Below are positions 1-64,000 of a stretch of 64,000 nucleotides of DNA, piece after piece (the first letter of the stretch is position 1; every line of letters begins with the position of its first letter). Origin of the DNA: Isoptericola jiangsuensis (GTDB lineage: Bacteria; Actinomycetota; Actinomycetes; Actinomycetales; Cellulomonadaceae); the NCBI RefSeq assembly GCF_002563715.1, contig NZ_PDJJ01000001.1, positions 1,240,001-1,304,000 on the forward strand, given 5' to 3'. The translations under genes and the position numbers were made by a program. Under the pieces are notes generated by a model, which saw nothing but the letters and a program-made list of their open reading frames with translations, searched no databases and was not told the origin of the DNA.

Positions 1-561
1 CTCGCGACGGGCCTTCTCGGCGTCGTCGACGTGGCGGTTGACCTGGTCGAGCGTCTTGCTCATGGGGTCGAGCAGCGACCGGATCGCCTGCTCGCGCCGG
101 GCGAGCGTCTCGTCGTTCTTCACGGTGCTGGCCTGGAGGCGCTGCTCGGCCAGCTCGAGGAACTGCTGGTTGCTGGAGGTGAGGACCTCGCCCGCCAGCG
201 CCCGGAACTGCTGCGCGGCGCGCTCCTGGTCGCCCTTGACCTCGGCGAGCTGTCGCTCGGCCTCGGCCCGGAACTCTGCGAGGCGGCGCTCCGCCTCCTC
301 GCGGGCGGCGTCGAGGCGCCGCTCGGCGTCGTCGGCCGCGCGCTCCAGGCGCAGCTCGCCGTCCTCGCGGGTCGCGGCGACCTGCTCGCGCAGCGCGGCG
401 GCCTCCCGCCGGGCCGCGTCCAGCTCCGTGCGGGCGCGCACCGCCTCCATCTCCTGGGAGCGGTGCTGCCCGGAGGTGCGCAGCGCGTGCCACAGCCAGC
501 CGATCACCGTCCCGGCCACCAGCGTGCCGAGCGAGATGAGCAGCGCGGTCGTCGTCTCCAT
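1..561 (-). CDS. rmuC: DNA recombination protein RmuC, N-terminal part (truncated by window edge)
   Basis: Reading the minus strand from the ATG at 561 gives 187 codons with no stop, running off the left edge. Residues 7-27 are one hydrophobic segment (LLISLGTLVAGTVIGWLW). About 85 residues of Arg/Glu/Ala-rich coiled coil follow, then ALAGEVLTSSNQQFLELAEQRL, which matches the start of the conserved RmuC domain. RmuC proteins are membrane-anchored coiled-coil proteins with a nuclease-like domain that limit DNA rearrangements. That domain lies outside the window. The plus-strand open frames over this stretch are mirror images of the coiled coil. The family call rests on architecture and the conserved segment. 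Confidence 0.8.
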   Translation of the reverse strand, partial: METTTALLISLGTLVAGTVIGWLWHALRTSGQHRSQEMEAVRARTELDAARREAAALREQVAATREDGELRLERAADDAERRLDAAREEAERRLAEFRAEAERQLAEVKGDQERAAQQFRALAGEVLTSSNQQFLELAEQRLQASTVKNDETLARREQAIRSLLDPMSKTLDQVNRHVDDAEKARRE

Positions 562-630
562 GGCGCACAGGCTGTCACGCGGGTCCGACACGGCCGGTGA
601 GGCGCCCCGACGCACGCGCGGACCGGCCGC

Positions 631-636
631 TACGGT
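631..636 (+). promoter_or_regulatory. -10 element (TACGGT) for leaderless ABC ATPase gene
   Basis: TACGGT ends 6 nt before the GTG at 643 and no Shine-Dalgarno lies between. Transcription would start at or next to the start codon. No clear -35 was seen. Confidence 0.4.
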
Positions 637-642
637 GACCGG

Positions 643-1470
643 GTGAACCCACCCGCCGCACCCGAGCCGGGCCCCGCCGGGCCCCCGTCCGCCGCCCCGG
701 ACCCCGACCCGACGGCGGCCCTCAGCCTGCGCGGCCTGTGGCGCCGGTTCGGGGAGAAGATCGCCGTCGCGGGCGTGGACCTCGACGTGCCCGCGGGCTC
801 GTTCTTCGGCCTGGTCGGTCCCAACGGCGCCGGCAAGACGACGACCCTGTCCATGGCGACCGGCCTGCTGCGGCCCGACTTCGGCACCGTGCACGTGCTC
901 GGCACCGACCTGTGGGCGCACCCGGAGGTCGCCAAGCCGCGGCTCGGGGTCCTGCCCGACGGGCTGCGGCTGTTCGACCGGCTCACCGGCGCCCAGCTCC
1001 TGCACTACGCCGGCCTGCTGCACGGGCTCGACCGCCCCACGGTCGCCGCCCGCGCCGAGGACCTCCTGGTGGCGATGGACCTTGCGGCCGACCGGGACAC
1101 CGTGGTCGTCGACTACTCGGCGGGCATGACCAAGAAGATCTCGCTGGCCTGCGCGATGATCCACGCGCCCCGGGTGCTCGTCCTCGACGAGCCGTTCGAG
1201 GCCGTCGACCCCGTCAGCGCCGCCAACATCCGCGACATCCTGGGCCGCTACGTGGACGACGGCGGCACCGTCGTCGTGTCCAGCCACGTCATGGACCTCG
1301 TGCAGCGCATGTGCACCCACGTCGCGGTCATCGCGGGCGGGCACGTGCTCGACGCGGGCACCGTGGACGACGTGCGGGGCGGGCAGACCCTGGAGGACCG
1401 GTTCGTCGGGCTCGTCGGCGGACGCAGGCAGGCAGGAGGCCTGGCGTGGTTGCGCACCTCGTCCGACTGA
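643..1470 (+). CDS. ABC transporter ATP-binding protein
   Basis: This 275-residue nucleotide-binding subunit has Walker A GPNGAGKTT (residues 59-67), Walker B VLVLDEPFEAVDP (from about 178) and an H-loop His near 215. The signature is degenerate: YSAGMTKK at about 158-165 in place of LSGGQ. Similar forms occur in CcmA/ABC-2-type exporter ATPases. A Pro/Ala-rich tail of about 25 residues precedes the domain. The next gene, a polytopic membrane protein, starts inside this one (25-nt overlap), so the two probably form an exporter. The substrate cannot be told. The GTG at 643 follows a TACGGT -10 by 6 nt, suggesting a leaderless mRNA. Confidence 0.85.
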   Translation: MNPPAAPEPGPAGPPSAAPDPDPTAALSLRGLWRRFGEKIAVAGVDLDVPAGSFFGLVGPNGAGKTTTLSMATGLLRPDFGTVHVLGTDLWAHPEVAKPRLGVLPDGLRLFDRLTGAQLLHYAGLLHGLDRPTVAARAEDLLVAMDLAADRDTVVVDYSAGMTKKISLACAMIHAPRVLVLDEPFEAVDPVSAANIRDILGRYVDDGGTVVVSSHVMDLVQRMCTHVAVIAGGHVLDAGTVDDVRGGQTLEDRFVGLVGGRRQAGGLAWLRTSSD

Positions 1471-3050
1471 GGCTCACGCTGCTGGCCGGCACGCTGCGCC
1501 GCAGCGTCTGGCAGACGATCGGGCTCGCCGTCGGGCTCCTGTACGGCCTGTCGGTGGTCACGCTGCTGGTCGGTGCCGCGATCCTCGGCGGCCGGACCGA
1601 CCCGGTGCTGACCGGCCAGGTCCTCACCGTCGGCGGCGCGCTGGTCGTGCTGGCCTGGTGGGTGGTGCCGCTCTTCGCGTTCGGCCTCGACGCCACGCTG
1701 GACCCGCTGCGCTTCACGACGTTCGCGATCCCGCGCCGGACCCTGCTGGCGGGTCTGGCCGTCGCCGGCCTGGTCTCGGTGCCCGCCGCCGTCACGGCGC
1801 TGGCCGCCGCCGGGTCGGCGTTCGCGTGGGCGTCCGACCCGCTCGCGCTGCTCGCGGCGCTGCTCGGCGCGGTGGCCGTCGTCGCACTGTGCGTGGTCGG
1901 CTCCCGGGCCGTCACCACGCTGTGCGCGCCGCTGCTCGACTCGCGCCGCTACCGCGAGGTGCTCATGCTCGCCGCCATCGTGCCGGTGCTCGCCGTCGGC
2001 CCGTTCTTCGCCTGGATGTCGTCCCTGGCCGCGTCGAGCGGCGTCACCATCCGCCTCGGCGGGGACGGGACGGCCGGCGCGGTGGCCGCCGCGGCGTCCG
2101 TCGTGGGCTGGACTCCGTTCGGGGCACCCTGGGCGTGGGCGGGCTCCGTCCACGAGGGCGCGTGGGGCCGCCTCGCCGTCCAGGTCGCCGTCGTCGCGCT
2201 CACCCTGACGCTCGCCGTCGTGGTGTGGGACCGGGCCCTCGCCCGGGCGCTGGTGTCGCCGCGCGGCGGGGCGGACGGGGGTCGCGCCCGCGGCCTCGGC
2301 TGGTTCGCCCGGGTGCCCGCCACCCCGACGGGGGCCGTCGTCGCCCGCTGCGCCACCTACTGGCTGCGCGACCCGCGGTACGCGGCGTCGCTCGCGCTGG
2401 TGCCGCTCCTGCCGCTGGTCGTCGTGGTCATCGGCGTGACCAGCGGGGCGGGTGCCGGGCTGCTGCTGCTCCTCGCACCGCTGGCCGCGTTCGTCCTCGG
2501 GTTCGGCCTGTCCAACGACGTGGGCTACGACAACACGGCGTTCGCCCTGCACGTCGCGACGGGGGTCCCGGGGCGGGCCGACCGCTGGGGCCGGGTGGTG
2601 CCCGTCGCCGTGCTCGGGGTGCCGTTGGTGGTCGGTCTCGCGGTCGCCGCGACGGCGGTCGCGGGCCGCTGGTCCGACCTCCCGGCGGTGCTCGGGGTGA
2701 GCCTCGGCGTCCTGGGGACCGCGCTCGGCGTGTCCAGCGCGGCCTCCGCGCGGCTCGTCTACCCGGTCCCGAAGCCGGGGGAGAGCGCCTTCAAGACGCC
2801 GCAGGGCGCGGCGATGGCGTCGATGGTCGCCCAGACGGTCGCGTTCCTCCTCACGGCTGCCCTCCTGGTCCCCACGCTCGCGGTCGGGCTGCCCGCGCTG
2901 CTGGCGCCGAGCGCGGCGCTCGGCGTGGTGACGATGGGGGTGGGGCTCGCCTCGGCGGGCGTCGTGCTGGTCCTCGGCGTCCGGCACGGTGCACGCACCT
3001 ACGAGCGGCGGCTGCCGGAGCTGTTGGCGCAGGTCACGGCGTTCGCCTGA
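1446..3050 (+). CDS. ABC transporter permease (polytopic membrane protein)
   Basis: From the GTG at 1446 (VVAHLVRLRL) the protein is 534 residues and almost entirely hydrophobic, with roughly 12 membrane segments by eye and a short hydrophilic loop near residues 270-300. The open frame reaches further upstream, but that stretch is the out-of-frame shadow of the ATPase gene and has no membrane character. The start overlaps the ATPase by 25 nt, implying translational coupling. It is most likely the membrane half of an ABC-2-like exporter. No conserved motif identifies a substrate, so only the general role is supported. Confidence 0.8.
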   Translation: MVAHLVRLRLTLLAGTLRRSVWQTIGLAVGLLYGLSVVTLLVGAAILGGRTDPVLTGQVLTVGGALVVLAWWVVPLFAFGLDATLDPLRFTTFAIPRRTLLAGLAVAGLVSVPAAVTALAAAGSAFAWASDPLALLAALLGAVAVVALCVVGSRAVTTLCAPLLDSRRYREVLMLAAIVPVLAVGPFFAWMSSLAASSGVTIRLGGDGTAGAVAAAASVVGWTPFGAPWAWAGSVHEGAWGRLAVQVAVVALTLTLAVVVWDRALARALVSPRGGADGGRARGLGWFARVPATPTGAVVARCATYWLRDPRYAASLALVPLLPLVVVVIGVTSGAGAGLLLLLAPLAAFVLGFGLSNDVGYDNTAFALHVATGVPGRADRWGRVVPVAVLGVPLVVGLAVAATAVAGRWSDLPAVLGVSLGVLGTALGVSSAASARLVYPVPKPGESAFKTPQGAAMASMVAQTVAFLLTAALLVPTLAVGLPALLAPSAALGVVTMGVGLASAGVVLVLGVRHGARTYERRLPELLAQVTAFA

Positions 3051-3085
3051 CGACCCCCGCACCCGGGCGTGTCGCAGCACCCTGA

Positions 3086-3091
3086 CAGAAT
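3086..3091 (+). promoter_or_regulatory. -10 element (CAGAAT) for leaderless GNAT gene
   Basis: CAGAAT is followed by 6 nt and then GTG 3098, the spacing expected if transcription begins at the start codon. It favours GTG 3098 over the in-frame GTG 3092. Confidence 0.45.
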
Positions 3092-3097
3092 GTGGGC

Positions 3098-4150
3098 GTG
3101 ATCCCCACGAACGAGCGCCCGTCCGTGACCCTTCCCGAGCACTGGACGGCGGTGGTTCCCGAGCTCGAGGACGTCCCACGTCTGGGCGAGCTCAGAGGCA
3201 GGCAGGCGCAACCGTTCACCGGGTCCGCGGGCTACGACGCCGCCACGGTCGAGGCCGAGGTCGCGGGCCAGATGTCGTGGACGCGGCGGCAGACGGTCGT
3301 GCGGGACGCGGACGGCGTGATCCGCGCCTGGGCGCACGCCCACGACCGTGCGGCGGGCCGCGCCGTCATCGGCGTCGAGATCGACCGGACGCTGCCCCGT
3401 GACGTGCAGGACCGCCTGGCCGCCTGGTGCTACGACTGGCTGACCGAGGCCGCCGTCGAGTTCGCGCGGCTGCGCGAGCAGGACGTGACCCAGCTCGACG
3501 CGGGCGCCTTCGCCGGCGACGACACCCTGCGCGGCTGGCTCACCGCGGCCGGGTTCGAGCGGGCCCGCACCTGGTGGCAGATGTCCCGCCCGGTCACGGC
3601 GGACGACGCCGCCCCGGACGCGCTGCCCGCGCCGAAGCCCGGCGTGACCGTGCGCCAGGTGGCGCACCACGACAACGGCCTGCCGGTCGCCGAGGACCTC
3701 ACCGCCGTCCACCGGGTGCTGGAGGAGGCGTTCCGCGACCACTTCAACTCCTACCTGGAGAGCTTCCCGGAGTTCGTGCAGCGCCTGCGCGAGGACCCGG
3801 GCCACCGCTGGAACCACTGGTGGCTCGCCTTCGTCGACGACCCCGCGGACCCCGAGGCCGAGCCCGTCCCGGCGGGAGCCCTGGTGGCCACGGTCTCGCC
3901 CGCGGACGACGGCGGCGTGGAGGGCACCTACGTCGACTACCTCGGCTCGACCCCGGCGGCGCGCGGGCGGGGCGTGGCCACCGCGATGCTGCACGCCGTG
4001 GTCGCGGACGCCGCGGGCCGCGGCCGCAACCGGGTCGGGCTCGAGGTCGACGCCGACAGCCCGACGGGCGCCGAGGCGCTCTACGTGCACCTGGGCTGGC
4101 GCACGAAGTACACGACCGAGTCCTGGCACCGGGACGTCCGCGTCGACTGA
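3098..4150 (+). CDS. GNAT family N-acetyltransferase
   Basis: This soluble protein of about 350 residues has a C-terminal GNAT fold. The acetyl-CoA-binding segment ARGRGVATAMLHAVV is followed by GLEVDADSPTGAEALYVHLGW, the usual strand, helix and aromatic arrangement. The length and an N-terminal half of similar composition suggest two tandem GNAT domains, as in mycothiol synthase (MshD)-like proteins. MshD itself cannot be claimed from sequence alone. GTG 3098 is preferred to GTG 3092 because of the -10 spacing. The gene stands alone between an exporter pair and ychF. Confidence 0.8.
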   Translation: MIPTNERPSVTLPEHWTAVVPELEDVPRLGELRGRQAQPFTGSAGYDAATVEAEVAGQMSWTRRQTVVRDADGVIRAWAHAHDRAAGRAVIGVEIDRTLPRDVQDRLAAWCYDWLTEAAVEFARLREQDVTQLDAGAFAGDDTLRGWLTAAGFERARTWWQMSRPVTADDAAPDALPAPKPGVTVRQVAHHDNGLPVAEDLTAVHRVLEEAFRDHFNSYLESFPEFVQRLREDPGHRWNHWWLAFVDDPADPEAEPVPAGALVATVSPADDGGVEGTYVDYLGSTPAARGRGVATAMLHAVVADAAGRGRNRVGLEVDADSPTGAEALYVHLGWRTKYTTESWHRDVRVD

Positions 4151-4163
4151 CCCGTCCGGGCGT

Positions 4164-4197
4164 GCCCGGGGCGGTGCGCGGTGCCGCCGCCCCGGGG
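4164..4197 (+). terminator. GC-rich hairpin after GNAT gene
   Basis: CCCGGGGCGG (4165-4174) pairs with CCGCCCCGGG (4187-4196) across a 12-nt loop, 14 nt after the acetyltransferase stop. There is no T-tract, so this is a probable rather than a classical terminator. Confidence 0.45.
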
Positions 4198-4226
4198 CGC
4201 CGCCCGGCCCCGGGGCGCCCGGCGCG

Positions 4227-4232
4227 TAGACT
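4227..4232 (+). promoter_or_regulatory. -10 element (TAGACT) for ychF
   Basis: TAGACT lies 8 nt upstream of GTG 4241, with no Shine-Dalgarno between. This is consistent with a leaderless or nearly leaderless ychF mRNA. Confidence 0.45.
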
Positions 4233-4240
4233 CGTCCGAC

Positions 4241-5326
4241 GTGGCTCTCACTATCGGCATCGTCGGCCTGCCCAACGTCGGCAAGTCCACCCTGTTCAAC
4301 GCGCTGACCCGCAACTCCGTGCTCGCGGCGAACTACCCGTTCGCGACGATCGAGCCGAACGTCGGCGTCGTCCCCCTGCCGGACGCCCGGCTGGGTGCGC
4401 TCGCGGAGATCTTCTCCTCCGAGCGGGTGCTGCCGGCCACGGTGTCGTTCGTCGACATCGCGGGCATCGTCAAGGGCGCCTCCGAGGGCGAGGGCCTGGG
4501 CAACAAGTTCCTCGCGAACATCCGTGAGGCGGACGCGATCTGCCAGGTCACCCGGGCCTTCGACGACGGCGACGTCGTGCGCGTCGAGGGCTCGACCGAC
4601 GCCTCGGGCGACATCGAGACCATCTCCACCGAGCTGATCCTCGCCGACCTCCAGACGCTGGAGAAGGCGCTGCCGCGGATGGAGAAGGAGGTCAAGATCA
4701 AGAAGGGCGACCCGGTGCTGTTCGCCGCCGCCCAGCAGGCCCAGGCCATCCTCGAGGAGGGCACGACCCTCTTCCAGGGCGCGGCCGCCGCGGGTCTCGA
4801 CCTCGCCGAGATCGCGTCGCTGCAGCTCATGACGGCCAAGCCGTTCATCTACGTGTTCAACACCGACGACGCGGGCCTGGCCGACACCGCGATGCAGGAC
4901 CGGCTGCGCGAGCTCGTCGCGCCGGCGCACGCGATCTTCCTCGACGCGAAGTTCGAGGCCGAGCTCGTCGAGCTCGAGCCGGAGGAGGCCGCGGAGATGC
5001 TGGCCGAGACCGGCCAGACCGAGTCGGGCCTCGACCAGCTCGCGAGCGTCGGGTTCGACACGCTCGGGCTGCAGACCTACCTCACGGCGGGCCCGAAGGA
5101 GGCCCGCGCCTGGACGATCCGCAAGGGGTGGACGGCCCCGCAGGCCGCGGGCGTCATCCACACGGACTTCGAGCGCGGGTTCATCAAGGCGGAGGTCATC
5201 TCGTTCGAGGACCTCGTCGAGGCCGGGTCCGTCGCCGCGGTGAAGGCGGCGGGCAAGGCCCGCATCGAGGGCAAGGAGTACGTCATGCGCGACGGCGACG
5301 TCGTGGAGTTCCGCTTCAACGTCTGA
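4241..5326 (+). CDS. ychF: Redox-regulated ATPase YchF (Obg/OLA1 family)
   Basis: This 361-residue protein is the normal length for YchF. It begins MALTIGIVGLPNVGKSTLFNALT with the P-loop GLPNVGKST at residues 9-17. DIAGIVKGASEGEGLGNKFL follows as the G3/switch region typical of Obg-family proteins. The G4 position is NTDD rather than NKxD, in keeping with the non-canonical NxxE of ATP-preferring YchF. A C-terminal TGS domain ends in YVMRDGDVVEFRFNV. YchF binds ribosomes and hydrolyses ATP. GTG 4241 is chosen because upstream in-frame codons are low-complexity Pro/Arg and the family starts here. Confidence 0.96.
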   Translation: MALTIGIVGLPNVGKSTLFNALTRNSVLAANYPFATIEPNVGVVPLPDARLGALAEIFSSERVLPATVSFVDIAGIVKGASEGEGLGNKFLANIREADAICQVTRAFDDGDVVRVEGSTDASGDIETISTELILADLQTLEKALPRMEKEVKIKKGDPVLFAAAQQAQAILEEGTTLFQGAAAAGLDLAEIASLQLMTAKPFIYVFNTDDAGLADTAMQDRLRELVAPAHAIFLDAKFEAELVELEPEEAAEMLAETGQTESGLDQLASVGFDTLGLQTYLTAGPKEARAWTIRKGWTAPQAAGVIHTDFERGFIKAEVISFEDLVEAGSVAAVKAAGKARIEGKEYVMRDGDVVEFRFNV

Positions 5327-5330
5327 GGTG

Positions 5331-5388
5331 CGCCGCCCGCAGGGCGTCGTCGTGGTCGCAGGCCGGTCCACGACGGCGCCCTGCGGCG
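5331..5388 (+). terminator. Hairpin downstream of ychF
   Basis: An imperfect inverted repeat of about 21 bp begins 5 nt after the ychF stop. 5331-5355 pairs with 5368-5388 across 12 nt, with a small bulge in the left arm. No T-run follows. Confidence 0.55.
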
Positions 5389-5761
5389 TCCCCAGTGGCG
5401 TCCCGCGGCGGCGCGGGCCACGATGTGCGCCCCGACGGAATTCCGCCGCGCGATGGCACGAGAATCGTCCGCCGCCTGAATTCGCGATGGATATAACGCG
5501 AATACAGGGGGGGTTAAGTGATGCCCGAGGACCGGTGTTTCCCGCGGGTTTCGGCGCAACCGCCCAAATCGCGCCACGTGCTACTCGGCAGTCTCAGATC
5601 GATAACAATCAAACGTGATCGGGCTCTCATGGCAATTGTTCGCCCCGGGCGATGGGTAGCGTGTGGCCAACACCACGGACCTCCCTGTGGTGACGTTCGT
5701 CTCCTGCACCCGGGAGGCGGCGGGCATCGACGGGGGGGCCCTTCCCATGAGGAGGAACCCA
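5389..5761 (+). promoter_or_regulatory. Intergenic leader of the first peptide-binding lipoprotein gene
   Basis: No gene is supported here. Base composition drops sharply (AT-rich at 5470-5520 and 5590-5640), as expected for a promoter. Visible signals are ATTCGCG-N10-CGCGAAT (5480-5503), AACAAT...ATTGTT around 5605-5640, and CACCAC-N10-GTGGTG (5671-5692). A GGAGG ribosome site at 5751-5755 fixes the downstream start. The inverted repeats are operator candidates. No regulator gene is adjacent. Confidence 0.45.
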
Positions 5762-7582
5762 GTGAAGATCAGGCGTTCAGGCGCAGCCTTCGCGGCCGTC
5801 GCGGCCGGCGCGCTGCTGCTCTCGGCGTGCTCCAGCCCTGCGGCGGAGCCCGAGGCGGAGGAGACCACCGCCGGCGAGACCGCCGCGGCGGAGACCCCGA
5901 CCGACCCGTGCAAGGTCGAGACCGGCGTGTCCGAGACCGCTGCCGGCGAGGTCAAGTACTCGGTCGGTGAGGACGAGTTCCTCGGCTACAACACCAACAC
6001 CCCCGAGACGTACTCCACGTACAACAGCGCCGTCACCGAGCGCATCCTCGGCGGCTTCTGGTACTTCGGCGTCGACGGCACCATCTGCACCGACGACTCG
6101 TTCGGCACCTACGAGGCCGTCTCCGAGGACCCGCTGCAGGTCGCGTACACCATCGCGGACGACGCCGCCTGGTCGGACGGCACCCCCGTCACCTACGCGG
6201 ACTTCCTCCTCGACTGGGCCACCCAGGCGATCACCTCCGACGGCAAGGTCAGCGACGACGCGTCCGAGACCCCGCTGTTCAACCACGTCTCCGGCCTCAC
6301 GCTGGGCGACTACGTGCCCGAGGGCCCGCAGGCGGACTCCGCTGACGCCAAGTCGTTCCAGTACGACTACGAGCGCGTCTACGCCGACTGGAAGATCCTC
6401 ATCGGCTCCCCGCTCCCGGCCCACGTCGTGGCCGACCAGATCGGGGTCACCACCGACGAGCTGGTCACCGCGATCCAGGAGCTCGACATGTCGGTCCTCG
6501 AGCCGGCCGCCGAGTTCTGGAACACCGGCTGGCTGATGACCGCCGGCGAGCTGGGCGACCCGGCCCTCACGCCGTCCTCCGCCGCGTACGGCTTCAAGCC
6601 GGACGGCTGGACCGCCGGTCAGTCCATCACGCTGACCGCCAACGAGAACTTCTGGGGCACCCCGGCCTCGACGCAGGACCTCACGTTCCGCTTCGCCGCC
6701 GCCGACACCCACGTGCAGGCGCTGCAGAACGGTGACCTCGACGTCATCGAGCCGCAGGCCACGGTCGACACCGTCGCCCAGCTCGAGCAGCTCGGCTCCT
6801 CGGTCACGATCACCACCGGCCAGACGCTCACCTGGGAGCACCTGGACTTCAACTTCAACAACGGCATCTTCGCCGACTCGCTCGAGGCCCGTGAGGCGTT
6901 CGCCTACTGCGTCCCGCGCCAGAAGATCGTCGACGACCTGATCAAGCCGATCGACGAGTCCGCGGTCGTCATGAACGCCCGCGAGGTCTTCCCCTTCCAG
7001 GACTCGTACGAGGACGTCGTCGCGGCCTCCTACGACGGCCGCTACGACGAGGTCGACCTCGACATGGCCAAGGAGAAGTTCGCCGCGGCCGGCCTGGAGG
7101 AGGGCACGGAGCTCCGCATCGGCTACTCCGCCCCGAATCCGCGCCGTTCCGACGAGGTCGCCGCCATCAAGGCGTCGTGCGACCAGGTCGGCTTCAACGT
7201 CGTGGACGCCGGCTCGGCCGAGTTCTTCGACAAGGACCTGCCGAACGGTGACTACGAGGTCGCGCTCTTCGCGTGGGCCGGCTCCGGCCAGATCGCCTCG
7301 GGCCAGAACATCTACGCCACGGGCCAGCCGCAGAACTACGGTGGCTACTCGGACGAGACCGTCGACGCGGCCTGGGACACCCTCGCCTCGACGGTGGACG
7401 AGTCGGTCCACACCGAGCAGACGAAGATCATCGAGAAGCAGCTCTGGGACACGCTGTTCGGCATCCCGATCTTCGCCCACCCGGGCGTCGGGGCCTTCAG
7501 CTCGGACCTGAGCAACGTGCGTGACACCGCCGCCCAGTCGGGCATCGTGTGGAACGCCGAGCAGTGGGCTCGCGCCTCCTGA
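5762..7582 (+). CDS. Oligopeptide-type ABC transporter substrate-binding lipoprotein (SBP family 5)
   Basis: This 606-residue exported lipoprotein has signal MKIRRSG...GALLLSAC with lipobox Cys at residue 23. An acidic Ala/Glu/Thr linker follows, then a family-5 solute-binding domain, including AYTIADDAAWSDGTPVTYADFLLDWATQA, where WSDGxPVTAxDF is the family hallmark. It should capture peptides or similar solutes outside the membrane and deliver them to the permeases at 7786 and 9364. GTG 5762 is preferred to ATG 5747 because GGAGG sits 6 nt upstream and the signal sequence starts there. A strong hairpin follows the gene. Confidence 0.92.
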   Translation: MKIRRSGAAFAAVAAGALLLSACSSPAAEPEAEETTAGETAAAETPTDPCKVETGVSETAAGEVKYSVGEDEFLGYNTNTPETYSTYNSAVTERILGGFWYFGVDGTICTDDSFGTYEAVSEDPLQVAYTIADDAAWSDGTPVTYADFLLDWATQAITSDGKVSDDASETPLFNHVSGLTLGDYVPEGPQADSADAKSFQYDYERVYADWKILIGSPLPAHVVADQIGVTTDELVTAIQELDMSVLEPAAEFWNTGWLMTAGELGDPALTPSSAAYGFKPDGWTAGQSITLTANENFWGTPASTQDLTFRFAAADTHVQALQNGDLDVIEPQATVDTVAQLEQLGSSVTITTGQTLTWEHLDFNFNNGIFADSLEAREAFAYCVPRQKIVDDLIKPIDESAVVMNAREVFPFQDSYEDVVAASYDGRYDEVDLDMAKEKFAAAGLEEGTELRIGYSAPNPRRSDEVAAIKASCDQVGFNVVDAGSAEFFDKDLPNGDYEVALFAWAGSGQIASGQNIYATGQPQNYGGYSDETVDAAWDTLASTVDESVHTEQTKIIEKQLWDTLFGIPIFAHPGVGAFSSDLSNVRDTAAQSGIVWNAEQWARAS

Positions 7583-7601
7583 CGGTCTGACACCGCACCT
7601 G

Positions 7602-7637
7602 CCGTGGGGCAGGGGGCCGACGCCCCCTGCCCCACGG
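7602..7637 (+). terminator. Perfect 16-bp hairpin after binding-protein gene
   Basis: 7602-7617 is perfectly complementary to 7622-7637 with a 4-nt loop, followed by TTCTG. It lies 20 nt after the binding-protein stop and before a new promoter for the permease genes. Confidence 0.8.
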
Positions 7638-7714
7638 TTCTGCCGCCTGACGTGCGGCGTCCCCCGCATCCTCCGGCCCCCGCTCGCGTGTCATCCGCGC
7701 CCCCGGTCGAGCCG

Positions 7715-7720
7715 TAGAGT
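7715..7720 (+). promoter_or_regulatory. Candidate -10 (TAGAGT) for permease/ATPase genes
   Basis: TAGAGT lies between the hairpin at 7602-7637 and the permease start at 7786. It implies separate transcription of the membrane components with a leader of about 60 nt. No convincing -35 was seen. Confidence 0.4.
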
Positions 7721-7785
7721 GTGCTGACCCTGTCCCTCCCGGTTGAGTGGCGGCGACGATCTCGCCGCCTGTGAAGAGGCACCAC

Positions 7786-9306
7786 GTGCTCAAGTTCATC
7801 CTCCGACGGCTCGGCGTCTCCGTCCTCGTGCTGTGGCTCGCGTCGATCCTCATCTACTGGCTCGTCACGATCTCGGGCGACCCGCTGCAGGACCTGCGCG
7901 AGTCGAACGCCGAGAACAAGCAGCAGCTGATCCAGGCGCGCATCGACCTCATGCGGCTCGACGAGCCGTGGTGGGACCGGTACTGGGACTGGCTCAAGGG
8001 CGTCGGCGGATGCTTCACGGGCAGCTGCGACCTGGGCACGAGCATCAACGGCCAGAGCGTCCTCGACATGACCGCCCAGGCGGCCGGCTCCACGCTGCGC
8101 CTGGTCACGCTCGCCACGCTGCTGGCGATCGTGGTGGGCATCACGCTCGGCATCCTCACGGCCATCCGCCAGTACTCGGGCTTCGACTACACGGTGACGT
8201 TCCTGGCCTTCCTGTTCTTCTCGCTGCCGGTGTTCTGGGCGGCGGTGCTCCTCAAGGAGTACGGCGCGATCCGCTTCAACGACTGGATCGCCAGCGGCGA
8301 CATGGAACCACCCATGGTGCTGGGCATCGCGCTGATCCTCGCGGTCGTCGTCCCCGCCGTCCTGGGCGGCACGTGGAAGCGCCGCCTGGCCACCGGTGCC
8401 GGCGTGTTCGTGTTCGTCGCCGTCGTGCTCTACGTGCTCAACATCTTCGACTGGTACCGCAACCCGTTCTTCGGGATCGGCATGGTGCTGCTCACCTCGC
8501 TCGGTGCCGGCGTGCTGGTCACCGCGATCGTCGCGGGCTTCGGCAACCGGCGCGTCCTCTTCGGGGCGCTCACCACGGCGGTCGTCGGGACGCTCAGCTA
8601 CCTGGTGTTCGCGAACCTGCTGCTCGAGCCCAGCTCGTGGTGGGTCCTCATCGGCCTGTTCGTCGTCGCGGTCGCCGTGTCCGTCGCGATCGGCGCCGCC
8701 TGGGGCGGCTACGCCCGCCGCCAGGCGATGCTCGTCGCGGGCGTCACCGGCGTGCTCACCTCGCTCACGATCGTGTTCGACATCCTCGTGGCCAACTGGT
8801 CGAGCTTCCTGGGGCTCAAGTCGCGCCCGATCTCCACGATCGGGTCGCAGACCCCGAACTTCACGGGCGACTTCTGGGAGTCCGTGCTCGACACGGGCAT
8901 GCAGCTCCTGCTGCCGACCATCCTGCTGACCCTCATCTCCGTGGCGTCGTACTCCCGCTACACGCGGTCCTCGATGCTCGAGACGATGAACCAGGACTAC
9001 GTGCGCACCGCGCGGTCCAAGGGTCTGTCCGAGCGCGCCGTGGTCACCAAGCACGCCTTCCGCAACGCCCTGATCCCCATCACGACGATCGTCGCGTTCG
9101 ACTTCGCCGCCCTCATCGGTGGCGCGGTCATCACCGAGCGCGTCTTCGGCTGGAAGGGCATGGGTGCCATGTTCAGCGAGGCCCTCACCCACGTCGACCC
9201 CGCGCCCGTCATGGCGTTCTTCCTCGTCACCGGCACCGCCGCGATCGTCATGAACATGGTGGCGGACATCGCGTACGCGTTCCTCGACCCGCGGATCCGG
9301 CGGTGA
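7786..9306 (+). CDS. Peptide ABC transporter permease (DppB/OppB type) with large internal insertion
   Basis: The N-terminus (MLKFILRRLGVSVLVLWLASILIYWLV) and the C-terminal EAA region (SMLETMNQDYVRTARSKGL...KHAFRNALIPI, then WKGMGAMFSEAL) are DppB-like. The protein is about 506 residues against about 310-340 usually. The excess lies between the second/third membrane segments and the EAA loop, as roughly six extra hydrophobic segments (about residues 165-340). GTG 7786 has a GAGG 6 nt upstream; GTG 7771 and GTG 7747 are alternatives. It partners the permease at 9364 and the ATPase at 10365. Confidence 0.88.
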   Translation: MLKFILRRLGVSVLVLWLASILIYWLVTISGDPLQDLRESNAENKQQLIQARIDLMRLDEPWWDRYWDWLKGVGGCFTGSCDLGTSINGQSVLDMTAQAAGSTLRLVTLATLLAIVVGITLGILTAIRQYSGFDYTVTFLAFLFFSLPVFWAAVLLKEYGAIRFNDWIASGDMEPPMVLGIALILAVVVPAVLGGTWKRRLATGAGVFVFVAVVLYVLNIFDWYRNPFFGIGMVLLTSLGAGVLVTAIVAGFGNRRVLFGALTTAVVGTLSYLVFANLLLEPSSWWVLIGLFVVAVAVSVAIGAAWGGYARRQAMLVAGVTGVLTSLTIVFDILVANWSSFLGLKSRPISTIGSQTPNFTGDFWESVLDTGMQLLLPTILLTLISVASYSRYTRSSMLETMNQDYVRTARSKGLSERAVVTKHAFRNALIPITTIVAFDFAALIGGAVITERVFGWKGMGAMFSEALTHVDPAPVMAFFLVTGTAAIVMNMVADIAYAFLDPRIRR

Positions 9307-9363
9307 GCCCCGTGAGCCACCGCACCGTGAACCCCACGACCGACCGCACCGCCGGAGACCACC

Positions 9364-10365
9364 ATGAGTGACATCAGGAACAGCGACCCGCACGGGGAGG
9401 ACTACCAGCCCATCCCGTCCGTCGCCGGCACCGACGCCCAGGGCGGCGTCGGCGCGGGGCTCGACACGGCCCCGCTGCCCACCGAGGAGAAGTCCTACAG
9501 CCAGGGCCAGCTCGTGCGCCGCCGGTTCTTCCGGCACAAGGGCGCCATCACCGCCATGATCGTGCTGGCGGTCGTCATCGTCGTCGCCTTCACGTCGATC
9601 GGCATCGGCCCGATCCCCGGCTGGTGGGACAAGGACCCGTTCTCGCAGTACGACAAGATCGGCACCGGCGCCCCCACGTGGGCGCACCCGTTCGGGCAGG
9701 ACACGATCGGCAAGGACTACTTCGCCCTCGTCATGCTCGGCACCCAGAAGTCGATCATCATCGCCCTGGGCGTCGGCCTGCTGTCCACCGCGATCGGCAC
9801 CGTCATCGGCGCGCTCGCCGGCTTCTACCGCGGCGTCGTCGAGTCGCTGCTCATGCGCCTCACCGACCTGCTCATCGTCATCCCGCTGCTCGTCCTCGCC
9901 GCCGTCCTGGGCAAGATCGCGCAGCCGTGGGGCATCTGGGGTCTCACCCTGATGCTCGGCATCGTCACGTGGACGGGCCTGGCACGCCTCGTGCGCGGTG
10001 AGGTGCTCTCCCTGCGCGAGCGCGACTTCGTCGTCGCCGCGACCGCGGTCGGTACGGGCAACAGCCGGATCATCTTCAAGCACATCCTGCCGAACGCCAT
10101 CGGCACGATCATCGTGTCGGCCACGCTCGCGATCTCGTCGGCGATCCTGCTCGAGACCTCGCTGAGCTTCCTCGGGTTCGGCGTGCAGCCGCCCGACACC
10201 TCGCTGGGCCTGCTCATCTCGCAGTACCAGACGGCGTTCACGACGCGACCCTGGCTCTTCTGGTGGCCGGGTCTGATGATCCTCGCGATCGCGCTGAGCG
10301 TGAACTTCATCGGCGACGGGCTGCGCGACGCGTTCGACCCGCGGCAGAACAGGAGCAAGGGCTGA
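9364..10365 (+). CDS. Peptide ABC transporter permease (DppC/OppC type)
   Basis: This 333-residue protein has a hydrophilic N-terminal tail of about 50 residues, one membrane helix, a periplasmic stretch containing HPFGQDTIGKDYFALVMLGTQKS (the DppC hallmark HPLGTDxxGRD), and a BPD core. Its EAA loop reads RGEVLSLRERDFVVAATAVG...ILPNAIGTI. It forms the second half of the membrane channel. ATG 9364 has a GGAGA 4 nt upstream. The stop overlaps the ATG of the ATPase gene (TGATG), indicating translational coupling. Confidence 0.94.
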   Translation: MSDIRNSDPHGEDYQPIPSVAGTDAQGGVGAGLDTAPLPTEEKSYSQGQLVRRRFFRHKGAITAMIVLAVVIVVAFTSIGIGPIPGWWDKDPFSQYDKIGTGAPTWAHPFGQDTIGKDYFALVMLGTQKSIIIALGVGLLSTAIGTVIGALAGFYRGVVESLLMRLTDLLIVIPLLVLAAVLGKIAQPWGIWGLTLMLGIVTWTGLARLVRGEVLSLRERDFVVAATAVGTGNSRIIFKHILPNAIGTIIVSATLAISSAILLETSLSFLGFGVQPPDTSLGLLISQYQTAFTTRPWLFWWPGLMILAIALSVNFIGDGLRDAFDPRQNRSKG

Positions 10366-12188
10366 TGACCACCCTCGACCTCACCTCGGCCGAGCCCGCC
10401 ACCCCGGGCGACGCCGTCCTGGAGTTCACCGACCTCCGCGTCACGTTCGGCACCGAGTTCGGCGACGTCCACGCCGTCAAGGGCATCTCCCTGGAGGTGC
10501 ACCCCGGCGAGGTCGTGGCCCTCGTGGGCGAGTCGGGCTCCGGCAAGTCCGTCACCTCGACGACGGCCCTCGGCCTGCTGCCCGGCAACGCGCGGGTGTC
10601 CGGCTCGGTGCGCGTCGGCGACAAGATCGTCACGGAGCTCGACCCGGCGGCGCTGCGCAGGCTGCGCGGCAACGACGTGGCCATGGTGTTCCAGGAGCCG
10701 ATGACGGCGCTCAACCCCGTGCTGACCATCGGGGACCAGCTCACCGAGGCTCTGCAGCTCCACAACATCGCCTACGGAAAGCAGGCCACGGCCCGTGCCG
10801 CCGAGCTGCTGCGCATGGTCGGCATCCCCGAGCCGGAGCGCCGCCTCAAGCAGTACCCGCACGAGCTGTCCGGCGGTCAGCGTCAGCGCGTCGTCATCGC
10901 CATGGCGATCTCCTGCGACCCCAAGGTGATCATCGCCGACGAGCCGACCACGGCCCTCGACGTCACCGTGCAGGCCGACATCCTCGACCTGCTGCGGTCG
11001 CTGAAGGACAAGCTCGACACCGGCATCCTGCTCATCACCCACAACATGGGCGTGGTGGCGGACATGGCCGACCGCGTGGCCGTCATGTACAAGGGCGACC
11101 TCGTGGAGTCGGGCACCGCGGAGCAGGTGCTCACCGACCCGCAGCACGAGTACACCAAGCGGCTGCTGGCCGCGGTGCCGCACCTGGGCGAGGGTGGCGC
11201 GCAGGACGAGACCGCCGCGGTGGTCGAGCCCGCACCGGAGGCCGAGACCCCGGCCGCCACGGTGCCGGCGCTGAGCCTCGACAACCTCGTCATCGAGTAC
11301 CACCGGATGGGCAAGCCCGCGTTCCGCGCCGTCGACGACGTCTCGTTCTCCGTCCAGCCGGGCGAGATCGTCGGTCTCGTCGGCGAGTCCGGCTCGGGCA
11401 AGTCGACCATCGGCAAGTGCGCCCTCGGCCTCATCCCGGCCGTGTCGGGCGCCGTGCGGATCCTCGACCAGGACTACGCCAAGCTGAGCAAGAAGGACCT
11501 CAAGGCGCTGCGGCGCCGCATCGGCGTGGTGTTCCAGGACCCGGCGGCCTCGATCAACCCCCGGTTCCCGGTGGGCGAGGCCATCGCCGAGCCGCTGGTC
11601 GTGCACGACGTGGGCGACGCGAAGTCGCGGCAGCAGCGCGTCATGGAGCTCCTCGACGCCGTCGAGCTGCCCCGGTCGTTCTACAACCGCTACCCGCACG
11701 AGCTGTCCGGCGGGCAGCGCCAGCGCGTGTCGATCGCGCGGGCGCTCACCCTGGAGCCGGAGCTCCTGGTCGCCGACGAGCCGACGTCCGCGCTCGACGT
11801 GTCGGTGCAGGCCGCCGTGCTGGACATGTTCACCAGCCTCCAGCAGGAGTTCGGGTTCGCCTGCCTGTTCGTCAGCCACGACCTCGCGGTCATCGACATG
11901 CTGGCCCACCGGGTCGTCGTGCTGCAGAACGGCAAGATCGTCGAGCAGGGCTCGCGCGACGAGGTCCTGCGCCACCCGCGCGAGGACTACACGCGCCGTC
12001 TCCTGGCCGCGGCGCCCGTGCCGAACCCGGCCGAGCAGCGGCAGCGCCGCGAGGACCGGCACCGCCTGCTGGCGGAGCTCGGCGAGGAGATCGTCGAGCT
12101 GCACGTCGGCGAGGACCCCGCACCGCGGAAGACACCCGGCTCCGAGGGCGGCAGCGCGCTCGGCACGGGCGCGTCCCACGGCGGCTGA
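10365..12188 (+). CDS. Dipeptide/oligopeptide ABC transporter, fused double ATPase (DppD-DppF)
   Basis: This 607-residue fusion has two complete nucleotide-binding domains. The first has Walker A GESGSGKS at residues 55-62, signature LSGGQRQRVVIAMA, and Walker B VIIADEPTTALD. The second has Walker A at 340-347, signature LSGGQRQRVSIARAL, and Walker B LLVADEPTSALD. Each carries the C-terminal peptide-importer extension (ADMADRVAVMYKGDLVESG; DMLAHRVVVLQNGKIVEQG). A Pro/Glu-rich linker joins them at about 278-300. Fusion of D and F subunits is common in actinobacteria. It energises the two upstream permeases. ATG 10365 overlaps the preceding stop. Confidence 0.95.
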   Translation: MTTLDLTSAEPATPGDAVLEFTDLRVTFGTEFGDVHAVKGISLEVHPGEVVALVGESGSGKSVTSTTALGLLPGNARVSGSVRVGDKIVTELDPAALRRLRGNDVAMVFQEPMTALNPVLTIGDQLTEALQLHNIAYGKQATARAAELLRMVGIPEPERRLKQYPHELSGGQRQRVVIAMAISCDPKVIIADEPTTALDVTVQADILDLLRSLKDKLDTGILLITHNMGVVADMADRVAVMYKGDLVESGTAEQVLTDPQHEYTKRLLAAVPHLGEGGAQDETAAVVEPAPEAETPAATVPALSLDNLVIEYHRMGKPAFRAVDDVSFSVQPGEIVGLVGESGSGKSTIGKCALGLIPAVSGAVRILDQDYAKLSKKDLKALRRRIGVVFQDPAASINPRFPVGEAIAEPLVVHDVGDAKSRQQRVMELLDAVELPRSFYNRYPHELSGGQRQRVSIARALTLEPELLVADEPTSALDVSVQAAVLDMFTSLQQEFGFACLFVSHDLAVIDMLAHRVVVLQNGKIVEQGSRDEVLRHPREDYTRRLLAAAPVPNPAEQRQRREDRHRLLAELGEEIVELHVGEDPAPRKTPGSEGGSALGTGASHGG

Positions 12189-12190
12189 CG

Positions 12191-14995
12191 ATGCCGCTCG
12201 CGGTGCGGCGCGCCCTCGCCCGCCGCGGACTGCTGGGCCTGGTCGCCCTGCTCGTGGTCGCCGTCGCGGCCACGGGCGGGACGGCCGCCGGGACGTTCGT
12301 CGCGACGACGACGGCGTCCGCCCGGGCCGCGCTCGGCGGCCCCGACCCGGCGGGCCTCGTCGTCAGGACCCGGCTCGCCGCGGACCCCACGGCGCAGGAG
12401 GACCGGTTCCGCGCGACCGTGGACGACCTGTTCGCCGGTGCACCCGTGCAGGTGTCACGCGTCGAGTCGACCGCCGACGGGGACACCCCGTTCGTCACGT
12501 GGACCCTCGTCCCGGACGTCGGTGTGCTGCAGCCCGACGACCTCGCGGGCCTCGTCGCCGGCAGCATCGGCCTGCGCGACACGCTGCGGCGTGACGACGC
12601 CGTCGCGGTGCGGGGCGTCACCGTCACGGGCGACCTGGGGGAGCGGGCGGCGGTCGAGCACGCCGCGCTGGGGGCGGCCCGCGCCGTCGTCACCGTCCCG
12701 GCCCTGCTGCTGCTGCTCCTGAGCCTCGTCGCGCTGACGCAGGCGGGCCGGGTGCTCGCCGGGGCGCGGGAGCCCGAGGTCGAGCTGCTCGTGGCGCGCG
12801 GTGCCTCACCCCGGCGGCTCGTCGCGGGGGCCGCGGTCGAGGCCGTGGTCGTGGGCGGCGCCGCGGCCGTGGCGGGCGTCGCGCTGGCCGCTGCGCTCCT
12901 GACCGGGCGGGGACCGGGGACACCCGGGCCGGTCGCCGCGGCGGGAGCCGTCACCGCCGTCGCCGCCGTCGTGGTGCTCACGGCGGTCGCGGCCGCGCAG
13001 GCCCGCACGGTCGCGGCACGAGGCCCGGCCGACCGGTCGGGCCGGCTGCGGCAGGCCGCGACCGCGGGCACCGTCGTGGCCGTGGGGGTCGTCGCCGTGC
13101 TCGGCCTGCTGCGCCTGCGCACCCTGGGCTCCCCGGCCGTGACCGGCCCCGACGGCGTCACGGGGGACCCGCTGGCCGCGGCCGGTCCGGCCGTCGCCCT
13201 CGTCGCGCTCGGGACCGTCGTGCTGGCCGTGCTCGGTCCCGCGACCCGGGCGTGGGCGGCGCTGGCGGCGCGCGGCCGCGGACTGACCGGCGCCCTGGTG
13301 GCGCGTCGCACGGCTCGCGGTCTCCGGCTCGCGGTCGTGCCCGTCGTGCTGCTCGTGCTCGCCACCGGGTCGGCCGTCCTCGCGGGCGCGTACGGCGGCA
13401 CCGAGCAGGCCGCCCGGCAGGCCGCCGCCGTGCTGGCGGTGGGGACCGACGTGCGGGCCACCGTGCCCGGGGGCGCGACCGTCGACCCGTCCGCACCGCC
13501 CCCGGACACGTCCCGGTTCGCCGGGCTGCCCGGCGCGGCGGCCGCCGCCCCGGCGCTGACGGGCGCCGCCACCGTCCAGGGCGCGGAGGTGGGCGCCACC
13601 GCCCTGCCCGCCGACCTCGTCCCCGCCGTGGTGGTCGCGCCCGGCGCCGGCGCGCTCGCCGCGTCCCTGCGCGGCTCCGACGTGTTCGGCGGCGCGCCCG
13701 TCCTGCCCGACGACGCCACCGCCCTCGTGCTCGAGCTGTCCGGCACCGCGGCCCCCGTCCCGACCGGCGCGCCCCGCGCCCCGACCGGACCCGGCGCGCA
13801 GGACGGGCCGGACGTCGCCGTCACGCTGTGGCTCGGCGCCCCGGACGGCACCCTGACCGCGCTGGACGCGGGGACGGCCACGCCCGGACCCCGGACGACC
13901 CGCGTCACCCTCACGGTGGCGGGCACGGACATCGCCCCGGGCGCACGGCTCGCCGCCGTCGGGCTCGACGTGGCCGCCGTGACCACCCCCACCCGCCTCG
14001 ACCTCGCCGTGCGGTCGCTCACCGCCCGGACCCCGGCCGGGGACGTGCCCGTCGACCTCACGACCGGATGGACGTCCGTCGGCACCGTGCCCGCCGACGG
14101 CCCCGACGACGGCACGGCCGGGGAGCCGCGGCTCGCCGCGACCCTCGCACCGACCGCCCCGACCTGGGCCCGCCTCGTGGCCGTCGCCCCCGGGCAGGAC
14201 GGCGGCGCCCCCGACCCCGTCCCGGCCGTGGTCAGCGCCGCCGCGGCCGACCGCTGGGCCGCCGCACCCGGTGACACGGTCGAGATCACGTGGGCGGGGA
14301 CGCCCGTCCGGCTGGAGGTCGTCGGCACGGCCGACGCGATCCCCGGGCAGCGGCAGGCCGTCGGGGTCCTCGCCGACCTCGGCGCGCTGGACGCCGCCCT
14401 GCTGCGCACCACGCCCCGCCTGCCCCGCCCCGCCGAGGTGTGGGTCGCGGCCACCGACCCCGCGGCCGTCCCCGCGCTGGCCACCGCCGTCGGCGCCGAG
14501 GCGCACCGCCAGGGGGACGACCCCGGCACGGTGACCGTGACGACCACCGCCGACGCCCTCGGTGCGGACGCCGGGTCCCCCGTGGCCCGGGTCTTCCTCG
14601 TCGTGGCCGCCGGCGCCGTCGCGGTGGCGCTGCTGGGCCTCGCCGCCGTCGCCGTCACGACGACGGCGGGTCGTCGCGGGGACGTCGTCGTCCTGCGCGC
14701 GCTCGGTGTCGCACCGCGGGCCCAGGGCGCCGCCCGGGCGCTCGAGCTGGGGGTCGTCGCGCTCCTCGGCACGGCCGCCGGCCTGGCCGCGGGTGCCGGC
14801 GTCGCGGCGCTCGCCGTGCCCGGGCTCGTGGCCGGCGTCGTGCCGGGCGGCGGGGGACCGGTGGTGCTGCTCGCCGGTCCCGTCCTGGGAGCCGTCGGTG
14901 CCGCCGTCGCGGGTGCCGTCGCGGTCGCCGCCGGGGTCGCCGCCGTCGTCGCGGCGCAGGCGCGCGACACCGAGCACCGCCCGGAGGTGCGATGA
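12191..14995 (+). CDS. FtsX-like ABC permease (MacB/LolC type), large
   Basis: This 934-residue membrane protein begins with a hydrophobic segment (GLLGLVALLVVAVAATGG). A short extracellular part, a cluster of four to six membrane helices (about 155-400), and a large Pro/Thr/Ala-rich extracellular domain (about 410-780) follow. It ends with three helices containing TTAGRRGDVVVLRALGVAPRAQ, the FtsX/MacB-like RAxGxxxxQ motif. It starts 2 nt after the peptide ATPase gene and ends overlapping the next FtsX gene. With the two ATPases downstream it likely forms a MacB/LolCDE-type machine acting on envelope substrates. The substrate is unknown. Confidence 0.85.
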   Translation: MPLAVRRALARRGLLGLVALLVVAVAATGGTAAGTFVATTTASARAALGGPDPAGLVVRTRLAADPTAQEDRFRATVDDLFAGAPVQVSRVESTADGDTPFVTWTLVPDVGVLQPDDLAGLVAGSIGLRDTLRRDDAVAVRGVTVTGDLGERAAVEHAALGAARAVVTVPALLLLLLSLVALTQAGRVLAGAREPEVELLVARGASPRRLVAGAAVEAVVVGGAAAVAGVALAAALLTGRGPGTPGPVAAAGAVTAVAAVVVLTAVAAAQARTVAARGPADRSGRLRQAATAGTVVAVGVVAVLGLLRLRTLGSPAVTGPDGVTGDPLAAAGPAVALVALGTVVLAVLGPATRAWAALAARGRGLTGALVARRTARGLRLAVVPVVLLVLATGSAVLAGAYGGTEQAARQAAAVLAVGTDVRATVPGGATVDPSAPPPDTSRFAGLPGAAAAAPALTGAATVQGAEVGATALPADLVPAVVVAPGAGALAASLRGSDVFGGAPVLPDDATALVLELSGTAAPVPTGAPRAPTGPGAQDGPDVAVTLWLGAPDGTLTALDAGTATPGPRTTRVTLTVAGTDIAPGARLAAVGLDVAAVTTPTRLDLAVRSLTARTPAGDVPVDLTTGWTSVGTVPADGPDDGTAGEPRLAATLAPTAPTWARLVAVAPGQDGGAPDPVPAVVSAAAADRWAAAPGDTVEITWAGTPVRLEVVGTADAIPGQRQAVGVLADLGALDAALLRTTPRLPRPAEVWVAATDPAAVPALATAVGAEAHRQGDDPGTVTVTTTADALGADAGSPVARVFLVVAAGAVAVALLGLAAVAVTTTAGRRGDVVVLRALGVAPRAQGAARALELGVVALLGTAAGLAAGAGVAALAVPGLVAGVVPGGGGPVVLLAGPVLGAVGAAVAGAVAVAAGVAAVVAAQARDTEHRPEVR

Positions 14996-17730
14996 GCCTG
15001 CTGCTCCTGGTGACCCGGCACCTGTGCACCGCCGTGGCGGCGTCCCTCGCGCTCGGCGTCGTGGCGCTCCTCGCGGCCGCGACGGCGTCCGCCGTGCCGC
15101 GCGCCGTCGCGACGATGCACGCCGAGCAGCTCGCCCACGCCGTCGCGGCGACCTCCGCGGTCACGCGGGACGTCGTCTCGGTCGACACGGCCTTCCCGGG
15201 CTACGGGTCCGCGTTCGCGCCGTACCACGGCCTCGACCTGGGGGCAGGGGACGCCGAGGTGGACCCGCCGCAGCCCGACCTCGACGGCTACCTCGACGGG
15301 CTGCGCGCCCTCGCGGCCGCCCAGCCGCAACCGCTGGCGGGCGTCCTGGGGGAGCCCGACGTGCTCGTCGACTCCCCGCGCGTGCGCACCGCGCTCCTCG
15401 ACGGCAACGACGTCGCCGACCCGGGCGTGGTGCTGCGCGCCGGCGCGACGATCGACGACCAGGTCGACGTCGTGGCCGGGCGTCTGCCCCGTCCCACCCC
15501 CGTGCTCGCCGACCCGTCGGCGCTCCTGCCGGGGCCGGACGGCGTCGTGGACGTCGAGCCCGTCCCGGTCGAGGTCGCGATGTCGCAGGCCGCCGCCGAC
15601 GAGCTGGGGTGGACGGTCGGCTCCGTCCACCCCACCGACGACCCCCTGCTGCCTCCGCTGCGCCTCGTCGGCACCTGGGAGCCCCGCGACGCCACCGCCG
15701 ACCTCTGGCAGCACGGACCCCTCGCCGTGACCCCCGAGGTGCTGGTCGACCCCAACGTGGGTCGCATCGTCACCGCCGCGGTGCTGACCGACCCGGGCAC
15801 CCTCGCCGCCTGGGTGGACGGCCCGACCGCCCGCACCTGGTACGCCGTCGACGCGACCGGCGTGCCCGCCGCCGGGACCGCGGCGCTGCTCGCCCAGCTC
15901 CGCGGCTTCACGGCCACCACCTCGAGCGTCGTCGAGGGCGACACCGCCGTGCTGCGGCCGGCCTCCGGGCTGGTCGACGTCCTCGCCACCACGCTCGGGC
16001 AGCGCCGCGGCGTCGACGCCGTCGTCGCGGTCCTCGCCGTCGGACCGGCCGGCGCGCTCGTCGCGGTGCTCGCGCTCGCCGCCCGGCTCGTCGTCGACCA
16101 GCGGCGCCGCGCCCTCGCGCTGCTGCGCGCCCGCGGCGCCTCCGGGACCTGGGCACGGGCCGTCGTCGCGGTCGAGGGGCTGGTGGTCGGGCTGCCGGGC
16201 GCGGCCCTCGGGCTCGCCGCGGGACTGCTCGTGGTCCCGGGCGCGCCCGGCACCGGGCAGGTCCTGGCAGCGCTGGCCTGCGGGGCCGCCCCCGCCGTCG
16301 CGCTCGCCCTGTCCGCCGGACCCGCCGGTCTGCGCGAGCGCCGGCACGACCTCGGGGGGAGCCACCCCGCGCACGCCCGCGCCCGGCGATGGGGCGAGGC
16401 CGCCGTCGTGGCCGCGGCCGCGGCGACCACGTGGCTCGCCCTCGACCGGGGCGTCGTCAGCGGCGCGGTCGACGGCCGTGGCCTCGACCCGGTCGTCGTG
16501 GCCGCGCCGCTGCTCGTGTCCCTCGCCGCCGCGCTCCTCGCGGTCCGTGCCGTGCCCCCGGTGCTGCACGGCGTGGAGCGGGCCCTGGCCCGCCGGCGCG
16601 ACCTGGTCCCGTTCCTCGGCGCCGCCCGCGTGCGGCGGGACCCCGCCGGAGGGCTCGTGCCCGCCGTCGCGCTCGTCCTGGCGTTCGGCACCGCGTCGTC
16701 CGGCGTCGTGCTGGCCACCACCGTGCGCGACGCCGTCACCCACGAGGCGTGGGGCGAGGTCGGTGCGGACGTCCGCGTCGCCGGCCCCGCCGTCGACGAC
16801 GCGACGCGCGCCCGGCTCGACGCCGTGGACGGCGTGGCCGCCGTCGCCACGGTGCGCGACGCCGGCCGCCTGCTGCTCGGCGACACCCCGGTGACGCTCT
16901 ACGTCGCCTCCGGCGCCCTCGACCGCGTCCAGGCCGACGTGCCCGGCGCGCCCGAGGACCTCGACCGGCTCGGCACCGTCGACGGCACCCTGCCGGTCGT
17001 GGCCGCCGGCGACGTCGGCGCCGCCCGCACGCTCGCGGGCGCGGCCGGACCGGTGGGCGTCGACGTGGTCGACACCGTCGACCGACTCCCCGGTCTGCCG
17101 CCCACCACGGCCGCGCTGCTCGCCGACGCCGACGCCGCGGCGGCCCTGCTCGGCACCGGCGACGGGACGGCCCGCCTCGCGCTGTTCCAGCTCGACGACG
17201 ACGCCGACCGGGCCGCCGTCGAGGCCGCCGTCACCGACCTCCTGCCGACCGCCGTGGTGGACGACCCCCTCGCCGGCGAGGAGGCCCTCCTCGCCACGCC
17301 GTCCGCCGCCGGGCTGCGGACGGCGTTCGTCGTGGCCGTGGTCGCGTCCGGACTGCTCAGCGCGGCCGCCGTCGTGCTGGCGCTCGTCCTCGGGACACCT
17401 GCCCGGACCCGTCTGCTCGCCGTCCTGCGCACCCTCGGCCTGCCCCGGGGCGCCGAGCGCGGGCTCGTGCTGTGGGAGGTCGGGCCCTGGGTCGGCGCCG
17501 CCCTGGTCACCGGTGCGGTGCTCGCCGTCGCGGTGCCCGCGCTCGTCGTGGGCATGGTGGACCTCGCGCCGCTGACGGGCGCCGACGCCGCGCCGTCGCT
17601 CGTCGTCGACCCGTGGTGGCTCGCCGCCCTGGTGGCGGCCCTGCTCGCGGTGGTGGCGGCCGGCGCCTGGCTGGCGGGGCTGCCGGGACGACGGCGCACC
17701 GCGGACCACCTGCGCGGCGGGACGGACTGA
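14992..17730 (+). CDS. FtsX-like ABC permease, second copy
   Basis: This 912-residue protein has the same plan as its upstream neighbour: an N-terminal helix (AASLALGVVALLAAATASAVPRA), a long extracellular region, central helices with QRRRALALLRARGASGTWARAVVAVEGL (FtsX core motif), further helices, a second extracellular region, and C-terminal helices with RLLAVLRTLGLPRGAERGLVL. ATG 14992 overlaps the previous stop (ATGA) and GGAGG lies 5 nt upstream. The two permeases probably heterodimerise. They are similar in layout but not close copies, so any duplication is old. Confidence 0.85.
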   Translation: MSLLLLVTRHLCTAVAASLALGVVALLAAATASAVPRAVATMHAEQLAHAVAATSAVTRDVVSVDTAFPGYGSAFAPYHGLDLGAGDAEVDPPQPDLDGYLDGLRALAAAQPQPLAGVLGEPDVLVDSPRVRTALLDGNDVADPGVVLRAGATIDDQVDVVAGRLPRPTPVLADPSALLPGPDGVVDVEPVPVEVAMSQAAADELGWTVGSVHPTDDPLLPPLRLVGTWEPRDATADLWQHGPLAVTPEVLVDPNVGRIVTAAVLTDPGTLAAWVDGPTARTWYAVDATGVPAAGTAALLAQLRGFTATTSSVVEGDTAVLRPASGLVDVLATTLGQRRGVDAVVAVLAVGPAGALVAVLALAARLVVDQRRRALALLRARGASGTWARAVVAVEGLVVGLPGAALGLAAGLLVVPGAPGTGQVLAALACGAAPAVALALSAGPAGLRERRHDLGGSHPAHARARRWGEAAVVAAAAATTWLALDRGVVSGAVDGRGLDPVVVAAPLLVSLAAALLAVRAVPPVLHGVERALARRRDLVPFLGAARVRRDPAGGLVPAVALVLAFGTASSGVVLATTVRDAVTHEAWGEVGADVRVAGPAVDDATRARLDAVDGVAAVATVRDAGRLLLGDTPVTLYVASGALDRVQADVPGAPEDLDRLGTVDGTLPVVAAGDVGAARTLAGAAGPVGVDVVDTVDRLPGLPPTTAALLADADAAAALLGTGDGTARLALFQLDDDADRAAVEAAVTDLLPTAVVDDPLAGEEALLATPSAAGLRTAFVVAVVASGLLSAAAVVLALVLGTPARTRLLAVLRTLGLPRGAERGLVLWEVGPWVGAALVTGAVLAVAVPALVVGMVDLAPLTGADAAPSLVVDPWWLAALVAALLAVVAAGAWLAGLPGRRRTADHLRGGTD

Positions 17731-17743
17731 TCTTGGAGGATCG

Positions 17744-18622
17744 ATGAGCGACATCGTGTGCCGCGGGCTGGTGCGCATCTTCGCGACCGACGGGGTGGAG
17801 GTGCAGGCGCTGCAGGGCCTGGACCTCACCGTGGAGCGGGGCGAGCTGGTGGCCGTCGTCGGCGCGTCCGGCTCCGGCAAGTCGACGCTGCTCGGCATCC
17901 TGTCGGGCCTGGACACCCCGACCGGTGGCTCGGCGGCCGTGGCGGGCGTCGACCTGTCCACCCTGACCCGTGCCGGGCGGGTGGACTTCCAGCGGCACCG
18001 GGTGGGGTTCGTGTGGCAGCAGACGTCCCGCAACCTGCTGCCCTACCTCACGGCGGCGCAGAACGTGCGGCTCGTGCTGGACGTCGCGCGCACCCCTCGT
18101 GCCGAGCGGGCGTCCCGCACGGCCGAGCTCCTGGACCTGCTCGCGGTGGGGGACGTCGCGGACCGCCTGCCCGGTCAGATGTCGGGCGGTCAGCAGCAGC
18201 GCGTCGCGATCGCCGTCGCGATCGCCAACGCGCCGCAGGTGCTGCTCGCGGACGAGCCGACGGGCGAGCTCGACGAGGCGACCAGCGTCGAGGTCCTCGA
18301 GGCGCTGCGCGGCGTGAACGAGGCCACCGGCGTGACGACCCTCGTGGTCACGCACGACCCGACCGTCTCGGGGCACGTGGCCCGCACCGTGCAGATCCGC
18401 GACGGCCGTACCTCCACCGAGGTGCTGCGCCGCACCGAGACCGGCGCCGACGGCACGCAGACGCACGTCGCGCAGGAGTACGCGGTGCTGGACCGGGTGG
18501 GCCGGCTCCAGCTCCCGCACGAGTTCGTGGAGGCGCTCGACCTGCGCGACCGGGTGCGGCTCGCGCTCGAGCCCGACCACGTGCAGGTCCGGCCGGACCG
18601 TGACGAGGAGGACCCCCGATGA
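17744..18622 (+). CDS. ABC transporter ATP-binding protein (LolD/MacB type) with AbrB-like C-terminal tail
   Basis: Residues 1-235 form a MacB/LolD-class ATPase: Walker A GASGSGKST (40-48), signature MSGGQQQRVAIAVA, Walker B VLLADEPTGELDEAT and H-loop VVTHDP. About 50 further residues are unusual for the class. They contain YAVLDRVGRLQLPHEFVEAL and then DRVRLALEPDHVQVRPD. The pattern hxDRxGRLxLPxEFhxxL...Vxhxhexxxhxh resembles an AbrB/MazE-type swapped-hairpin domain. A TTGGAGGA ribosome site lies 5 nt before ATG 17744. The gene sits just after the two FtsX permeases and presumably energises them. Confidence 0.88.
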   Translation: MSDIVCRGLVRIFATDGVEVQALQGLDLTVERGELVAVVGASGSGKSTLLGILSGLDTPTGGSAAVAGVDLSTLTRAGRVDFQRHRVGFVWQQTSRNLLPYLTAAQNVRLVLDVARTPRAERASRTAELLDLLAVGDVADRLPGQMSGGQQQRVAIAVAIANAPQVLLADEPTGELDEATSVEVLEALRGVNEATGVTTLVVTHDPTVSGHVARTVQIRDGRTSTEVLRRTETGADGTQTHVAQEYAVLDRVGRLQLPHEFVEALDLRDRVRLALEPDHVQVRPDRDEEDPR

Positions 18623-19338
18623 CCACGGACCGGACACCGGCACCCGGCTCCCGGCCGGACCCCGTGCTGCGCTGCGCGGACGTCACCCGGACCTTCGGGC
18701 GGGGCGACGCCCGCGTGCACGCCCTGCAGGGGGTGACGCTCGGCGTGCGGCCCGGCGAGCTGCTCGTGGTGCGCGGCCCGTCGGGTTCCGGCAAGACGAC
18801 GCTGCTCCACGTCCTCGGCGGGCTCGACGCGCCCACCGCGGGCCGGGTCTGGCTGGGGGAGCGGGAGCTGACGGCGCTGCCCGCCGACGACGTCCTGGCG
18901 GCCCGCCGCGACGAGATCGGCTACGTGTTCCAGGCGTTCGGGCTGGTGCCGGTGCTGTCCGCGGCGGAGAACGTGGAGGTGCCGCTGCGGCTGCGGCGGG
19001 TGCCGCCCGCCGAGCGGGCCGCCCGGGTGGCCGACGCCCTGGAGCGGGTCGGGCTGGCCGGGCACGCCGACCAGCGGCCGTACGAGCTGTCGGGCGGGCA
19101 GCAGCAGCGGGTCGGCATCGCGCGCGCCCTCGTGGCGGCGCCCCGGGTGCTGCTCGCCGACGAGCCGACGGGACAGCTGGACTCGGCCACGGGGCGGCGG
19201 GTGATGGACCTGCTGCGCGAGCTGGTGCACACCGCCGGCACGGCCGCCGTCGTGACCACGCACGACCCGGAGCTGGTGGCGCGGGCGGACCGCGTGGTGG
19301 ACCTGCACGACGGGTCCCTGCGCACGTCCGACCGGTGA
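18619..19338 (+). CDS. ABC transporter ATP-binding protein (LolD/MacB type)
   Basis: This 239-residue ATPase has Walker A GPSGSGKTT, signature LSGGQQQRVGIARAL, Walker B VLLADEPTGQLDSAT and H-loop VVTTHDP, the standard LolD/MacB set with no extra domain. ATG 18619 overlaps the stop of the other ATPase gene (ATGA). Two different ATPases encoded with two different FtsX permeases suggest an asymmetric complex or two exporters made from one transcript. The gene ends 1 nt before a CRP-type site that opens the next transcription unit. Confidence 0.9.
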   Translation: MTTDRTPAPGSRPDPVLRCADVTRTFGRGDARVHALQGVTLGVRPGELLVVRGPSGSGKTTLLHVLGGLDAPTAGRVWLGERELTALPADDVLAARRDEIGYVFQAFGLVPVLSAAENVEVPLRLRRVPPAERAARVADALERVGLAGHADQRPYELSGGQQQRVGIARALVAAPRVLLADEPTGQLDSATGRRVMDLLRELVHTAGTAAVVTTHDPELVARADRVVDLHDGSLRTSDR

Positions 19339-19339
19339 T

Positions 19340-19355
19340 TGTGACGCAGGTCACA
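19340..19355. promoter_or_regulatory. CRP/GlxR-type operator (TGTGA-N6-TCACA)
   Basis: TGTGACGCAGGTCACA is a perfect match to the palindromic consensus bound by CRP-family regulators, GlxR in actinobacteria. It begins 1 nt after the exporter ATPase stop and about 130 nt upstream of the probable oppA -10. The distance suggests cAMP-dependent activation or a looping role. The CRP/GlxR gene is not in the window. Confidence 0.65.
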
Positions 19356-19441
19356 CCACTTCGCCCACGAAACCGCTTGCGCTGGTCGTGATGTGTCAGG
19401 CGCGTTCCAATCAGGTCACGATCGGGCCAAGCGCGCCCCAC

Positions 19442-19475
19442 AGGTGACGGGGGCCACCTTATGAGGGGTTAGGCT
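19442..19475 (+). promoter_or_regulatory. Candidate promoter and operator of the second peptide-binding gene
   Basis: A TAGGCT -10 (19470-19475) is preceded by AGGTG-N8-CACCT (19442-19459), an inverted repeat covering the -35 zone and possibly an operator. The leader is about 85 nt and ends in AGGAGGA (19558-19564). Confidence 0.4.
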
Positions 19476-19567
19476 CCTTCGCGATCGTGCCGCGAGTGCA
19501 GACCCGCACCCGCGAACAGCAGACCCGGGCATCACCCCGGGCCGTGCACACCTACCCAGGAGGACAC

Positions 19568-21190
19568 GTGACCCCTCGTCGACTTGCAGGAATCGGGGCT
19601 TTCACCCTTGCCTCGGCGCTCCTGCTCTCCGCGTGCGGCAGCTCCGGCTCCGACGACTCCGACTCGGCCGCGACCGGCGACGACGCCGCCGCCGGCACGG
19701 GCATCGTCTCGGTCAGCAGCGGTGAGCCGCAGAACCCCCTGACCCCCGGCATGACCAACGAGGTCTACGGCGGTCTCGTGGTCAAGAACATCTACTCGGG
19801 CCTCGTCTACTACGACGCGGACGGCGCCATCCAGAACGAGGTCGCGGAGTCCATCGAGTCCGAGGACAACAAGACCTGGACGATCACCCTCCAGGACGGC
19901 TGGACGTTCTCCGACGGCACCCCCGTCACCGCCAGCTCCTTCGTGGACGCCTGGAAGTACACGGCGAACCTCGAGAACGCCCAGAACCAGCAGTACTTCT
20001 TCAACGGCTTCGAGGGCTTCTCGTTCGAGGAGAACTCCGACATCGCGGTGGAGGCCACCGACGACCTGACGATCACCGCGGAGCTCTCGGTCCCGTCGGC
20101 CGACTTCCCGCTGTGGCTGGGCTACTCGGCGTTCTACCCGCTGCCCGAGTCGTTCTTCGAGAACCCCGACTCCTTCAACGAGGAGCCCGTCGGGAACGGT
20201 CCCTACGTCATCGACTCGTGGACGCACGACCAGGAGATCAGCCTGGTCCCGAACGAGTCCTACGAGGGCCCCCGCACGCCGGCCAACGGCGGCCTGGACC
20301 TCGTCGCCTACACCGAGGAGGACACCGCGTACAACGACCTCCTCGGCGGCAACCTCGACGTCCTGCCGAACGTCCCGTCGTCGGCCTTCGCGACCTTCGA
20401 GGACGAGCTGGGCGACCGCGCCGTCAACCAGCCGGCCGCGCTCATCCAGGTCGTCAACGTGCCCGAGTGGCTGCCCGAGTTCCAGGGTGAGGCCGGCGTC
20501 ATGCGTCGCCAGGCCATCTCGCTGTCGATCGACCGCGACACCATCACCGAGCAGCTCTACAGCGGCTCGCGCACCCCGGCCAAGGACTTCACCTCGCCCG
20601 TCATCGACGGCTACTCCGAGGACATCCCGGGCTCCGAGGTCCTCACCTACGACCCGGAGCAGGCCAAGGAGCTGTGGGACGAGGCCGAGTCCATGGACCC
20701 GATCGGCGACTACACGCTGAACATCGCCTCCAACGCCGACTCGGACCACCAGGACTGGATCGACGCGGTCTGCACCACGATCCGTCAGGACCTGGAGATC
20801 GGCTGCGAGTTCGCGCCCTACACCACCTTCGACGAGTTCCTCGACGCCCGTGACAACGGCAAGGTCGAGGGCCTCTTCCGCGGTGGCTGGCAGGCCGACT
20901 GGCCGTCGATGAGCAACTTCCTCGGCCCGATCTACGGCACCGGTGCCGGCTCGAACGACGCCCAGTACTCCTCGGAGGCGTTCGACGCCAAGCTCGCCGA
21001 GGCCGCCGCCGCCCCGGACACCGACACGGCGACCACCCTCTACAAGGAGGCGCAGGAGATCCTGTTCGCCGACCTGCCCGGCATCCCGCTCTGGTACCAG
21101 AACGCGACCGGCGGCTACAGCGAGAACGTCGAGAACGTGGCGTTCGGCTGGGACAGCGACCCGATCCTGTACCAGATCTCCAAGCAGTGA
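19568..21190 (+). CDS. Oligopeptide ABC transporter substrate-binding lipoprotein (OppA type)
   Basis: This 540-residue lipoprotein has signal MTPRRLAG...SALLLSAC with lipobox Cys 23, then an Asp/Ser/Ala linker and an SBP family-5 domain. The domain contains GWTFSDGTPVTASSFVDAWKYT and NPDSFNEEPVGNGPYVIDSW, the hallmarks of OppA, the closer DppA relatives being more divergent. It binds oligopeptides at the cell surface for the permeases at 21469 and 22388. GTG 19568 is set by AGGAGGA 4 nt upstream and by the signal peptide. A CRP-type site lies upstream and two strong hairpins downstream. Confidence 0.94.
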   Translation: MTPRRLAGIGAFTLASALLLSACGSSGSDDSDSAATGDDAAAGTGIVSVSSGEPQNPLTPGMTNEVYGGLVVKNIYSGLVYYDADGAIQNEVAESIESEDNKTWTITLQDGWTFSDGTPVTASSFVDAWKYTANLENAQNQQYFFNGFEGFSFEENSDIAVEATDDLTITAELSVPSADFPLWLGYSAFYPLPESFFENPDSFNEEPVGNGPYVIDSWTHDQEISLVPNESYEGPRTPANGGLDLVAYTEEDTAYNDLLGGNLDVLPNVPSSAFATFEDELGDRAVNQPAALIQVVNVPEWLPEFQGEAGVMRRQAISLSIDRDTITEQLYSGSRTPAKDFTSPVIDGYSEDIPGSEVLTYDPEQAKELWDEAESMDPIGDYTLNIASNADSDHQDWIDAVCTTIRQDLEIGCEFAPYTTFDEFLDARDNGKVEGLFRGGWQADWPSMSNFLGPIYGTGAGSNDAQYSSEAFDAKLAEAAAAPDTDTATTLYKEAQEILFADLPGIPLWYQNATGGYSENVENVAFGWDSDPILYQISKQ

Positions 21191-21196
21191 CGCCGA

Positions 21197-21244
21197 CCCG
21201 GGCCGGTCGTCGCGGGGGTCGATCACCGCGATGACCGGCCCGGG
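21197..21244 (+). terminator. 19-bp hairpin after OppA gene
   Basis: 21197-21215 pairs with 21226-21244 with a single mismatch and a 10-nt loop, 6 nt after the oppA stop. Confidence 0.7.
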
Positions 21245-21250
21245 CCACCG

Positions 21251-21329
21251 AGCGGTCGGCACGGTCCTGCCCGGACCGCCGCCGACCGCTCGTCGCGCGG
21301 GCGGGGAGGCCCCACGGGCCTCCCCGCCC
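21251..21329 (+). terminator. Two further hairpins in the oppA-permease gap
   Basis: AGCGGTCGGC (21251-21260) pairs with 21281-21290, with a nested GGTCC/GGACC. A perfect 14-bp hairpin with a 3-nt loop follows (21299-21312 with 21316-21329). With the hairpin at 21197 there are three stacked structures. Confidence 0.6.
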
Positions 21330-21424
21330 CACCGCTGTTCCCGCGGCCCCACCGGGCCGCGCCCGACGGCCCCCACCGGGGCCGCACCTCGCGGCCTGAC
21401 CGGGCCGCAGCACCGTGCAACCCG

Positions 21425-21430
21425 TAGCCT
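21425..21430 (+). promoter_or_regulatory. Candidate -10 (TAGCCT) for the second permease operon
   Basis: TAGCCT lies after the stacked hairpins and 38 nt before ATG 21469. It suggests that the permease and ATPase genes have their own promoter. Confidence 0.35.
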
Positions 21431-21468
21431 GGGGTGATCCCTCCGGGCCCACGAGGAGAACTTTTCGC

Positions 21469-22395
21469 ATGCTCTGGTATCTCGGACGCAGGCTCCTGCA
21501 GGTGATCCCTGTGTTCCTGGGGGCCACCCTCCTGCTCTACGCCCTGGTGTTCCTGCGCCCCGGCGACCCCGTGGCCGCGCTCGGCGGCGAACGTGGTCTG
21601 CCCGAGGCGGTGCAGGACCAGATCCGCGCCGAGTACAACCTGGACCAGCCGTTCATCGTCCAGTACCTGCTGTTCCTCAAGGGCGTCGTGACGCTCGACT
21701 TCGGCGTCGACTTCCGTGGTCGCGAGATCTCCGACGTCATCGCCAGCGCGTTCCCCGTCACGATCCAGCTCGCCCTCATGGCGCTCCTCATCGAGGCCGT
21801 CTTCGGCATCGCCTTCGGTCTGTGGGCCGGCATGCGCAAGGGCGGCATCTTCGACGCCACGGCGCTCGTCGTCAGCCTGTTCTTCATCGCGGTCCCGACG
21901 TTCGTCGTCGGCTTCGTCATGCAGATCGTCGTCGGCGTCAAGCTCGAGTGGCTGCCCGTCACCGCGGGACGAGATCCCGACGTCGTCAGTCTGCTGATGC
22001 CCGCCATGGTGCTCGCGGCGACGTCGTTCGCGTACGTCCTGCGCCTGACCCGCACGTCGGTCGCGGAGAACCTGTCCGCCGACTACGTGCGCACCGCCCG
22101 TGCTCGCGGCCTGCGCCGGTCCCAGGTGACCGGCCGCCACGTGCTGCGCAACTCCCTCATCCCCGTGGTGACGTTCCTCGGCGCCGACATCGGTGCGCTC
22201 ATGAGCGGCGCGATCATCACCGAGGGCATCTTCAACATCAACGGCGTCGGCGGCACGCTCTACGACGCGATCACCCGCGGCGAGTCCATCACCGTCGTCT
22301 CGCTCACCACCGTGCTCGTGCTCGTCTACATCGGGGCGAACCTCCTCGTGGACCTGCTGTACGCCGCCCTCGACCCGAGGATCCGCTATGCCTGA
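21469..22395 (+). CDS. Oligopeptide ABC transporter permease (OppB type)
   Basis: This 308-residue protein of typical OppB length begins MLWYLGRRLLQVIPVFLGATLLLYALVFLRPGDPV and has about six membrane helices. Its EAA loop reads RTSVAENLSADYVRTARARGL...RHVLRNSLIPVVTF. ATG 21469 is the family start; a GAGGAG lies about 11 nt upstream, and longer in-frame extensions are not conserved-looking. It pairs with the OppC-type gene, whose ATG overlaps this stop by 8 nt. Confidence 0.95.
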   Translation: MLWYLGRRLLQVIPVFLGATLLLYALVFLRPGDPVAALGGERGLPEAVQDQIRAEYNLDQPFIVQYLLFLKGVVTLDFGVDFRGREISDVIASAFPVTIQLALMALLIEAVFGIAFGLWAGMRKGGIFDATALVVSLFFIAVPTFVVGFVMQIVVGVKLEWLPVTAGRDPDVVSLLMPAMVLAATSFAYVLRLTRTSVAENLSADYVRTARARGLRRSQVTGRHVLRNSLIPVVTFLGADIGALMSGAIITEGIFNINGVGGTLYDAITRGESITVVSLTTVLVLVYIGANLLVDLLYAALDPRIRYA

Positions 22396-23364
22396 GAACC
22401 GTTACGACGCCCCGGGCGCGCCGGTCACCACCCCGCGACCCGGCCAGGAGCGCTACACCGCCGCCTTCGACGAGGGCGGGCTCGGCGCCGTCGACGCCGT
22501 CAAGACCGACGAGGCCCCCACCAGCCTGTGGCGGGACGCGTGGCACCAGATGCGGCGCCGCCCGCTGTTCTGGGTCGCCGGCGTGATCATCGTCGTCGTC
22601 GTGCTGGTCGCGGCGTTCCCGTCCTGGTTCACCTCGCTGGACCCGCGCCTCGACTGCAACCTTGCCGACGCGCTCGGCGGCCCCGAGGCGGGCCACCCGT
22701 TCGGGTTCGACCGCCAGGGCTGCGACATCTACACCCGCACCATCTACGGCGCCCGTGCGTCGGTGGTCGTCGGCGTGCTCACCACCCTCATGGTCGTCGT
22801 CATCGGCACGGCCATGGGTGCCATCGCCGGGTACTACGGCAAGTGGTTCGACACGATCCTGTCGCGTACCACCGACATCTTCTTCGCGATCCCGCTGGTC
22901 CTCGGCGCCATCGTCATCATGTCGCTGTCGCAGAACCGGACGGCCTTCACCGTCGCGTTCGTGCTCGCGATCTTCGGCTGGCCGCAGATCGCCCGCATCA
23001 CGCGCGGCACCGTGCTGTCGGTGAAGAACAACGAGTACGTCACGGCCGCGAAGTCGCTCGGCATGGGCAAGGGCAGGATCCTGCTCCAGCACGTGCTGCC
23101 CAACTCGGCCGCGCCGATCATCGTCTACGCGACCGTCGCGCTCGGCCAGTTCATCGTGGCGGAGGCCACGCTGAGCTTCCTCGGCATCGGTCTGCCGCCC
23201 TCGACGGTGTCCTGGGGCGGTGACATCTCCGCCGCGCAGGCCGCGATCCGCACCGCGCCGGAGATCCTGCTCTACCCGGCCGCCGGGCTGGCGATCACCG
23301 TGCTCGGATTCATGATGATGGGCGACGTCGTGCGCGACGCCCTCGACCCGAAGGCTCGCAAGCG

Positions 23365-23368
<4 letters not shown>
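22388..23368 (+). CDS. Oligopeptide ABC transporter permease (OppC type)
   Basis: This 326-residue protein has a hydrophilic tail of about 55 residues, a first helix (LFWVAGVIIVVVVLVAAF), and the OppC hallmark HPFGFDRQGCDIYTRTIYGARAS. The BPD core has EAA loop RGTVLSVKNNEYVTAAKSLGM...HVLPNSAAPIIV. It is the second membrane half of the importer. The start overlaps the OppB-type gene and the stop overlaps the ATPase gene start. Confidence 0.95.
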
Positions 23369-25110
<1,742 letters not shown>

Positions 25111-25122
25111 CCCCGCACCACG

Positions 25123-25167
25123 CAGGACGCCGACGGGCCACCGGCCCGTCGGCGTCCTGTTGCGTTT
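25123..25167 (+). terminator. Strong rho-independent terminator of the second peptide importer
   Basis: A perfect 17-bp stem (25123-25139 with 25143-25159) with a 3-nt loop is followed by TTGCGTTT. This is the clearest intrinsic terminator in the window. Confidence 0.92.
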
Positions 25168-25201
25168 GCCGGTCGGGGCGAATCGGGTGAAGGTGACGGA
25201 C

Positions 25202-26941
25202 ATGGCACGCCGATCGACCCTCGCCCCGACCGTGTTCTACCCGGCCGCCGGCCTGATCCTGCTCTTCGTGCTCGCGGCGGTGATCTTCACCGACTCCGTC
25301 GCGGCCGTCATGGACACGCTCCAGGCGAGCGTCATCAGCGCCTTCGGCTGGTACTACGTCGTCGCCGTGGCCGCGTTCGTCATCTTCGCGATCTTCGTCG
25401 GGCTCAGCCGGTTCGGCGAGATCACGCTCGGCCCCGACGACGAGGAGCCCGACTTCCGGCTCCCCGTCTGGTTCGCGATGCTGTTCGCCACGGGCATGGG
25501 GATCGGCCTCGTCTACTACGGCGTCGCCGAGCCGCTGTCCCACTTCGTGTCCCCGAAGCCCGGCGTCGGCGGCGAGGAACCCGCGCTCGCCCAGGCGGCC
25601 GTCGGGCAGACCTACGTGCACTGGGGCCTGCACGCCTGGGGCATCTACGTCGTCATCGGGCTCGCGCTCGCCTACGCCATCCACCGCAAGGGCCGCCCCG
25701 TCTCCATCCGCTGGGCCCTCGAACCGCTCCTCGGGGACCGCGTCAAGGGACGCCTCGGCGACGTCATCGACGTCCTCGCTATCTTCGGCACCGTGTTCGG
25801 CGTCGCGACGTCCCTCGGCCTCGGCGTCCTCCAGGTCGCCGCGGGCCTCGACTACCTCGACGTCGCCGACCCGTCCACCGCCCTCGAGATGGGCCTCATC
25901 GCCGGCATCACCGCCCTCGCCGCACTGTCCGTCGCGTCCGGCCTCGAACGCGGCATCAAGTGGCTGTCCAACGCCAACATGATGCTCGCCGGCGTCCTGG
26001 CCCTCTCCGTGCTCGTCCTCGGCTCGACCCTGTTCCTGCTGCGCGAGTGGGTGCAGTCCATCGGCTACTACCTGCAGAACGTCATGTTCCTGACGTTCGA
26101 CACCCTCGCGTTCCGCGGCGCGGAAGGCCTCGCCTGGGAGTCCGACTGGACGATCTTCTACTGGGGCTGGTGGATCTCCTGGGCGCCCTTCGTCGGCCTC
26201 TTCATCGCCCGCATCTCCCGCGGGCGCACCGTGCGCGAGTTCGTGCTGGGCACCCTCCTGGTCCCGATGGTCGTCACCACGATCTGGTTCAGCATCTTCG
26301 GCGGGTCCGCCATCCACCAGGAACGTGCCGAGCCGGGCTCCATGCTCGACCCCGTCACCGGCGCCGTGAACACCGACACCGCGATGTTCCAGCTGTTCGA
26401 GCACATGCCCGGCGGCGGGACGTGGATGGCGATCGCCGCGATGGTGCTCGTCGTCGTGTTCTTCGTGACGTCCTCCGACTCCGGGTCGTTCGTCGTCGAC
26501 ATGCTCTCCCACGGCGGCGACCAGAACCCGCCCCTGTGGTCGCGTCTCTTCTGGGCGGTGCTCCAGGGCGGCGTCGCCGCGGCCCTGCTGTTCGCCGGCG
26601 GCCTCCAGTCCCTCCAGACGGCGTCCATCCTCACCGCCCTGCCGTTCTCCGTCGTCATGGTCGGGATGGTGCTGTCCGTCTGGAAGGCGCTCGACGGCGA
26701 GTACAAGGAGATCACCCGCGCCGAACGACGCCTGCGCCGCCGCGAGCTCACCGAGCACGTCACCGAGCAGGTCACGGAGCACGTGACCGAGCACTTCGGC
26801 CAGCTCACCGGCCAGGTGCCCGTCTTCACCAGGACGCGAGAGGACGACGGCGACGGTGCTCCGGCCCGCCGCAGGCGCGTGCTGCCACCCCGTCGCCGAC
26901 GTGAGGGATCTGACGAACCGCCGTCGGACACCTCCGGGTAG
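25202..26941 (+). CDS. BCCT family betaine/choline/carnitine transporter
   Basis: This 579-residue, 12-helix secondary carrier has BCCT hallmarks: GMGIGLVYYGVAEPLSHF, HWGLHAWGIYVVIGLALAY, and WTIFYWGWWISWAPFVGLFIARISRGRTVREF, which holds the Trp-rich family signature. Family members take up compatible solutes with Na+ or H+. The cytoplasmic C-terminus is long and charged and includes the short repeat TEHVTEQVTEHVTEHF (about residues 516-531), possibly an osmosensing or coiled-coil tail as in BetP. ATG 25202 is chosen (weak AAGGTGA upstream); GTG 25187 is an alternative. Confidence 0.93.
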   Translation: MARRSTLAPTVFYPAAGLILLFVLAAVIFTDSVAAVMDTLQASVISAFGWYYVVAVAAFVIFAIFVGLSRFGEITLGPDDEEPDFRLPVWFAMLFATGMGIGLVYYGVAEPLSHFVSPKPGVGGEEPALAQAAVGQTYVHWGLHAWGIYVVIGLALAYAIHRKGRPVSIRWALEPLLGDRVKGRLGDVIDVLAIFGTVFGVATSLGLGVLQVAAGLDYLDVADPSTALEMGLIAGITALAALSVASGLERGIKWLSNANMMLAGVLALSVLVLGSTLFLLREWVQSIGYYLQNVMFLTFDTLAFRGAEGLAWESDWTIFYWGWWISWAPFVGLFIARISRGRTVREFVLGTLLVPMVVTTIWFSIFGGSAIHQERAEPGSMLDPVTGAVNTDTAMFQLFEHMPGGGTWMAIAAMVLVVVFFVTSSDSGSFVVDMLSHGGDQNPPLWSRLFWAVLQGGVAAALLFAGGLQSLQTASILTALPFSVVMVGMVLSVWKALDGEYKEITRAERRLRRRELTEHVTEQVTEHVTEHFGQLTGQVPVFTRTREDDGDGAPARRRRVLPPRRRREGSDEPPSDTSG

Positions 26942-26995
26942 GATGGACCGGCCCCGGACTCCCGGTGCCGCCCTCCCACGGAAAGAGAACCGTAG

Positions 26996-28906
<1,911 letters not shown>

Positions 28907-28916
28907 TCCTGTGGTG

Positions 28917-29040
28917 AACCCGACGGGGACGCCGGGACCCTCGTCGCGAGGCGGCCATCCGGCCGCTCGTACCTCGCGACCTCCCGCCAGGCCCGACCAG
29001 CCTCGCGACGAGGGTCCCGGCGTCCCCGTCGTCGTCGGGT
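28917..29040. repeat. Large hairpin element with perfect 31-bp arms between typA and mshB
   Basis: 28921-28951 is the exact reverse complement of 29001-29031, with one further matching pair inside (28952/29000). Just outside, ACCCGAC (28917-28923) matches GTCGGGT (29034-29040) after a small right-side insertion. The loop is about 48 nt and unrelated to the core of the elements at 52.4 and 52.7 kb. It begins 10 nt after the typA stop and could act as a terminator, but it is much longer than one needs to be. It may instead be a copy of a dispersed palindromic repeat. Confidence 0.85.
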
Positions 29041-29117
29041 CCGGTGCGGCGCCGGCTCCGGACACGGTCAGCGACGGCGGGTCCCCGTCCCTCGGGACGG
29101 CCGCCTGCGACCCGAGC

Positions 29118-30167
29118 GTGCCGCTCGCGGCAGTCCCCGTGGCGGACGACGGCGGGCTCCCGTCCGTCGATCCGGGCGTGGGGCCGCTGCTGGCGGTGCA
29201 CGCGCACCCCGACGACGAGACGCTCGCCACCGGCGCGCTGCTCGCCGCCTGGGCGGCCGCGGGGGAGCGGGTCACCCTGGTGACCTGCACCCGCGGCGAG
29301 CGCGGCGAGGTCATCGACACCGCCGCCCACCCCACCGGGCTCGCCCACCTCGAGGGCGAGGGGCCCGCGCTGGCCGCCCACCGCGAGGTCGAACTGTCCG
29401 CCGCGCTCGCCGCGCTCGGCGTCACCGACCACCAGTTCCTCGACCAGGTGCCCGGCGCCGACGAGCCGGGGTCCGGGCCGGCCCGCTTCGAGGACTCCGG
29501 CATGGCGTGGGTCGCACCCGGCATCGCCGGACCCGCACCCGACTCCGGCCCCGCGGCGTTCGCCCGCGTCCCCCTCGACGACGCCGCCGCACGGCTCGCC
29601 GCCGTCGTGCGCGAGCGCCGGCCCGCCGTCGTCGTCACCTACGAGTCCGGCGGCGGCTACGGGCACCCCGACCACGTGCGCGCCCACGACGTCACCGTGC
29701 GCGCCGTCGAGCTCGCCGCCGACCCGGCCGCCCCCGTGGCCGGTGCGCCCTGGACGGTCGAGCGGTGGGAGGTCGTCGCCCCCGCCGACGCCCTCCGGGC
29801 CGCCCGACGCGGGCTGGCCGCCGACCCGGGTGTCCGTCGTCTCGTCGCCGCCGGGGCGTCCGTCGCGGACCCCGACGGCGTGCTGCCGCCCGTCGCCGTG
29901 GACCACGCCGCCGAGGCCGCCGTCGTCGCGGACCCGCGTGGCGCGGCCGTCACCACCGGTCACCGGCCCGGCACCGTCCTCGCGCTCGACGTCGCCCCCG
30001 TCCTCGACCGCGTCCTCGCCGCCCTGCGCGCCCACGCGACCCAGGTGCAGCACGTCGCCGCGCTCGACGCCCCCGGCGTCGTCGCCCGGTACGCCCTGAG
30101 CAACGACGAGGTCGCCCCCCTCCTGGCGACCACCCACCTGCGCGTCGCGCACCCGCCCCGCCGGTAG
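29118..30167 (+). CDS. mshB: N-acetyl-1-D-myo-inositol-2-amino-2-deoxy-alpha-D-glucopyranoside deacetylase (mycothiol biosynthesis)
   Basis: MshB is a Zn-dependent LmbE-family deacetylase making GlcN-Ins for mycothiol. The metal-binding motif is AVHAHPDDETLATG and the third ligand lies in GGYGHPDHVRAHD. CTRGERGEV and FEDSGMAWVAPG are typical of actinobacterial MshB. The start is uncertain: the frame stays open to 28914, but that part is the hairpin repeat and low-complexity sequence. GTG 29118 (about 350 residues) is taken as the first start past the repeat; GTG 29139 and GTG 29178 are possible. No clear ribosome site was found. A DUF6113 gene follows, as in other actinobacteria. Confidence 0.88.
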   Translation: MPLAAVPVADDGGLPSVDPGVGPLLAVHAHPDDETLATGALLAAWAAAGERVTLVTCTRGERGEVIDTAAHPTGLAHLEGEGPALAAHREVELSAALAALGVTDHQFLDQVPGADEPGSGPARFEDSGMAWVAPGIAGPAPDSGPAAFARVPLDDAAARLAAVVRERRPAVVVTYESGGGYGHPDHVRAHDVTVRAVELAADPAAPVAGAPWTVERWEVVAPADALRAARRGLAADPGVRRLVAAGASVADPDGVLPPVAVDHAAEAAVVADPRGAAVTTGHRPGTVLALDVAPVLDRVLAALRAHATQVQHVAALDAPGVVARYALSNDEVAPLLATTHLRVAHPPRR

Positions 30168-30170
30168 GCT
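30165..30170 (+). promoter_or_regulatory. -10 element (TAGGCT) for leaderless DUF6113 gene
   Basis: TAGGCT overlaps the mshB stop and lies 7 nt before GTG 30178, with no Shine-Dalgarno between. Confidence 0.45.
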
Positions 30171-30177
30171 CGGCCCG

Positions 30178-30597
30178 GTGAGCCCCTCCGCACCGCACCA
30201 CGCCCAGACCCCGGGCACCCGGCCCGGCGCCCTCGCGCTGACCGGACGCGTCCTCCTGGCTCTGCTGCTCGGCGGCGCGATCGGGCTCGTCGGCACCCTC
30301 ACCCACCGCAGCACCTGGGGCGACCTGCCCGCCGGGCTCGTCCTCGCCCTCGTCATGACGCTCGCCACCGCCGTCATGTGCCGCGCCTGGACGGGCATCG
30401 GCGCCCTCCTCGCCGCCGGGGCCGGCTGGCTGGTCGTCGTCCAGCTCCTCGCGACCGACGGACCCGGCGGAGACGTCCTCGTCCCCGCCGACGTCACCGG
30501 GTACGTGTGGACCTACGGCGGGCTCCTGCTGTTCGCCGTCGCGGCGTTCCTGCCCGCCCGTTGGTTCGCGGACCAGGCGCCGGACGGACCCGAGTAG
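30178..30597 (+). CDS. Small integral membrane protein (DUF6113-like)
   Basis: This 139-residue protein has four hydrophobic segments (VLLALLLGGAIGLVGTL, AGLVLALVMTLATAVMC, IGALLAAGAGWLVVVQLL, YGGLLLFAVAAFL) and short polar ends. The position right after mshB and the four-helix layout match DUF6113 proteins of actinobacteria. Its function is unknown. GTG 30178 is supported by the -10 spacing. The stop codon TAG is itself part of the TAGGAT element (30595-30600) that may drive the next gene. Confidence 0.75.
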   Translation: MSPSAPHHAQTPGTRPGALALTGRVLLALLLGGAIGLVGTLTHRSTWGDLPAGLVLALVMTLATAVMCRAWTGIGALLAAGAGWLVVVQLLATDGPGGDVLVPADVTGYVWTYGGLLLFAVAAFLPARWFADQAPDGPE

Positions 30598-30684
30598 GAT
30601 CCTGTGCTGGCGTGGCGCCGAGCCGCGTCACGACCGTCCCGGGGCCCACGAGCCCCTCCCCAGTTCAGCACGGAGCGTGTGTCG

Positions 30685-33453
30685 ATGGGCCAGCCGACCG
30701 ACGGCGACGAGAACCTGCACCCGGGCGGGTCGTCCCCCGACAGCGCGGCGACACCGCCCGCCGCACCCCCGCAGGCCGGTGCGCCCGGCCCGGGCGCGTC
30801 GAGCGCGGCGACGCACCCCGGGGCGGGCCCCGCCGCGGCCGCGGCACCCGCCCCGCCGCAGCGGACCCCGCTGCCGCAGCGGCGTCCGGCCGCGGACGCC
30901 CCTGCCGGCCCGGCGTCGCCCACGACGGCCTCCACGAACTCGCCCCAGCCGCCGTCCGCGAGCCCTGCGCCGGGTGCCGCGCCCACCGCGCCCGCGAGCC
31001 CGGGCGCGCCGTCCTCCTTCGCGCCCCGCCCGGCCGCCCCTCCGGCCTCGCCGGCGGGCGCCGCCTCGCCGGCCACCGCGTCGTCACCCTCCCGTCCGGC
31101 ACCGGGCGCGCCCGCGGCCTCCCCGACGGCGGCGTCCTCGCCGGCCGCCGCGTCGTCACCCTCCCGTCCGGCACCGGCTGCCGGACCTGCGGCGTCGTCC
31201 GCACCGGCGCCGTCCGCACCGACCTCACCGGTCCCGGGATCGGCCGCCGCGCAGGCCGCGGCCACCTCCACGGCTGCGTCCGCCGCGTCCGCGCCCGGCG
31301 GCGGGCCGCGTCAGGGCGCGCCGGAGGCTCCGGCCGCAGCCGCTCCGACGGCTCCGGGCGGTCCTGCGACGCCGTCCTCGTCGGCGCCGGGCCCGTCCGT
31401 CGCGCCCGCGCCCGCGCCCGCGCAGCCGACGGCGCCGGCGCAGCCGGCCCGGCCCGCGCAGCCGACCCGGCCCGCCCAGCAGACGCCGGTCGCCGCGGCC
31501 GGTGCGCGCCCGAGCGCGGACGACGACGAGACCCCCTACCAGCCCTCCGTCCGGGCGTACGAGCAGCGCCGCATCGGCGTCGTGTCCGCGCCGGCGGTCG
31601 ACGGCCTGCCCACGGGCGCCCCGACCGAGGCGATCCCGGCGGTGGCGGCAGCGTCCGGGACGGGCGGCACCCCGCCCACGTCGGGCAGCCCGCTGGAGGG
31701 CCTGACCGGTGACGGCGCCCCGAGCCGGCTGCCGCGCGTGCTCCTCGGCGCCGGGCTCGGGGTCGTCGTCCTCGCCGGCCTGTACGCCGGTGCCCAGTGG
31801 TTCGTGGCGGACGACGTCGCGCAGGGCACCACCGTCGCCGGGGTGGACGTGGGCGGGCTGTCCGCCGACGAGGCCGTCGCCGCGCTCGACGCGGAGCTCG
31901 GTCCCCGCGCCGTCGAACCGGTGCCCGTCCGCGCCGGTGACGCCTCGGGCACGCTGGACCCCACGGCGGCCGGGCTGACGCTGGACGCGCAGGCCACCGT
32001 CGACTCCGTCACGGGCTTCACGCTGGACCCGGGCCGCCTGCTCGACCACGTCGTCGGCGGCGACGCCGTCGCCCCCGTGGTGGACGTCGACCGCACCGCC
32101 CTCGGCGGCGCCGTCGAGGCCACCGCCGCGTCCCTCGCGAAGGAGCCGGTCGACGGCACCGTCCGCTTCACCGGCGGCGAGCCCGTCGCGACCGACCCGG
32201 AGGACGGCACCTCCGTCGTCGTCGACGCCGCCGAGGACGCCCTGGTGGCGGGCTGGCTCGTCACCACCGGCGAGATCGAGCTCCCCGTCGAGGCGGTGCC
32301 GCCGGCCATCGACCAGGCGGACACCGACGCGGCGCTCGCCGAGGCGGAGGAGGTCGTGTCCGGTCCGGTCACCGTGGAGGTCGGCGGGCAGAACCCCGAG
32401 CTCCCCGCGCGCGTGCTGGCCCGTTCCACGTCGTTCGTCGCGCAGGAGGGCGAGCTCGTCACGACGTTCGACGGCGACCGGCTCACCAGCGCCGTCGTCG
32501 AGCGGACGAACGACCTCCTGCAGGAGCCGGACGACGCGCACTTCGAGTTCTCCGGCGGCGAGCCCGTGATCGTCGGCGGGCAGACCGGCACCACCCTGGA
32601 CCCCGCGCAGGTCGCGGACTCCGTGGGCGAGGCGGCGACGTCCGACGAGCGCACGGCCGCCGTCGAGCTGGTCGAGCAGGACCCGGAGGACACCCGGGAC
32701 TCGCTCGCCGAGCTCGGCGTCGACGAGGTGATCTCGGAGTTCTCCACCCCGCTGACCAGCGAGCCGATCCGGACCAAGAACCTCATCCGTGGCGCCGAGC
32801 TCGTCAACGGCACGCTGGTGAAGCCCGGCGAGACCTTCTCCCTGGTCGACACGCTGTCGCCCATCGAGGTCTCCAACGGCTACTTCGCGGCGGGCGTCGT
32901 CAACAACGGCATCCACTCCGACGCCGTGGGCGGCGGCCTGTCCCAGATGGCGACCACCACGTACAACGCGGGCTTCTTCGCGGGCTTCGACGACGTCGAG
33001 CACCGCCAGCACAGCTACTGGTTCAGCCGGTACCCGGCAGGGCGCGAGGCCACGATCTACGTCGGCTCGATCGACATGAAGTTCAAGAACGACACCCCGT
33101 ACGGCGCGCTCATGCAGGCGTACGTCTCGGGCGGACGCCTGCACGTGAAGGTCTGGTCCACGACGTACTACGAGGTCGAGGCCAGCGACTCCGGCAAGCA
33201 GAACGTCGTCCCGGCCTCCACGATCGACCGGTCCGGCGACGCCGGCTGCGAGGCGTACCCCGGCGGCGAGGACGGCTTCGACATCACGGTGTACCGCAAG
33301 GTCTACCTCGAGGGCGAGCTCGTCAAGGACGAGTCCGACTACTGGCGCTACAAGCCCGACGACGCGGTGAGCTGCTCCGCGTCCCGCGCCGAGGACCGGC
33401 AGGACAAGGACGACCGACCGGGTGACACCGAGAAGAAGGACGGGGACGACTGA
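30685..33453 (+). CDS. VanW family protein with PG-binding domains and Ala/Pro-rich cytoplasmic region
   Basis: This protein is 922 residues. Residues 1-350 are low-complexity Ala/Pro/Ser/Gln, probably disordered and cytoplasmic. One membrane helix follows (RVLLGAGLGVVVLAGLYAGAQWF, about 352-374). An extracellular part has two putative peptidoglycan-binding repeats (PG_binding_4 type) and a VanW domain (about 685-840: IRTKNLIRGAELVNGTLVKPGETFSLVD ... GGGLSQMATTTYNAGFFAG). VanW-domain proteins are linked to cell-wall functions without a defined reaction. ATG 30685 has GGAG 9 nt upstream; GTG 30679 is less well spaced. The stop overlaps the next start. Confidence 0.88.
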   Translation: MGQPTDGDENLHPGGSSPDSAATPPAAPPQAGAPGPGASSAATHPGAGPAAAAAPAPPQRTPLPQRRPAADAPAGPASPTTASTNSPQPPSASPAPGAAPTAPASPGAPSSFAPRPAAPPASPAGAASPATASSPSRPAPGAPAASPTAASSPAAASSPSRPAPAAGPAASSAPAPSAPTSPVPGSAAAQAAATSTAASAASAPGGGPRQGAPEAPAAAAPTAPGGPATPSSSAPGPSVAPAPAPAQPTAPAQPARPAQPTRPAQQTPVAAAGARPSADDDETPYQPSVRAYEQRRIGVVSAPAVDGLPTGAPTEAIPAVAAASGTGGTPPTSGSPLEGLTGDGAPSRLPRVLLGAGLGVVVLAGLYAGAQWFVADDVAQGTTVAGVDVGGLSADEAVAALDAELGPRAVEPVPVRAGDASGTLDPTAAGLTLDAQATVDSVTGFTLDPGRLLDHVVGGDAVAPVVDVDRTALGGAVEATAASLAKEPVDGTVRFTGGEPVATDPEDGTSVVVDAAEDALVAGWLVTTGEIELPVEAVPPAIDQADTDAALAEAEEVVSGPVTVEVGGQNPELPARVLARSTSFVAQEGELVTTFDGDRLTSAVVERTNDLLQEPDDAHFEFSGGEPVIVGGQTGTTLDPAQVADSVGEAATSDERTAAVELVEQDPEDTRDSLAELGVDEVISEFSTPLTSEPIRTKNLIRGAELVNGTLVKPGETFSLVDTLSPIEVSNGYFAAGVVNNGIHSDAVGGGLSQMATTTYNAGFFAGFDDVEHRQHSYWFSRYPAGREATIYVGSIDMKFKNDTPYGALMQAYVSGGRLHVKVWSTTYYEVEASDSGKQNVVPASTIDRSGDAGCEAYPGGEDGFDITVYRKVYLEGELVKDESDYWRYKPDDAVSCSASRAEDRQDKDDRPGDTEKKDGDD
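31064..31177. repeat. In-frame 72-bp-offset direct repeat inside the VanW gene
   Basis: About 42 nt at 31064-31105 recur at 31136-31177 with one mismatch. Both encode a peptide ending SSPSRPAPG/A. The 72-nt offset (24 codons) keeps frame, so this is a small internal duplication in the Ala/Pro-rich region. Confidence 0.75.
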
Positions 33454-34346
33454 TGCTCGGACGCACCTCCCGCGAGTCGCCGGTGCACGCCGCGCTCGCC
33501 GCCCACGAGCACGGCTGGTCCGGCGTCGCCGCGGGGTCCCCGGTCGCTTCCGCCGTGCCCGACGAGTCCGTCGAGCTGCTGGACCTCGGCACGACCCAGC
33601 AGGCGCTCGCCACCGTCGCCGACATCGACGACCTCGCGGCCGTGGTGCACCTCGGCCACCCCGAGCAGCCGTCGCCGTCGCTGGAGCAGGCGCTGCTCGA
33701 CGGCGACCGCTCGCTCATCGTCACCGCCGCCGTGACCGTCGCGCCCCGGTGGGTGTGGGTCTCCCCGCGCCCGGGCGGCGGCGCCGGGCAGGTCGTCGTC
33801 GACGAGGCGGGGGTCCGTGACTGCGCGGACGTGCTGCGCGCGATGGGTGTCAGCCCGCGGCTCGTGCCCACGGCGACCACCCTGGAGGAGCGGGTCGCGC
33901 TCGTCGGCGAGCACGGGTCGCTCGTCGTCGAGGACACGCGCGTCCCCGTCGGCTGGACCCCGATGCCGGGCAGCGACCGGCTGGGGGAGCGTGGACCCGT
34001 CTGGTACGGGCTGCTGGAGTCGCGCGACGACTGGCCGCGCTTCACGGAGCCGGCGCAGGTGTGGCTCGCCTTCGGTCCGTCCGACGACCACCGCGGCTCG
34101 CTGCGGCACACCCTCGCCGTCATCGACGACGCGGGCGTCGACCTGCAGCACCTGCGCAGCCACCCGTCCGCGCAGGGGCCGCACGTGTTCTTCACGTCGT
34201 TCCGCTGCCCGTCGGTCGAGGCCCTCGACCGGCTCGTCGCGGAGCTCGACGCCCGCGGCGTCGCGCACCGCACCCTCGCCGTCCTGCCCGGCGGCCACTT
34301 CGAGCCGGGCCCGGACCCGCTGGTGCCGCGGTGGGCCGGCGCGTGA
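33453..34346 (+). CDS. ACT-domain protein, prephenate-dehydratase-like but lacking catalytic motifs
   Basis: This 297-residue cytoplasmic protein sits directly upstream of pheA, overlapping both neighbours (TGATG and GTGA junctions). The C-terminal 90 residues (SLRHTLAVIDDAGVDLQHLRSHPSAQGPHVFFTSF...) have the strand-helix spacing of a PheA ACT domain (GALxxxLxxFxxxGIxLxxIxSRPxxxxxxxYxFFVDxxG). The N-terminal 200 residues lack the GPxGTF, ENSxEG and TRF signatures of prephenate dehydratase. It may be a degenerate PheA paralogue used as a regulator. The Phe/Tyr-pathway role is inferred from context. Confidence 0.7.
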   Translation: MLGRTSRESPVHAALAAHEHGWSGVAAGSPVASAVPDESVELLDLGTTQQALATVADIDDLAAVVHLGHPEQPSPSLEQALLDGDRSLIVTAAVTVAPRWVWVSPRPGGGAGQVVVDEAGVRDCADVLRAMGVSPRLVPTATTLEERVALVGEHGSLVVEDTRVPVGWTPMPGSDRLGERGPVWYGLLESRDDWPRFTEPAQVWLAFGPSDDHRGSLRHTLAVIDDAGVDLQHLRSHPSAQGPHVFFTSFRCPSVEALDRLVAELDARGVAHRTLAVLPGGHFEPGPDPLVPRWAGA

Positions 34347-35281
34347 GGGTCGCGTACCTCGGCCCGGAGGGGACGTTCACCCACCAGGCCGTCCGCACCT
34401 GGGCCGCGTCCCGCGTCCCGGTGCCCGGCGACGTCGAGGCCGTCCCGCTGACCGCGGTCACGGCCGTGCACGACGCCGTCGCGGACGGCGCCGCCGACCT
34501 CGGCGTCGTCGCGATCGAGAGCTCGGTCGAGGGGTACGTCGTACCGTCGGTCGACATGCTGCTGGGCAGCGCCGACGTCGTCGCCGTCGACGAGGTCGTG
34601 CTCGACGTGTCCTTCGACGCGTTCGTCCGCCCCGGGCACGGCACCCTCACCGAGATCACCGCGCACCCCCACGGGCTCGCCCAGTGCCGCCGGTTCGCCG
34701 CCGCGCACGGCCTGGCCGACGTGCCCGCGTCGTCGAACGCCGCGGCCTGCCGGGACGTCGCGCCGCACCAGGTGGCCCTCGGTCCCCGGCTGTGCGGCGA
34801 GCTCTACGGGCTCGACACCCTCGCCCGGCGCGTCGAGGACTTCCCGGGCGCCCGCACCCGGTTCCTCGTGCTCGACCGGCGGTCGCGGGCCCGCGCACGG
34901 CTCGCCGCCACCACCGCCGGCTCGTGGCGCACCCTGGTCGCCGTCACCCCCGTCGTCACCGGCCCCGGCGTCCTCGCCCGCGTCACCCGGACCTTCGCCG
35001 AGCGCGGCGTCAACATGTCCAGCCTCGTCACGCGTCCCCTCAAGGCCCGCGAGGGGCAGTACGTGTTCGTCGTGACGCTCGACGCGGCGCCCTGGGACGA
35101 CCCGGTGCGCGACCTGTTCGCCGACCTCCTGGCCGCCGGTGACGCCCTCAAGGTGCTCGGCGCCTACCCGGCGGCACCGGGCGAGGGCGGCCTCGACGGC
35201 GTCCTCGCCGATCACGCCCCCACGGGCAGCGTGCGCGCCCACGACGGCGCCGGATCCGTCGCCGAGGGCCTGCTGTGGTGA
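34343..35281 (+). CDS. pheA: Prephenate dehydratase
   Basis: PheA converts prephenate to phenylpyruvate in phenylalanine synthesis. This 312-residue protein begins VRVAYLGPEGTFTHQAV, has VVAIESSVEGYVVPSVDMLL (family ENSxEG, with Ser for Asn), and GARTRFLVL, which carries the catalytic Thr-Arg-Phe. A C-terminal ACT domain is present (GVLARVTRTFAERGVNMSSLVTRPL...YVFVVTLD). The usual effector motif GALV is GVLA, and ESRP is VTRP. GTG 34343 overlaps the upstream stop (GTGA). tyrA follows with the same kind of overlap, so both branches of aromatic synthesis share an operon. Confidence 0.93.
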   Translation: MRVAYLGPEGTFTHQAVRTWAASRVPVPGDVEAVPLTAVTAVHDAVADGAADLGVVAIESSVEGYVVPSVDMLLGSADVVAVDEVVLDVSFDAFVRPGHGTLTEITAHPHGLAQCRRFAAAHGLADVPASSNAAACRDVAPHQVALGPRLCGELYGLDTLARRVEDFPGARTRFLVLDRRSRARARLAATTAGSWRTLVAVTPVVTGPGVLARVTRTFAERGVNMSSLVTRPLKAREGQYVFVVTLDAAPWDDPVRDLFADLLAAGDALKVLGAYPAAPGEGGLDGVLADHAPTGSVRAHDGAGSVAEGLLW

Positions 35282-36267
35282 CCGGCCCCGGGCGGGTCGC
35301 CGTCGTCGGCCTCGGGCTGATCGGCGGCTCCCTCGCTCGGCTGCTGCACCGCCGCGGGGTCGACGTCGTCGCGACCGACGTCGTGCCCGCCTCCCGCGAG
35401 GCCGCCCGCCGGGCCGGGCTCGTCGTGGCGGACGACGTCACGGGCTGCGTCACGGCCGCCGACCTCGTGGTGCTCGCCGTGCCGCTGCGCGTCATGGGTG
35501 TCGTCGCCGAGCAGGTCGCCGGGGCCGCGCCCGCCCACGCCACCGTCACGGACGTCGGCAGCGTCAAGGGCCCGGTCCGGGACGCCGTGCGTGCCGCCGG
35601 GCTGGGGGACCGGTTCGTCGGGGCGCACCCCATGTCCGGCACCGAGCGCAGCGGGTTCGACGCCTCCAGCGACGACCTGCTCGACGGCGTCGCCTGGGCC
35701 ATGACCGTCGACGACCCGACCACCACCGACCGGGACCGCCTGCTCGCCGTCCTCGCCCTGGTGACCGGCGTGCTGCGGGGACGTGTCACGGTCGTCACCG
35801 ACGACGTCCACGACGAGGCCGCGGCGCTCGTCAGCCACGTGCCGCACGTCCTGGCGACCCAGCTCCTCAACACGGTCGCCGGCGCGCCCGTGCGGCACGT
35901 CGCGCTGCGGCTCGCCGCGGGGAGCTTCCGCGACGGGACCCGGGTGGCGTTCAGCGACCCGGCCCGCACCGAGGCGATGGTCGCCCAGAACGCCGGCTGG
36001 GTGGCGCCCGCGCTGCGCAAGGTGGTCCGGGACCTCGAGCTGCTCGTCGAGGCCCTGGAGACGAACGGCGGCACGCACGGCTTCTTCCACGGCGCCGACG
36101 ACCTGCGCGCCGCCGGACGGCCCGGTGCCGCGCACCGTGAGGACGGGCGGGAGCGGCTCGGGACCGCGGGGGAGTGGCCCGCCGCGCTCGTCGAGCGCTG
36201 CACCGCGGGAGCCGTCGTCGTGGGCGTCGACGAGGGCGCCCTGGAGCTCGAGGCGCCGACGCCCTGA
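35278..36267 (+). CDS. tyrA: Prephenate dehydrogenase
   Basis: TyrA oxidatively decarboxylates prephenate toward tyrosine using NAD(P)+. The 329-residue protein opens with Rossmann motif VAVVGLGLIGGSLARLLHRRG. TDVGSVKGPV, the conserved HPMSGTERSGFDAS and DVHDEAAALVSHVPHVLA follow. The chain is longer than the bare catalytic core but shows no recognisable ACT domain. GTG 35278 overlaps the pheA stop; GTG 35275 is one codon upstream. The gene is convergent with the minus-strand gene at 36272, only 4 nt away. Confidence 0.93.
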   Translation: MTGPGRVAVVGLGLIGGSLARLLHRRGVDVVATDVVPASREAARRAGLVVADDVTGCVTAADLVVLAVPLRVMGVVAEQVAGAAPAHATVTDVGSVKGPVRDAVRAAGLGDRFVGAHPMSGTERSGFDASSDDLLDGVAWAMTVDDPTTTDRDRLLAVLALVTGVLRGRVTVVTDDVHDEAAALVSHVPHVLATQLLNTVAGAPVRHVALRLAAGSFRDGTRVAFSDPARTEAMVAQNAGWVAPALRKVVRDLELLVEALETNGGTHGFFHGADDLRAAGRPGAAHREDGRERLGTAGEWPAALVERCTAGAVVVGVDEGALELEAPTP

Positions 36268-36271
36268 CGCG

Positions 36272-36571
36272 TCAGTCCGCGGCCGGGCGCCCCCGGCGCT
36301 GCGGGCGAGGACCGAGCCGCCGGACCGCGACCACGGACGTCGCAGGGACCCGGACCTCCTCGTCCGCGCGGGGGTCGGTGCGACGGGCGGGGTCGCGGCG
36401 CAGGGTGAGACCGTCGGCGTCCACGGCGACGACGACGCCGATGACGTCGGTCCACCGCCGTCCGGAGCGTCGTGCCTCGTCCGGGTCGAGGTCGGCCCGG
36501 ACCACGACCCGGTCGCCCACGGCCGCGTCTCGCCAGTCGGACAGGTGCGTATCGTCGTGCGGGTCATCCAC
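36272..36571 (-). CDS. Small SH3-like protein (Rv0428c-type N-terminal domain)
   Basis: This 99-residue protein has WRDAAVGDRVVVRADLDPDE, TDVIGVVVAVDADGLTLRRDPARR and EEVRVPATSVVAVRRLGPRPQRRG. This resembles the small beta-barrel that precedes the acetyltransferase domain in Rv0428c-like proteins, but the acetyltransferase part is absent. The standalone domain is in the same gap position as in relatives beside fdxA. GTG 36571 lies 7 nt after TAGTAT on the minus strand (36584-36579), suggesting a leaderless transcript divergent from fdxA. Its function is unknown. Confidence 0.7.
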   Translation of the reverse strand: MDDPHDDTHLSDWRDAAVGDRVVVRADLDPDEARRSGRRWTDVIGVVVAVDADGLTLRRDPARRTDPRADEEVRVPATSVVAVRRLGPRPQRRGRPAAD

Positions 36572-36644
36572 GTGAGCGATACTAGAGTTCCCCTCGTACC
36601 ACCGGAGCTCTCTCCGAACCCGCCACCCCTGGAAGGTGCCCGCA

Positions 36645-36962
36645 GTGACCTACGTGATCGCTCAGCCGTGCGTCGACGTCAAGGACAAGGCGTGCATCGA
36701 GGAGTGTCCCGTGGACTGCATCTACGAGGGCTCCCGGTCGCTCTACATCCACCCCGACGAGTGCGTCGACTGCGGCGCCTGCGAGCCCGTGTGCCCCGTC
36801 GAGGCCATCTACTACGAGGACGACGTCCCCGAGGAGTGGAGCGACTACTACAAGGCCAACGTCGAGTTCTTCGACGACCTGGGCTCCCCGGGCGGCGCCG
36901 CCAAGATGGGTCTCATCGAGAAGGACCACCCGGTCATCTCCGTCCTGCCCCCGCAGGCCTGA
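36645..36962 (+). CDS. fdxA: Ferredoxin, 7Fe type (FdxA)
   Basis: This 105-residue ferredoxin begins MTYVIAQPCVDVKDKACIEECPVDCIYEG. CVDCGACEPVCPVEAIYYEDDVP follows. The cysteine pattern fits one [3Fe-4S] and one [4Fe-4S] cluster as in actinobacterial FdxA. It acts as a soluble low-potential electron carrier. GTG 36645 is preferred to GTG 36636 because GGAAGG (36631-36636) is 8 nt upstream and the family begins MTYVI. dapC follows 7 nt after the stop, a pairing often seen in actinobacteria. Confidence 0.96.
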   Translation: MTYVIAQPCVDVKDKACIEECPVDCIYEGSRSLYIHPDECVDCGACEPVCPVEAIYYEDDVPEEWSDYYKANVEFFDDLGSPGGAAKMGLIEKDHPVISVLPPQA

Positions 36963-36969
36963 GGCCCGG

Positions 36970-38118
36970 ATGGGGCTCGCCGACCTCACCGGTCTGCCGT
37001 ACCCGTGGGACACGCTCGGTGACGTCCGGGCCACGGCGGCCGCCCACCCCGGCGGCATGGTCGACCTCTCCGTCGGCACGCCCGTCGACCCGACGCCCGC
37101 CGTCGTCCAGGAGGCGCTGCGCGCCGCCGCGGACGCCCCCGGCTACCCCCTGACCCACGGCTCCCCGGCGCTGCGCGAAGCCGTCACCGACTGGTTCGCG
37201 CGGCGCCGGGGCGTGCCCGGGCTCGACCCCGCCGGCGTCCTGCCCACCCTCGGCTCCAAGGAGCTCGTCGGGCTGCTCCCGTCCCTCCTGCGCCTCGGCG
37301 CCGGGGACGTGGTCGTGCACCCCGAGATCGCGTACCCCACCTACGACGTCGGGGCGCGCCTCGCCGGCGCCACCCCGCTGCCCGTCGGGGGCGTCGACGA
37401 CTGGGCCGACCGCACCGACGTGCGCGTCGTCTGGGTCAACTCCCCGTCCAACCCCACCGGTGCCGTCGCCGACGTCGACGAGCTGCGCGCCGTCGTGGCC
37501 GCCGCCCGCCGCGTCGGTGCCGTCGTCGTGGCCGACGAGTGCTACGCCGAGCTCGCCTGGGAGGGCGACGCCGTCGGCCCCGACGGCAACGCCCGGGTCC
37601 CCAGCCTCCTCGACCCCCGCGTCACCGGGGGGAGCACCGACGGGCTGCTCGTCACCTACTCGCTGTCCAAGCAGTCGAACGTCGCCGGCTACCGGGCCGC
37701 GTTCGTCGCCGGCGACCCCCGCCTCGTTGCGGACCTGCTCGCCACCCGCAAGCACCTCGGCATGATCGTGCCCGCCCCCGTGCAGGCCGCCACGATCGCC
37801 GCGCTCCGGGACACCGACCACGTCGTCGAGCAGCGCGAGCGCTACCGCCGCCGCCGGGCCGCGCTCCTGCCCGCCCTGCGCGCCGCCGGGCTCGTCGTCG
37901 ACCACTCCCAGGCCGGCCTCTACCTGTGGGTGCGCGCCGCCGACGACCACCCGGCCGGCGCCACCTCCCGCGACCTCGCGCGACACTTCGCGCGGTGGGG
38001 GATCCTGGTCGGACCGGGCGAGTTCTACGGCCCCGCCGGTTCCCGGCACGTCCGCGTCGCGCTCACCGCGAACGACGACGCCGTCGCCACTGCTGTGGCC
38101 CGCATCACACCATCTTGA
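36970..38118 (+). CDS. dapC: Succinyldiaminopimelate transaminase (DapC)
   Basis: This 382-residue fold-type I PLP aminotransferase transaminates N-succinyl-2-amino-6-ketopimelate in the lysine/meso-DAP pathway. Visible motifs are DLSVGTPVDPTP, GYPLTHGSPALREAV, WVNSPSNPTGAV (Asn that contacts PLP), VVADECYAEL (Asp/Tyr) and SLSKQSNVAGYR, with the Schiff-base Lys. Location after fdxA and the DapC-type start (MGLADLTGLPYPWDTL) support DapC over other class I enzymes. dapD and dapE lie about 3 kb downstream. Confidence 0.92.
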   Translation: MGLADLTGLPYPWDTLGDVRATAAAHPGGMVDLSVGTPVDPTPAVVQEALRAAADAPGYPLTHGSPALREAVTDWFARRRGVPGLDPAGVLPTLGSKELVGLLPSLLRLGAGDVVVHPEIAYPTYDVGARLAGATPLPVGGVDDWADRTDVRVVWVNSPSNPTGAVADVDELRAVVAAARRVGAVVVADECYAELAWEGDAVGPDGNARVPSLLDPRVTGGSTDGLLVTYSLSKQSNVAGYRAAFVAGDPRLVADLLATRKHLGMIVPAPVQAATIAALRDTDHVVEQRERYRRRRAALLPALRAAGLVVDHSQAGLYLWVRAADDHPAGATSRDLARHFARWGILVGPGEFYGPAGSRHVRVALTANDDAVATAVARITPS

Positions 38119-38147
38119 CTCCGGGATTGGAACCACATGGGATTGGA
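38115..38147 (+). promoter_or_regulatory. Candidate gltA promoter/operator with direct repeat GGGATTGGA x2
   Basis: TTGACT (38115-38120) overlaps the end of dapC. GGGATTGGA occurs at 38123-38131 and 38139-38147, 16 bp apart. A TAGTTT lies just downstream. The direct repeats could bind a regulator of citrate synthase. The -10 assignment is unsure. Confidence 0.4.
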
Positions 38148-38290
38148 GGGTAGTTTCATCCGCAGGCCGAGGCTGCTCTGTGATGACACCGCCCCCGGCG
38201 GCAGCGGCAGGTAGCCCGTCACGTTGCCATGAGATCGCGTGCCCCCAGTGCCCCCGACGACGGGAGCCGGGGCCGTCAGGGAAGGAAGAC

Positions 38291-39592
38291 ATGACGTCCA
38301 CCCACCAGACCCCCTCGGTCGGGCTCACCGTCGACGGCACGGCGCACCCGCTGTCCGTCGTGCCCGCCTCCGAGGGCAACGACGGCATCGTCGTCTCCTC
38401 CCTCCTCAAGAACACGGGCATGGTGACCGTCGACCCCGGGTTCATGAACACCGCGTCCTGCGAGTCCCAGATCACCTACATCGACGGCGACCAGGGCATC
38501 CTGCGCTACCGCGGCTACCCCATCGAGCAGCTCGCCGACGGCTCCTCGTTCCTCGAGGTCTCCTACCTGCTCATCCACGGCGAGCTCCCGAACGCCGCCG
38601 AGCTCGACGCGTTCACCGACCGCGTCAACCGCCACACCCTCGTCCCCGAGGCGTTCCGCACCTTCCTCGGCACCTTCCCGCGCGGCGGCCACCCCATGGC
38701 CATCCTCGCGTCCGCCGTCAACGCCCTCGCCACGTACTACCCCGAGGCGCTCGACCCGCACGACGACGAGGCCGTCGAGCTCGCCACCGTGCTCCTCCTC
38801 GCCAAGACGCGCACCATCACGTCCTACGTGCACCGCGCCATGAAGGACGAGCCGCTGCTCTACCCCGACGCCGCCCGCGGCTACGTCGACGACTTCCTGC
38901 GCATGACCTTCGCCCGCCCCTACGAGGAGTGGAAGGCCAACCCCACCCTCGTCGCCGCGATGGACAAGCTCCTCATCCTCCACGCCGACCACGAGCAGAA
39001 CTGCTCCACCTCCACCGTGCGCGTCGTCGGCTCCTCCAACGCCACCCTCTTCGCGTCCGTCGCCGCCGGCATCAACGCCCTCTCCGGCCCCTCGCACGGC
39101 GGCGCCAACGAGGCCGTCCTGCTCATGCTGGAGAACATCCGCAAGGGCGACGACTCCGTCGAGACCTTCATGAAGAAGGTCAAGAACAAGGAGGACGGCG
39201 TCCGCCTCATGGGCTTCGGGCACCGCGTCTACAAGAGCTACGACCCGCGCGCCGCCATCGTCAAGAAGCACGCCGACGCCGTCCTCGACGAGCTCGGCGC
39301 CAAGGACGAGCTCCTCGACATCGCCCGCGGCCTCGAGGAGATCGCGCTGTCCGACGACTACTTCGTCGAGCGCAAGCTCTACCCGAACGTCGACTTCTAC
39401 ACCGGCCTCATCTACAAGGCGATGGGCTTCTCGCCCGCCATGTTCACGCCCCTGTTCGCCCTCGGCCGCATGCCCGGCTGGATCGCCCAGTGGCGCGAGA
39501 TGATGAAGGACCCGCAGACCAAGATCGGCCGCCCGCGCCAGATCTACACCGGCCCCACCGCGCGCGACTTCGTCACGGTCGAGGACCGCTGA
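38291..39592 (+). CDS. gltA: Citrate synthase
   Basis: This type II (hexameric) citrate synthase of 433 residues condenses oxaloacetate and acetyl-CoA. It contains CESQITYIDGDQGILRYRGYPIEQLA, the active-site His regions GPSHGGANEAVL and GFGHRVYKSYDPRA, and VDFYTGLIYKAMGF. The N-terminal all-beta domain of type II enzymes is present. ATG 38291 has a strong GGAAGGAAG ribosome site 2 nt upstream. It is followed by a hairpin and then the array of 20-bp repeats. Confidence 0.97.
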   Translation: MTSTHQTPSVGLTVDGTAHPLSVVPASEGNDGIVVSSLLKNTGMVTVDPGFMNTASCESQITYIDGDQGILRYRGYPIEQLADGSSFLEVSYLLIHGELPNAAELDAFTDRVNRHTLVPEAFRTFLGTFPRGGHPMAILASAVNALATYYPEALDPHDDEAVELATVLLLAKTRTITSYVHRAMKDEPLLYPDAARGYVDDFLRMTFARPYEEWKANPTLVAAMDKLLILHADHEQNCSTSTVRVVGSSNATLFASVAAGINALSGPSHGGANEAVLLMLENIRKGDDSVETFMKKVKNKEDGVRLMGFGHRVYKSYDPRAAIVKKHADAVLDELGAKDELLDIARGLEEIALSDDYFVERKLYPNVDFYTGLIYKAMGFSPAMFTPLFALGRMPGWIAQWREMMKDPQTKIGRPRQIYTGPTARDFVTVEDR

Positions 39593-39628
39593 CCCAGCGC
39601 TCACCCGTCGCCGTCGGCGACACCCCGG

Positions 39629-39658
39629 GAGCCTGCATCGATCCTCCGGTGCAGGCTC
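39629..39658 (+). terminator. Hairpin terminator after gltA
   Basis: GAGCCTGC (39629-39636) pairs with GCAGGCTC (39651-39658) and the stem can extend inward. It is followed by TCGTCGT. It lies 37 nt after the gltA stop. Confidence 0.65.
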
Positions 39659-39670
39659 TCGTCGTCCCGT

Positions 39671-39882
39671 GACTCAGCGCACGTCTCGCCGAGTCAGCGC
39701 AGGATCCCGCGAGTCAGCGCTCGTTCGCCGGGCGGGCTCCCTGGTCGTCTCGGGTCCGGGGAGCGGCCGCGAGTCAGCGCACTCTTCCGCGAGTCAGCGC
39801 AGAATCTCTCCACTCAGCGCTGACCCCCCCGCGAGTCAGCGCATGGCCACGCGAGTCAGCGCAGGGAGCGGTGACTCAGCGT
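39671..39882 (+). repeat. 20-bp-register repeat array, locus A, forward block (9 copies)
   Basis: The motif GASTCAGCGC starts at 39671, 39691, 39711, 39771, 39791, 39811, 39833, 39853 and 39873. Spacing is 20 bp throughout except one 60-bp gap (three units, two decayed) and one 22-bp step. Each unit is a 10-13 nt conserved motif (consensus CGCGASTCAGCRC) plus about 7 variable nt. Copies at 39671, 39811 and 39873 carry ACTC in place of AGTC. No coding potential is supported here. Confidence 0.93.
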
Positions 39883-40101
39883 GTGACGGCGTGAGGCCGT
39901 GCAGCTCCCGTGGGTCGGCGGGCTCTCCTTCCGTCGCGTGCCTCCGGTGCGCATCGAGCTCGGTCCCCGACGTCCCGCCCTGAACGGGGAGACCGACCGC
40001 GTCGCCTTCCGGGCCTGCGAGTGCCGCCGTCGGGCCGAGTCCGTCGGGGCGCGACGGGCTGGAGCCGATCTCCGGATTGCGGTCGACTCGGGACGGGACG
40101 T
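39883..40101. other. Spacer between facing repeat blocks of locus A; no gene seen
   Basis: This 219-nt stretch separates the forward block from the reverse block. Short open frames exist on both strands, but none has a ribosome site, a recognisable domain, or more support than random high-GC sequence. No copy of the 39-nt hairpin core found at locus B was seen. Confidence 0.6.
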
Positions 40102-40214
40102 GCGCTGGCTCGCGTGGCCATGCGCTGAGTCGCGCTCGCCCGCGCTGAGTCGCGGGGAACTGTGCTGAGTCGCGCTCGCCCGCGCTGACTCGCGTGGCCG
40201 TGCGCTGAGTCGCG
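40102..40214 (-). repeat. 20-bp-register repeat array, locus A, reverse block (6 copies)
   Basis: GYGCTGASTCGCG starts at 40102, 40122, 40142, 40162, 40182 and 40202, exactly 20 bp apart every time. The first is slightly decayed (GCGCTGGCTC). The 20-mers at 40122 and 40162 differ only at their second base. The block is the reverse complement of the forward block at 39671-39882 and stops 12 nt before the convergent gene at 40226. Confidence 0.95.
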
Positions 40215-40225
40215 GACGGGCAGGG

Positions 40226-41155
40226 TCAGGACGGGTCCGGGCCGACGAGGACGCGGACCTGGCCGGCGGGGCGGGGGTCCCGGTCGGCGGGCAGCGTCGT
40301 CCAGGCGGCGGAGTCGCGGGTCCAGACCTGGTCGGCGACGCGGACCTCGACGGCGCCGGTGGTGGCGGCGGTCGCGACGGCCCAGTGGGCCACCGCCCAG
40401 GCGGCACGGTCGGGGTCGTCGTAGGGGAGCGCGGTGGCGTCGACGTCGACCGGGACGGCTCCGTCGTCGCGGGGGCCGCCGATGCGGGATCCGCCGTCGT
40501 CCTGGGGGAGCCCGAGGTCACGCATGAGGAGGTCGGTGAGCCCCGTGGCGGCTGACGCCCCGGCGGGGCCGTCGTCGGCGACGGGCCGCAGGGTGCAGGT
40601 GATCGCGCCGGGGGAGTTGCCGGTGAGGGCGGACGCCCACGCGCGGGCGAGGCGCTCGTGCTGGGCGTACGCCTCGGGGAACGCGGAACGCTGCACGGCC
40701 TGCGCGGCGTCCGTGACCTCCATGTCCTGCCAGCCGTCCACCTTCACCAGACCGTCGTAGAACGCGTTCGTCGAGTAGACGGGGTCCATGATCTCGGCGG
40801 GCGTGCCCCAGCCCTGGGAGGGGCGCTGCTGGAACAGGCCGAGGGAGTCCCGGTCGCCGTAGTCGATGTTGACCAGGCGGGACTCCTGCATGGCGGTGGC
40901 CAGCCCGATCGTCGCGGCCCGCGCGGGCAGGCCTCGCTGGACCGAGATCCCGGTGATGAGCGCGGCGTTGCCCGCCTCGACCGTGGACAGGCCGTGCTCG
41001 CGGCCGTCGAGCACCGCGGTGCACCCCTGCGTGATCCGCACGGGTGCCTGCGCGCCGAGGAACCAGACCACCCCGACCACGGCGGCGACGCCCACGACGA
41101 GGAACGTCACGACGGCGCCCGCCGCGTGCGCGGCAGGGCGCCGTCGGGCGGACAT
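40226..41155 (-). CDS. Membrane-anchored lysozyme-like (SLT-type) protein, uncharacterised
   Basis: This 309-residue protein has one N-terminal membrane helix ([25 protein letters not shown], about 10-34) and an extracytoplasmic domain. [38 protein letters not shown] resembles the catalytic-Glu segment of soluble lytic transglycosylase-like proteins (AMxESxLxN, GLFQ). Actinobacterial relatives often carry vague names. Cell-wall lysis is plausible but unproven. Its ATG overlaps the dapD stop, so it is cotranscribed with dapD. Its 3' end meets the repeat array. Confidence 0.75.
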
Positions 41156-42123
41156 CAGTTGGCGTGCAGCGCGGCGTTCAGCTCCACGCCGACCCCGCCG
41201 CGGGTCAGGGCCTCGACGGCGCCCGTGCGGGAGTTGCGGCGGAACAGCAGCCGGTCACGGCCCGCGAGCTCGCGCGCCTTGACGACGCGCGGCTCGCCCT
41301 CGTCGCCCATCTCGTCGAGGACCGTCACCTTGGTGCCCGCGGTGACGTACAGGCCCGCCTCGACGACGCAGTCGTCGCCCAGCGGGATGCCGAGGCCGGC
41401 GTTCGCGCCGAGCAGGCTGCGCTCACCCAGGGAGATGACCTCCTTGCCGCCACCGGACAGGGTGCCCATGATCGAGGCGCCGCCGCCGACGTCCGACCCG
41501 TCGCCCACGACGACGCCCGCCGAGACGCGGCCCTCGACCATGGACGCGCCGAGCGTGCCGGCGTTGAAGTTGACGAACCCCTCGTGCATGACCGTGGTGC
41601 CCTCGGCGAGGTGCGCGCCGAGGCGCACGCGGTCGGCGTCCGCGATCCGCACGCCCGCGGGCACGACGTAGTCGACCATGCGGGGGAACTTGTCGATGCC
41701 GTACACGGTGACGGGCGTGCGCGTCGCGGCGCGCAGGCGCAGCCGGGTCGCCTCGAACCCGGCGACGCTGCACGGGCCGTGGGACGTCCACACGACGTTC
41801 GCCAGGGCGCCGAACACGCCGTCGAGGTTCAGCCCGTGCGGCTGCACCAGGCGGTGCGAGAGCAGGTGCAGGCGCAGGTACGCGTCCGCGGCGTCGGCGG
41901 GGGCGGCGTCGAGGTCGATCTGCGTGTGCACGACCGACACGTCGACGCGGCGTGCGTCGTCCCGCTGCGTGAGCGCGGCGAGCTCGGCGGGGATCGCGAC
42001 GTCGTCCGGCGACTCGCCCAGCGCGGGGGCCGGGTACCAGACGTCGAGCGTGGTGCCGTCGTCGGCGGTCGTCGCGAGGCCGAGGCCCCAGGCGTGGCGG
42101 GGGGAGGAGGTCGACGTGGTCAT
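41155..42123 (-). CDS. dapD: 2,3,4,5-tetrahydropyridine-2,6-dicarboxylate N-succinyltransferase
   Basis: DapD succinylates tetrahydrodipicolinate, the step before DapC. This 322-residue protein is the actinobacterial type: an N-terminal domain ([24 protein letters not shown]) followed by a left-handed beta-helix of hexapeptide repeats, e.g. [22 protein letters not shown] and [20 protein letters not shown]. It ends in a C-terminal domain with the family pattern ([19 protein letters not shown]). It is divergent from dapE at 42163, with only 39 nt between the two starts, so the pair shares a promoter region. Confidence 0.95.
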
Positions 42124-42149
42124 GGGGCCAGCCTATCGGCGGCGGCTGG

Positions 42150-42155
42150 CAGGAT
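42150..42155 (+). promoter_or_regulatory. -10 element (CAGGAT) for leaderless dapE
   Basis: CAGGAT is 7 nt upstream of ATG 42163. This choice excludes the in-frame ATG at 42154, which would lie inside the -10. Confidence 0.45.
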
Positions 42156-42162
42156 GGAGAGC

Positions 42163-43308
42163 ATGCCCGACCTCCGGAACAGCCTCGACCCCGCCCTGCT
42201 GGACCCGGCCGTGCTGCCGACCTCCGACCTCGCCGACATCCTCGCGGCGGTCTGCGACATCGAGTCCGTCTCGGGGGACGAGGCGGCGCTCGCGGACGCG
42301 GTGGAGGCCGTCCTGCGCGACCAGCCGCACCTGGAGGTCCACCGCGACGGCGACGCCGTCGTGGCGCGCACGAACCTGGGGCGCGAGCGCCGGGTCGTCC
42401 TGGCCGGGCACCTCGACACCGTGCCGCTGACCGACCCGCCGAACCTGCCCACCCGCGTGGAGGGCACGGGCGACGACCGGGTCCTGTGGGGGCGCGGCAC
42501 CGTCGACATGAAGGCCGGCCTGACGGTGTTCCTGGCGCTCGCCGTCGAGCTGGGCCGTCCCGGCAGCGAGCCGACGGCGGACGTCACCTACGTCTTCTAC
42601 GACCACGAGGAGGTCGAGGCGGTCAAGAGCGGCCTCGGGCGGCTGGTGCGGAACCGGCCCGACCTCCTGGCGGGCGACTTCGCGATCCTCGGGGAGCCGA
42701 CGTCCGCGGGCATCGAGGGCGGCTGCAACGGCACGATCCGGGTGGAGGTCCGCACCCACGGCGTCGCGGCGCACTCCGCGCGCGCCTGGCGCGGCGAGAA
42801 CGCGATCCACGCCGCCGCGCCCGTGCTCGCCCGGCTCGCCGCCTACGAGCCGGCCGCGGTCGAGGTGGACGGGCTCGTCTACCGCGAGGGCGTCAACGCC
42901 GTCGGCATCGCCGGCGGCATCGCGGGCAACGTCATCCCCGACGCCTGCACCGTCACCGTGAACTACCGGTTCGCGCCGTCGCGCACCGAGGCCGAGGCCG
43001 AGGCGCACCTGCGCGAGCTGTTCGACGGGTTCGAGGTCGTGGTGACCGACTCCTCGCCGGGCGCCCGCCCCGGCCTCGACGACCCCCTCGCCGCGCAGTT
43101 CGCCGCCGCCGTCCTCGCCCGCACCGGCGGGGAGCCGAGGCCCAAGTACGGGTGGACCGACGTGGCCCGCTTCGCCGCGCTCGGCGTCCCCGCCGTCAAC
43201 TTCGCCCCCGGGGACCCGCTGCTCGCGCACGCCGACGACGAACGCGTCCCGGTGCGCGAGCTCGCCCTGTGCCGGGACGCCCTGCGCACCTGGCTCCGCG
43301 GTGCATAG
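42163..43308 (+). CDS. dapE: Succinyl-diaminopimelate desuccinylase
   Basis: This M20-family Zn hydrolase removes succinate to give LL-DAP. Motifs in the 381-residue chain are [14 protein letters not shown] (first metal His/Asp), [18 protein letters not shown] (bridging Asp), FYDHEEVEA (Glu pair), and [20 protein letters not shown] leading into the dimerisation domain. [29 protein letters not shown] carries the last metal His. ATG 42163 is supported by the CAGGAT -10. Together with dapC and dapD it provides three consecutive steps of the succinylase route. Confidence 0.95.
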
Positions 43309-43311
43309 GCT
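43306..43311 (+). promoter_or_regulatory. -10 element (TAGGCT) for leaderless LOG gene
   Basis: TAGGCT overlaps the dapE stop codon (TAG at 43306) and lies 6 nt before ATG 43318. Confidence 0.45.
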
Positions 43312-43317
43312 GCCCAC

Positions 43318-44097
43318 ATGAGCGACCGCACCGACGAGGGCGTCCCCCAGTCCGGGCGTGGCTACCGCAAGGGGCCCGTCCTGCTGCGAGGAACCCACAT
43401 CCCCGCCACCACGACCGACCAGCGTCTCCTCGCGCCCGGGGAGGGCACCGACTGGGTCCACTCCGACCCGTGGCGCGTCATGCGCATCCAGGCCGAGTTC
43501 GTCGAGGGCTTCGGTGCGCTCGCGGAGGTGGGGGCCGCCGTGTCCGTCTTCGGCTCTGCCCGCACCAGCCCGGAGCACCCCGACTACGCGCTCGGCATGG
43601 AGGTCGGCCGCCTGCTCGTCGAGGCCGGCTACTCGGTCATGACGGGCGGCGGTCCCGGCATCATGGAGGCCGCCAACAGGGGTGCCCTCGACGCCGGCGG
43701 CACGTCGATCGGCCTCGGCATCGAGCTGCCCTTCGAGCAGGGCATGAACGAGTACGTCAACCTGGGCGTGAACTTCCGCTACTTCTTCGCCCGCAAGACG
43801 ATGTTCGTCAAGTACGCGCAGGGCTTCGTCGTGCTGCCCGGCGGGTTCGGCACGTTCGACGAGCTGTTCGAGGCGCTCACCCTCGTCCAGACGCACAAGG
43901 TCACCGGGTTCCCCGTCGTGCTCGTCGGCACCGACTACTGGGGCGGCCTGCTGGAGTGGGTCCGCACCGCCGCCGTCGACCGGGGCATGATCAACCCCAC
44001 CGACCTCGACCTCATCCATCTCACCGACTCCGCCGAGGACGCCGTCGAGCACGTCGTCGAGCGCGGACGCGCGCTGGCCGCCGAGTTCCGGTCGTGA
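43318..44097 (+). CDS. LOG family protein (TIGR00730-type Rossmann-fold nucleotide-binding protein)
   Basis: This 259-residue protein has the LOG hallmarks SVFGSARTSPEHPDY, VMTGGGPGIMEAANRGALDAGG and VVLPGGFGTFDELFEALTLVQT (the PGGxGTxxE motif). Characterised members cleave cytokinin nucleotides or other nucleoside 5'-monophosphates to the base and ribose 5-phosphate. The physiological substrate here is unknown. The gene order dapE, LOG, FolP2-like and DUF3117 parallels Rv1202, Rv1205, Rv1207 and Rv1211 of M. tuberculosis. The stop overlaps the GTG of the next gene. Confidence 0.92.
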   Translation: MSDRTDEGVPQSGRGYRKGPVLLRGTHIPATTTDQRLLAPGEGTDWVHSDPWRVMRIQAEFVEGFGALAEVGAAVSVFGSARTSPEHPDYALGMEVGRLLVEAGYSVMTGGGPGIMEAANRGALDAGGTSIGLGIELPFEQGMNEYVNLGVNFRYFFARKTMFVKYAQGFVVLPGGFGTFDELFEALTLVQTHKVTGFPVVLVGTDYWGGLLEWVRTAAVDRGMINPTDLDLIHLTDSAEDAVEHVVERGRALAAEFRS

Positions 44098-45032
44098 TCC
44101 CGCCCGCCGGGGCCCCGCTGGTCCTGCGCGGACGCGAGGTCGGGCGGGGTGCCGACGGGTCGCTGCGGCCCGTGGTCATGGCCATCGTCAACCGCACCAC
44201 CGACTCGTTCTACGCGCCCGCCCGCCTCGCCGACGACGGTGCGGCGCTCGCGGCCGCGCACCAGGCGTGGGCCGACGGCGCGGCGATCCTCGACGTCGGC
44301 GGCGTACGGGCGGGCGTGGGACCGGAGGTCTCCGAGACCGAGGAGGTCGACCGGGTCGTGCCGTTCGTCGAGAAGGTCCGCGCCGAGGTGCCGGACCTCC
44401 TCGTCAGCGTGGACACGTGGCGCTCCGGCGTCGCCCGGGCGGCGATCGCGGCCGGCGCCGACCTGATCAACGACACGTGGGCCGGGCACGACCCGGCGCT
44501 CGTGGAGGTGGCGGGCGCCGCGGGCGTCGGCGTCGTCTGCTCGCACACCGGTGGGGCGCAGCCGCGCACGGACCCGGTCCGGGTCGCGTACCCGCGGGAC
44601 GACGGCGTCGAGGACGGTCTCGACGACCCGCGCGACGGCGTCACCCGGGACGTGCTCACCACCCTGCGCCGCGCCGCGGCGCGTGCCGTCGCGTGCGGCG
44701 TGCCGCCCGCGTCGGTGCTGGTGGACCCCACCCACGACTTCGGGAAGAACACGTGGCACTCGATCCACCTGCTGCGCCGCACCGAGGCCCTCGTCGCGCT
44801 CGGCCACCCCGTGCTCATGGCGCTGAGCCGCAAGGACTTCGTGGGGGAGGTGCTGGACGTCGGCGCGGACGAGCGGCTCGCCGGCACCCTCGCGGCGACG
44901 GCGCTCGCGGCCTGGCACGGCGCCCGGGTGTTCCGCGCCCACGACGTCGTCGCGACCCGGCACGCCCTCGAGCTCGTCGCCGCCGTGCGGGACGAGGCTC
45001 CGCCGCGGGCCGCGCTGCGCGGGCTGGGGTGA
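44094..45032 (+). CDS. folP2: Dihydropteroate synthase-like protein (FolP2 type)
   Basis: This 312-residue TIM-barrel protein has DHPS-like segments VMAIVNRTTDSFY, AAILDVGGVRAG (DIGGxSTRPG position), VSVDTWRSGVARAAIAAGADLINDTWAG, VLVDPTHDFGKN, and a C-terminal FRAHDVVATRHAL with the conserved Arg-x-His. The pterin and pABA motifs differ from active enzymes: NVTPDSFSDGG is replaced by NRTTDSFYAPA, and GGxSTRPG by GGVRAGVGP. This is the FolP2 form, reported not to make dihydropteroate in mycobacteria. It may have another function. GTG 44094 overlaps the LOG stop. Confidence 0.85.
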   Translation: MIPPAGAPLVLRGREVGRGADGSLRPVVMAIVNRTTDSFYAPARLADDGAALAAAHQAWADGAAILDVGGVRAGVGPEVSETEEVDRVVPFVEKVRAEVPDLLVSVDTWRSGVARAAIAAGADLINDTWAGHDPALVEVAGAAGVGVVCSHTGGAQPRTDPVRVAYPRDDGVEDGLDDPRDGVTRDVLTTLRRAAARAVACGVPPASVLVDPTHDFGKNTWHSIHLLRRTEALVALGHPVLMALSRKDFVGEVLDVGADERLAGTLAATALAAWHGARVFRAHDVVATRHALELVAAVRDEAPPRAALRGLG

Positions 45033-45048
45033 GCGGGCTGGGGTGAGC
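45021..45048. repeat. 14-bp tandem duplication at the folP2 stop codon
   Basis: GGGCTGGGGTGAGC at 45021-45034 is repeated exactly at 45035-45048. The first copy contains the stop codon, so the protein is unaffected. Confidence 0.8.
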
Positions 45049-45113
45049 GGGCGCGCGGGGAGCGTCGAGACCCGCGCCGCTCGACCGGGGTGGCGGACGG
45101 GGACGTGCGACGG

Positions 45114-45155
45114 GCGCCGCGTGATCGGCGCCGTGTGACGGGCGCCGTGTGACGG
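45114..45155. repeat. 14-bp tandem repeat, three units, upstream of DUF3117 promoter
   Basis: GCGCCGTGTGACGG occurs at 45128 and 45142, preceded by a diverged copy at 45114. The array ends 20 nt before the TAGAAT -10, so it spans the -35 region and could affect promoter strength. Confidence 0.7.
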
Positions 45156-45174
45156 GAACGGTGCTGGTCGGCGC

Positions 45175-45180
45175 TAGAAT
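45175..45180 (+). promoter_or_regulatory. Candidate -10 (TAGAAT) of DUF3117 gene
   Basis: TAGAAT is 109 nt upstream of ATG 45290, implying an untranslated leader of about 100 nt. That is long for a 55-codon gene. Confidence 0.45.
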
Positions 45181-45289
45181 GGCACGGACCGCCTGTGCTC
45201 GCGCGGCCGCCCGGCAGTGTCGACCCGCCGCCGTGACGTCGCGGTGAGCAGGTGTCGAGGAACCGGACAACGGAATGGGAGAGCCACAC

Positions 45290-45457
45290 ATGGCTGCGAT
45301 GAAGCCGCGGACGGGCGACGGACCGCTCGAGGTCACCAAGGAGGGACGCGGCATCGTCATGCGTGTGCCGCTGGAAGGTGGTGGCCGTCTGGTGGTCGAG
45401 CTGAACGCCACCGAGGCCGGCGAGCTGGGCGAGGCCCTTCAGGCCGTCGTCGGCTGA
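45290..45457 (+). CDS. DUF3117 small conserved protein
   Basis: This 55-residue protein is [21 protein letters not shown]... followed by [29 protein letters not shown]. It is nearly identical in pattern to the DUF3117 proteins of actinobacteria (Rv1211 type). Very strong conservation over such a short length suggests a core but unknown role. ATG 45290 is the family start; a GGGAGAG lies 6 nt upstream. Its place after folP2 and before the sigE block matches the mycobacterial order. An intrinsic terminator follows. Confidence 0.93.
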
Positions 45458-45482
45458 CGACGCGACCTCGGGGAACGACTCC

Positions 45483-45513
45483 GGGCGCGGGACGGGAGAC
45501 CCGTCCCGCGCCC
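45483..45513. terminator. 13-bp hairpin between convergent DUF3117 and methyltransferase genes
   Basis: 45483-45495 pairs perfectly with 45501-45513 across 5 nt. It could serve both convergent genes. Confidence 0.75.
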
Positions 45514-45566
45514 GTCGTGCTGTCCGGGGTCGGGCGCACCGCGCCGGCGTGCCGTCCGGTGGCCGC

Positions 45567-46226
45567 TCAGGCGTCGTGGCGGCGCACGGCGAGGAGCACG
45601 CCGTCGCCCACCGGCACCATCGCCGGCGCGAGCCGGGCGTCCTCGCGCAGCGCCCACAGCACCCGGCGGACCGCCGCGGTCTCGTGGTCCCGCCACGTCG
45701 GGTCGACCACCCTGCCCGCCAGCAGCGAGTCCACCATGGCCAGCACGCCGCCGGGGCGCAGGAGCCGCACCGCGGCGTCGACGTACGCGGCCAGGGTGTG
45801 CGGCTCCGCCGTCACCACGACGAGGTCGTAGGCGGCGTCCGCGAGGCGCGGCAGCACGTCGGTCGCCGGCCGGGAGATCGTGCGGGTCCGGTGCGGCTCG
45901 ACACCCTCCTCGGCGAAGGCGGTCTTCGCGGCCCGGTGGTGCGCCACGTCCGGGTCGATCGTGGTCAGCACGCCGTCGGGCGCCATCCCGCGCAGCAACC
46001 ACAGGGACACGACGCCGCTGCCGGTGCCGATCTCGACCACCGCGCGCGCCTGGAGCGCGCCGGCGACCACCTGCAGGAGGGAGCCGGTGGCGGTGCCGAC
46101 CGTCGGGGCGCCCAGCTCGACGCCCCGCTCCCGGGCGCGCAGCAGCGTCGCGTCCTCCACGAGGTACGTCTCGCTGAAGGCCCACGCGGCACCACGGTCC
46201 TCATGGGCACCTGCCTCGGTCGTGAT
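45567..46226 (-). CDS. SAM-dependent O-methyltransferase (Rv1220c-like), probable AUC start
   Basis: This Rossmann-fold methyltransferase of about 219 residues has SAM motif [41 protein letters not shown], and a C-terminal [16 protein letters not shown]. Layout and position beside sigE match Rv1220c. No ATG, GTG or TTG occurs near the homologous N-terminus. An ATC codon at 46226-46224 follows GAGGGAGG by 4 nt (minus strand) and is taken as the start. The nearest normal start, ATG 46289, has no ribosome site and would lie across the sigE promoter. Its methyl acceptor is unknown. Confidence 0.85.
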
Positions 46227-46258
46227 GGCGCCTCCCTCTGCTGGGCAGATGGTACGTG

Positions 46259-46284
46259 GGAACTCTTCACGGCGCCCACACGTT
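46259..46284 (+). promoter_or_regulatory. ECF-type promoter of sigE (GGAAC-N17-CGTT)
   Basis: GGAAC (46259-46263) and CGTT (46281-46284) are separated by 17 nt. This matches the -35/-10 pattern used by many ECF sigma factors and by SigE/SigH-type autoregulated promoters. Transcription would start about 46290, a few nucleotides before ATG 46296. Confidence 0.65.
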
Positions 46285-46295
46285 CGCATGGGACG

Positions 46296-46859
46296 ATGGC
46301 CGTGATGACCAAGACCCCCGGACCCGAGGCGAGCGCCTGGGTCCCCCCGACGTGGGACGAGATCGTGCGCGAGCACTCGGCCCGCGTCTACCGCCTCGCC
46401 TACCGCCTCACCGGTGACCGCCAGGACGCCGAGGACCTCACGCAGGAGACGTTCCTTCGGGTCTTCCGCTCGCTGTCGAGCTACACGCCGGGCACGTTCG
46501 AGGGGTGGCTGCACCGCATCACCACCAACCTGTTCCTGGACCAGGTGCGCCGCAAGAAGCGCATCCGGTTCGAGGCGATGGGGGAGGACGCGTCGCGCGT
46601 CGCGTCCGACGACGACCGCTCCCGCCCCGAGCGCGGGTTCGAGCACGGCAACCTCGACCACGACGTGCAGAGCGCGCTCGACGCCCTGCGGCCCGAGTAC
46701 CGCGCCGCCGTGGTCCTGTGCGACATCGAGGGCCTCAGCTACGAGGAGATCGCGGTCACGCTCGGGGTGAAGATCGGCACCGTCCGCTCCCGCATCCACC
46801 GGGCGCGCGCACAGCTGCGCGAGGCCCTCGAGCACCGGCGCGTCGAGGTCACCCGGTGA
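46296..46859 (+). CDS. sigE: ECF RNA polymerase sigma factor (SigE-like)
   Basis: This 187-residue ECF sigma factor has region 2 [31 protein letters not shown]...[20 protein letters not shown] short linker follows, then region 4 [48 protein letters not shown] (helix-turn-helix). It directs transcription of envelope-stress genes. An ECF-type promoter upstream suggests self-activation. ATG 46296 and ATG 46305 are both possible; the first is taken. The anti-sigma gene starts inside its stop (GTGA), giving coupled production. Order sigE-rseA-htrA-tatB equals that of M. tuberculosis. Confidence 0.94.
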
Positions 46860-47743
46860 GCCCGCACCTCGGCGACCTCGTGAGCGCGCTGGCCGACGGC
46901 CAGCTGGCGCCCCGCGAGACCGAGCGCGCGCTGTCGCACGTCGCCCGCTGCCCGCTGTGCGCCGCCGAGCTGGAGCACGCGCGCACGGCACGGCGCCGGC
47001 TCGCGCAGGCCGCCGAGGTGGCGCCCGCCCCCGACCTCACCGCCCGCCTGCTGGCGCTGTCCGCCTCCATCCCGTCCACCGAGGGCGACCCGCTCCGCGC
47101 CCGCGAGCAGGACGACACCTGGACGGTGCCCGACGCGTGGCGCCCCACCCTCACCGGGGACGTCGCGGGGGCCGCGCACCGGCGCCGCCGACGCCGGGCC
47201 GTGCTCGCCGGGGCGGCCTGCGCCGGGGTCCTCGGCTGCACCCTGTTCGTCCTGGGGCAAGCGCCCGTCGTCGCCCCCGAGTCCTCCCGCGCCGCCGCCC
47301 TGACCACCCTCGCGGGAGCCGCGGGCACCGCCGGGGTGCAGGCCGTGGGCACCGACCTCGCCGCGTCGGGGCTCGTCACGCCCGGCGCGCTGCCCGACGG
47401 CTACACCCTCGCCGCGGTCCACGTCGACGGCGACGTCGCGGAGATCGACCTCACCGGGCCCGACGGGGTCGTCGTGGTGCGCGAGCAGCCCGGACGTCTG
47501 GCCCAGGACGTCACCGACCGGCTCGTCGTCGCCGACGACCGGGACGTCGTCGTGCTGTCCCGCGACCCGTGGCACGTCGCCTGGCAGGACGGGGACGTCG
47601 TCGTGGAGGTCACGACCGACGCCCCCGAGGACGTGCTGGCGGGTGTGGTCGCCGCGTTCCCGGGCCACGACTACGATGCCGGGGTCCTGCCTCGCCTGAG
47701 CCGAGGATGGTCGACCGTGACAGGAGCGTTCACCCTTCCATGA
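46856..47743 (+). CDS. rseA: Anti-sigma factor with zinc-associated ZAS motif (RseA-like)
   Basis: This 295-residue protein has H28-x3-C32-x2-C35 ([13 protein letters not shown]), the ZAS motif of zinc-binding anti-sigma factors that hold ECF sigma factors. A cytoplasmic linker, one membrane helix ([22 protein letters not shown], about 112-135) and an extracytoplasmic part of about 160 residues follow. That last part distinguishes it from the soluble mycobacterial RseA and allows membrane stress sensing. Release by proteolysis is plausible given the neighbouring HtrA protease. GTG 46856 overlaps the sigE stop. Confidence 0.88.
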
Positions 47744-49134
47744 CCGCCGACGAGCCCGACCTGTTCGCCGCGCCGGAACCGTCGCGCGCACCCCGGAGCG
47801 CGTCGCCGACCGCCGGCTCCTCCGCGTCGTCCGCCGCGACCGCGGCGACCGCGCCGGTCCCGCCGCCGCCCGCGCGACCGGCGTCCCACGGCCCGACGGC
47901 CGGGGCCGCCGCGGCGCCCGCCGTGCCGCTCGTGCCCGCCGGGACGGGCGGCCGGTCCGGCCCGCCCAGCCACGAGGTGTTCCCCGCCGGTCCGCAGCAG
48001 CCCGCGCCCGCCCCGGCATCGGCCGCGCCCCGCGCCCGGCTCGGTGCCGGCCCCGTCGCGCTCGTGCTCGCCCTGGCGCTCGTCGCCGGGTTCGCCGGCG
48101 GCTACGCCGGGGACCGTGTCGCCCGGAGCACCGCCGGGCCGGCGCCCGTCGCGAACCTGCCCGTGGCCGCCGACGACGACGCCGCCGACCCGTCGCGCCC
48201 CGCCGGCTCCGTCGCCGCCATCGCGGCCGACGTCCTGCCGTCCGTCGTGTCCTTCGAGGTCACCGCCTCCGACGGGTCCGGGTCCTCCGGCTCGGGCTTC
48301 GTCCTGCGCGAGGACGGCTACCTCCTGACGAACAACCACGTCGTCGCGGCCGGGGCGGAGGGCGGCGAGATCGTCGTCGTCCTCGCCGACGGCAGCGAGC
48401 ACGACGGCGAGGTGGTCGGCCGCACCTCCGACTACGACCTCGCGGTCGTCAGGATCGACGTCGACGGCCTGACGCCCCTCGTCCTCGGCGACTCGGACGA
48501 CGTCGTCGTGGGCGACGCGGTGCTCGCCGTCGGCGCGCCGCTCGGCCTCGACTCCACCGTCACCTCCGGCATCGTGTCCGCCCTGCACCGGCCCGTGCAG
48601 GCCGGCGACCAGGCCACCACCGCCTTCATCGACGCCATCCAGACGGACGCCGCGATCAACCCCGGCAACTCCGGCGGTCCCCTCGTCGACGCCGACGGCG
48701 AGGTCGTCGGCATCAACTCCGCCATCGCGCAGCCGCCCGGCGCGCTGCAGGCCACCGGCAGCATCGGCCTGGGCTTCGCGATCCCCGCGAACCAGGCGCG
48801 CACCACCGCCGAGCAGCTCATCGAGACCGGGTCCGCGACCTACCCCGTCATCGGCGTGCTCCTCGACTCCGGCTACAGCGGCGTGGGCGTCAAGGTCGCC
48901 GACGACGCGCAGGAGGGTGTCGCGCCCGTCACGCCGGACGGTCCCGCCGACCTCGCGGGCGTCCGCCCCGGTGACCTCATCCTCGAGATCGACGGTCGGC
49001 CCGTGTCGCAGAGCGACGAGCTGATCGTCGCCATCCGGGCACGTCAGCCCGGGGACGCCGTGACCCTCACCGTGCGCACGGGGGAGGAGACGCGCGAGGT
49101 GCGCGTCGTGCTCCAGGAGAGCCAGAGCGACTGA
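47740..49134 (+). CDS. htrA: HtrA/DegP-like membrane-anchored serine protease with PDZ domain
   Basis: This 464-residue protein has a Pro/Ala-rich cytoplasmic region (1-105), one membrane helix (about 107-126), a trypsin-like S1C protease domain and a C-terminal PDZ domain (about 365-460: VTPDGPADLAGVRPGDLILEIDGRPV). The catalytic triad is His200 in LLTNNHVVAAG, Asp233 in SDYDLAVVRID and Ser311 in NPGNSGGPLVD. It degrades or chaperones misfolded envelope proteins and probably belongs to the SigE stress loop. ATG 47740 overlaps the rseA stop; ATG 47707 is an alternative. Confidence 0.94.
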   Translation: MTADEPDLFAAPEPSRAPRSASPTAGSSASSAATAATAPVPPPPARPASHGPTAGAAAAPAVPLVPAGTGGRSGPPSHEVFPAGPQQPAPAPASAAPRARLGAGPVALVLALALVAGFAGGYAGDRVARSTAGPAPVANLPVAADDDAADPSRPAGSVAAIAADVLPSVVSFEVTASDGSGSSGSGFVLREDGYLLTNNHVVAAGAEGGEIVVVLADGSEHDGEVVGRTSDYDLAVVRIDVDGLTPLVLGDSDDVVVGDAVLAVGAPLGLDSTVTSGIVSALHRPVQAGDQATTAFIDAIQTDAAINPGNSGGPLVDADGEVVGINSAIAQPPGALQATGSIGLGFAIPANQARTTAEQLIETGSATYPVIGVLLDSGYSGVGVKVADDAQEGVAPVTPDGPADLAGVRPGDLILEIDGRPVSQSDELIVAIRARQPGDAVTLTVRTGEETREVRVVLQESQSD

Positions 49135-49166
49135 TGGGCGACTACCCGACGCCCGACCCGCAGGGT

Positions 49167-51235
<2,069 letters not shown>

Positions 51236-51290
51236 CCGGCCACCCCTCCGGCGGTCGCCGTGGCGACCTGCCGTCGTCGCGGCACGCCGC

Positions 51291-51296
51291 TAGGGT
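51291..51296 (+). promoter_or_regulatory. -10 element (TAGGGT) for leaderless brkB-like gene
   Basis: TAGGGT lies 6 nt before GTG 51303 (4 nt before GTG 51301). Confidence 0.4.
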
Positions 51297-51302
51297 CGGC
51301 GT

Positions 51303-52328
51303 GTGCCGGAACGGATCCAACGCCTCCAGAACCTCACGGCGCGCGTCACGAGCTGGGCCAAGGACCGCCGCGAGGTCCGGTCCGTCCAGTGGTACCTCGC
51401 GCGCCGCGGCAGCCAGCTCTGCGGCGGCATCGCCTACTCGGCGCTCTTCTCCCTCGGTGCCGCCCTCACCATCGGCTTCTCCGTGTTCTCCGCGACCCTC
51501 GCCCGCCGCCCCGAGTTGCAGGACGCCATCTTCGAGCAGATCGACACCTGGCTCCCCGGACTGCTCGACACCGGTGAAGGCGGCATCGTCCCGGCGAGCC
51601 AGCTCGTCCTCGACACCGCCTGGAGCGTCACGACCGTCGTCGCTTCGATCGTGTTCCTCTGGACCGCCATCAGCTTCATGGGCGCCCTGCGCCACTCCGT
51701 GCGTTTCATGTTCGACGCGCCCGTCGTCGGCGTCAGCCCCGTCCTCAACAAGGTCTGGCAGCTCGTCGGCTTCGCCATCCTCGGCGCCATGCTGGTCGTG
51801 TCCGCCACGGCGAGCATCCTGTCGCAGACCGTCACGGGTCGCGTCGAGTCCTGGTTCGGGGAGTCCCAGGCCCTGGGCACGGTCCTCGCCGTCGGGTCGT
51901 TCGGCGTCGCCGTCCTCCTCGACGCCCTCCTCGTCTACCTCGTCATCCGCGTCGTCGCGCGCGTCCGCCCCACCCGACGTCGGGACATGCTGCTGGGATG
52001 CATGGCGACCGGCCTCGTCACCGGCAGCCTGCGCTGGGTCGGGACCGCCGCCGTCACCTCCAGCGCCGCCAACAACGCGCTGCTCGCGCCGTTCGTGACG
52101 ATCGTCGCCGTCCTGCTCCTCGTCAACTTCGTCGCCCGGGTCCTGCTCGTCGCGTGCGCCTGGATGTACGACCCGCCGCGCCTCGACGAGATCGCCCGCG
52201 CGGAGGCCGAGCTCGTCGAGATGCGACGCCGGGCCGAGGTGGAGCGCATCATCCGCCAGGGCCGCGGATCAGGGCGCCCGTACAGCCCCGTCGTGCGCGG
52301 CGTCCGTCGCGCACGCTACGCCTACTGA
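51303..52328 (+). CDS. YihY/virulence factor BrkB family membrane protein
   Basis: This 341-residue protein has six hydrophobic segments and the YihY/BrkB opening: WYLARRGSQLCGGIAYSALFSLGAALTIGFSVF. FMGALRHSVRFMFD and LLLVNFVARVLLVACAWMYDPPRLDEI follow. The family's role is not settled (an envelope or transport function). A charged cytoplasmic C-terminus (ARAEAELVEMRRRAEVERII) follows the last helix. Its 3' end faces the sdh operon across the locus-B repeats. Confidence 0.88.
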   Translation: MPERIQRLQNLTARVTSWAKDRREVRSVQWYLARRGSQLCGGIAYSALFSLGAALTIGFSVFSATLARRPELQDAIFEQIDTWLPGLLDTGEGGIVPASQLVLDTAWSVTTVVASIVFLWTAISFMGALRHSVRFMFDAPVVGVSPVLNKVWQLVGFAILGAMLVVSATASILSQTVTGRVESWFGESQALGTVLAVGSFGVAVLLDALLVYLVIRVVARVRPTRRRDMLLGCMATGLVTGSLRWVGTAAVTSSAANNALLAPFVTIVAVLLLVNFVARVLLVACAWMYDPPRLDEIARAEAELVEMRRRAEVERIIRQGRGSGRPYSPVVRGVRRARYAY

Positions 52329-52352
52329 ACGCGGGTCCGCGCAGCTCCCCGC

Positions 52353-52422
52353 GAGTCAGCGCACATCTGCGTGAGTCAGCGCAGGTTCCCGCGAGTCAGC
52401 GCAGCGCGGCGCGAGTCAGCAC
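52353..52422 (+). repeat. 20-bp-register repeat array, locus B, forward block (4 copies)
   Basis: GAGTCAGC(G/A)C starts at 52353, 52373, 52393 and 52413, exactly 20 bp apart, 25 nt after the BrkB stop. It is the same motif and orientation as at 39671-39882. A decayed unit may lie at 52333. The last copy runs directly into the left arm of the hairpin at 52423. Confidence 0.95.
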
Positions 52423-52517
52423 GGGCGGTGGTGCGTCCCGCGCGTCGTCGCGTTCACGGACCCCAGGGGGCCCTCCACCTCGGGTCTGACGACGACGCGC
52501 GGGACGCACCACCGCCC
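52423..52517. repeat. Hairpin element 1: 28-bp perfect arms around a 39-nt conserved core
   Basis: 52423-52450 is the exact reverse complement of 52490-52517. The enclosed 39 nt (52451-52489) match the reverse complement of 52750-52788 in element 2 at 36 of 39 positions. Inside the core, GGACCC-CAGG-GGGCCC can pair with one mismatch. The arms of the two elements are unrelated in sequence. The element lies between the forward and reverse repeat blocks. Confidence 0.95.
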
Positions 52518-52554
52518 TTCGACGTCTCACCCCGCGTCACACGGACGTCGCGTC

Positions 52555-52714
52555 GCGCTGACTCGCGCAGAAGTGTGCTGACTCGCGAGGACCAGCGCTG
52601 ACTGGCGTCGTGTTGCGCTGACTCGCGCAGAAGTGCGCTGACTCGCGGGTACTAGCGCTGAGTCGCGCAGACGTGTGCTGACTGGCGGGGATGAGCGCTG
52701 AGTCGCGGGACGAC
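52555..52714 (-). repeat. 20-bp-register repeat array, locus B, reverse block (8 copies)
   Basis: GYGCTGASTSGCG starts at 52555, 52575, 52595, 52615, 52635, 52655, 52675 and 52695, with no deviation from 20 bp. Units at 52555 and 52615 are identical over all 20 nt; the others share the 13-nt motif but differ in the 7-nt spacer. It ends 5 nt before hairpin element 2. Confidence 0.96.
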
Positions 52715-52719
52715 GGGGT

Positions 52720-52818
52720 GGGGTGGGGCGGGGGTGGTCCGCGCGGTCGTCAGACCGGAAGTGGAGGGCCCCCTGGGGCCCGTGAACGCGACCGCGCGGA
52801 CCACCCCCGCCCCACCCC
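52720..52818. repeat. Hairpin element 2: 30-bp perfect arms around the same 39-nt core, inverted
   Basis: 52720-52749 is the exact reverse complement of 52789-52818. The core (52750-52788) is the inverted copy of the core of element 1, differing at three positions. Its inner GGGCCC-CAGG-GGGCCC pairs perfectly (reverse strand). Core length is 39 nt in both elements. Confidence 0.95.
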
Positions 52819-52895
52819 GCCGGACGCAACCCACTGAAGCGACCCACCAGCCCGGCCCACCCACGACGGCCAGGAACGGCGAGAGCCGGGAACGA

Positions 52896-52932
52896 CGACG
52901 GCGCCGCCCCGCGGTGCGGGACGGCGCCGTCG
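52896..52932 (-). terminator. Terminator of the sdhCDAB operon
   Basis: A 17-bp stem (52896-52912 with 52916-52932, one mismatch) with a 3-nt loop begins 8 nt past the sdhB stop on the minus strand. Confidence 0.75.
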
Positions 52933-52940
52933 AGGGGCGA

Positions 52941-53708
52941 TCAGAAGGCGCGGGTGATCATCGCCCGCTTGACCTCCTGGATGGCCTTAGTGACCTCGAT
53001 GCCGCGGGGGCAGGCCTCGGTGCAGTTGAAGGTGGTGCGGCAGCGCCACACGCCTTCCTTGTCGTTGAGGATCTCGAGGCGCTGGGTGGCGCCCTCGTCG
53101 CGCGAGTCGAAGATGAAGCGGTGCGCGTTGACGATGGCGGCGGGGCCGAAGTACTGGCCGTCGGTCCAGAACACGGGGCAGGACGACGTGCACGCGGCGC
53201 AGAGGATGCACTTGGTGGTGTCGTCGAACCGGTCGCGGTCGGCCTGCGACTGGATGTGCTCGCGGCTGGGCTCGTTCCCGTTGGTGATGAGGAACGGCAT
53301 GATCTCGCGGTAGGAGGCGAAGAACGGCTCCATGTCGACCACGAGGTCCTTGACGACCGGGAGGCCCTTGATGGGCTCGACGGTGATGGGCTTGTCCGGG
53401 TTGACGTCCTTGAGGAGCGTCTTGCAGGCGAGCCGGTTGCGGCCGTTGATGCGCATCGCGTCGGAGCCGCAGACGCCGTGGGCGCAGGAGCGGCGGAACG
53501 TGAGCGAGCCGTCGATCTCCCACTTGATCTTGTGGAGGGCGTCGAGGATGCGGTCGGTCCCGTGGGCGGTGACCGTGTGCTCCTCCCACGTGGCCTCGTC
53601 GGAGATCTCGGGGTTGAAGCGGCGGATCCTGAGCGTGACCTCGAACGAGGGGATCTCGCCGGCCTTCGGCGTGGCCGCCGCGTCGGTGCTCTCGAGAACA
53701 GCAGTCAT
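52941..53708 (-). CDS. sdhB: Succinate dehydrogenase iron-sulfur subunit
   Basis: This 255-residue subunit has the [2Fe-2S] segment CAHGVCGSDAMRINGRNRLAC, then CILCAACTSSCPV and CRTTFNCTEACPRGI for the [4Fe-4S] and [3Fe-4S] clusters. It carries electrons from SdhA flavin to the membrane quinone site. Its ATG overlaps the sdhA stop (ATGA). It is the last gene of the operon, 8 nt before a hairpin terminator. Confidence 0.97.
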   Translation of the reverse strand: MTAVLESTDAAATPKAGEIPSFEVTLRIRRFNPEISDEATWEEHTVTAHGTDRILDALHKIKWEIDGSLTFRRSCAHGVCGSDAMRINGRNRLACKTLLKDVNPDKPITVEPIKGLPVVKDLVVDMEPFFASYREIMPFLITNGNEPSREHIQSQADRDRFDDTTKCILCAACTSSCPVFWTDGQYFGPAAIVNAHRFIFDSRDEGATQRLEILNDKEGVWRCRTTFNCTEACPRGIEVTKAIQEVKRAMITRAF

Positions 53709-55543
53709 CAGTACTTCCGCTCCATCGGCTCGTAGCGGGTCTGGGTGACGGACTTGGAACCCAGCACGACCTTGTAGTCGTCGAAGTTCTCGACGTGGTC
53801 GAAGTAGCCCTCGACGTGGCCGTCGGCGACGTCGGGGGCGGCCGTCGGGCGACGGTACGCCATGGTGTGCAGCATGTAGTTGGCGTCGTCGCGGTCGGGG
53901 TAGTCCTCGCGGTAGTGGCCGCCGCGGGACTCCTTGCGGTTGAGGGCCGCGAGGACGGTGACCTCGGCGATGTCGAGGAGGAAGCCGAGCTCGATGGCCT
54001 CGAGGAGGTCGGTGTTGAAGAGCTTGCCCTTGTCCTGGACGGACACGTTGCGGTAGCGCTTCTGGAGCTCCCGGATGTCGCTGAGCGCCTGGTTGAGCGA
54101 CTCTCCGGTGCGGAACACCTGGGCGTTGGCGTCCATGGTGTCCTGCAGCGCCTTGCGGACGTCGGCGACGCGCTCGCCGTCGGGCCGGTCGCGCATCTCG
54201 GCGAGCTGCGCCTCCACGCGGGCGGCGGGGTTCTCGGGCAGGTCGTGGTGCTTCTCGACGGTCTTGGCGTAGGCGGCGGCGGAACGGCCGGAGCGCTTGC
54301 CGAAGACGTTGATGTCGAGGAGCGAGTTGGTGCCGAGACGGTTGGAGCCGTGGACGGACACGCAGGCGACCTCGCCGGCGGCGTAGAGACCCTTGACGAC
54401 GTTGTGGCTGTCGCGGAGGACCTCGCCGGCGACGTTGGTGGGCACGCCGCCCATCGCGTAGTGCGCGGTGGGGAACACCGGGACGGGCTCGGTGTAGGGC
54501 TCGATGCCGAGGTAGGTGCGCGCGAACTCGGTGATGTCCGGGAGCTTGGCGTCGATGTGCGCGGGCTCGAGGTGCGTGAGGTCGAGCAGGACGTAGTCCT
54601 TGTTCGGTCCGGCGCCGCGGCCTTCGCGGACCTCGTTCGCCATGGACCGCGCGACGATGTCGCGGGGGGCGAGGTCCTTGATGGTGGGGGCGTAGCGCTC
54701 CATGAAGCGCTCGCCGTCGGCGTTGCGCAGGATGCCGCCCTCGCCGCGGGCGGCCTCGGAGAGCAGGATGCCGAGGCCGGCGAGGCCGGTCGGGTGGAAC
54801 TGGAAGAACTCCATGTCCTCCAGGGGCAGGCCGCGGCGGTAGGCCAGGGCCATGCCGTCACCGGTGAGGGTGTGGGCGTTGGAGGTGGTCTTGAAGATCT
54901 TGCCGGCGCCGCCGGTCGCGAAGACGATCGACTTGGCCTGGAAGACGTGGATCTCGCCGGTGGCGAGGTCGTAGGCGACGACTCCGGTGGCGTTGACCTC
55001 GGCGCCGTCCTCGATGTCCTCGGTGGTGAGGTCGTGGTCGGTGAGGAGGTCGAGGACGTAGAACTCGTTGAAGAACTCGACGTCCTGCTTGACGCAGTTC
55101 TGGTAGAGCGTCTGCAGGATCATGTGGCCGGTGCGGTCCGCGGCGTAGCAGGCGCGGCGCACGGCGGCCTCGCCGTGGTTGCGGGTGTGGCCGCCGAACC
55201 GGCGCTGGTCGATGCGACCCTCGGGCGTGCGGTTGAACGGCAGGCCCATGCGCTCGAGGTCGAGGACCGCGTCGATGGCCTCCTTCGCCATGATCTCGGC
55301 GGCGTCCTGGTCGACCAGGTAGTCGCCGCCCTTGATCGTGTCGAAGGTGTGCCACTCCCAGTTGTCCTCCTCGACGTTCGCCAGCGCGGCGCACATGCCG
55401 CCCTGCGCGGCGCCGGTGTGGGAGCGCGTGGGGTACAGCTTGGAGATGACCGCGGTGCGGGCCTCCTTCGAGGCCTCGAGCGCCGCGCGCATGCCGGCGC
55501 CGCCTGCGCCGACGATGACGACGTCGTACTGGTGGGTCTGCAT
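53708..55543 (-). CDS. sdhA: Succinate dehydrogenase flavoprotein subunit
   Basis: This 611-residue catalytic subunit has the FAD-binding [18 protein letters not shown]. The covalent-FAD His lies in [17 protein letters not shown], and [30 protein letters not shown] and [24 protein letters not shown] contain substrate-site residues. It oxidises succinate to fumarate. ATG 55543 is the family start; the longer open frame is sdhD region out of context. sdhD ends 56 nt upstream. Confidence 0.97.
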
Positions 55544-55599
55544 CGGGTCCGATGCCTCCTGCGAGAAGGTGGTGGTGCGGGCTGGGGGGTGCGGGTGGC

Positions 55600-56052
55600 T
55601 CAGGCCGTGCAGAACGACGCGAGCAGCTCGGCGGGGGCGTTCGGCGGGCACGGGTCGAACGTGAAGATGACCAGGGTGCCGAGCACGACGGTGATCGTGA
55701 ACGCCAGGTAGAGCAGACCCTTCAGCACCCCGCGGGTGAGGTCCTTCTGGGCGTAGTCGTTGATGATCGTGCGCACGCCGTTGGTGCCGTGGATCATCGC
55801 GAGCCACAGCATCAGCAGGTCCCAGACCTGCCAGAAGGGGCTCGCCCACTTGCCGGCGACGAACGCGAAGTCGATGGCGTGCACGCCCTCGCCGACCATG
55901 AGGTTGACGAAGAGGTGCCCGAAGATGAGGGCGATCAGCACCACGCCGGAGGCGCGCATGAAGACCCACGAGTACAGCTCGTAGTTGCCGCGGGTCGTGC
56001 GGCGGCGCGCGTAGGGGGAGCGCGGCGTGGGGACGGTGGTCTGGGTCGTCAT
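55600..56052 (-). CDS. sdhD: Succinate dehydrogenase hydrophobic membrane anchor subunit
   Basis: This 150-residue protein has three membrane helices. The first contains [26 protein letters not shown], with a Ser/Arg pair and the His that can ligate heme b. [17 protein letters not shown] follows in the second helix, the conserved SdhD quinone/heme region. It anchors SdhAB to the membrane. Its ATG overlaps the sdhC stop. Confidence 0.94.
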
Positions 56053-56435
56053 CAGTGACCGCCTCCGAAGACGTTGCCGAGGTGGCGGGGGAGGAACCCG
56101 GCCATGGTGACCACGAAGAGCCCGACGACGATCCACAGCATGGCCCGGTGGTAGCGCGGTCCCTTGGACCAGAAGTCGACGAGGGCGATGCGCAGGCCGT
56201 TGAACGCGTGGAACACGATGGCGGCGACGAGCCCTGCCTCGCCCAGGCCCATGATCGGCGTCTGGTAGGTGCCGATGACCGCGTTGTACGCCTCGGGGGA
56301 GACGCGCACCAGCGCGGTGTCCAGCACGTGGACCAGGAGGAAGAAGAAGATGAGCACGCCGGTCACGCGGTGCGCGACCCAGGACCACATGCCTTCTCGG
56401 CCGCGGTAGAGCGTGCCTGCGGGGGCTGTCGGCAC
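56052..56435 (-). CDS. sdhC: Succinate dehydrogenase cytochrome b556 subunit
   Basis: This 127-residue protein has three membrane helices. It begins [51 protein letters not shown], a near-invariant actinobacterial SdhC N-terminus, with the heme-ligand region HRxTG...HV. GTG 56435 is chosen over ATG 56450 because GGAGG lies 8 nt upstream of the GTG, inside the five extra codons the ATG would add, and because homologues start at MPxAPAGT. It is the first gene of the operon; a TACAGT -10 candidate lies at about 56486-56491 (minus). Confidence 0.94.
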
Positions 56436-56545
56436 GGGGGGAGCCTCCATTGGCGGAATCGGTCTGACTGTCGCAAGCCACTGTAGTGACAGCAGGTCGC
56501 GATGTGGTCACAGAGTGCCGGAAATCGTCGTCGTCACGGTCTTTG

Positions 56546-56561
56546 TGTGACTGATCGCACA
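56546..56561. promoter_or_regulatory. CRP/GlxR-like site between sdhC and manC (TGTGA-N6-GCACA)
   Basis: TGTGACTGATCGCACA matches the CRP-family palindrome with one half-site mismatch. It lies about 110 nt upstream of sdhC and 43 nt upstream of manC. GlxR control of sdhCAB is known in Corynebacterium, so the site is plausible for sdh. Confidence 0.45.
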
Positions 56562-56592
56562 GCGGTCACGTCACGATCGCACGGAGCGTCAC

Positions 56593-56598
56593 TATGCT
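56593..56598 (+). promoter_or_regulatory. -10 element (TATGCT) for leaderless manC
   Basis: TATGCT is followed by 6 nt and ATG 56605, with no ribosome site. Confidence 0.5.
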
Positions 56599-56604
56599 CG
56601 GTCC

Positions 56605-57723
56605 ATGTCTTCTGCTGCCATCCCGGGATTCCGCGCCGTCATTCCCGCGGGCGGTGCCGGCACCCGGTTGTGGCCGGTGTCGCGCGCCTCCTCGCCGAAG
56701 TTCCTGCACGACCTGACGGGGTCGGGGCGCAGCCTCCTGCAGGGCACGGCCGACCGGCTGGTGCCGCTGGCAGGCGAGGAGGGCATCCTCGTGGTGACGG
56801 GCGAACGGCACGTCGACGCGGTCCGCGCCCAGCTGCCGGGGGTGGCGGCCGACGACGTGCTGGCGGAGCCGTCGCCGCGGGACTCGATGGCGGCGATCGG
56901 GCTGGCGGCGGCGGTGCTGGCGCAGCGGCACGGCGACGTCGTCCTGGGGTCGTTCGCGGCCGACCAGGTGATCACCGGCCAGGCCGAGTTCGAGCGTGCG
57001 GTCCGCGAGTCGGTCGAGGCGGCGCGCGCCGGGTTCGTCACGACGATCGGCATCGCGGCGTCGCGTCCGTCGGTGGCGTTCGGCTACGTGCAGGGCGGCG
57101 ACCCGCTGGACGTCCCGGGGGCGCCGAGCGCGGTGCACGTGCGCGGCTTCACGGAGAAGCCGGACGCGGCGACGGCGCGCTCCTACCTCGCTTCGGGGGA
57201 CTACCGCTGGAACGCGGGGATCTTCGTCGTGTCGGCCGGGGTGCTGCTGGACCACCTGGCCGAGCTCCGCCCGGCGCTGCACGACGGGCTGCGGCGGATC
57301 GCGGCGGCGTGGGACACGCCCGACCGCGCCGCGGTGCTCGCGCAGGTGTGGCCGGGCCTGGAGAAGATCGCGATCGACCACGCCGTGGCGGAGCCGGTCG
57401 CGGCGACGGGTGGTGTGGCGATGGTCCCGGGGTCGTTCGGCTGGGACGACGTGGGCGACTTCAACTCGCTGGCGGCGCTGCTGCCCGCGGAGGACGACGC
57501 CGGTTCGAAGGTGCTGGGCGAGAGCGCGGACGTGGTGCGCGTGCAGAGCGCCGGGTCGGTGGTGGTCCCGGCGTCGGGCCGCACGGTGACGCTGCTGGGC
57601 ATCGACGACGTGGTGGTGGTCGACACCCCGGACGCGGTGCTGGTGACGACGCGTGCCCGCGCGCAGCAGGTGCGTCGCATCGTCGACGCGGTCCGTGCGC
57701 ACGGTCGCGAGGACCTGCTGTGA
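56605..57723 (+). CDS. manC: Mannose-1-phosphate guanylyltransferase
   Basis: This 372-residue nucleotidyltransferase makes GDP-mannose for glycolipids and glycans. It has AVIPAGGAGTRLWPVSRASSPKFL (signature GGxGTRLxPxS...PKxF, from residue 12), ADQVITGQAEFERAV, GFTEKPDAATARSYL (sugar-phosphate EKP) and YRWNAGIFV. GSFGWDDVGDFNSLAALL is specific to mannose-1-phosphate guanylyltransferases. The isomerase domain of bifunctional ManC/AlgA is absent. It is divergent from sdhC. The amidohydrolase gene overlaps its stop. Confidence 0.94.
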   Translation: MSSAAIPGFRAVIPAGGAGTRLWPVSRASSPKFLHDLTGSGRSLLQGTADRLVPLAGEEGILVVTGERHVDAVRAQLPGVAADDVLAEPSPRDSMAAIGLAAAVLAQRHGDVVLGSFAADQVITGQAEFERAVRESVEAARAGFVTTIGIAASRPSVAFGYVQGGDPLDVPGAPSAVHVRGFTEKPDAATARSYLASGDYRWNAGIFVVSAGVLLDHLAELRPALHDGLRRIAAAWDTPDRAAVLAQVWPGLEKIAIDHAVAEPVAATGGVAMVPGSFGWDDVGDFNSLAALLPAEDDAGSKVLGESADVVRVQSAGSVVVPASGRTVTLLGIDDVVVVDTPDAVLVTTRARAQQVRRIVDAVRAHGREDLL

Positions 57724-58934
57724 GCGGCGCGGGGGTGTCGGCCGAGCGGGTCGACCAGGTCGTGGCCGGGCTCGCGGACGAGCTGGTCGCGGTGCGCCGC
57801 GACCTGCACGCGCACCCGGAGACGGCACGCCAGGAGTTCCGCACGACGGCGGTGCTGGCGGACCGGCTGGTGGCGGCGGGGCTGGCGCCGCGGCTGCTGG
57901 AGGGCACGGGGCTGGTGTGCGACGTCGGGCCCGACGTGCCGGGCCGGGGCCGGGTGGCGCTGCGGGCGGACATCGACGCGCTGCCGGTGGAGGACGCCTG
58001 CGGGCTGGAGTTCGCCTCGACGGTGCCGGGCAAGGCGCACGCGTGCGGCCACGACGTGCACGCCTCGGTGGTGCTGGGGGCGGGTCTGGCGCTGGCAAGG
58101 CTGGCGAAGGAGGGCGCCGACGTGTCGGCGCGGCTGATCTTCCAGCCGGCGGAGGAGTCGATGCCGGGCGGTGCGCTCGACGTCATCGCGCAGGGCGCGC
58201 TGGACGGCGTCGCGCGGATCGGCGCCGTGCACACGGAGCCGAAGCTGGACGTGGGTCGGATCGGGACGCGCATCGGGCCGATCACGTCGGCCTCCGACAT
58301 GGTGACGGTGACGCTGTCGTCGGGCGGCGGGCACACGTCCCGTCCGCACCTGACGGGCGACGTCGTGTACGCCCTCGGCCAGGTCATCACGCAGGTCCCG
58401 GCGGTGCTGGGGCGGCGGCTCGACCCGCGCTCGGGCGTGAACCTCACGTGGGGTTCGGTGCACGCGGGCAACGCGCACAACGCGATCCCGGCGACCGGCA
58501 CGGCGCGCGGCACGCTGCGCTGCCTGGACGTGCGGGCGTGGGAGAAGGCGGGCCAGGTGCTGCACGACGCGGTGGCGCAGGTCGTGGCGCCCTACGACGT
58601 CGAGGTGACGGTGCACCACGTGCGGGGCGTCCCGCCGGTCGACAACGACGCCGAGGTGACGGCGGCGCTGGAGGCGGCCGCGACGGCGACGCTCGGCGAG
58701 GAGGGCGTGGTGCTCACCGAGCAGTCGCTCGGGGGCGAGGACTTCGCCTGGTACCTGACGAAGGTGCCCGGTGCGATGGCCCGGCTGGGCACGGCGACGC
58801 CGGGCGGTCCGCGCTACGACCTGCACCAGGGCGAGCTCGTCGTGGACGAGCGCGCGATCGGGATCGGGGCACGGTTCCTGGCCCGGTTCGCCCTGGCCGG
58901 ACCCTTCGCGCAGTCGTCGGACGCCCCGGTGTGA
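57720..58934 (+). CDS. M20-family amidohydrolase (N-acyl amino acid hydrolase type)
   Basis: This 404-residue metallopeptidase-fold enzyme has DLHAHPETARQEFRT, LRADIDALPVED, KAHACGHDVHASVVLGAGLAL (metal site with Cys-Gly-His-Asp-xH), FQPAEESMPGGA, GAVHTEPKLDVGRIG and TEQSLGGEDFAWYL. These are the motifs of the M20D amidohydrolases that deacylate amino acids or peptides. The substrate is not evident. GTG 57720 overlaps the manC stop, suggesting cotranscription. The BMP transporter genes follow after a 157-nt gap. Confidence 0.92.
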   Translation: MSGAGVSAERVDQVVAGLADELVAVRRDLHAHPETARQEFRTTAVLADRLVAAGLAPRLLEGTGLVCDVGPDVPGRGRVALRADIDALPVEDACGLEFASTVPGKAHACGHDVHASVVLGAGLALARLAKEGADVSARLIFQPAEESMPGGALDVIAQGALDGVARIGAVHTEPKLDVGRIGTRIGPITSASDMVTVTLSSGGGHTSRPHLTGDVVYALGQVITQVPAVLGRRLDPRSGVNLTWGSVHAGNAHNAIPATGTARGTLRCLDVRAWEKAGQVLHDAVAQVVAPYDVEVTVHHVRGVPPVDNDAEVTAALEAAATATLGEEGVVLTEQSLGGEDFAWYLTKVPGAMARLGTATPGGPRYDLHQGELVVDERAIGIGARFLARFALAGPFAQSSDAPV

Positions 58935-59019
58935 CGCGGATCATTCCGGGCATGTTCCCGTTCGATAACGAGTCGGACACGGCGCCTGCGGATTGGCCCG
59001 TAGCGGCCGATGGCGTGAC

Positions 59020-59025
59020 TAGGCT
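59020..59025 (+). promoter_or_regulatory. Candidate -10 (TAGGCT) for BMP lipoprotein gene
   Basis: TAGGCT lies 66 nt upstream of GTG 59092; a GACAGGAGC ribosome site lies 6 nt before the GTG. Confidence 0.45.
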
Positions 59026-59091
59026 GGCCGTCTCTGATCGTGAGACGGGATCCTCCCGGCCTCACGCCCCCTGATCTGACAGGAGCAACTG

Positions 59092-60186
59092 GTGAAGAGT
59101 GCGATCCGTTTCACCGCCCTCGCGGGCGTGGCCGCGCTGACCCTCGCGGCGTGCGGCTCGGCCCCGGAGGAGACCACGGGCGAGTCCGGCGAGTCGGCGG
59201 CGCCCGCCAGCGACTTCTCGGCCTGCATCGTCTCCGACCAGGGCGGCTTCGACGACAAGAGCTTCAACCAGCTCAGCTACGAGGGTGCGAAGAAGGCGGC
59301 CGATGAGCTCGGCGCCGACTTCAAGGAGGTCCAGTCGACCTCGGACTCCGACTTCAAGCCGAACCTGCAGTCGCTCGTCGACCAGTCCTGCGACACCATC
59401 GTGTCGGTCGGCTTCGCCCTGTCGGCCGCGACCGTCGAGTCGGCGACCGCCAACCCGGACACGCACTACATCATCGTCGACGACGCCGCGGACAACGACT
59501 TCGACGGCACCACCGACGCCGAGAACATCAAGCCGCTGCTGTACAACACGGCCGAGGCCGCGTTCCTCGCCGGCTACCTGTCGGCCGGCTACTCGGAGGC
59601 CGGCAAGGTCGGCACCTTCGGTGGCGCCCCGTACCCGACCGTCACCATCTTCATGGACGGCTTCAAGCAGGGCGTCGAGTACTACAACGAGGTCAACGAC
59701 AAGAACGTCGAGGTCATCGGCTACGAGGGTGGCGAGGACGGCGCGTTCACCGGCGAGTTCGTCGCGAACGAGACCGCCAAGACCACGGCGAAGAACATCC
59801 TGGACCAGGGTGTCGACGTGATCCTCCCGGTCGGCGGCCCGATCTACCAGTCCGCGATCGCCGCGATCGAGGACTCCGGCCGCGACGTCGCGCTCGTGGG
59901 CGTGGACGCGGACTTCTACGAGACCGACCCCACCACCCAGCCGTACGTGCTGACCTCCATCCTCAAGAAGATGGACACCTCCACCTACGAGGCCGTCCTG
60001 GCCTCGGGCGAGGGCAGCTTCGACGCCACCGCCTACGTCGGCACCCTCGAGAACGAGGGCGTGGGCCTGGCCCCGCTGCACGACTTCGAGTCGAAGGTCG
60101 ACCCGGCGCTGTGGGAGGAGACCATGGCCCTGCAGGACCAGATCATCTCCGGCGAGGTCGAGGTCACGTCGTACCTGGCCGAGTGA
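59092..60186 (+). CDS. BMP family nucleoside-binding ABC lipoprotein
   Basis: This 364-residue lipoprotein has lipobox LTLAAC (Cys21). The BMP domain contains SDQGGFDDKSFNQLSYEGAKKAADELGADFKEVQST (family GGFDDKSFNQ). FGGAPYPTVTIFMDGFKQGVEYYNE and VGVDADFYE complete the ligand cleft. Characterised BMP/PnrA proteins bind purine nucleosides. It feeds the ATPase and permeases at 60301-64000. GTG 59092 is fixed by AGGAG and the signal peptide. A very strong hairpin separates it from the ATPase gene. Confidence 0.94.
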   Translation: MKSAIRFTALAGVAALTLAACGSAPEETTGESGESAAPASDFSACIVSDQGGFDDKSFNQLSYEGAKKAADELGADFKEVQSTSDSDFKPNLQSLVDQSCDTIVSVGFALSAATVESATANPDTHYIIVDDAADNDFDGTTDAENIKPLLYNTAEAAFLAGYLSAGYSEAGKVGTFGGAPYPTVTIFMDGFKQGVEYYNEVNDKNVEVIGYEGGEDGAFTGEFVANETAKTTAKNILDQGVDVILPVGGPIYQSAIAAIEDSGRDVALVGVDADFYETDPTTQPYVLTSILKKMDTSTYEAVLASGEGSFDATAYVGTLENEGVGLAPLHDFESKVDPALWEETMALQDQIISGEVEVTSYLAE

Positions 60187-60198
60187 TCCTCCCGGTCG

Positions 60199-60253
60199 CC
60201 TGACGACGCCGCGGGGCACGGGGGTCCTCCCCGTGTCCCGCGGCGTCGTCAGG
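60199..60253 (+). terminator. 25-bp hairpin after BMP lipoprotein gene
   Basis: 60199-60223 pairs with 60229-60253 with one mismatch (G/T wobble in RNA) and a 5-nt loop. It lies 12 nt after the stop and just before a TAGGCT promoter element. Confidence 0.85.
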
Positions 60254-60255
60254 CC

Positions 60256-60261
60256 TAGGCT
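60256..60261 (+). promoter_or_regulatory. Candidate -10 (TAGGCT) for nucleoside transporter ATPase/permeases
   Basis: TAGGCT lies 39 nt upstream of ATG 60301, and GAGGAAGG is in the leader. It suggests separate transcription from the binding-protein gene. Confidence 0.45.
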
Positions 60262-60300
60262 GGCCACGACGCAGACCGCGAGGAAGGCGGACGCAACACG

Positions 60301-61824
60301 ATGAGGCTCGAGCTGCGAGGCATCACCAAGCGCTTCGGTGCGCTGGTGGCCAACGACCACATCGACCTGGTGGTCGAACCGGGGGAGATCCACTGCCTCC
60401 TCGGGGAGAACGGCGCCGGCAAGTCGACGCTGATGAACGTGCTGTACGGCCTGTACGACGCCGACGAGGGCGAGATCCTCCTCGACGGCGAGGTGCAGTC
60501 CTTCGCCGGTCCCGGTGACGCGATGGCGGCGGGCATCGGCATGGTGCACCAGCACTTCATGCTGGTCCCGGTGTTCTCCGTCGCGGAGAACGTCATGCTG
60601 GGTCACGAGCGCACGACCGGTCCGGGAGTGCTCGACCTGGGCTCGGCCCGCGAGGCCGTGCGGTCGACCGCCGCCCGGTTCGGGTTCCACGTCGACCCGG
60701 ACGCGGTCGTCGAGGACCTGCCGGTGGGCGTGCAGCAGCGCGTCGAGATCATCAAGGCGCTCAGCCGCGACGCGCAGGTGCTCGTCTTCGACGAGCCGAC
60801 GGCCGTGCTCACGCCGCAGGAGACGGACGAGCTGATGGCGATCATGCGTCAGCTCCGCGACGACGGTGCCGCGATCGTCTTCATCACCCACAAGCTGCGC
60901 GAGGTCCGCGCGGTGGCGGACCGCATCACGGTGGTCCGGCACGGCAAGGTCGTCGGTGAGGCGTCCCCGACCGCCACGGACGCCGAGCTGGCGTCCCTCA
61001 TGGTGGGCCGCGCCGTCGAGCTGACGGTGCACAAGGAGGCGCCGCGCCTCACGGACAACGAGCTCGCGGTGCGCGACCTGGTCGTGGCGCTGCCCGACGG
61101 CCAGGTGGCCGTCGACGGCGTCAGCTTCACGGTGCGCGGCGGCGAGGTGCTCGCCGTGGCGGGCGTGCAGGGCAACGGTCAGACCGAGCTCACCGAGGCG
61201 CTCATCGGGCTGCACGACGACGTCGGCGGGTCGATCCTGCTGGACGGCGCGGAGCTCGTGGGGCGCAGCGTGCGCCAGGTGCTCGACGCCGGCGTCGGGT
61301 TCGTGCCCGAGGACCGCAGCACCGACGGCCTGGTCGGCGAGTTCACGGTCGCGGAGAACCTGGTGCTCGACCGCACCGACGGCCCGCCGTTCGTCAAGGC
61401 GGGCAGCCTGCAGCTGGGCGCCCGCGACGAGTTCGCCCGCGAGAAGGTCCACGAGTACGACGTCCGCACCACGGGCATCGACCTGCCGGTCGGCCGCCTG
61501 TCGGGCGGCAACCAGCAGAAGGTCGTCCTGGCCCGCGAGCTGTCCCGCGACCTGCGGCTGTTCGTGGCCGCCCAGCCGACGCGTGGTGTCGACGTCGGCT
61601 CCATCGAGTTCATCCACAAGCAGATCGTCGCGACGCGCGACGCCGGGATCCCGGTGGTCGTCGTCTCGACCGAGCTCGACGAGGCCGTCGCGCTCGCCGA
61701 CCGGATCATGGTCATGTACCGCGGCAAGGTGGTCGGGGTCGTGCCCGCCGACACGCCCCGCGACGTGCTCGGCCTGATGATGGCCGGTATCGCTCCCGAG
61801 TCGACGCAAGGAGAGGCCGCGTGA
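60301..61824 (+). CDS. Nucleoside ABC transporter ATP-binding protein (YufO/RbsA-like, double domain)
   Basis: This 507-residue protein has two ATPase domains. The first has Walker A GENGAGKST (about 37-45), a signature reading VGVQQRVEIIKAL and Walker B VLVFDEPTAVL. The second has the degenerate P-loop GVQGNGQTEL usual for RbsA-class proteins, signature LSGGNQQKVVLAREL and AAQPTRGVDVGS in place of a canonical Walker B. This arrangement is standard for sugar/nucleoside importers. The next permease gene starts within its stop. Confidence 0.94.
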   Translation: MRLELRGITKRFGALVANDHIDLVVEPGEIHCLLGENGAGKSTLMNVLYGLYDADEGEILLDGEVQSFAGPGDAMAAGIGMVHQHFMLVPVFSVAENVMLGHERTTGPGVLDLGSAREAVRSTAARFGFHVDPDAVVEDLPVGVQQRVEIIKALSRDAQVLVFDEPTAVLTPQETDELMAIMRQLRDDGAAIVFITHKLREVRAVADRITVVRHGKVVGEASPTATDAELASLMVGRAVELTVHKEAPRLTDNELAVRDLVVALPDGQVAVDGVSFTVRGGEVLAVAGVQGNGQTELTEALIGLHDDVGGSILLDGAELVGRSVRQVLDAGVGFVPEDRSTDGLVGEFTVAENLVLDRTDGPPFVKAGSLQLGARDEFAREKVHEYDVRTTGIDLPVGRLSGGNQQKVVLARELSRDLRLFVAAQPTRGVDVGSIEFIHKQIVATRDAGIPVVVVSTELDEAVALADRIMVMYRGKVVGVVPADTPRDVLGLMMAGIAPESTQGEAA

Positions 61825-63185
61825 GCGACACGCCACCGAAGGACGCCGCCGCGCCGGGGGAGAGCCCCCTGGACGAGGCGATCGACCAGGTCGACCCCGC
61901 GACCGAGCCGGGGCTCGCCGAGGAGCTCGAGCAGGAGCGCGCCCGGGAGGCCGCGCTCACCGTCGAGGGCTCCGGCGACCGCTGGCGTGACGCGTTCCGC
62001 CAGATCGCCTCGGGCGGCTGGGCGGTGTCGCTGGGCGCCGTGCTGCTGGCCGTGATCGCCGGGTCGCTGATGATCATCGTCACCGACGAGTCCGTGCAGG
62101 AGGCCGCGACGTACTTCTTCGCCCGGCCGCAGGACACGCTGGCGGCGGTCGGCCAGGCGGTGGGCGGCGCCTACTCGGCGCTGTTCCAGGGTGCGGTCTA
62201 CAACTTCCGGGCGGACGACTTCGCGTCCGGGATCAGGCCGCTGACGCAGACGTTGACGAACGCGACGCCGCTGGTCGCCGCGGGCCTGGGCGTGGCCGTC
62301 GCCTTCAAGGCCGGCCTGTTCAACATCGGTGGTCAGGGCCAGATGCTGATGTCCGCCACCGCGGCCGGCTGGGTCGGCTTCGGGGTGACGGGGCTGCCGT
62401 TCCCGATCCACCTGATCGTGGCGCTGGCCGCGGGCCTCCTGGCGGGTGCGCTGTGGGCCGGGATCGCGGGCCTGCTGCGGGCCCGCACCGGTGCGCACGA
62501 GGTCATCGTGACGATCATGCTCAACTACGTCGCGTTCTACCTGCTGTCGTACTTCCTGGCGACGCCGGGGCTCATGCAGGCGCCGGGCTCGGCGAACCCG
62601 AAGACCCCGGGCATGCAGGAGTCGGCGATCCTCCCGCCGCTGCTCGGCGACCGGTACCCGCTGCACTGGGGTTTCGTCCTCATGCTGGTCGCCGTCGCGA
62701 TCGTGTGGTGGCTGCTCAACCGGTCCGCCGTCGGGTTCTCCTACAAGGCCGTCGGCGAGAACCCGCGTGCCGCGCGGGTCGCGGGCATCGACGTCTCCCG
62801 GGCGACCGTGTCGGTCATGCTGGTCGCCGGTGCGCTCGTGGGTCTCGCGGGCGTGACCCAGGTGCTCGGCACCTCCACCACCGGGTTCAGCTCGGACGTC
62901 GACGCCGGCATCGGCTTCGACGCCATCACCGTCGCCCTGCTGGGCAACTCCAACCCGATCGGCGTGCTCGGCGCGGGCATCCTGTTCGGCGGCTTCAAGG
63001 CGGGCGGCTCCGCCATGCAGGCCTCCCAGGGCATCCCCATCGAGATCGTCCTGGTCGTCCAGTCGCTCATCGTGCTGTTCATCGCCGCGCCGCCGCTGGT
63101 CCGCGCGATCTTCCGGCTCCCGCAGCCCGGCAGCGCCCCGAAGAAGAAGCGGTCCAAGGCCGCCGCGAAGGAGGTGTCGGCATGA
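61821..63185 (+). CDS. Nucleoside ABC transporter permease (YufP-like)
   Basis: This 454-residue protein has an acidic N-terminal region of about 60 residues, then ten or so membrane helices including FKAGLFNIGGQGQMLMSATAAGWVGF. ARTGAHEVIVTIMLNYVAFYLLSYFLATPG and GENPRAARVAGIDVSRATVSVMLVAGALVGLAG, hallmarks of the BPD_transp_2 family, follow. A basic tail (KKKRSKAAAKE) ends the protein. GTG 61821 overlaps the ATPase stop and the stop overlaps the next ATG. Confidence 0.93.
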   Translation: MSDTPPKDAAAPGESPLDEAIDQVDPATEPGLAEELEQERAREAALTVEGSGDRWRDAFRQIASGGWAVSLGAVLLAVIAGSLMIIVTDESVQEAATYFFARPQDTLAAVGQAVGGAYSALFQGAVYNFRADDFASGIRPLTQTLTNATPLVAAGLGVAVAFKAGLFNIGGQGQMLMSATAAGWVGFGVTGLPFPIHLIVALAAGLLAGALWAGIAGLLRARTGAHEVIVTIMLNYVAFYLLSYFLATPGLMQAPGSANPKTPGMQESAILPPLLGDRYPLHWGFVLMLVAVAIVWWLLNRSAVGFSYKAVGENPRAARVAGIDVSRATVSVMLVAGALVGLAGVTQVLGTSTTGFSSDVDAGIGFDAITVALLGNSNPIGVLGAGILFGGFKAGGSAMQASQGIPIEIVLVVQSLIVLFIAAPPLVRAIFRLPQPGSAPKKKRSKAAAKEVSA

Positions 63186-64000
63186 CCGCCCCCGCCGTCG
63201 AGAACACGTCCGCCGCGACGCCGGACGCCCCCCGCCGGGTCAGCACGACCTCCTGGAAGACCGCGATCGTCCTGGGTGTCGTCCTGGCGCTCTACGTGCT
63301 GCTCCTGCTCGTGGTGCCGCACGAGGGCGACTCCCGGTTCTCGCTGTCCACCCCCACGGACTTCGTGGTGTTCCCCGTGCTCGTCGTGCCCGCCATGGCC
63401 ACGGCCTGGGTGTGCGGCGCGGTCGCGGCCGTGATGGTCGTGCTGAGCGTGCTCGCCACGCGGGCGCAGCGCCGCACCCCGCGCTGGGCGGTCGGGGTGT
63501 TCGCGGCGCTCCTGCTCGTCGGGTTCCTCGCCTGGGCGGCCGCCGGCAGCCCGCGCGACCTCTCCGTGGTCGGCCTGCTCAGCGGCGCGCTCGTGCTGTC
63601 CGTGCCGCTGGTCTACGGCGCCATGACCGGCGTCATCGGCGAGCGCTCGGGCGTCACCAACATCGCGATCGAGTCCAACCTGCTGGCCGGCGCGTTCACC
63701 GCGGCCATCGCGGGCTCGCTGACGAACAGCCCGTGGGCCGGCCTGGTCGCGGCGATGCTCGCCTCGGCGCTCGTGTCGCTCGTGCTGGCGGTCTTCACCA
63801 TCACGTACCGCGTCAACCAGATCATCGTGGGCGTCGTGCTCAACGTGCTGGTCATCGGCCTGACGAGCTTCTTCTACTCGCTCGTGCTGGTGCCGAACAC
63901 CGAGGCGCTCAACGCCACGACCCGGTTCGCGCGCCTCCCGATCCCGGTGCTGGAGCGGATCCCCGTCATCGGGCCCGTGCTCTTCGACCAGACGATCATC
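63182..64000 (+). CDS. Nucleoside ABC transporter permease (YufQ-like), truncated by window edge
   Basis: From ATG 63182 there are 273 codons with no stop before the window ends. After a polar start and three hydrophobic segments comes the BPD_transp_2 core VPLVYGAMTGVIGERSGVTNIAIESNLLAGAF. TITYRVNQIIVGVVLNVLVIGLTSFFYS follows. It is the second permease of the BMP-linked nucleoside importer. The C-terminal part lies outside. Compared with typical YufQ proteins it has an N-terminal extension of about 130 residues with extra helices. Confidence 0.93.
   Translation, partial: MTAPAVENTSAATPDAPRRVSTTSWKTAIVLGVVLALYVLLLLVVPHEGDSRFSLSTPTDFVVFPVLVVPAMATAWVCGAVAAVMVVLSVLATRAQRRTPRWAVGVFAALLLVGFLAWAAAGSPRDLSVVGLLSGALVLSVPLVYGAMTGVIGERSGVTNIAIESNLLAGAFTAAIAGSLTNSPWAGLVAAMLASALVSLVLAVFTITYRVNQIIVGVVLNVLVIGLTSFFYSLVLVPNTEALNATTRFARLPIPVLERIPVIGPVLFDQTII

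What the first reader, a model, noticed from the sequence alone, without database searches (positions are those of the whole stretch)
52423..52818. Paired hairpins with a conserved 39-nt core but different, self-complementary 28-30 bp arms
The cores (52451-52489 and reverse complement of 52750-52788) are 36/39 identical and exactly the same length. The arms are perfect inverted repeats within each element, yet share no sequence between elements. Ordinary copying would preserve the arms too. Perfect complementarity with changed sequence points either to strong selection on structure or to a mechanism that regenerates arms by fold-back templating. The core has its own inner hairpin (GGGCCC-CAGG-GGGCCC). 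Element 1 sits between the facing arrays and element 2 abuts the end of the reverse array, so arrays and hairpins form one composite locus. It could be a structured RNA, a hairpin-processing mobile element, or a recognition site for an unknown protein.
Basis: partly seen in the sequence, partly recalled or inferred. Interest (0 to 1): 0.9.

Follow-up and report, generated by a model that had tools for sequence, protein, structure and literature searches.

The report
Gene-end hairpins with freely rewritten arms
These two hairpins belong to a family of DNA hairpins that sit just after genes in one group of actinobacteria: the loop sequence is kept while the two arms drift apart between copies yet stay mirror images of each other, which makes them a natural test case for how cells keep such arms matched.

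Summary
The 39-nt core with self-complementary arms occurs at least 45 times in this genome and in 18 of 18 same-genus genomes; family-wide, in 28 of 121 genomes and 6 of 25 genera, namely Isoptericola, Promicromonospora and near kin. Covariation is very strong. Copies lie in sense just behind genes (72 of 86 intergenic copies; 63 of 86 between convergent genes) and recur at the same gene ends (crp-like, glpK-like, sdhB, rpoC) in different species, with diverged but matching arms. Arms are almost pure Watson-Crick. On the sense strand G.T is rarer than A.C (36 v 89 of 5,584 columns), whereas RNase P RNA of the same genus has G.U 157, A.C 1. Plain RNA-stem selection does not explain this; DNA-level fold-back correction fits but is unproven. 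IS200/RAYT transposase: 0 of 18 genomes. Best reading: a clade-specific, terminator-like 3'-end element with a conserved cap, not a canonical intrinsic terminator nor a REP. No Rfam family matched above its cut-off.

The parts
52423..52517 (+). Hairpin element 1: arm 52423-52450, core 52451-52489, arm 52490-52517; begins 94 nt behind the BrkB/YihY-like gene, in its sense
52717..52821 (-). Hairpin element 2: arms 52717-52749 and 52789-52821 (one mismatch), core 52750-52788; begins 119 nt behind sdhB, in its sense
52451..52489 (+). Conserved 39-nt core of element 1 (CGTTCACG, inner hairpin with one broken pair, CTCCACCTCGGG, TCTGA)
52750..52788 (-). Conserved 39-nt core of element 2; inner hairpin intact
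52330..52422 (-). Array of 5 units GCGCTGACTCGCG (minus strand, up to 2 mismatches) with 7-nt spacers, 20-nt period, between the BrkB/YihY-like gene and element 1
52555..52707 (+). Facing array of 8 units GCGCTGACTCGCG, 20-nt period, between the two hairpins
51303..52328 (+). Gene upstream of element 1: BrkB/YihY family (Pfam PF03631)
52941..53708 (-). Gene upstream of element 2: iron-sulphur protein, succinate dehydrogenase subunit (sdhB; name recalled, Pfam Fer2_3 and Fer4)
52897..52931 (-). Plain GC-rich hairpin directly behind sdhB (GACGGCGCCG...CGGCGCCGTC), an ordinary terminator-like stem kept beside element 2
   Evidence: read

Best explanation
A clade-specific, dispersed 3'-end element. 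Transcription that runs past a stop codon makes a hairpin of about 28-33 bp capped by a conserved domain of about 39 nt, which acts as, or at, a transcript end (terminator, 3'-end stabiliser or read-through barrier between convergent genes). Only pairing matters in the arms, so they drift; the core is recognised as such, perhaps by a protein. Mismatches that arise in one arm are removed by copying from the other, most likely by fold-back template switching during DNA replication, helped by selection for pairing. Shown: the family, its structure, covariation, sense 3' position, recurrence at the same gene ends, drift with two-sided change, scarcity of wobble pairs. Inferred: terminator-like function, protein recognition of the core, template switching as the correcting process.
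For: Covariation: 94.8% of cells paired (43 copies, 33 pairs), 26 pairs with two-sided change, score 0.585 v 0.135 shuffled and at most 0.110 slid. Position: upstream gene in sense for 72 of 86 intergenic copies and 63 of 86 between convergent genes (68 and 59 of 82 without the four copies fetched because they lie at sdhB; 4 further copies fell inside called genes), against 3 of 51 adjacent gene pairs convergent in the window, 3 of 17 with gaps of 100 nt or more. Distance from the stop for those 72: quartiles 29, 54, 95 nt; by another rule that prefers the nearest stop, 14, 32, 58 nt for 99 of 182 copies. T follows the right arm in 133 of 173 copies, background T 0.15. Same gene ends in several species: crp-like 10 copies, glpK-like 6, sdhB 6, rpoC 3 (Pfam); left-arm identity there has medians 0.53, 0.37, 0.52, 0.62 (range 0.19-1.00), with 0-3 mismatched columns per copy. 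At sdhB, 5 of 18 genomes have the element and none of these has another perfect stem of 10 bp or more (loop 3-12); of 13 without it, 9 have one. Arms: 61 double v 33 single differences over 21 orthologous pairs; 48 Watson-Crick doubles over 26 reciprocal nearest pairs, where about 8 doubles of any kind are expected from independent arms. Wobble scarce against RNase P. Direct copies of an arm beside its own hairpin, 7 left and 5 right of 173, crossed controls 0, suggest replication trouble there. Precedent: template switching homogenises inverted-repeat arms (PMC8604942, passages) and can maintain RNA hairpins (PMC8794818, abstract and one section).
Against: No U-tract: the terminator scan finds none in 52250-53000, and only 68 of 173 copies have two or more T in the first three bases. 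Loop far longer than in intrinsic terminators. Element 2 lies behind a plain stem that sdhB already has. 14 of 86 copies are not in sense with the called upstream gene. One copy lies inside an open reading frame in two genomes (L039, L122). The mismatch skew points to the antisense strand as the better folded one (79 v 21). In the 10 closest pairs single changes outnumber double ones 16 to 8, so arms are corrected stepwise, which selection alone could do. The transversion share of doubles (34 of 56) is not above the genome's own 75%. Arms were compared without gaps and delimited by a score that rewards pairing, and copies other than the pattern-found ones came in through matches to a paired model or to arm sequence, so the overall share of Watson-Crick columns is partly built in (the G.T v A.C contrast is not, as both score alike in the arm alignment). 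Gene calls are a simple codon score. No RNA data.
Confidence: 0.5

Rival explanations
1. A REP/BIME-like selfish or semi-domesticated palindromic repeat that spreads by copying and survives mainly in convergent gaps, where insertions do least harm; any 3'-end role is secondary.
For: Copy number from 1 (stricter filters) to at least 45 between related genomes; subfamilies with shared arms in one genome (21 of 42 own copies; another subfamily in two named genomes); different hairpins at opposite ends of the same gap in two relatives (L026/L116, L016/L091); a whole hairpin replaced at one site (L030/L109).
Against: Strong sense orientation; the same gene ends occupied in different species, at glpK in two genera, with diverged arms; core kept in a genome with only two matches (G005, L075); no Y1_Tnp gene; no clean insertion with target duplication seen in the nine locus pairs aligned.
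Confidence: 0.22
2. An antisense or independent small RNA whose antisense strand folds and works, for example to stop or trim read-through from the opposite gene.
For: Remaining mismatches are mostly the kinds that are stable on the antisense strand (G.T, G.G, G.A, T.T): 79 v 21 after de-duplication, p 4e-9 (stability order recalled).
Against: The G.T:A.C ratio on that strand is only about 2-3 to 1, far from the 157:1 of RNase P RNA. Strand-biased mutation would give the same skew. No promoter-like site in 52250-53000 (only one promoter type covered).
Confidence: 0.1
3. A site acting as single-stranded DNA for a recombinase or other structure-reading protein, in the way integron attC sites work.
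For: Structure rather than arm sequence is conserved, unpaired core bases are conserved, and wobble statistics do not look like RNA.
Against: No Y1_Tnp in 18 genomes; no match in viral contigs by exact pattern or in plasmids by blastn; position tied to gene ends. Linked recombinases were not searched for systematically.
Confidence: 0.08
4. Arms kept matched by selection on pairing alone; no template switching needed. (This concerns only how the arms are maintained, so it does not exclude the best explanation's 3'-end role.)
For: Singles precede doubles in the closest pairs (16 v 8); double transitions are somewhat enriched over the genome's spectrum (22 of 56 v 25%, p 0.02).
Against: RNA-level selection should leave G.U pairs on the sense strand, as in RNase P, but here A.C exceeds G.T; direct arm copies beside hairpins.
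Confidence: 0.35

Closest known systems
Repetitive extragenic palindromes (REP, BIME, REPIN; also CGTC-tagged REPs)
   Same: Many dispersed palindromic copies, mostly downstream of genes, with paired copies in opposite orientation; CGTC-tagged REPs also lack a dedicated transposase (PMC3733652, passages, abstract partly)
   Different: The CGTC REPs described there have 8-9 bp stems of family-specific sequence and an end tag; here arms are about 28-33 bp and free in sequence, and the conserved part is the loop. No Y1_Tnp gene
Intrinsic (Rho-independent) terminators
   Same: GC-rich hairpin in sense, some tens of bases after the stop codon; where the element is missing at sdhB a plain stem often stands there
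   Different: No U-tract, a structured, sequence-conserved cap of about 39 nt, a much longer stem
Quasipalindromes corrected by template switching
   Same: Arms stay mirror images while changing; precedent for RNA hairpins (PMC8794818, abstract and section 8) and inverted-repeat arms (PMC8604942, passages)
   Different: The cases seen there are scattered inverted repeats or rRNA stems, mostly with short loops; this is one family with a constant core at gene ends
Structured RNA families of Rfam
   Same: Covarying consensus structure with conserved internal-loop bases
   Different: No family reaches its cut-off; almost no wobble pairs on the sense strand

Membership tests
REP / RAYT elements | Stem sequence conserved between copies | tested here: not met
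   Own copies: mean left-arm identity 0.59 (42 copies) v core 0.94 (26 copies with a 39-nt core)
REP / RAYT elements | REP-associated tyrosine transposase (Y1_Tnp, PF01797) in the genome | tested here: not met
   0 of 18 same-genus genomes; controls ring in 5 of 14
REP / RAYT elements | Multi-copy, extragenic, downstream of genes | tested here: met
Canonical intrinsic terminator | GC-rich hairpin in sense shortly after the stop codon | tested here: met
   72 of 86; median distance 54 nt for these 72
Canonical intrinsic terminator | Short loop and run of T after the stem | tested here: not met
   39-nt loop; scan found 0 in 52250-53000; T enriched mainly at the first base, 133 of 173
Canonical intrinsic terminator | Terminates transcription | not testable with these tools
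   no RNA data
Known Rfam family | Match above the family's gathering score | tested here: not met
   Searches (window 51000-54000; four loci): only matches below the gathering score
RNA stem under RNA-level selection | G.U tolerated, A.C not, on the transcribed strand | tested here: not met
   GT 36, AC 89 of 5,584 columns; RNase P 157 v 1 of 1,771 cells in 16 genomes (its structure was predicted with G.U allowed, which favours G.U)
Template-switch-corrected inverted repeat | Both arms change together while staying complementary | tested here: met
   (stepwise in the closest pairs)
Template-switch-corrected inverted repeat | Correction happens by templated copying, not by selection | tested here: inconclusive
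   wobble scarcity and direct arm copies for; stepwise changes and substitution spectrum not decisive
IS/MITE-type mobile element | Target-site duplication at clean insertions | not tested
   Nine locus pairs aligned and read by eye; none showed it, no systematic test
Integron attC site | attC boxes and an integron integrase | not tested
   No search made; considered from recall only

The most novel reading that the evidence does not exclude
A gene-end element defined by a conserved cap on arms that carry no sequence information at all, in which replication itself keeps rewriting the arms by fold-back copying, and the folded bottom DNA strand (not the transcript) is what a still unknown protein reads; the arms act as a self-renewing scaffold.
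Probability: 0.15. Interest if true: 0.85.

Novelty: new variant of a known kind. Interest (0 to 1): 0.62.

Why it matters
The usual bacterial palindromic repeat keeps its stem sequence; here the stem is free and the loop is kept. With 182 collected copies, strongly diverged arms and a constant core, the family gives a natural experiment on an open question: whether compensatory changes in hairpins arise by selection or by templated copying. It may also mark transcript ends in GC-rich actinobacteria, where terminators are hard to predict because U-tracts are rare (that last point is recalled).

Tried and rejected
IS200/RAYT mobilisation: Y1_Tnp absent in 18 of 18 genomes. Spread on viruses or plasmids: nothing in viral contigs by exact pattern or in plasmids by blastn; records near this genome may be left out there. 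Known RNA family: nothing above cut-off. Transversion-rich double changes as proof of template switching: dropped after the genome's own substitutions proved 75% transversions. Replication direction as the cause of the mismatch skew: A.C exceeds G.T in both orientations, but much more in one (23 v 3) than in the other (17 v 11; 43 copies each, origin assumed at base 1), so it may contribute and is not settled. Mismatch repair by NucS (family in 17 of 18 genomes) as the cause: it would predict no C.T/A.G skew (substrate range recalled), but 29 v 6 was seen. A weak blastn match in one genome of another family of the order (G033, E 1.8e-4) was not followed up. Doubling of counts: cmsearch also hits the antisense strand of each copy, so the totals 64 and 63 are not copy numbers. 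A first covariance model had its inner hairpin off by one column and was replaced.

Rows left out: of 154 matches I used 86 (the others are antisense self-matches or weak partial ones; L013 holds a second, partial copy not used). Of 121 rows typed were dropped as identical in sequence to a copy already held (92 new). One search found 105 stretches and listed 80. Of 24 orthologous hairpin pairs, 3 with low arm identity were left out of the counts; 3 of the 23 locus pairs gave no pair because their hairpins lie in opposite orientation. Copies with more than 3 mismatches were left out (173 of 182 kept); copies with arm gaps or arms over 36 nt (172 of 182 kept). Many copies are orthologues or paralogues of each other, so counts of copies are not counts of independent events.

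Full report
1. What is there. The two hairpins are as described: 28-bp and 33-bp arms (one mismatch in the latter) around 39-nt cores that differ at 3 positions. Element 1 lies on the + strand behind a BrkB/YihY-like gene, element 2 on the - strand behind sdhB, with facing 20-nt-period arrays at 52330-52422 and 52555-52707. Both fold far better than shuffles as RNA on either strand; element 1 also as DNA. The inner ends of the arms are alike (8 of 10 bases), and the inner hairpin of element 1 has one broken pair.

2. It is a family. Searching the genome with element 1 gives 45 matches. In stretches around these places I found 43 copies at 33 places, one of them partial; a covariance model lists three further places, so there are at least 45 full copies (the totals there count both strands). 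On 43 copies the structure has 94.8% of cells paired and 26 of 33 pairs with two-sided change; 0 of 500 shuffles reach any of the five measures, and sliding the partners gives scores of at most 0.110 against 0.585 (the structure came from the same alignment). The inner 6-bp hairpin also varies with pairing largely kept (GGGCCC, GGGCGC, GGTCGC and others). What stays is CGYTCACG on one side and, mostly, CTCCACTTCGGG plus a short tail on the other.

3. Where it occurs. All 18 same-genus genomes; 28 of 121 genomes and 6 of 25 genera drawn from the family (stricter filters); 6 of 248 genomes drawn from the order, all of the same genus. One weak blastn match lies in another family (G033; not followed). 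A pattern scan of named genomes found 105 stretches and listed 80: 71 have a model match and belong to Isoptericola, Promicromonospora, Krasilnikoviella, Puerhibacterium, Xylanimonas or Myceligenerans; the other 9, from unrelated phyla, have none. None in viral contigs (exact pattern) or plasmids.

4. Position. With a codon-usage gene caller on 90 copies (42 own, 44 of G012, 4 at sdhB of other genomes), 72 of 86 intergenic copies have an upstream gene on the same strand and 63 of 86 lie between convergent genes; 4 fell inside called genes. Without the four sdhB loci the figures are 68 and 59 of 82. In the window only 3 of 51 neighbouring gene pairs are convergent, 3 of 17 among those with gaps of 100 nt or more. 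The composite loci of this genome with copies on both strands have the + copy first and the - copy second, so the two face each other. The distance from the stop codon has quartiles 29, 54 and 95 nt for the 72. The base after the right arm is T in 133 of 173 copies (background 0.15), but there is no T-run.

5. The same gene ends across species. Clustering of flanking proteins shows recurrent sites: behind a Crp-family regulator in 10 records (its convergent neighbour is a YjgF/RidA-family gene), behind an FGGY kinase (glpK-like) in 6, behind sdhB in 6 including this one, behind rpoC in 3 (Pfam). Left-arm identities at these sites have medians of 0.53, 0.37, 0.52 and 0.62, from 0.19 up to 1.00 (two Promicromonospora strains at glpK are identical, two Isoptericola nearly so), while each copy has 0-3 mismatched columns. 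At sdhB, 5 of 18 genomes carry the element and none of these has another perfect stem of 10 bp or more with a loop of 3-12; of the 13 without, 9 have such a plain stem (10-40 bp) within about 200 nt (some may overlap the end of the opposite gene, and the 40-bp one comes from the arrays). The loop limit means that the plain hairpin that this genome has at 52897-52931 escaped the test: here the element is additional.

6. How the arms change. 23 of 33 own loci have a matching G012 locus among 40 fetched (matched segments 82-90% identical). In 21 of 24 comparable hairpin pairs (612 arm positions, compared without gaps) 61 positions changed on both sides and 33 on one side. Across 26 reciprocal nearest pairs among 172 copies, 48 double changes keep Watson-Crick pairs, 6 do not, and 53 are single; about 8 doubles would arise from independent arms. 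In the 10 closest pairs singles lead 16 to 8, so change is stepwise: one arm first, then the other.

7. Why this is not ordinary RNA-stem evolution. Of 5,584 arm columns in 182 copies 5,374 are Watson-Crick, 36 G.T and 89 A.C on the sense strand. RNase P RNA of 16 genomes of the genus has 157 G.U and 1 A.C in 1,771 cells; its structure was predicted with G.U allowed, which inflates that contrast. The hairpin mismatches are skewed to the kinds that are stable on the antisense strand (strict, de-duplicated 79 v 21, p 4e-9; all de-duplicated 132 v 50). This could mean that the antisense strand is the one that folds, or a strand-biased mutation process; replication direction may play a part (17 v 11 against 23 v 3); I cannot separate these. 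Direct copies of an arm next to its own hairpin (7 left, 5 right of 173, 0 in the crossed controls) fit replication slippage at the hairpin. Template switching is known to homogenise inverted-repeat arms (PMC8604942: passages) and has been proposed to maintain RNA hairpins (PMC8794818: abstract and one results section). The share of transversions among double changes (34 of 56) is below the genome's own 75%, so that argument, which I first favoured, does not hold.

8. Turnover. Hairpins are gained, lost and replaced. L029/L103 differ by one hairpin, of which G012 seems to keep a piece of the left arm (read from the alignment, not tested). L030/L109 has a different hairpin at the same place. 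In L026/L116 and L016/L091 the two relatives have different hairpins at opposite ends of one gap. 21 of 42 own copies share arms with another own copy at 80% or more, so duplication with arms also happens. No Y1_Tnp gene was found in 18 genomes, and none of nine aligned locus pairs showed a clean insertion with a duplicated target.

9. Judgement. The element works like a 3'-end or terminator hairpin (inferred from position and structure) but fails the defining U-tract and short loop; it resembles REPs in layout but fails on stem conservation and transposase. The conserved cap with free arms is the unusual part. Literature: searches with genus names plus repeat or stem-loop terms, terminator and REP terms and template-switch terms listed no paper on this family among the rows shown; passages of PMC12306157 and a term search in PMC2267715 (no occurrence of the six terms) gave nothing on it either. 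The library lacks most subscription journals, so this is not proof that the family is undescribed.

Noticed in passing
window 52330-52422, 52555-52707; genome-wide: 20-nt-period arrays (13-nt GCGCTGACTCGCG plus 7 variable): two-unit pattern with up to 3 mismatches has 248 forward and 233 reverse matches in the genome against 53 and 67 for the reversed pattern. Many of the listed places have no hairpin found nearby.
   Followed up: partly
L134, L135, L139, L141, L142, L145 downstream of sdhB: Other genomes of the genus have repeats at the same gene end with a different unit (CGAGGTAG-type, GCCGAGATAGAGAGG-type), as if homogenised within each species.
   Followed up: no
L031:2375-2788 against L095:2411-2820: The block between two genes (arrays plus hairpin) is inverted relative to its flanking genes in the two relatives, as recombination between facing arrays would do.
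   Followed up: partly
L039:2427-2525 and L122:2494-2596: A copy inside an open reading frame between an alpha/beta-hydrolase and an AMP-binding domain (fusion resembling OleBC, recalled); 6 mismatched columns in this genome, 1 in G012.
   Followed up: partly
L013:2411-2601: Tandem second core with right arm but no left arm of its own, a duplication of about 89 nt.
   Followed up: no
the 182 collected copies: Mismatch skew towards kinds stable on the antisense strand (79 v 21); unexplained.
   Followed up: partly
L145 (G005), behind sdhB: A 40-bp perfect inverted repeat formed by the facing repeats themselves.
   Followed up: no
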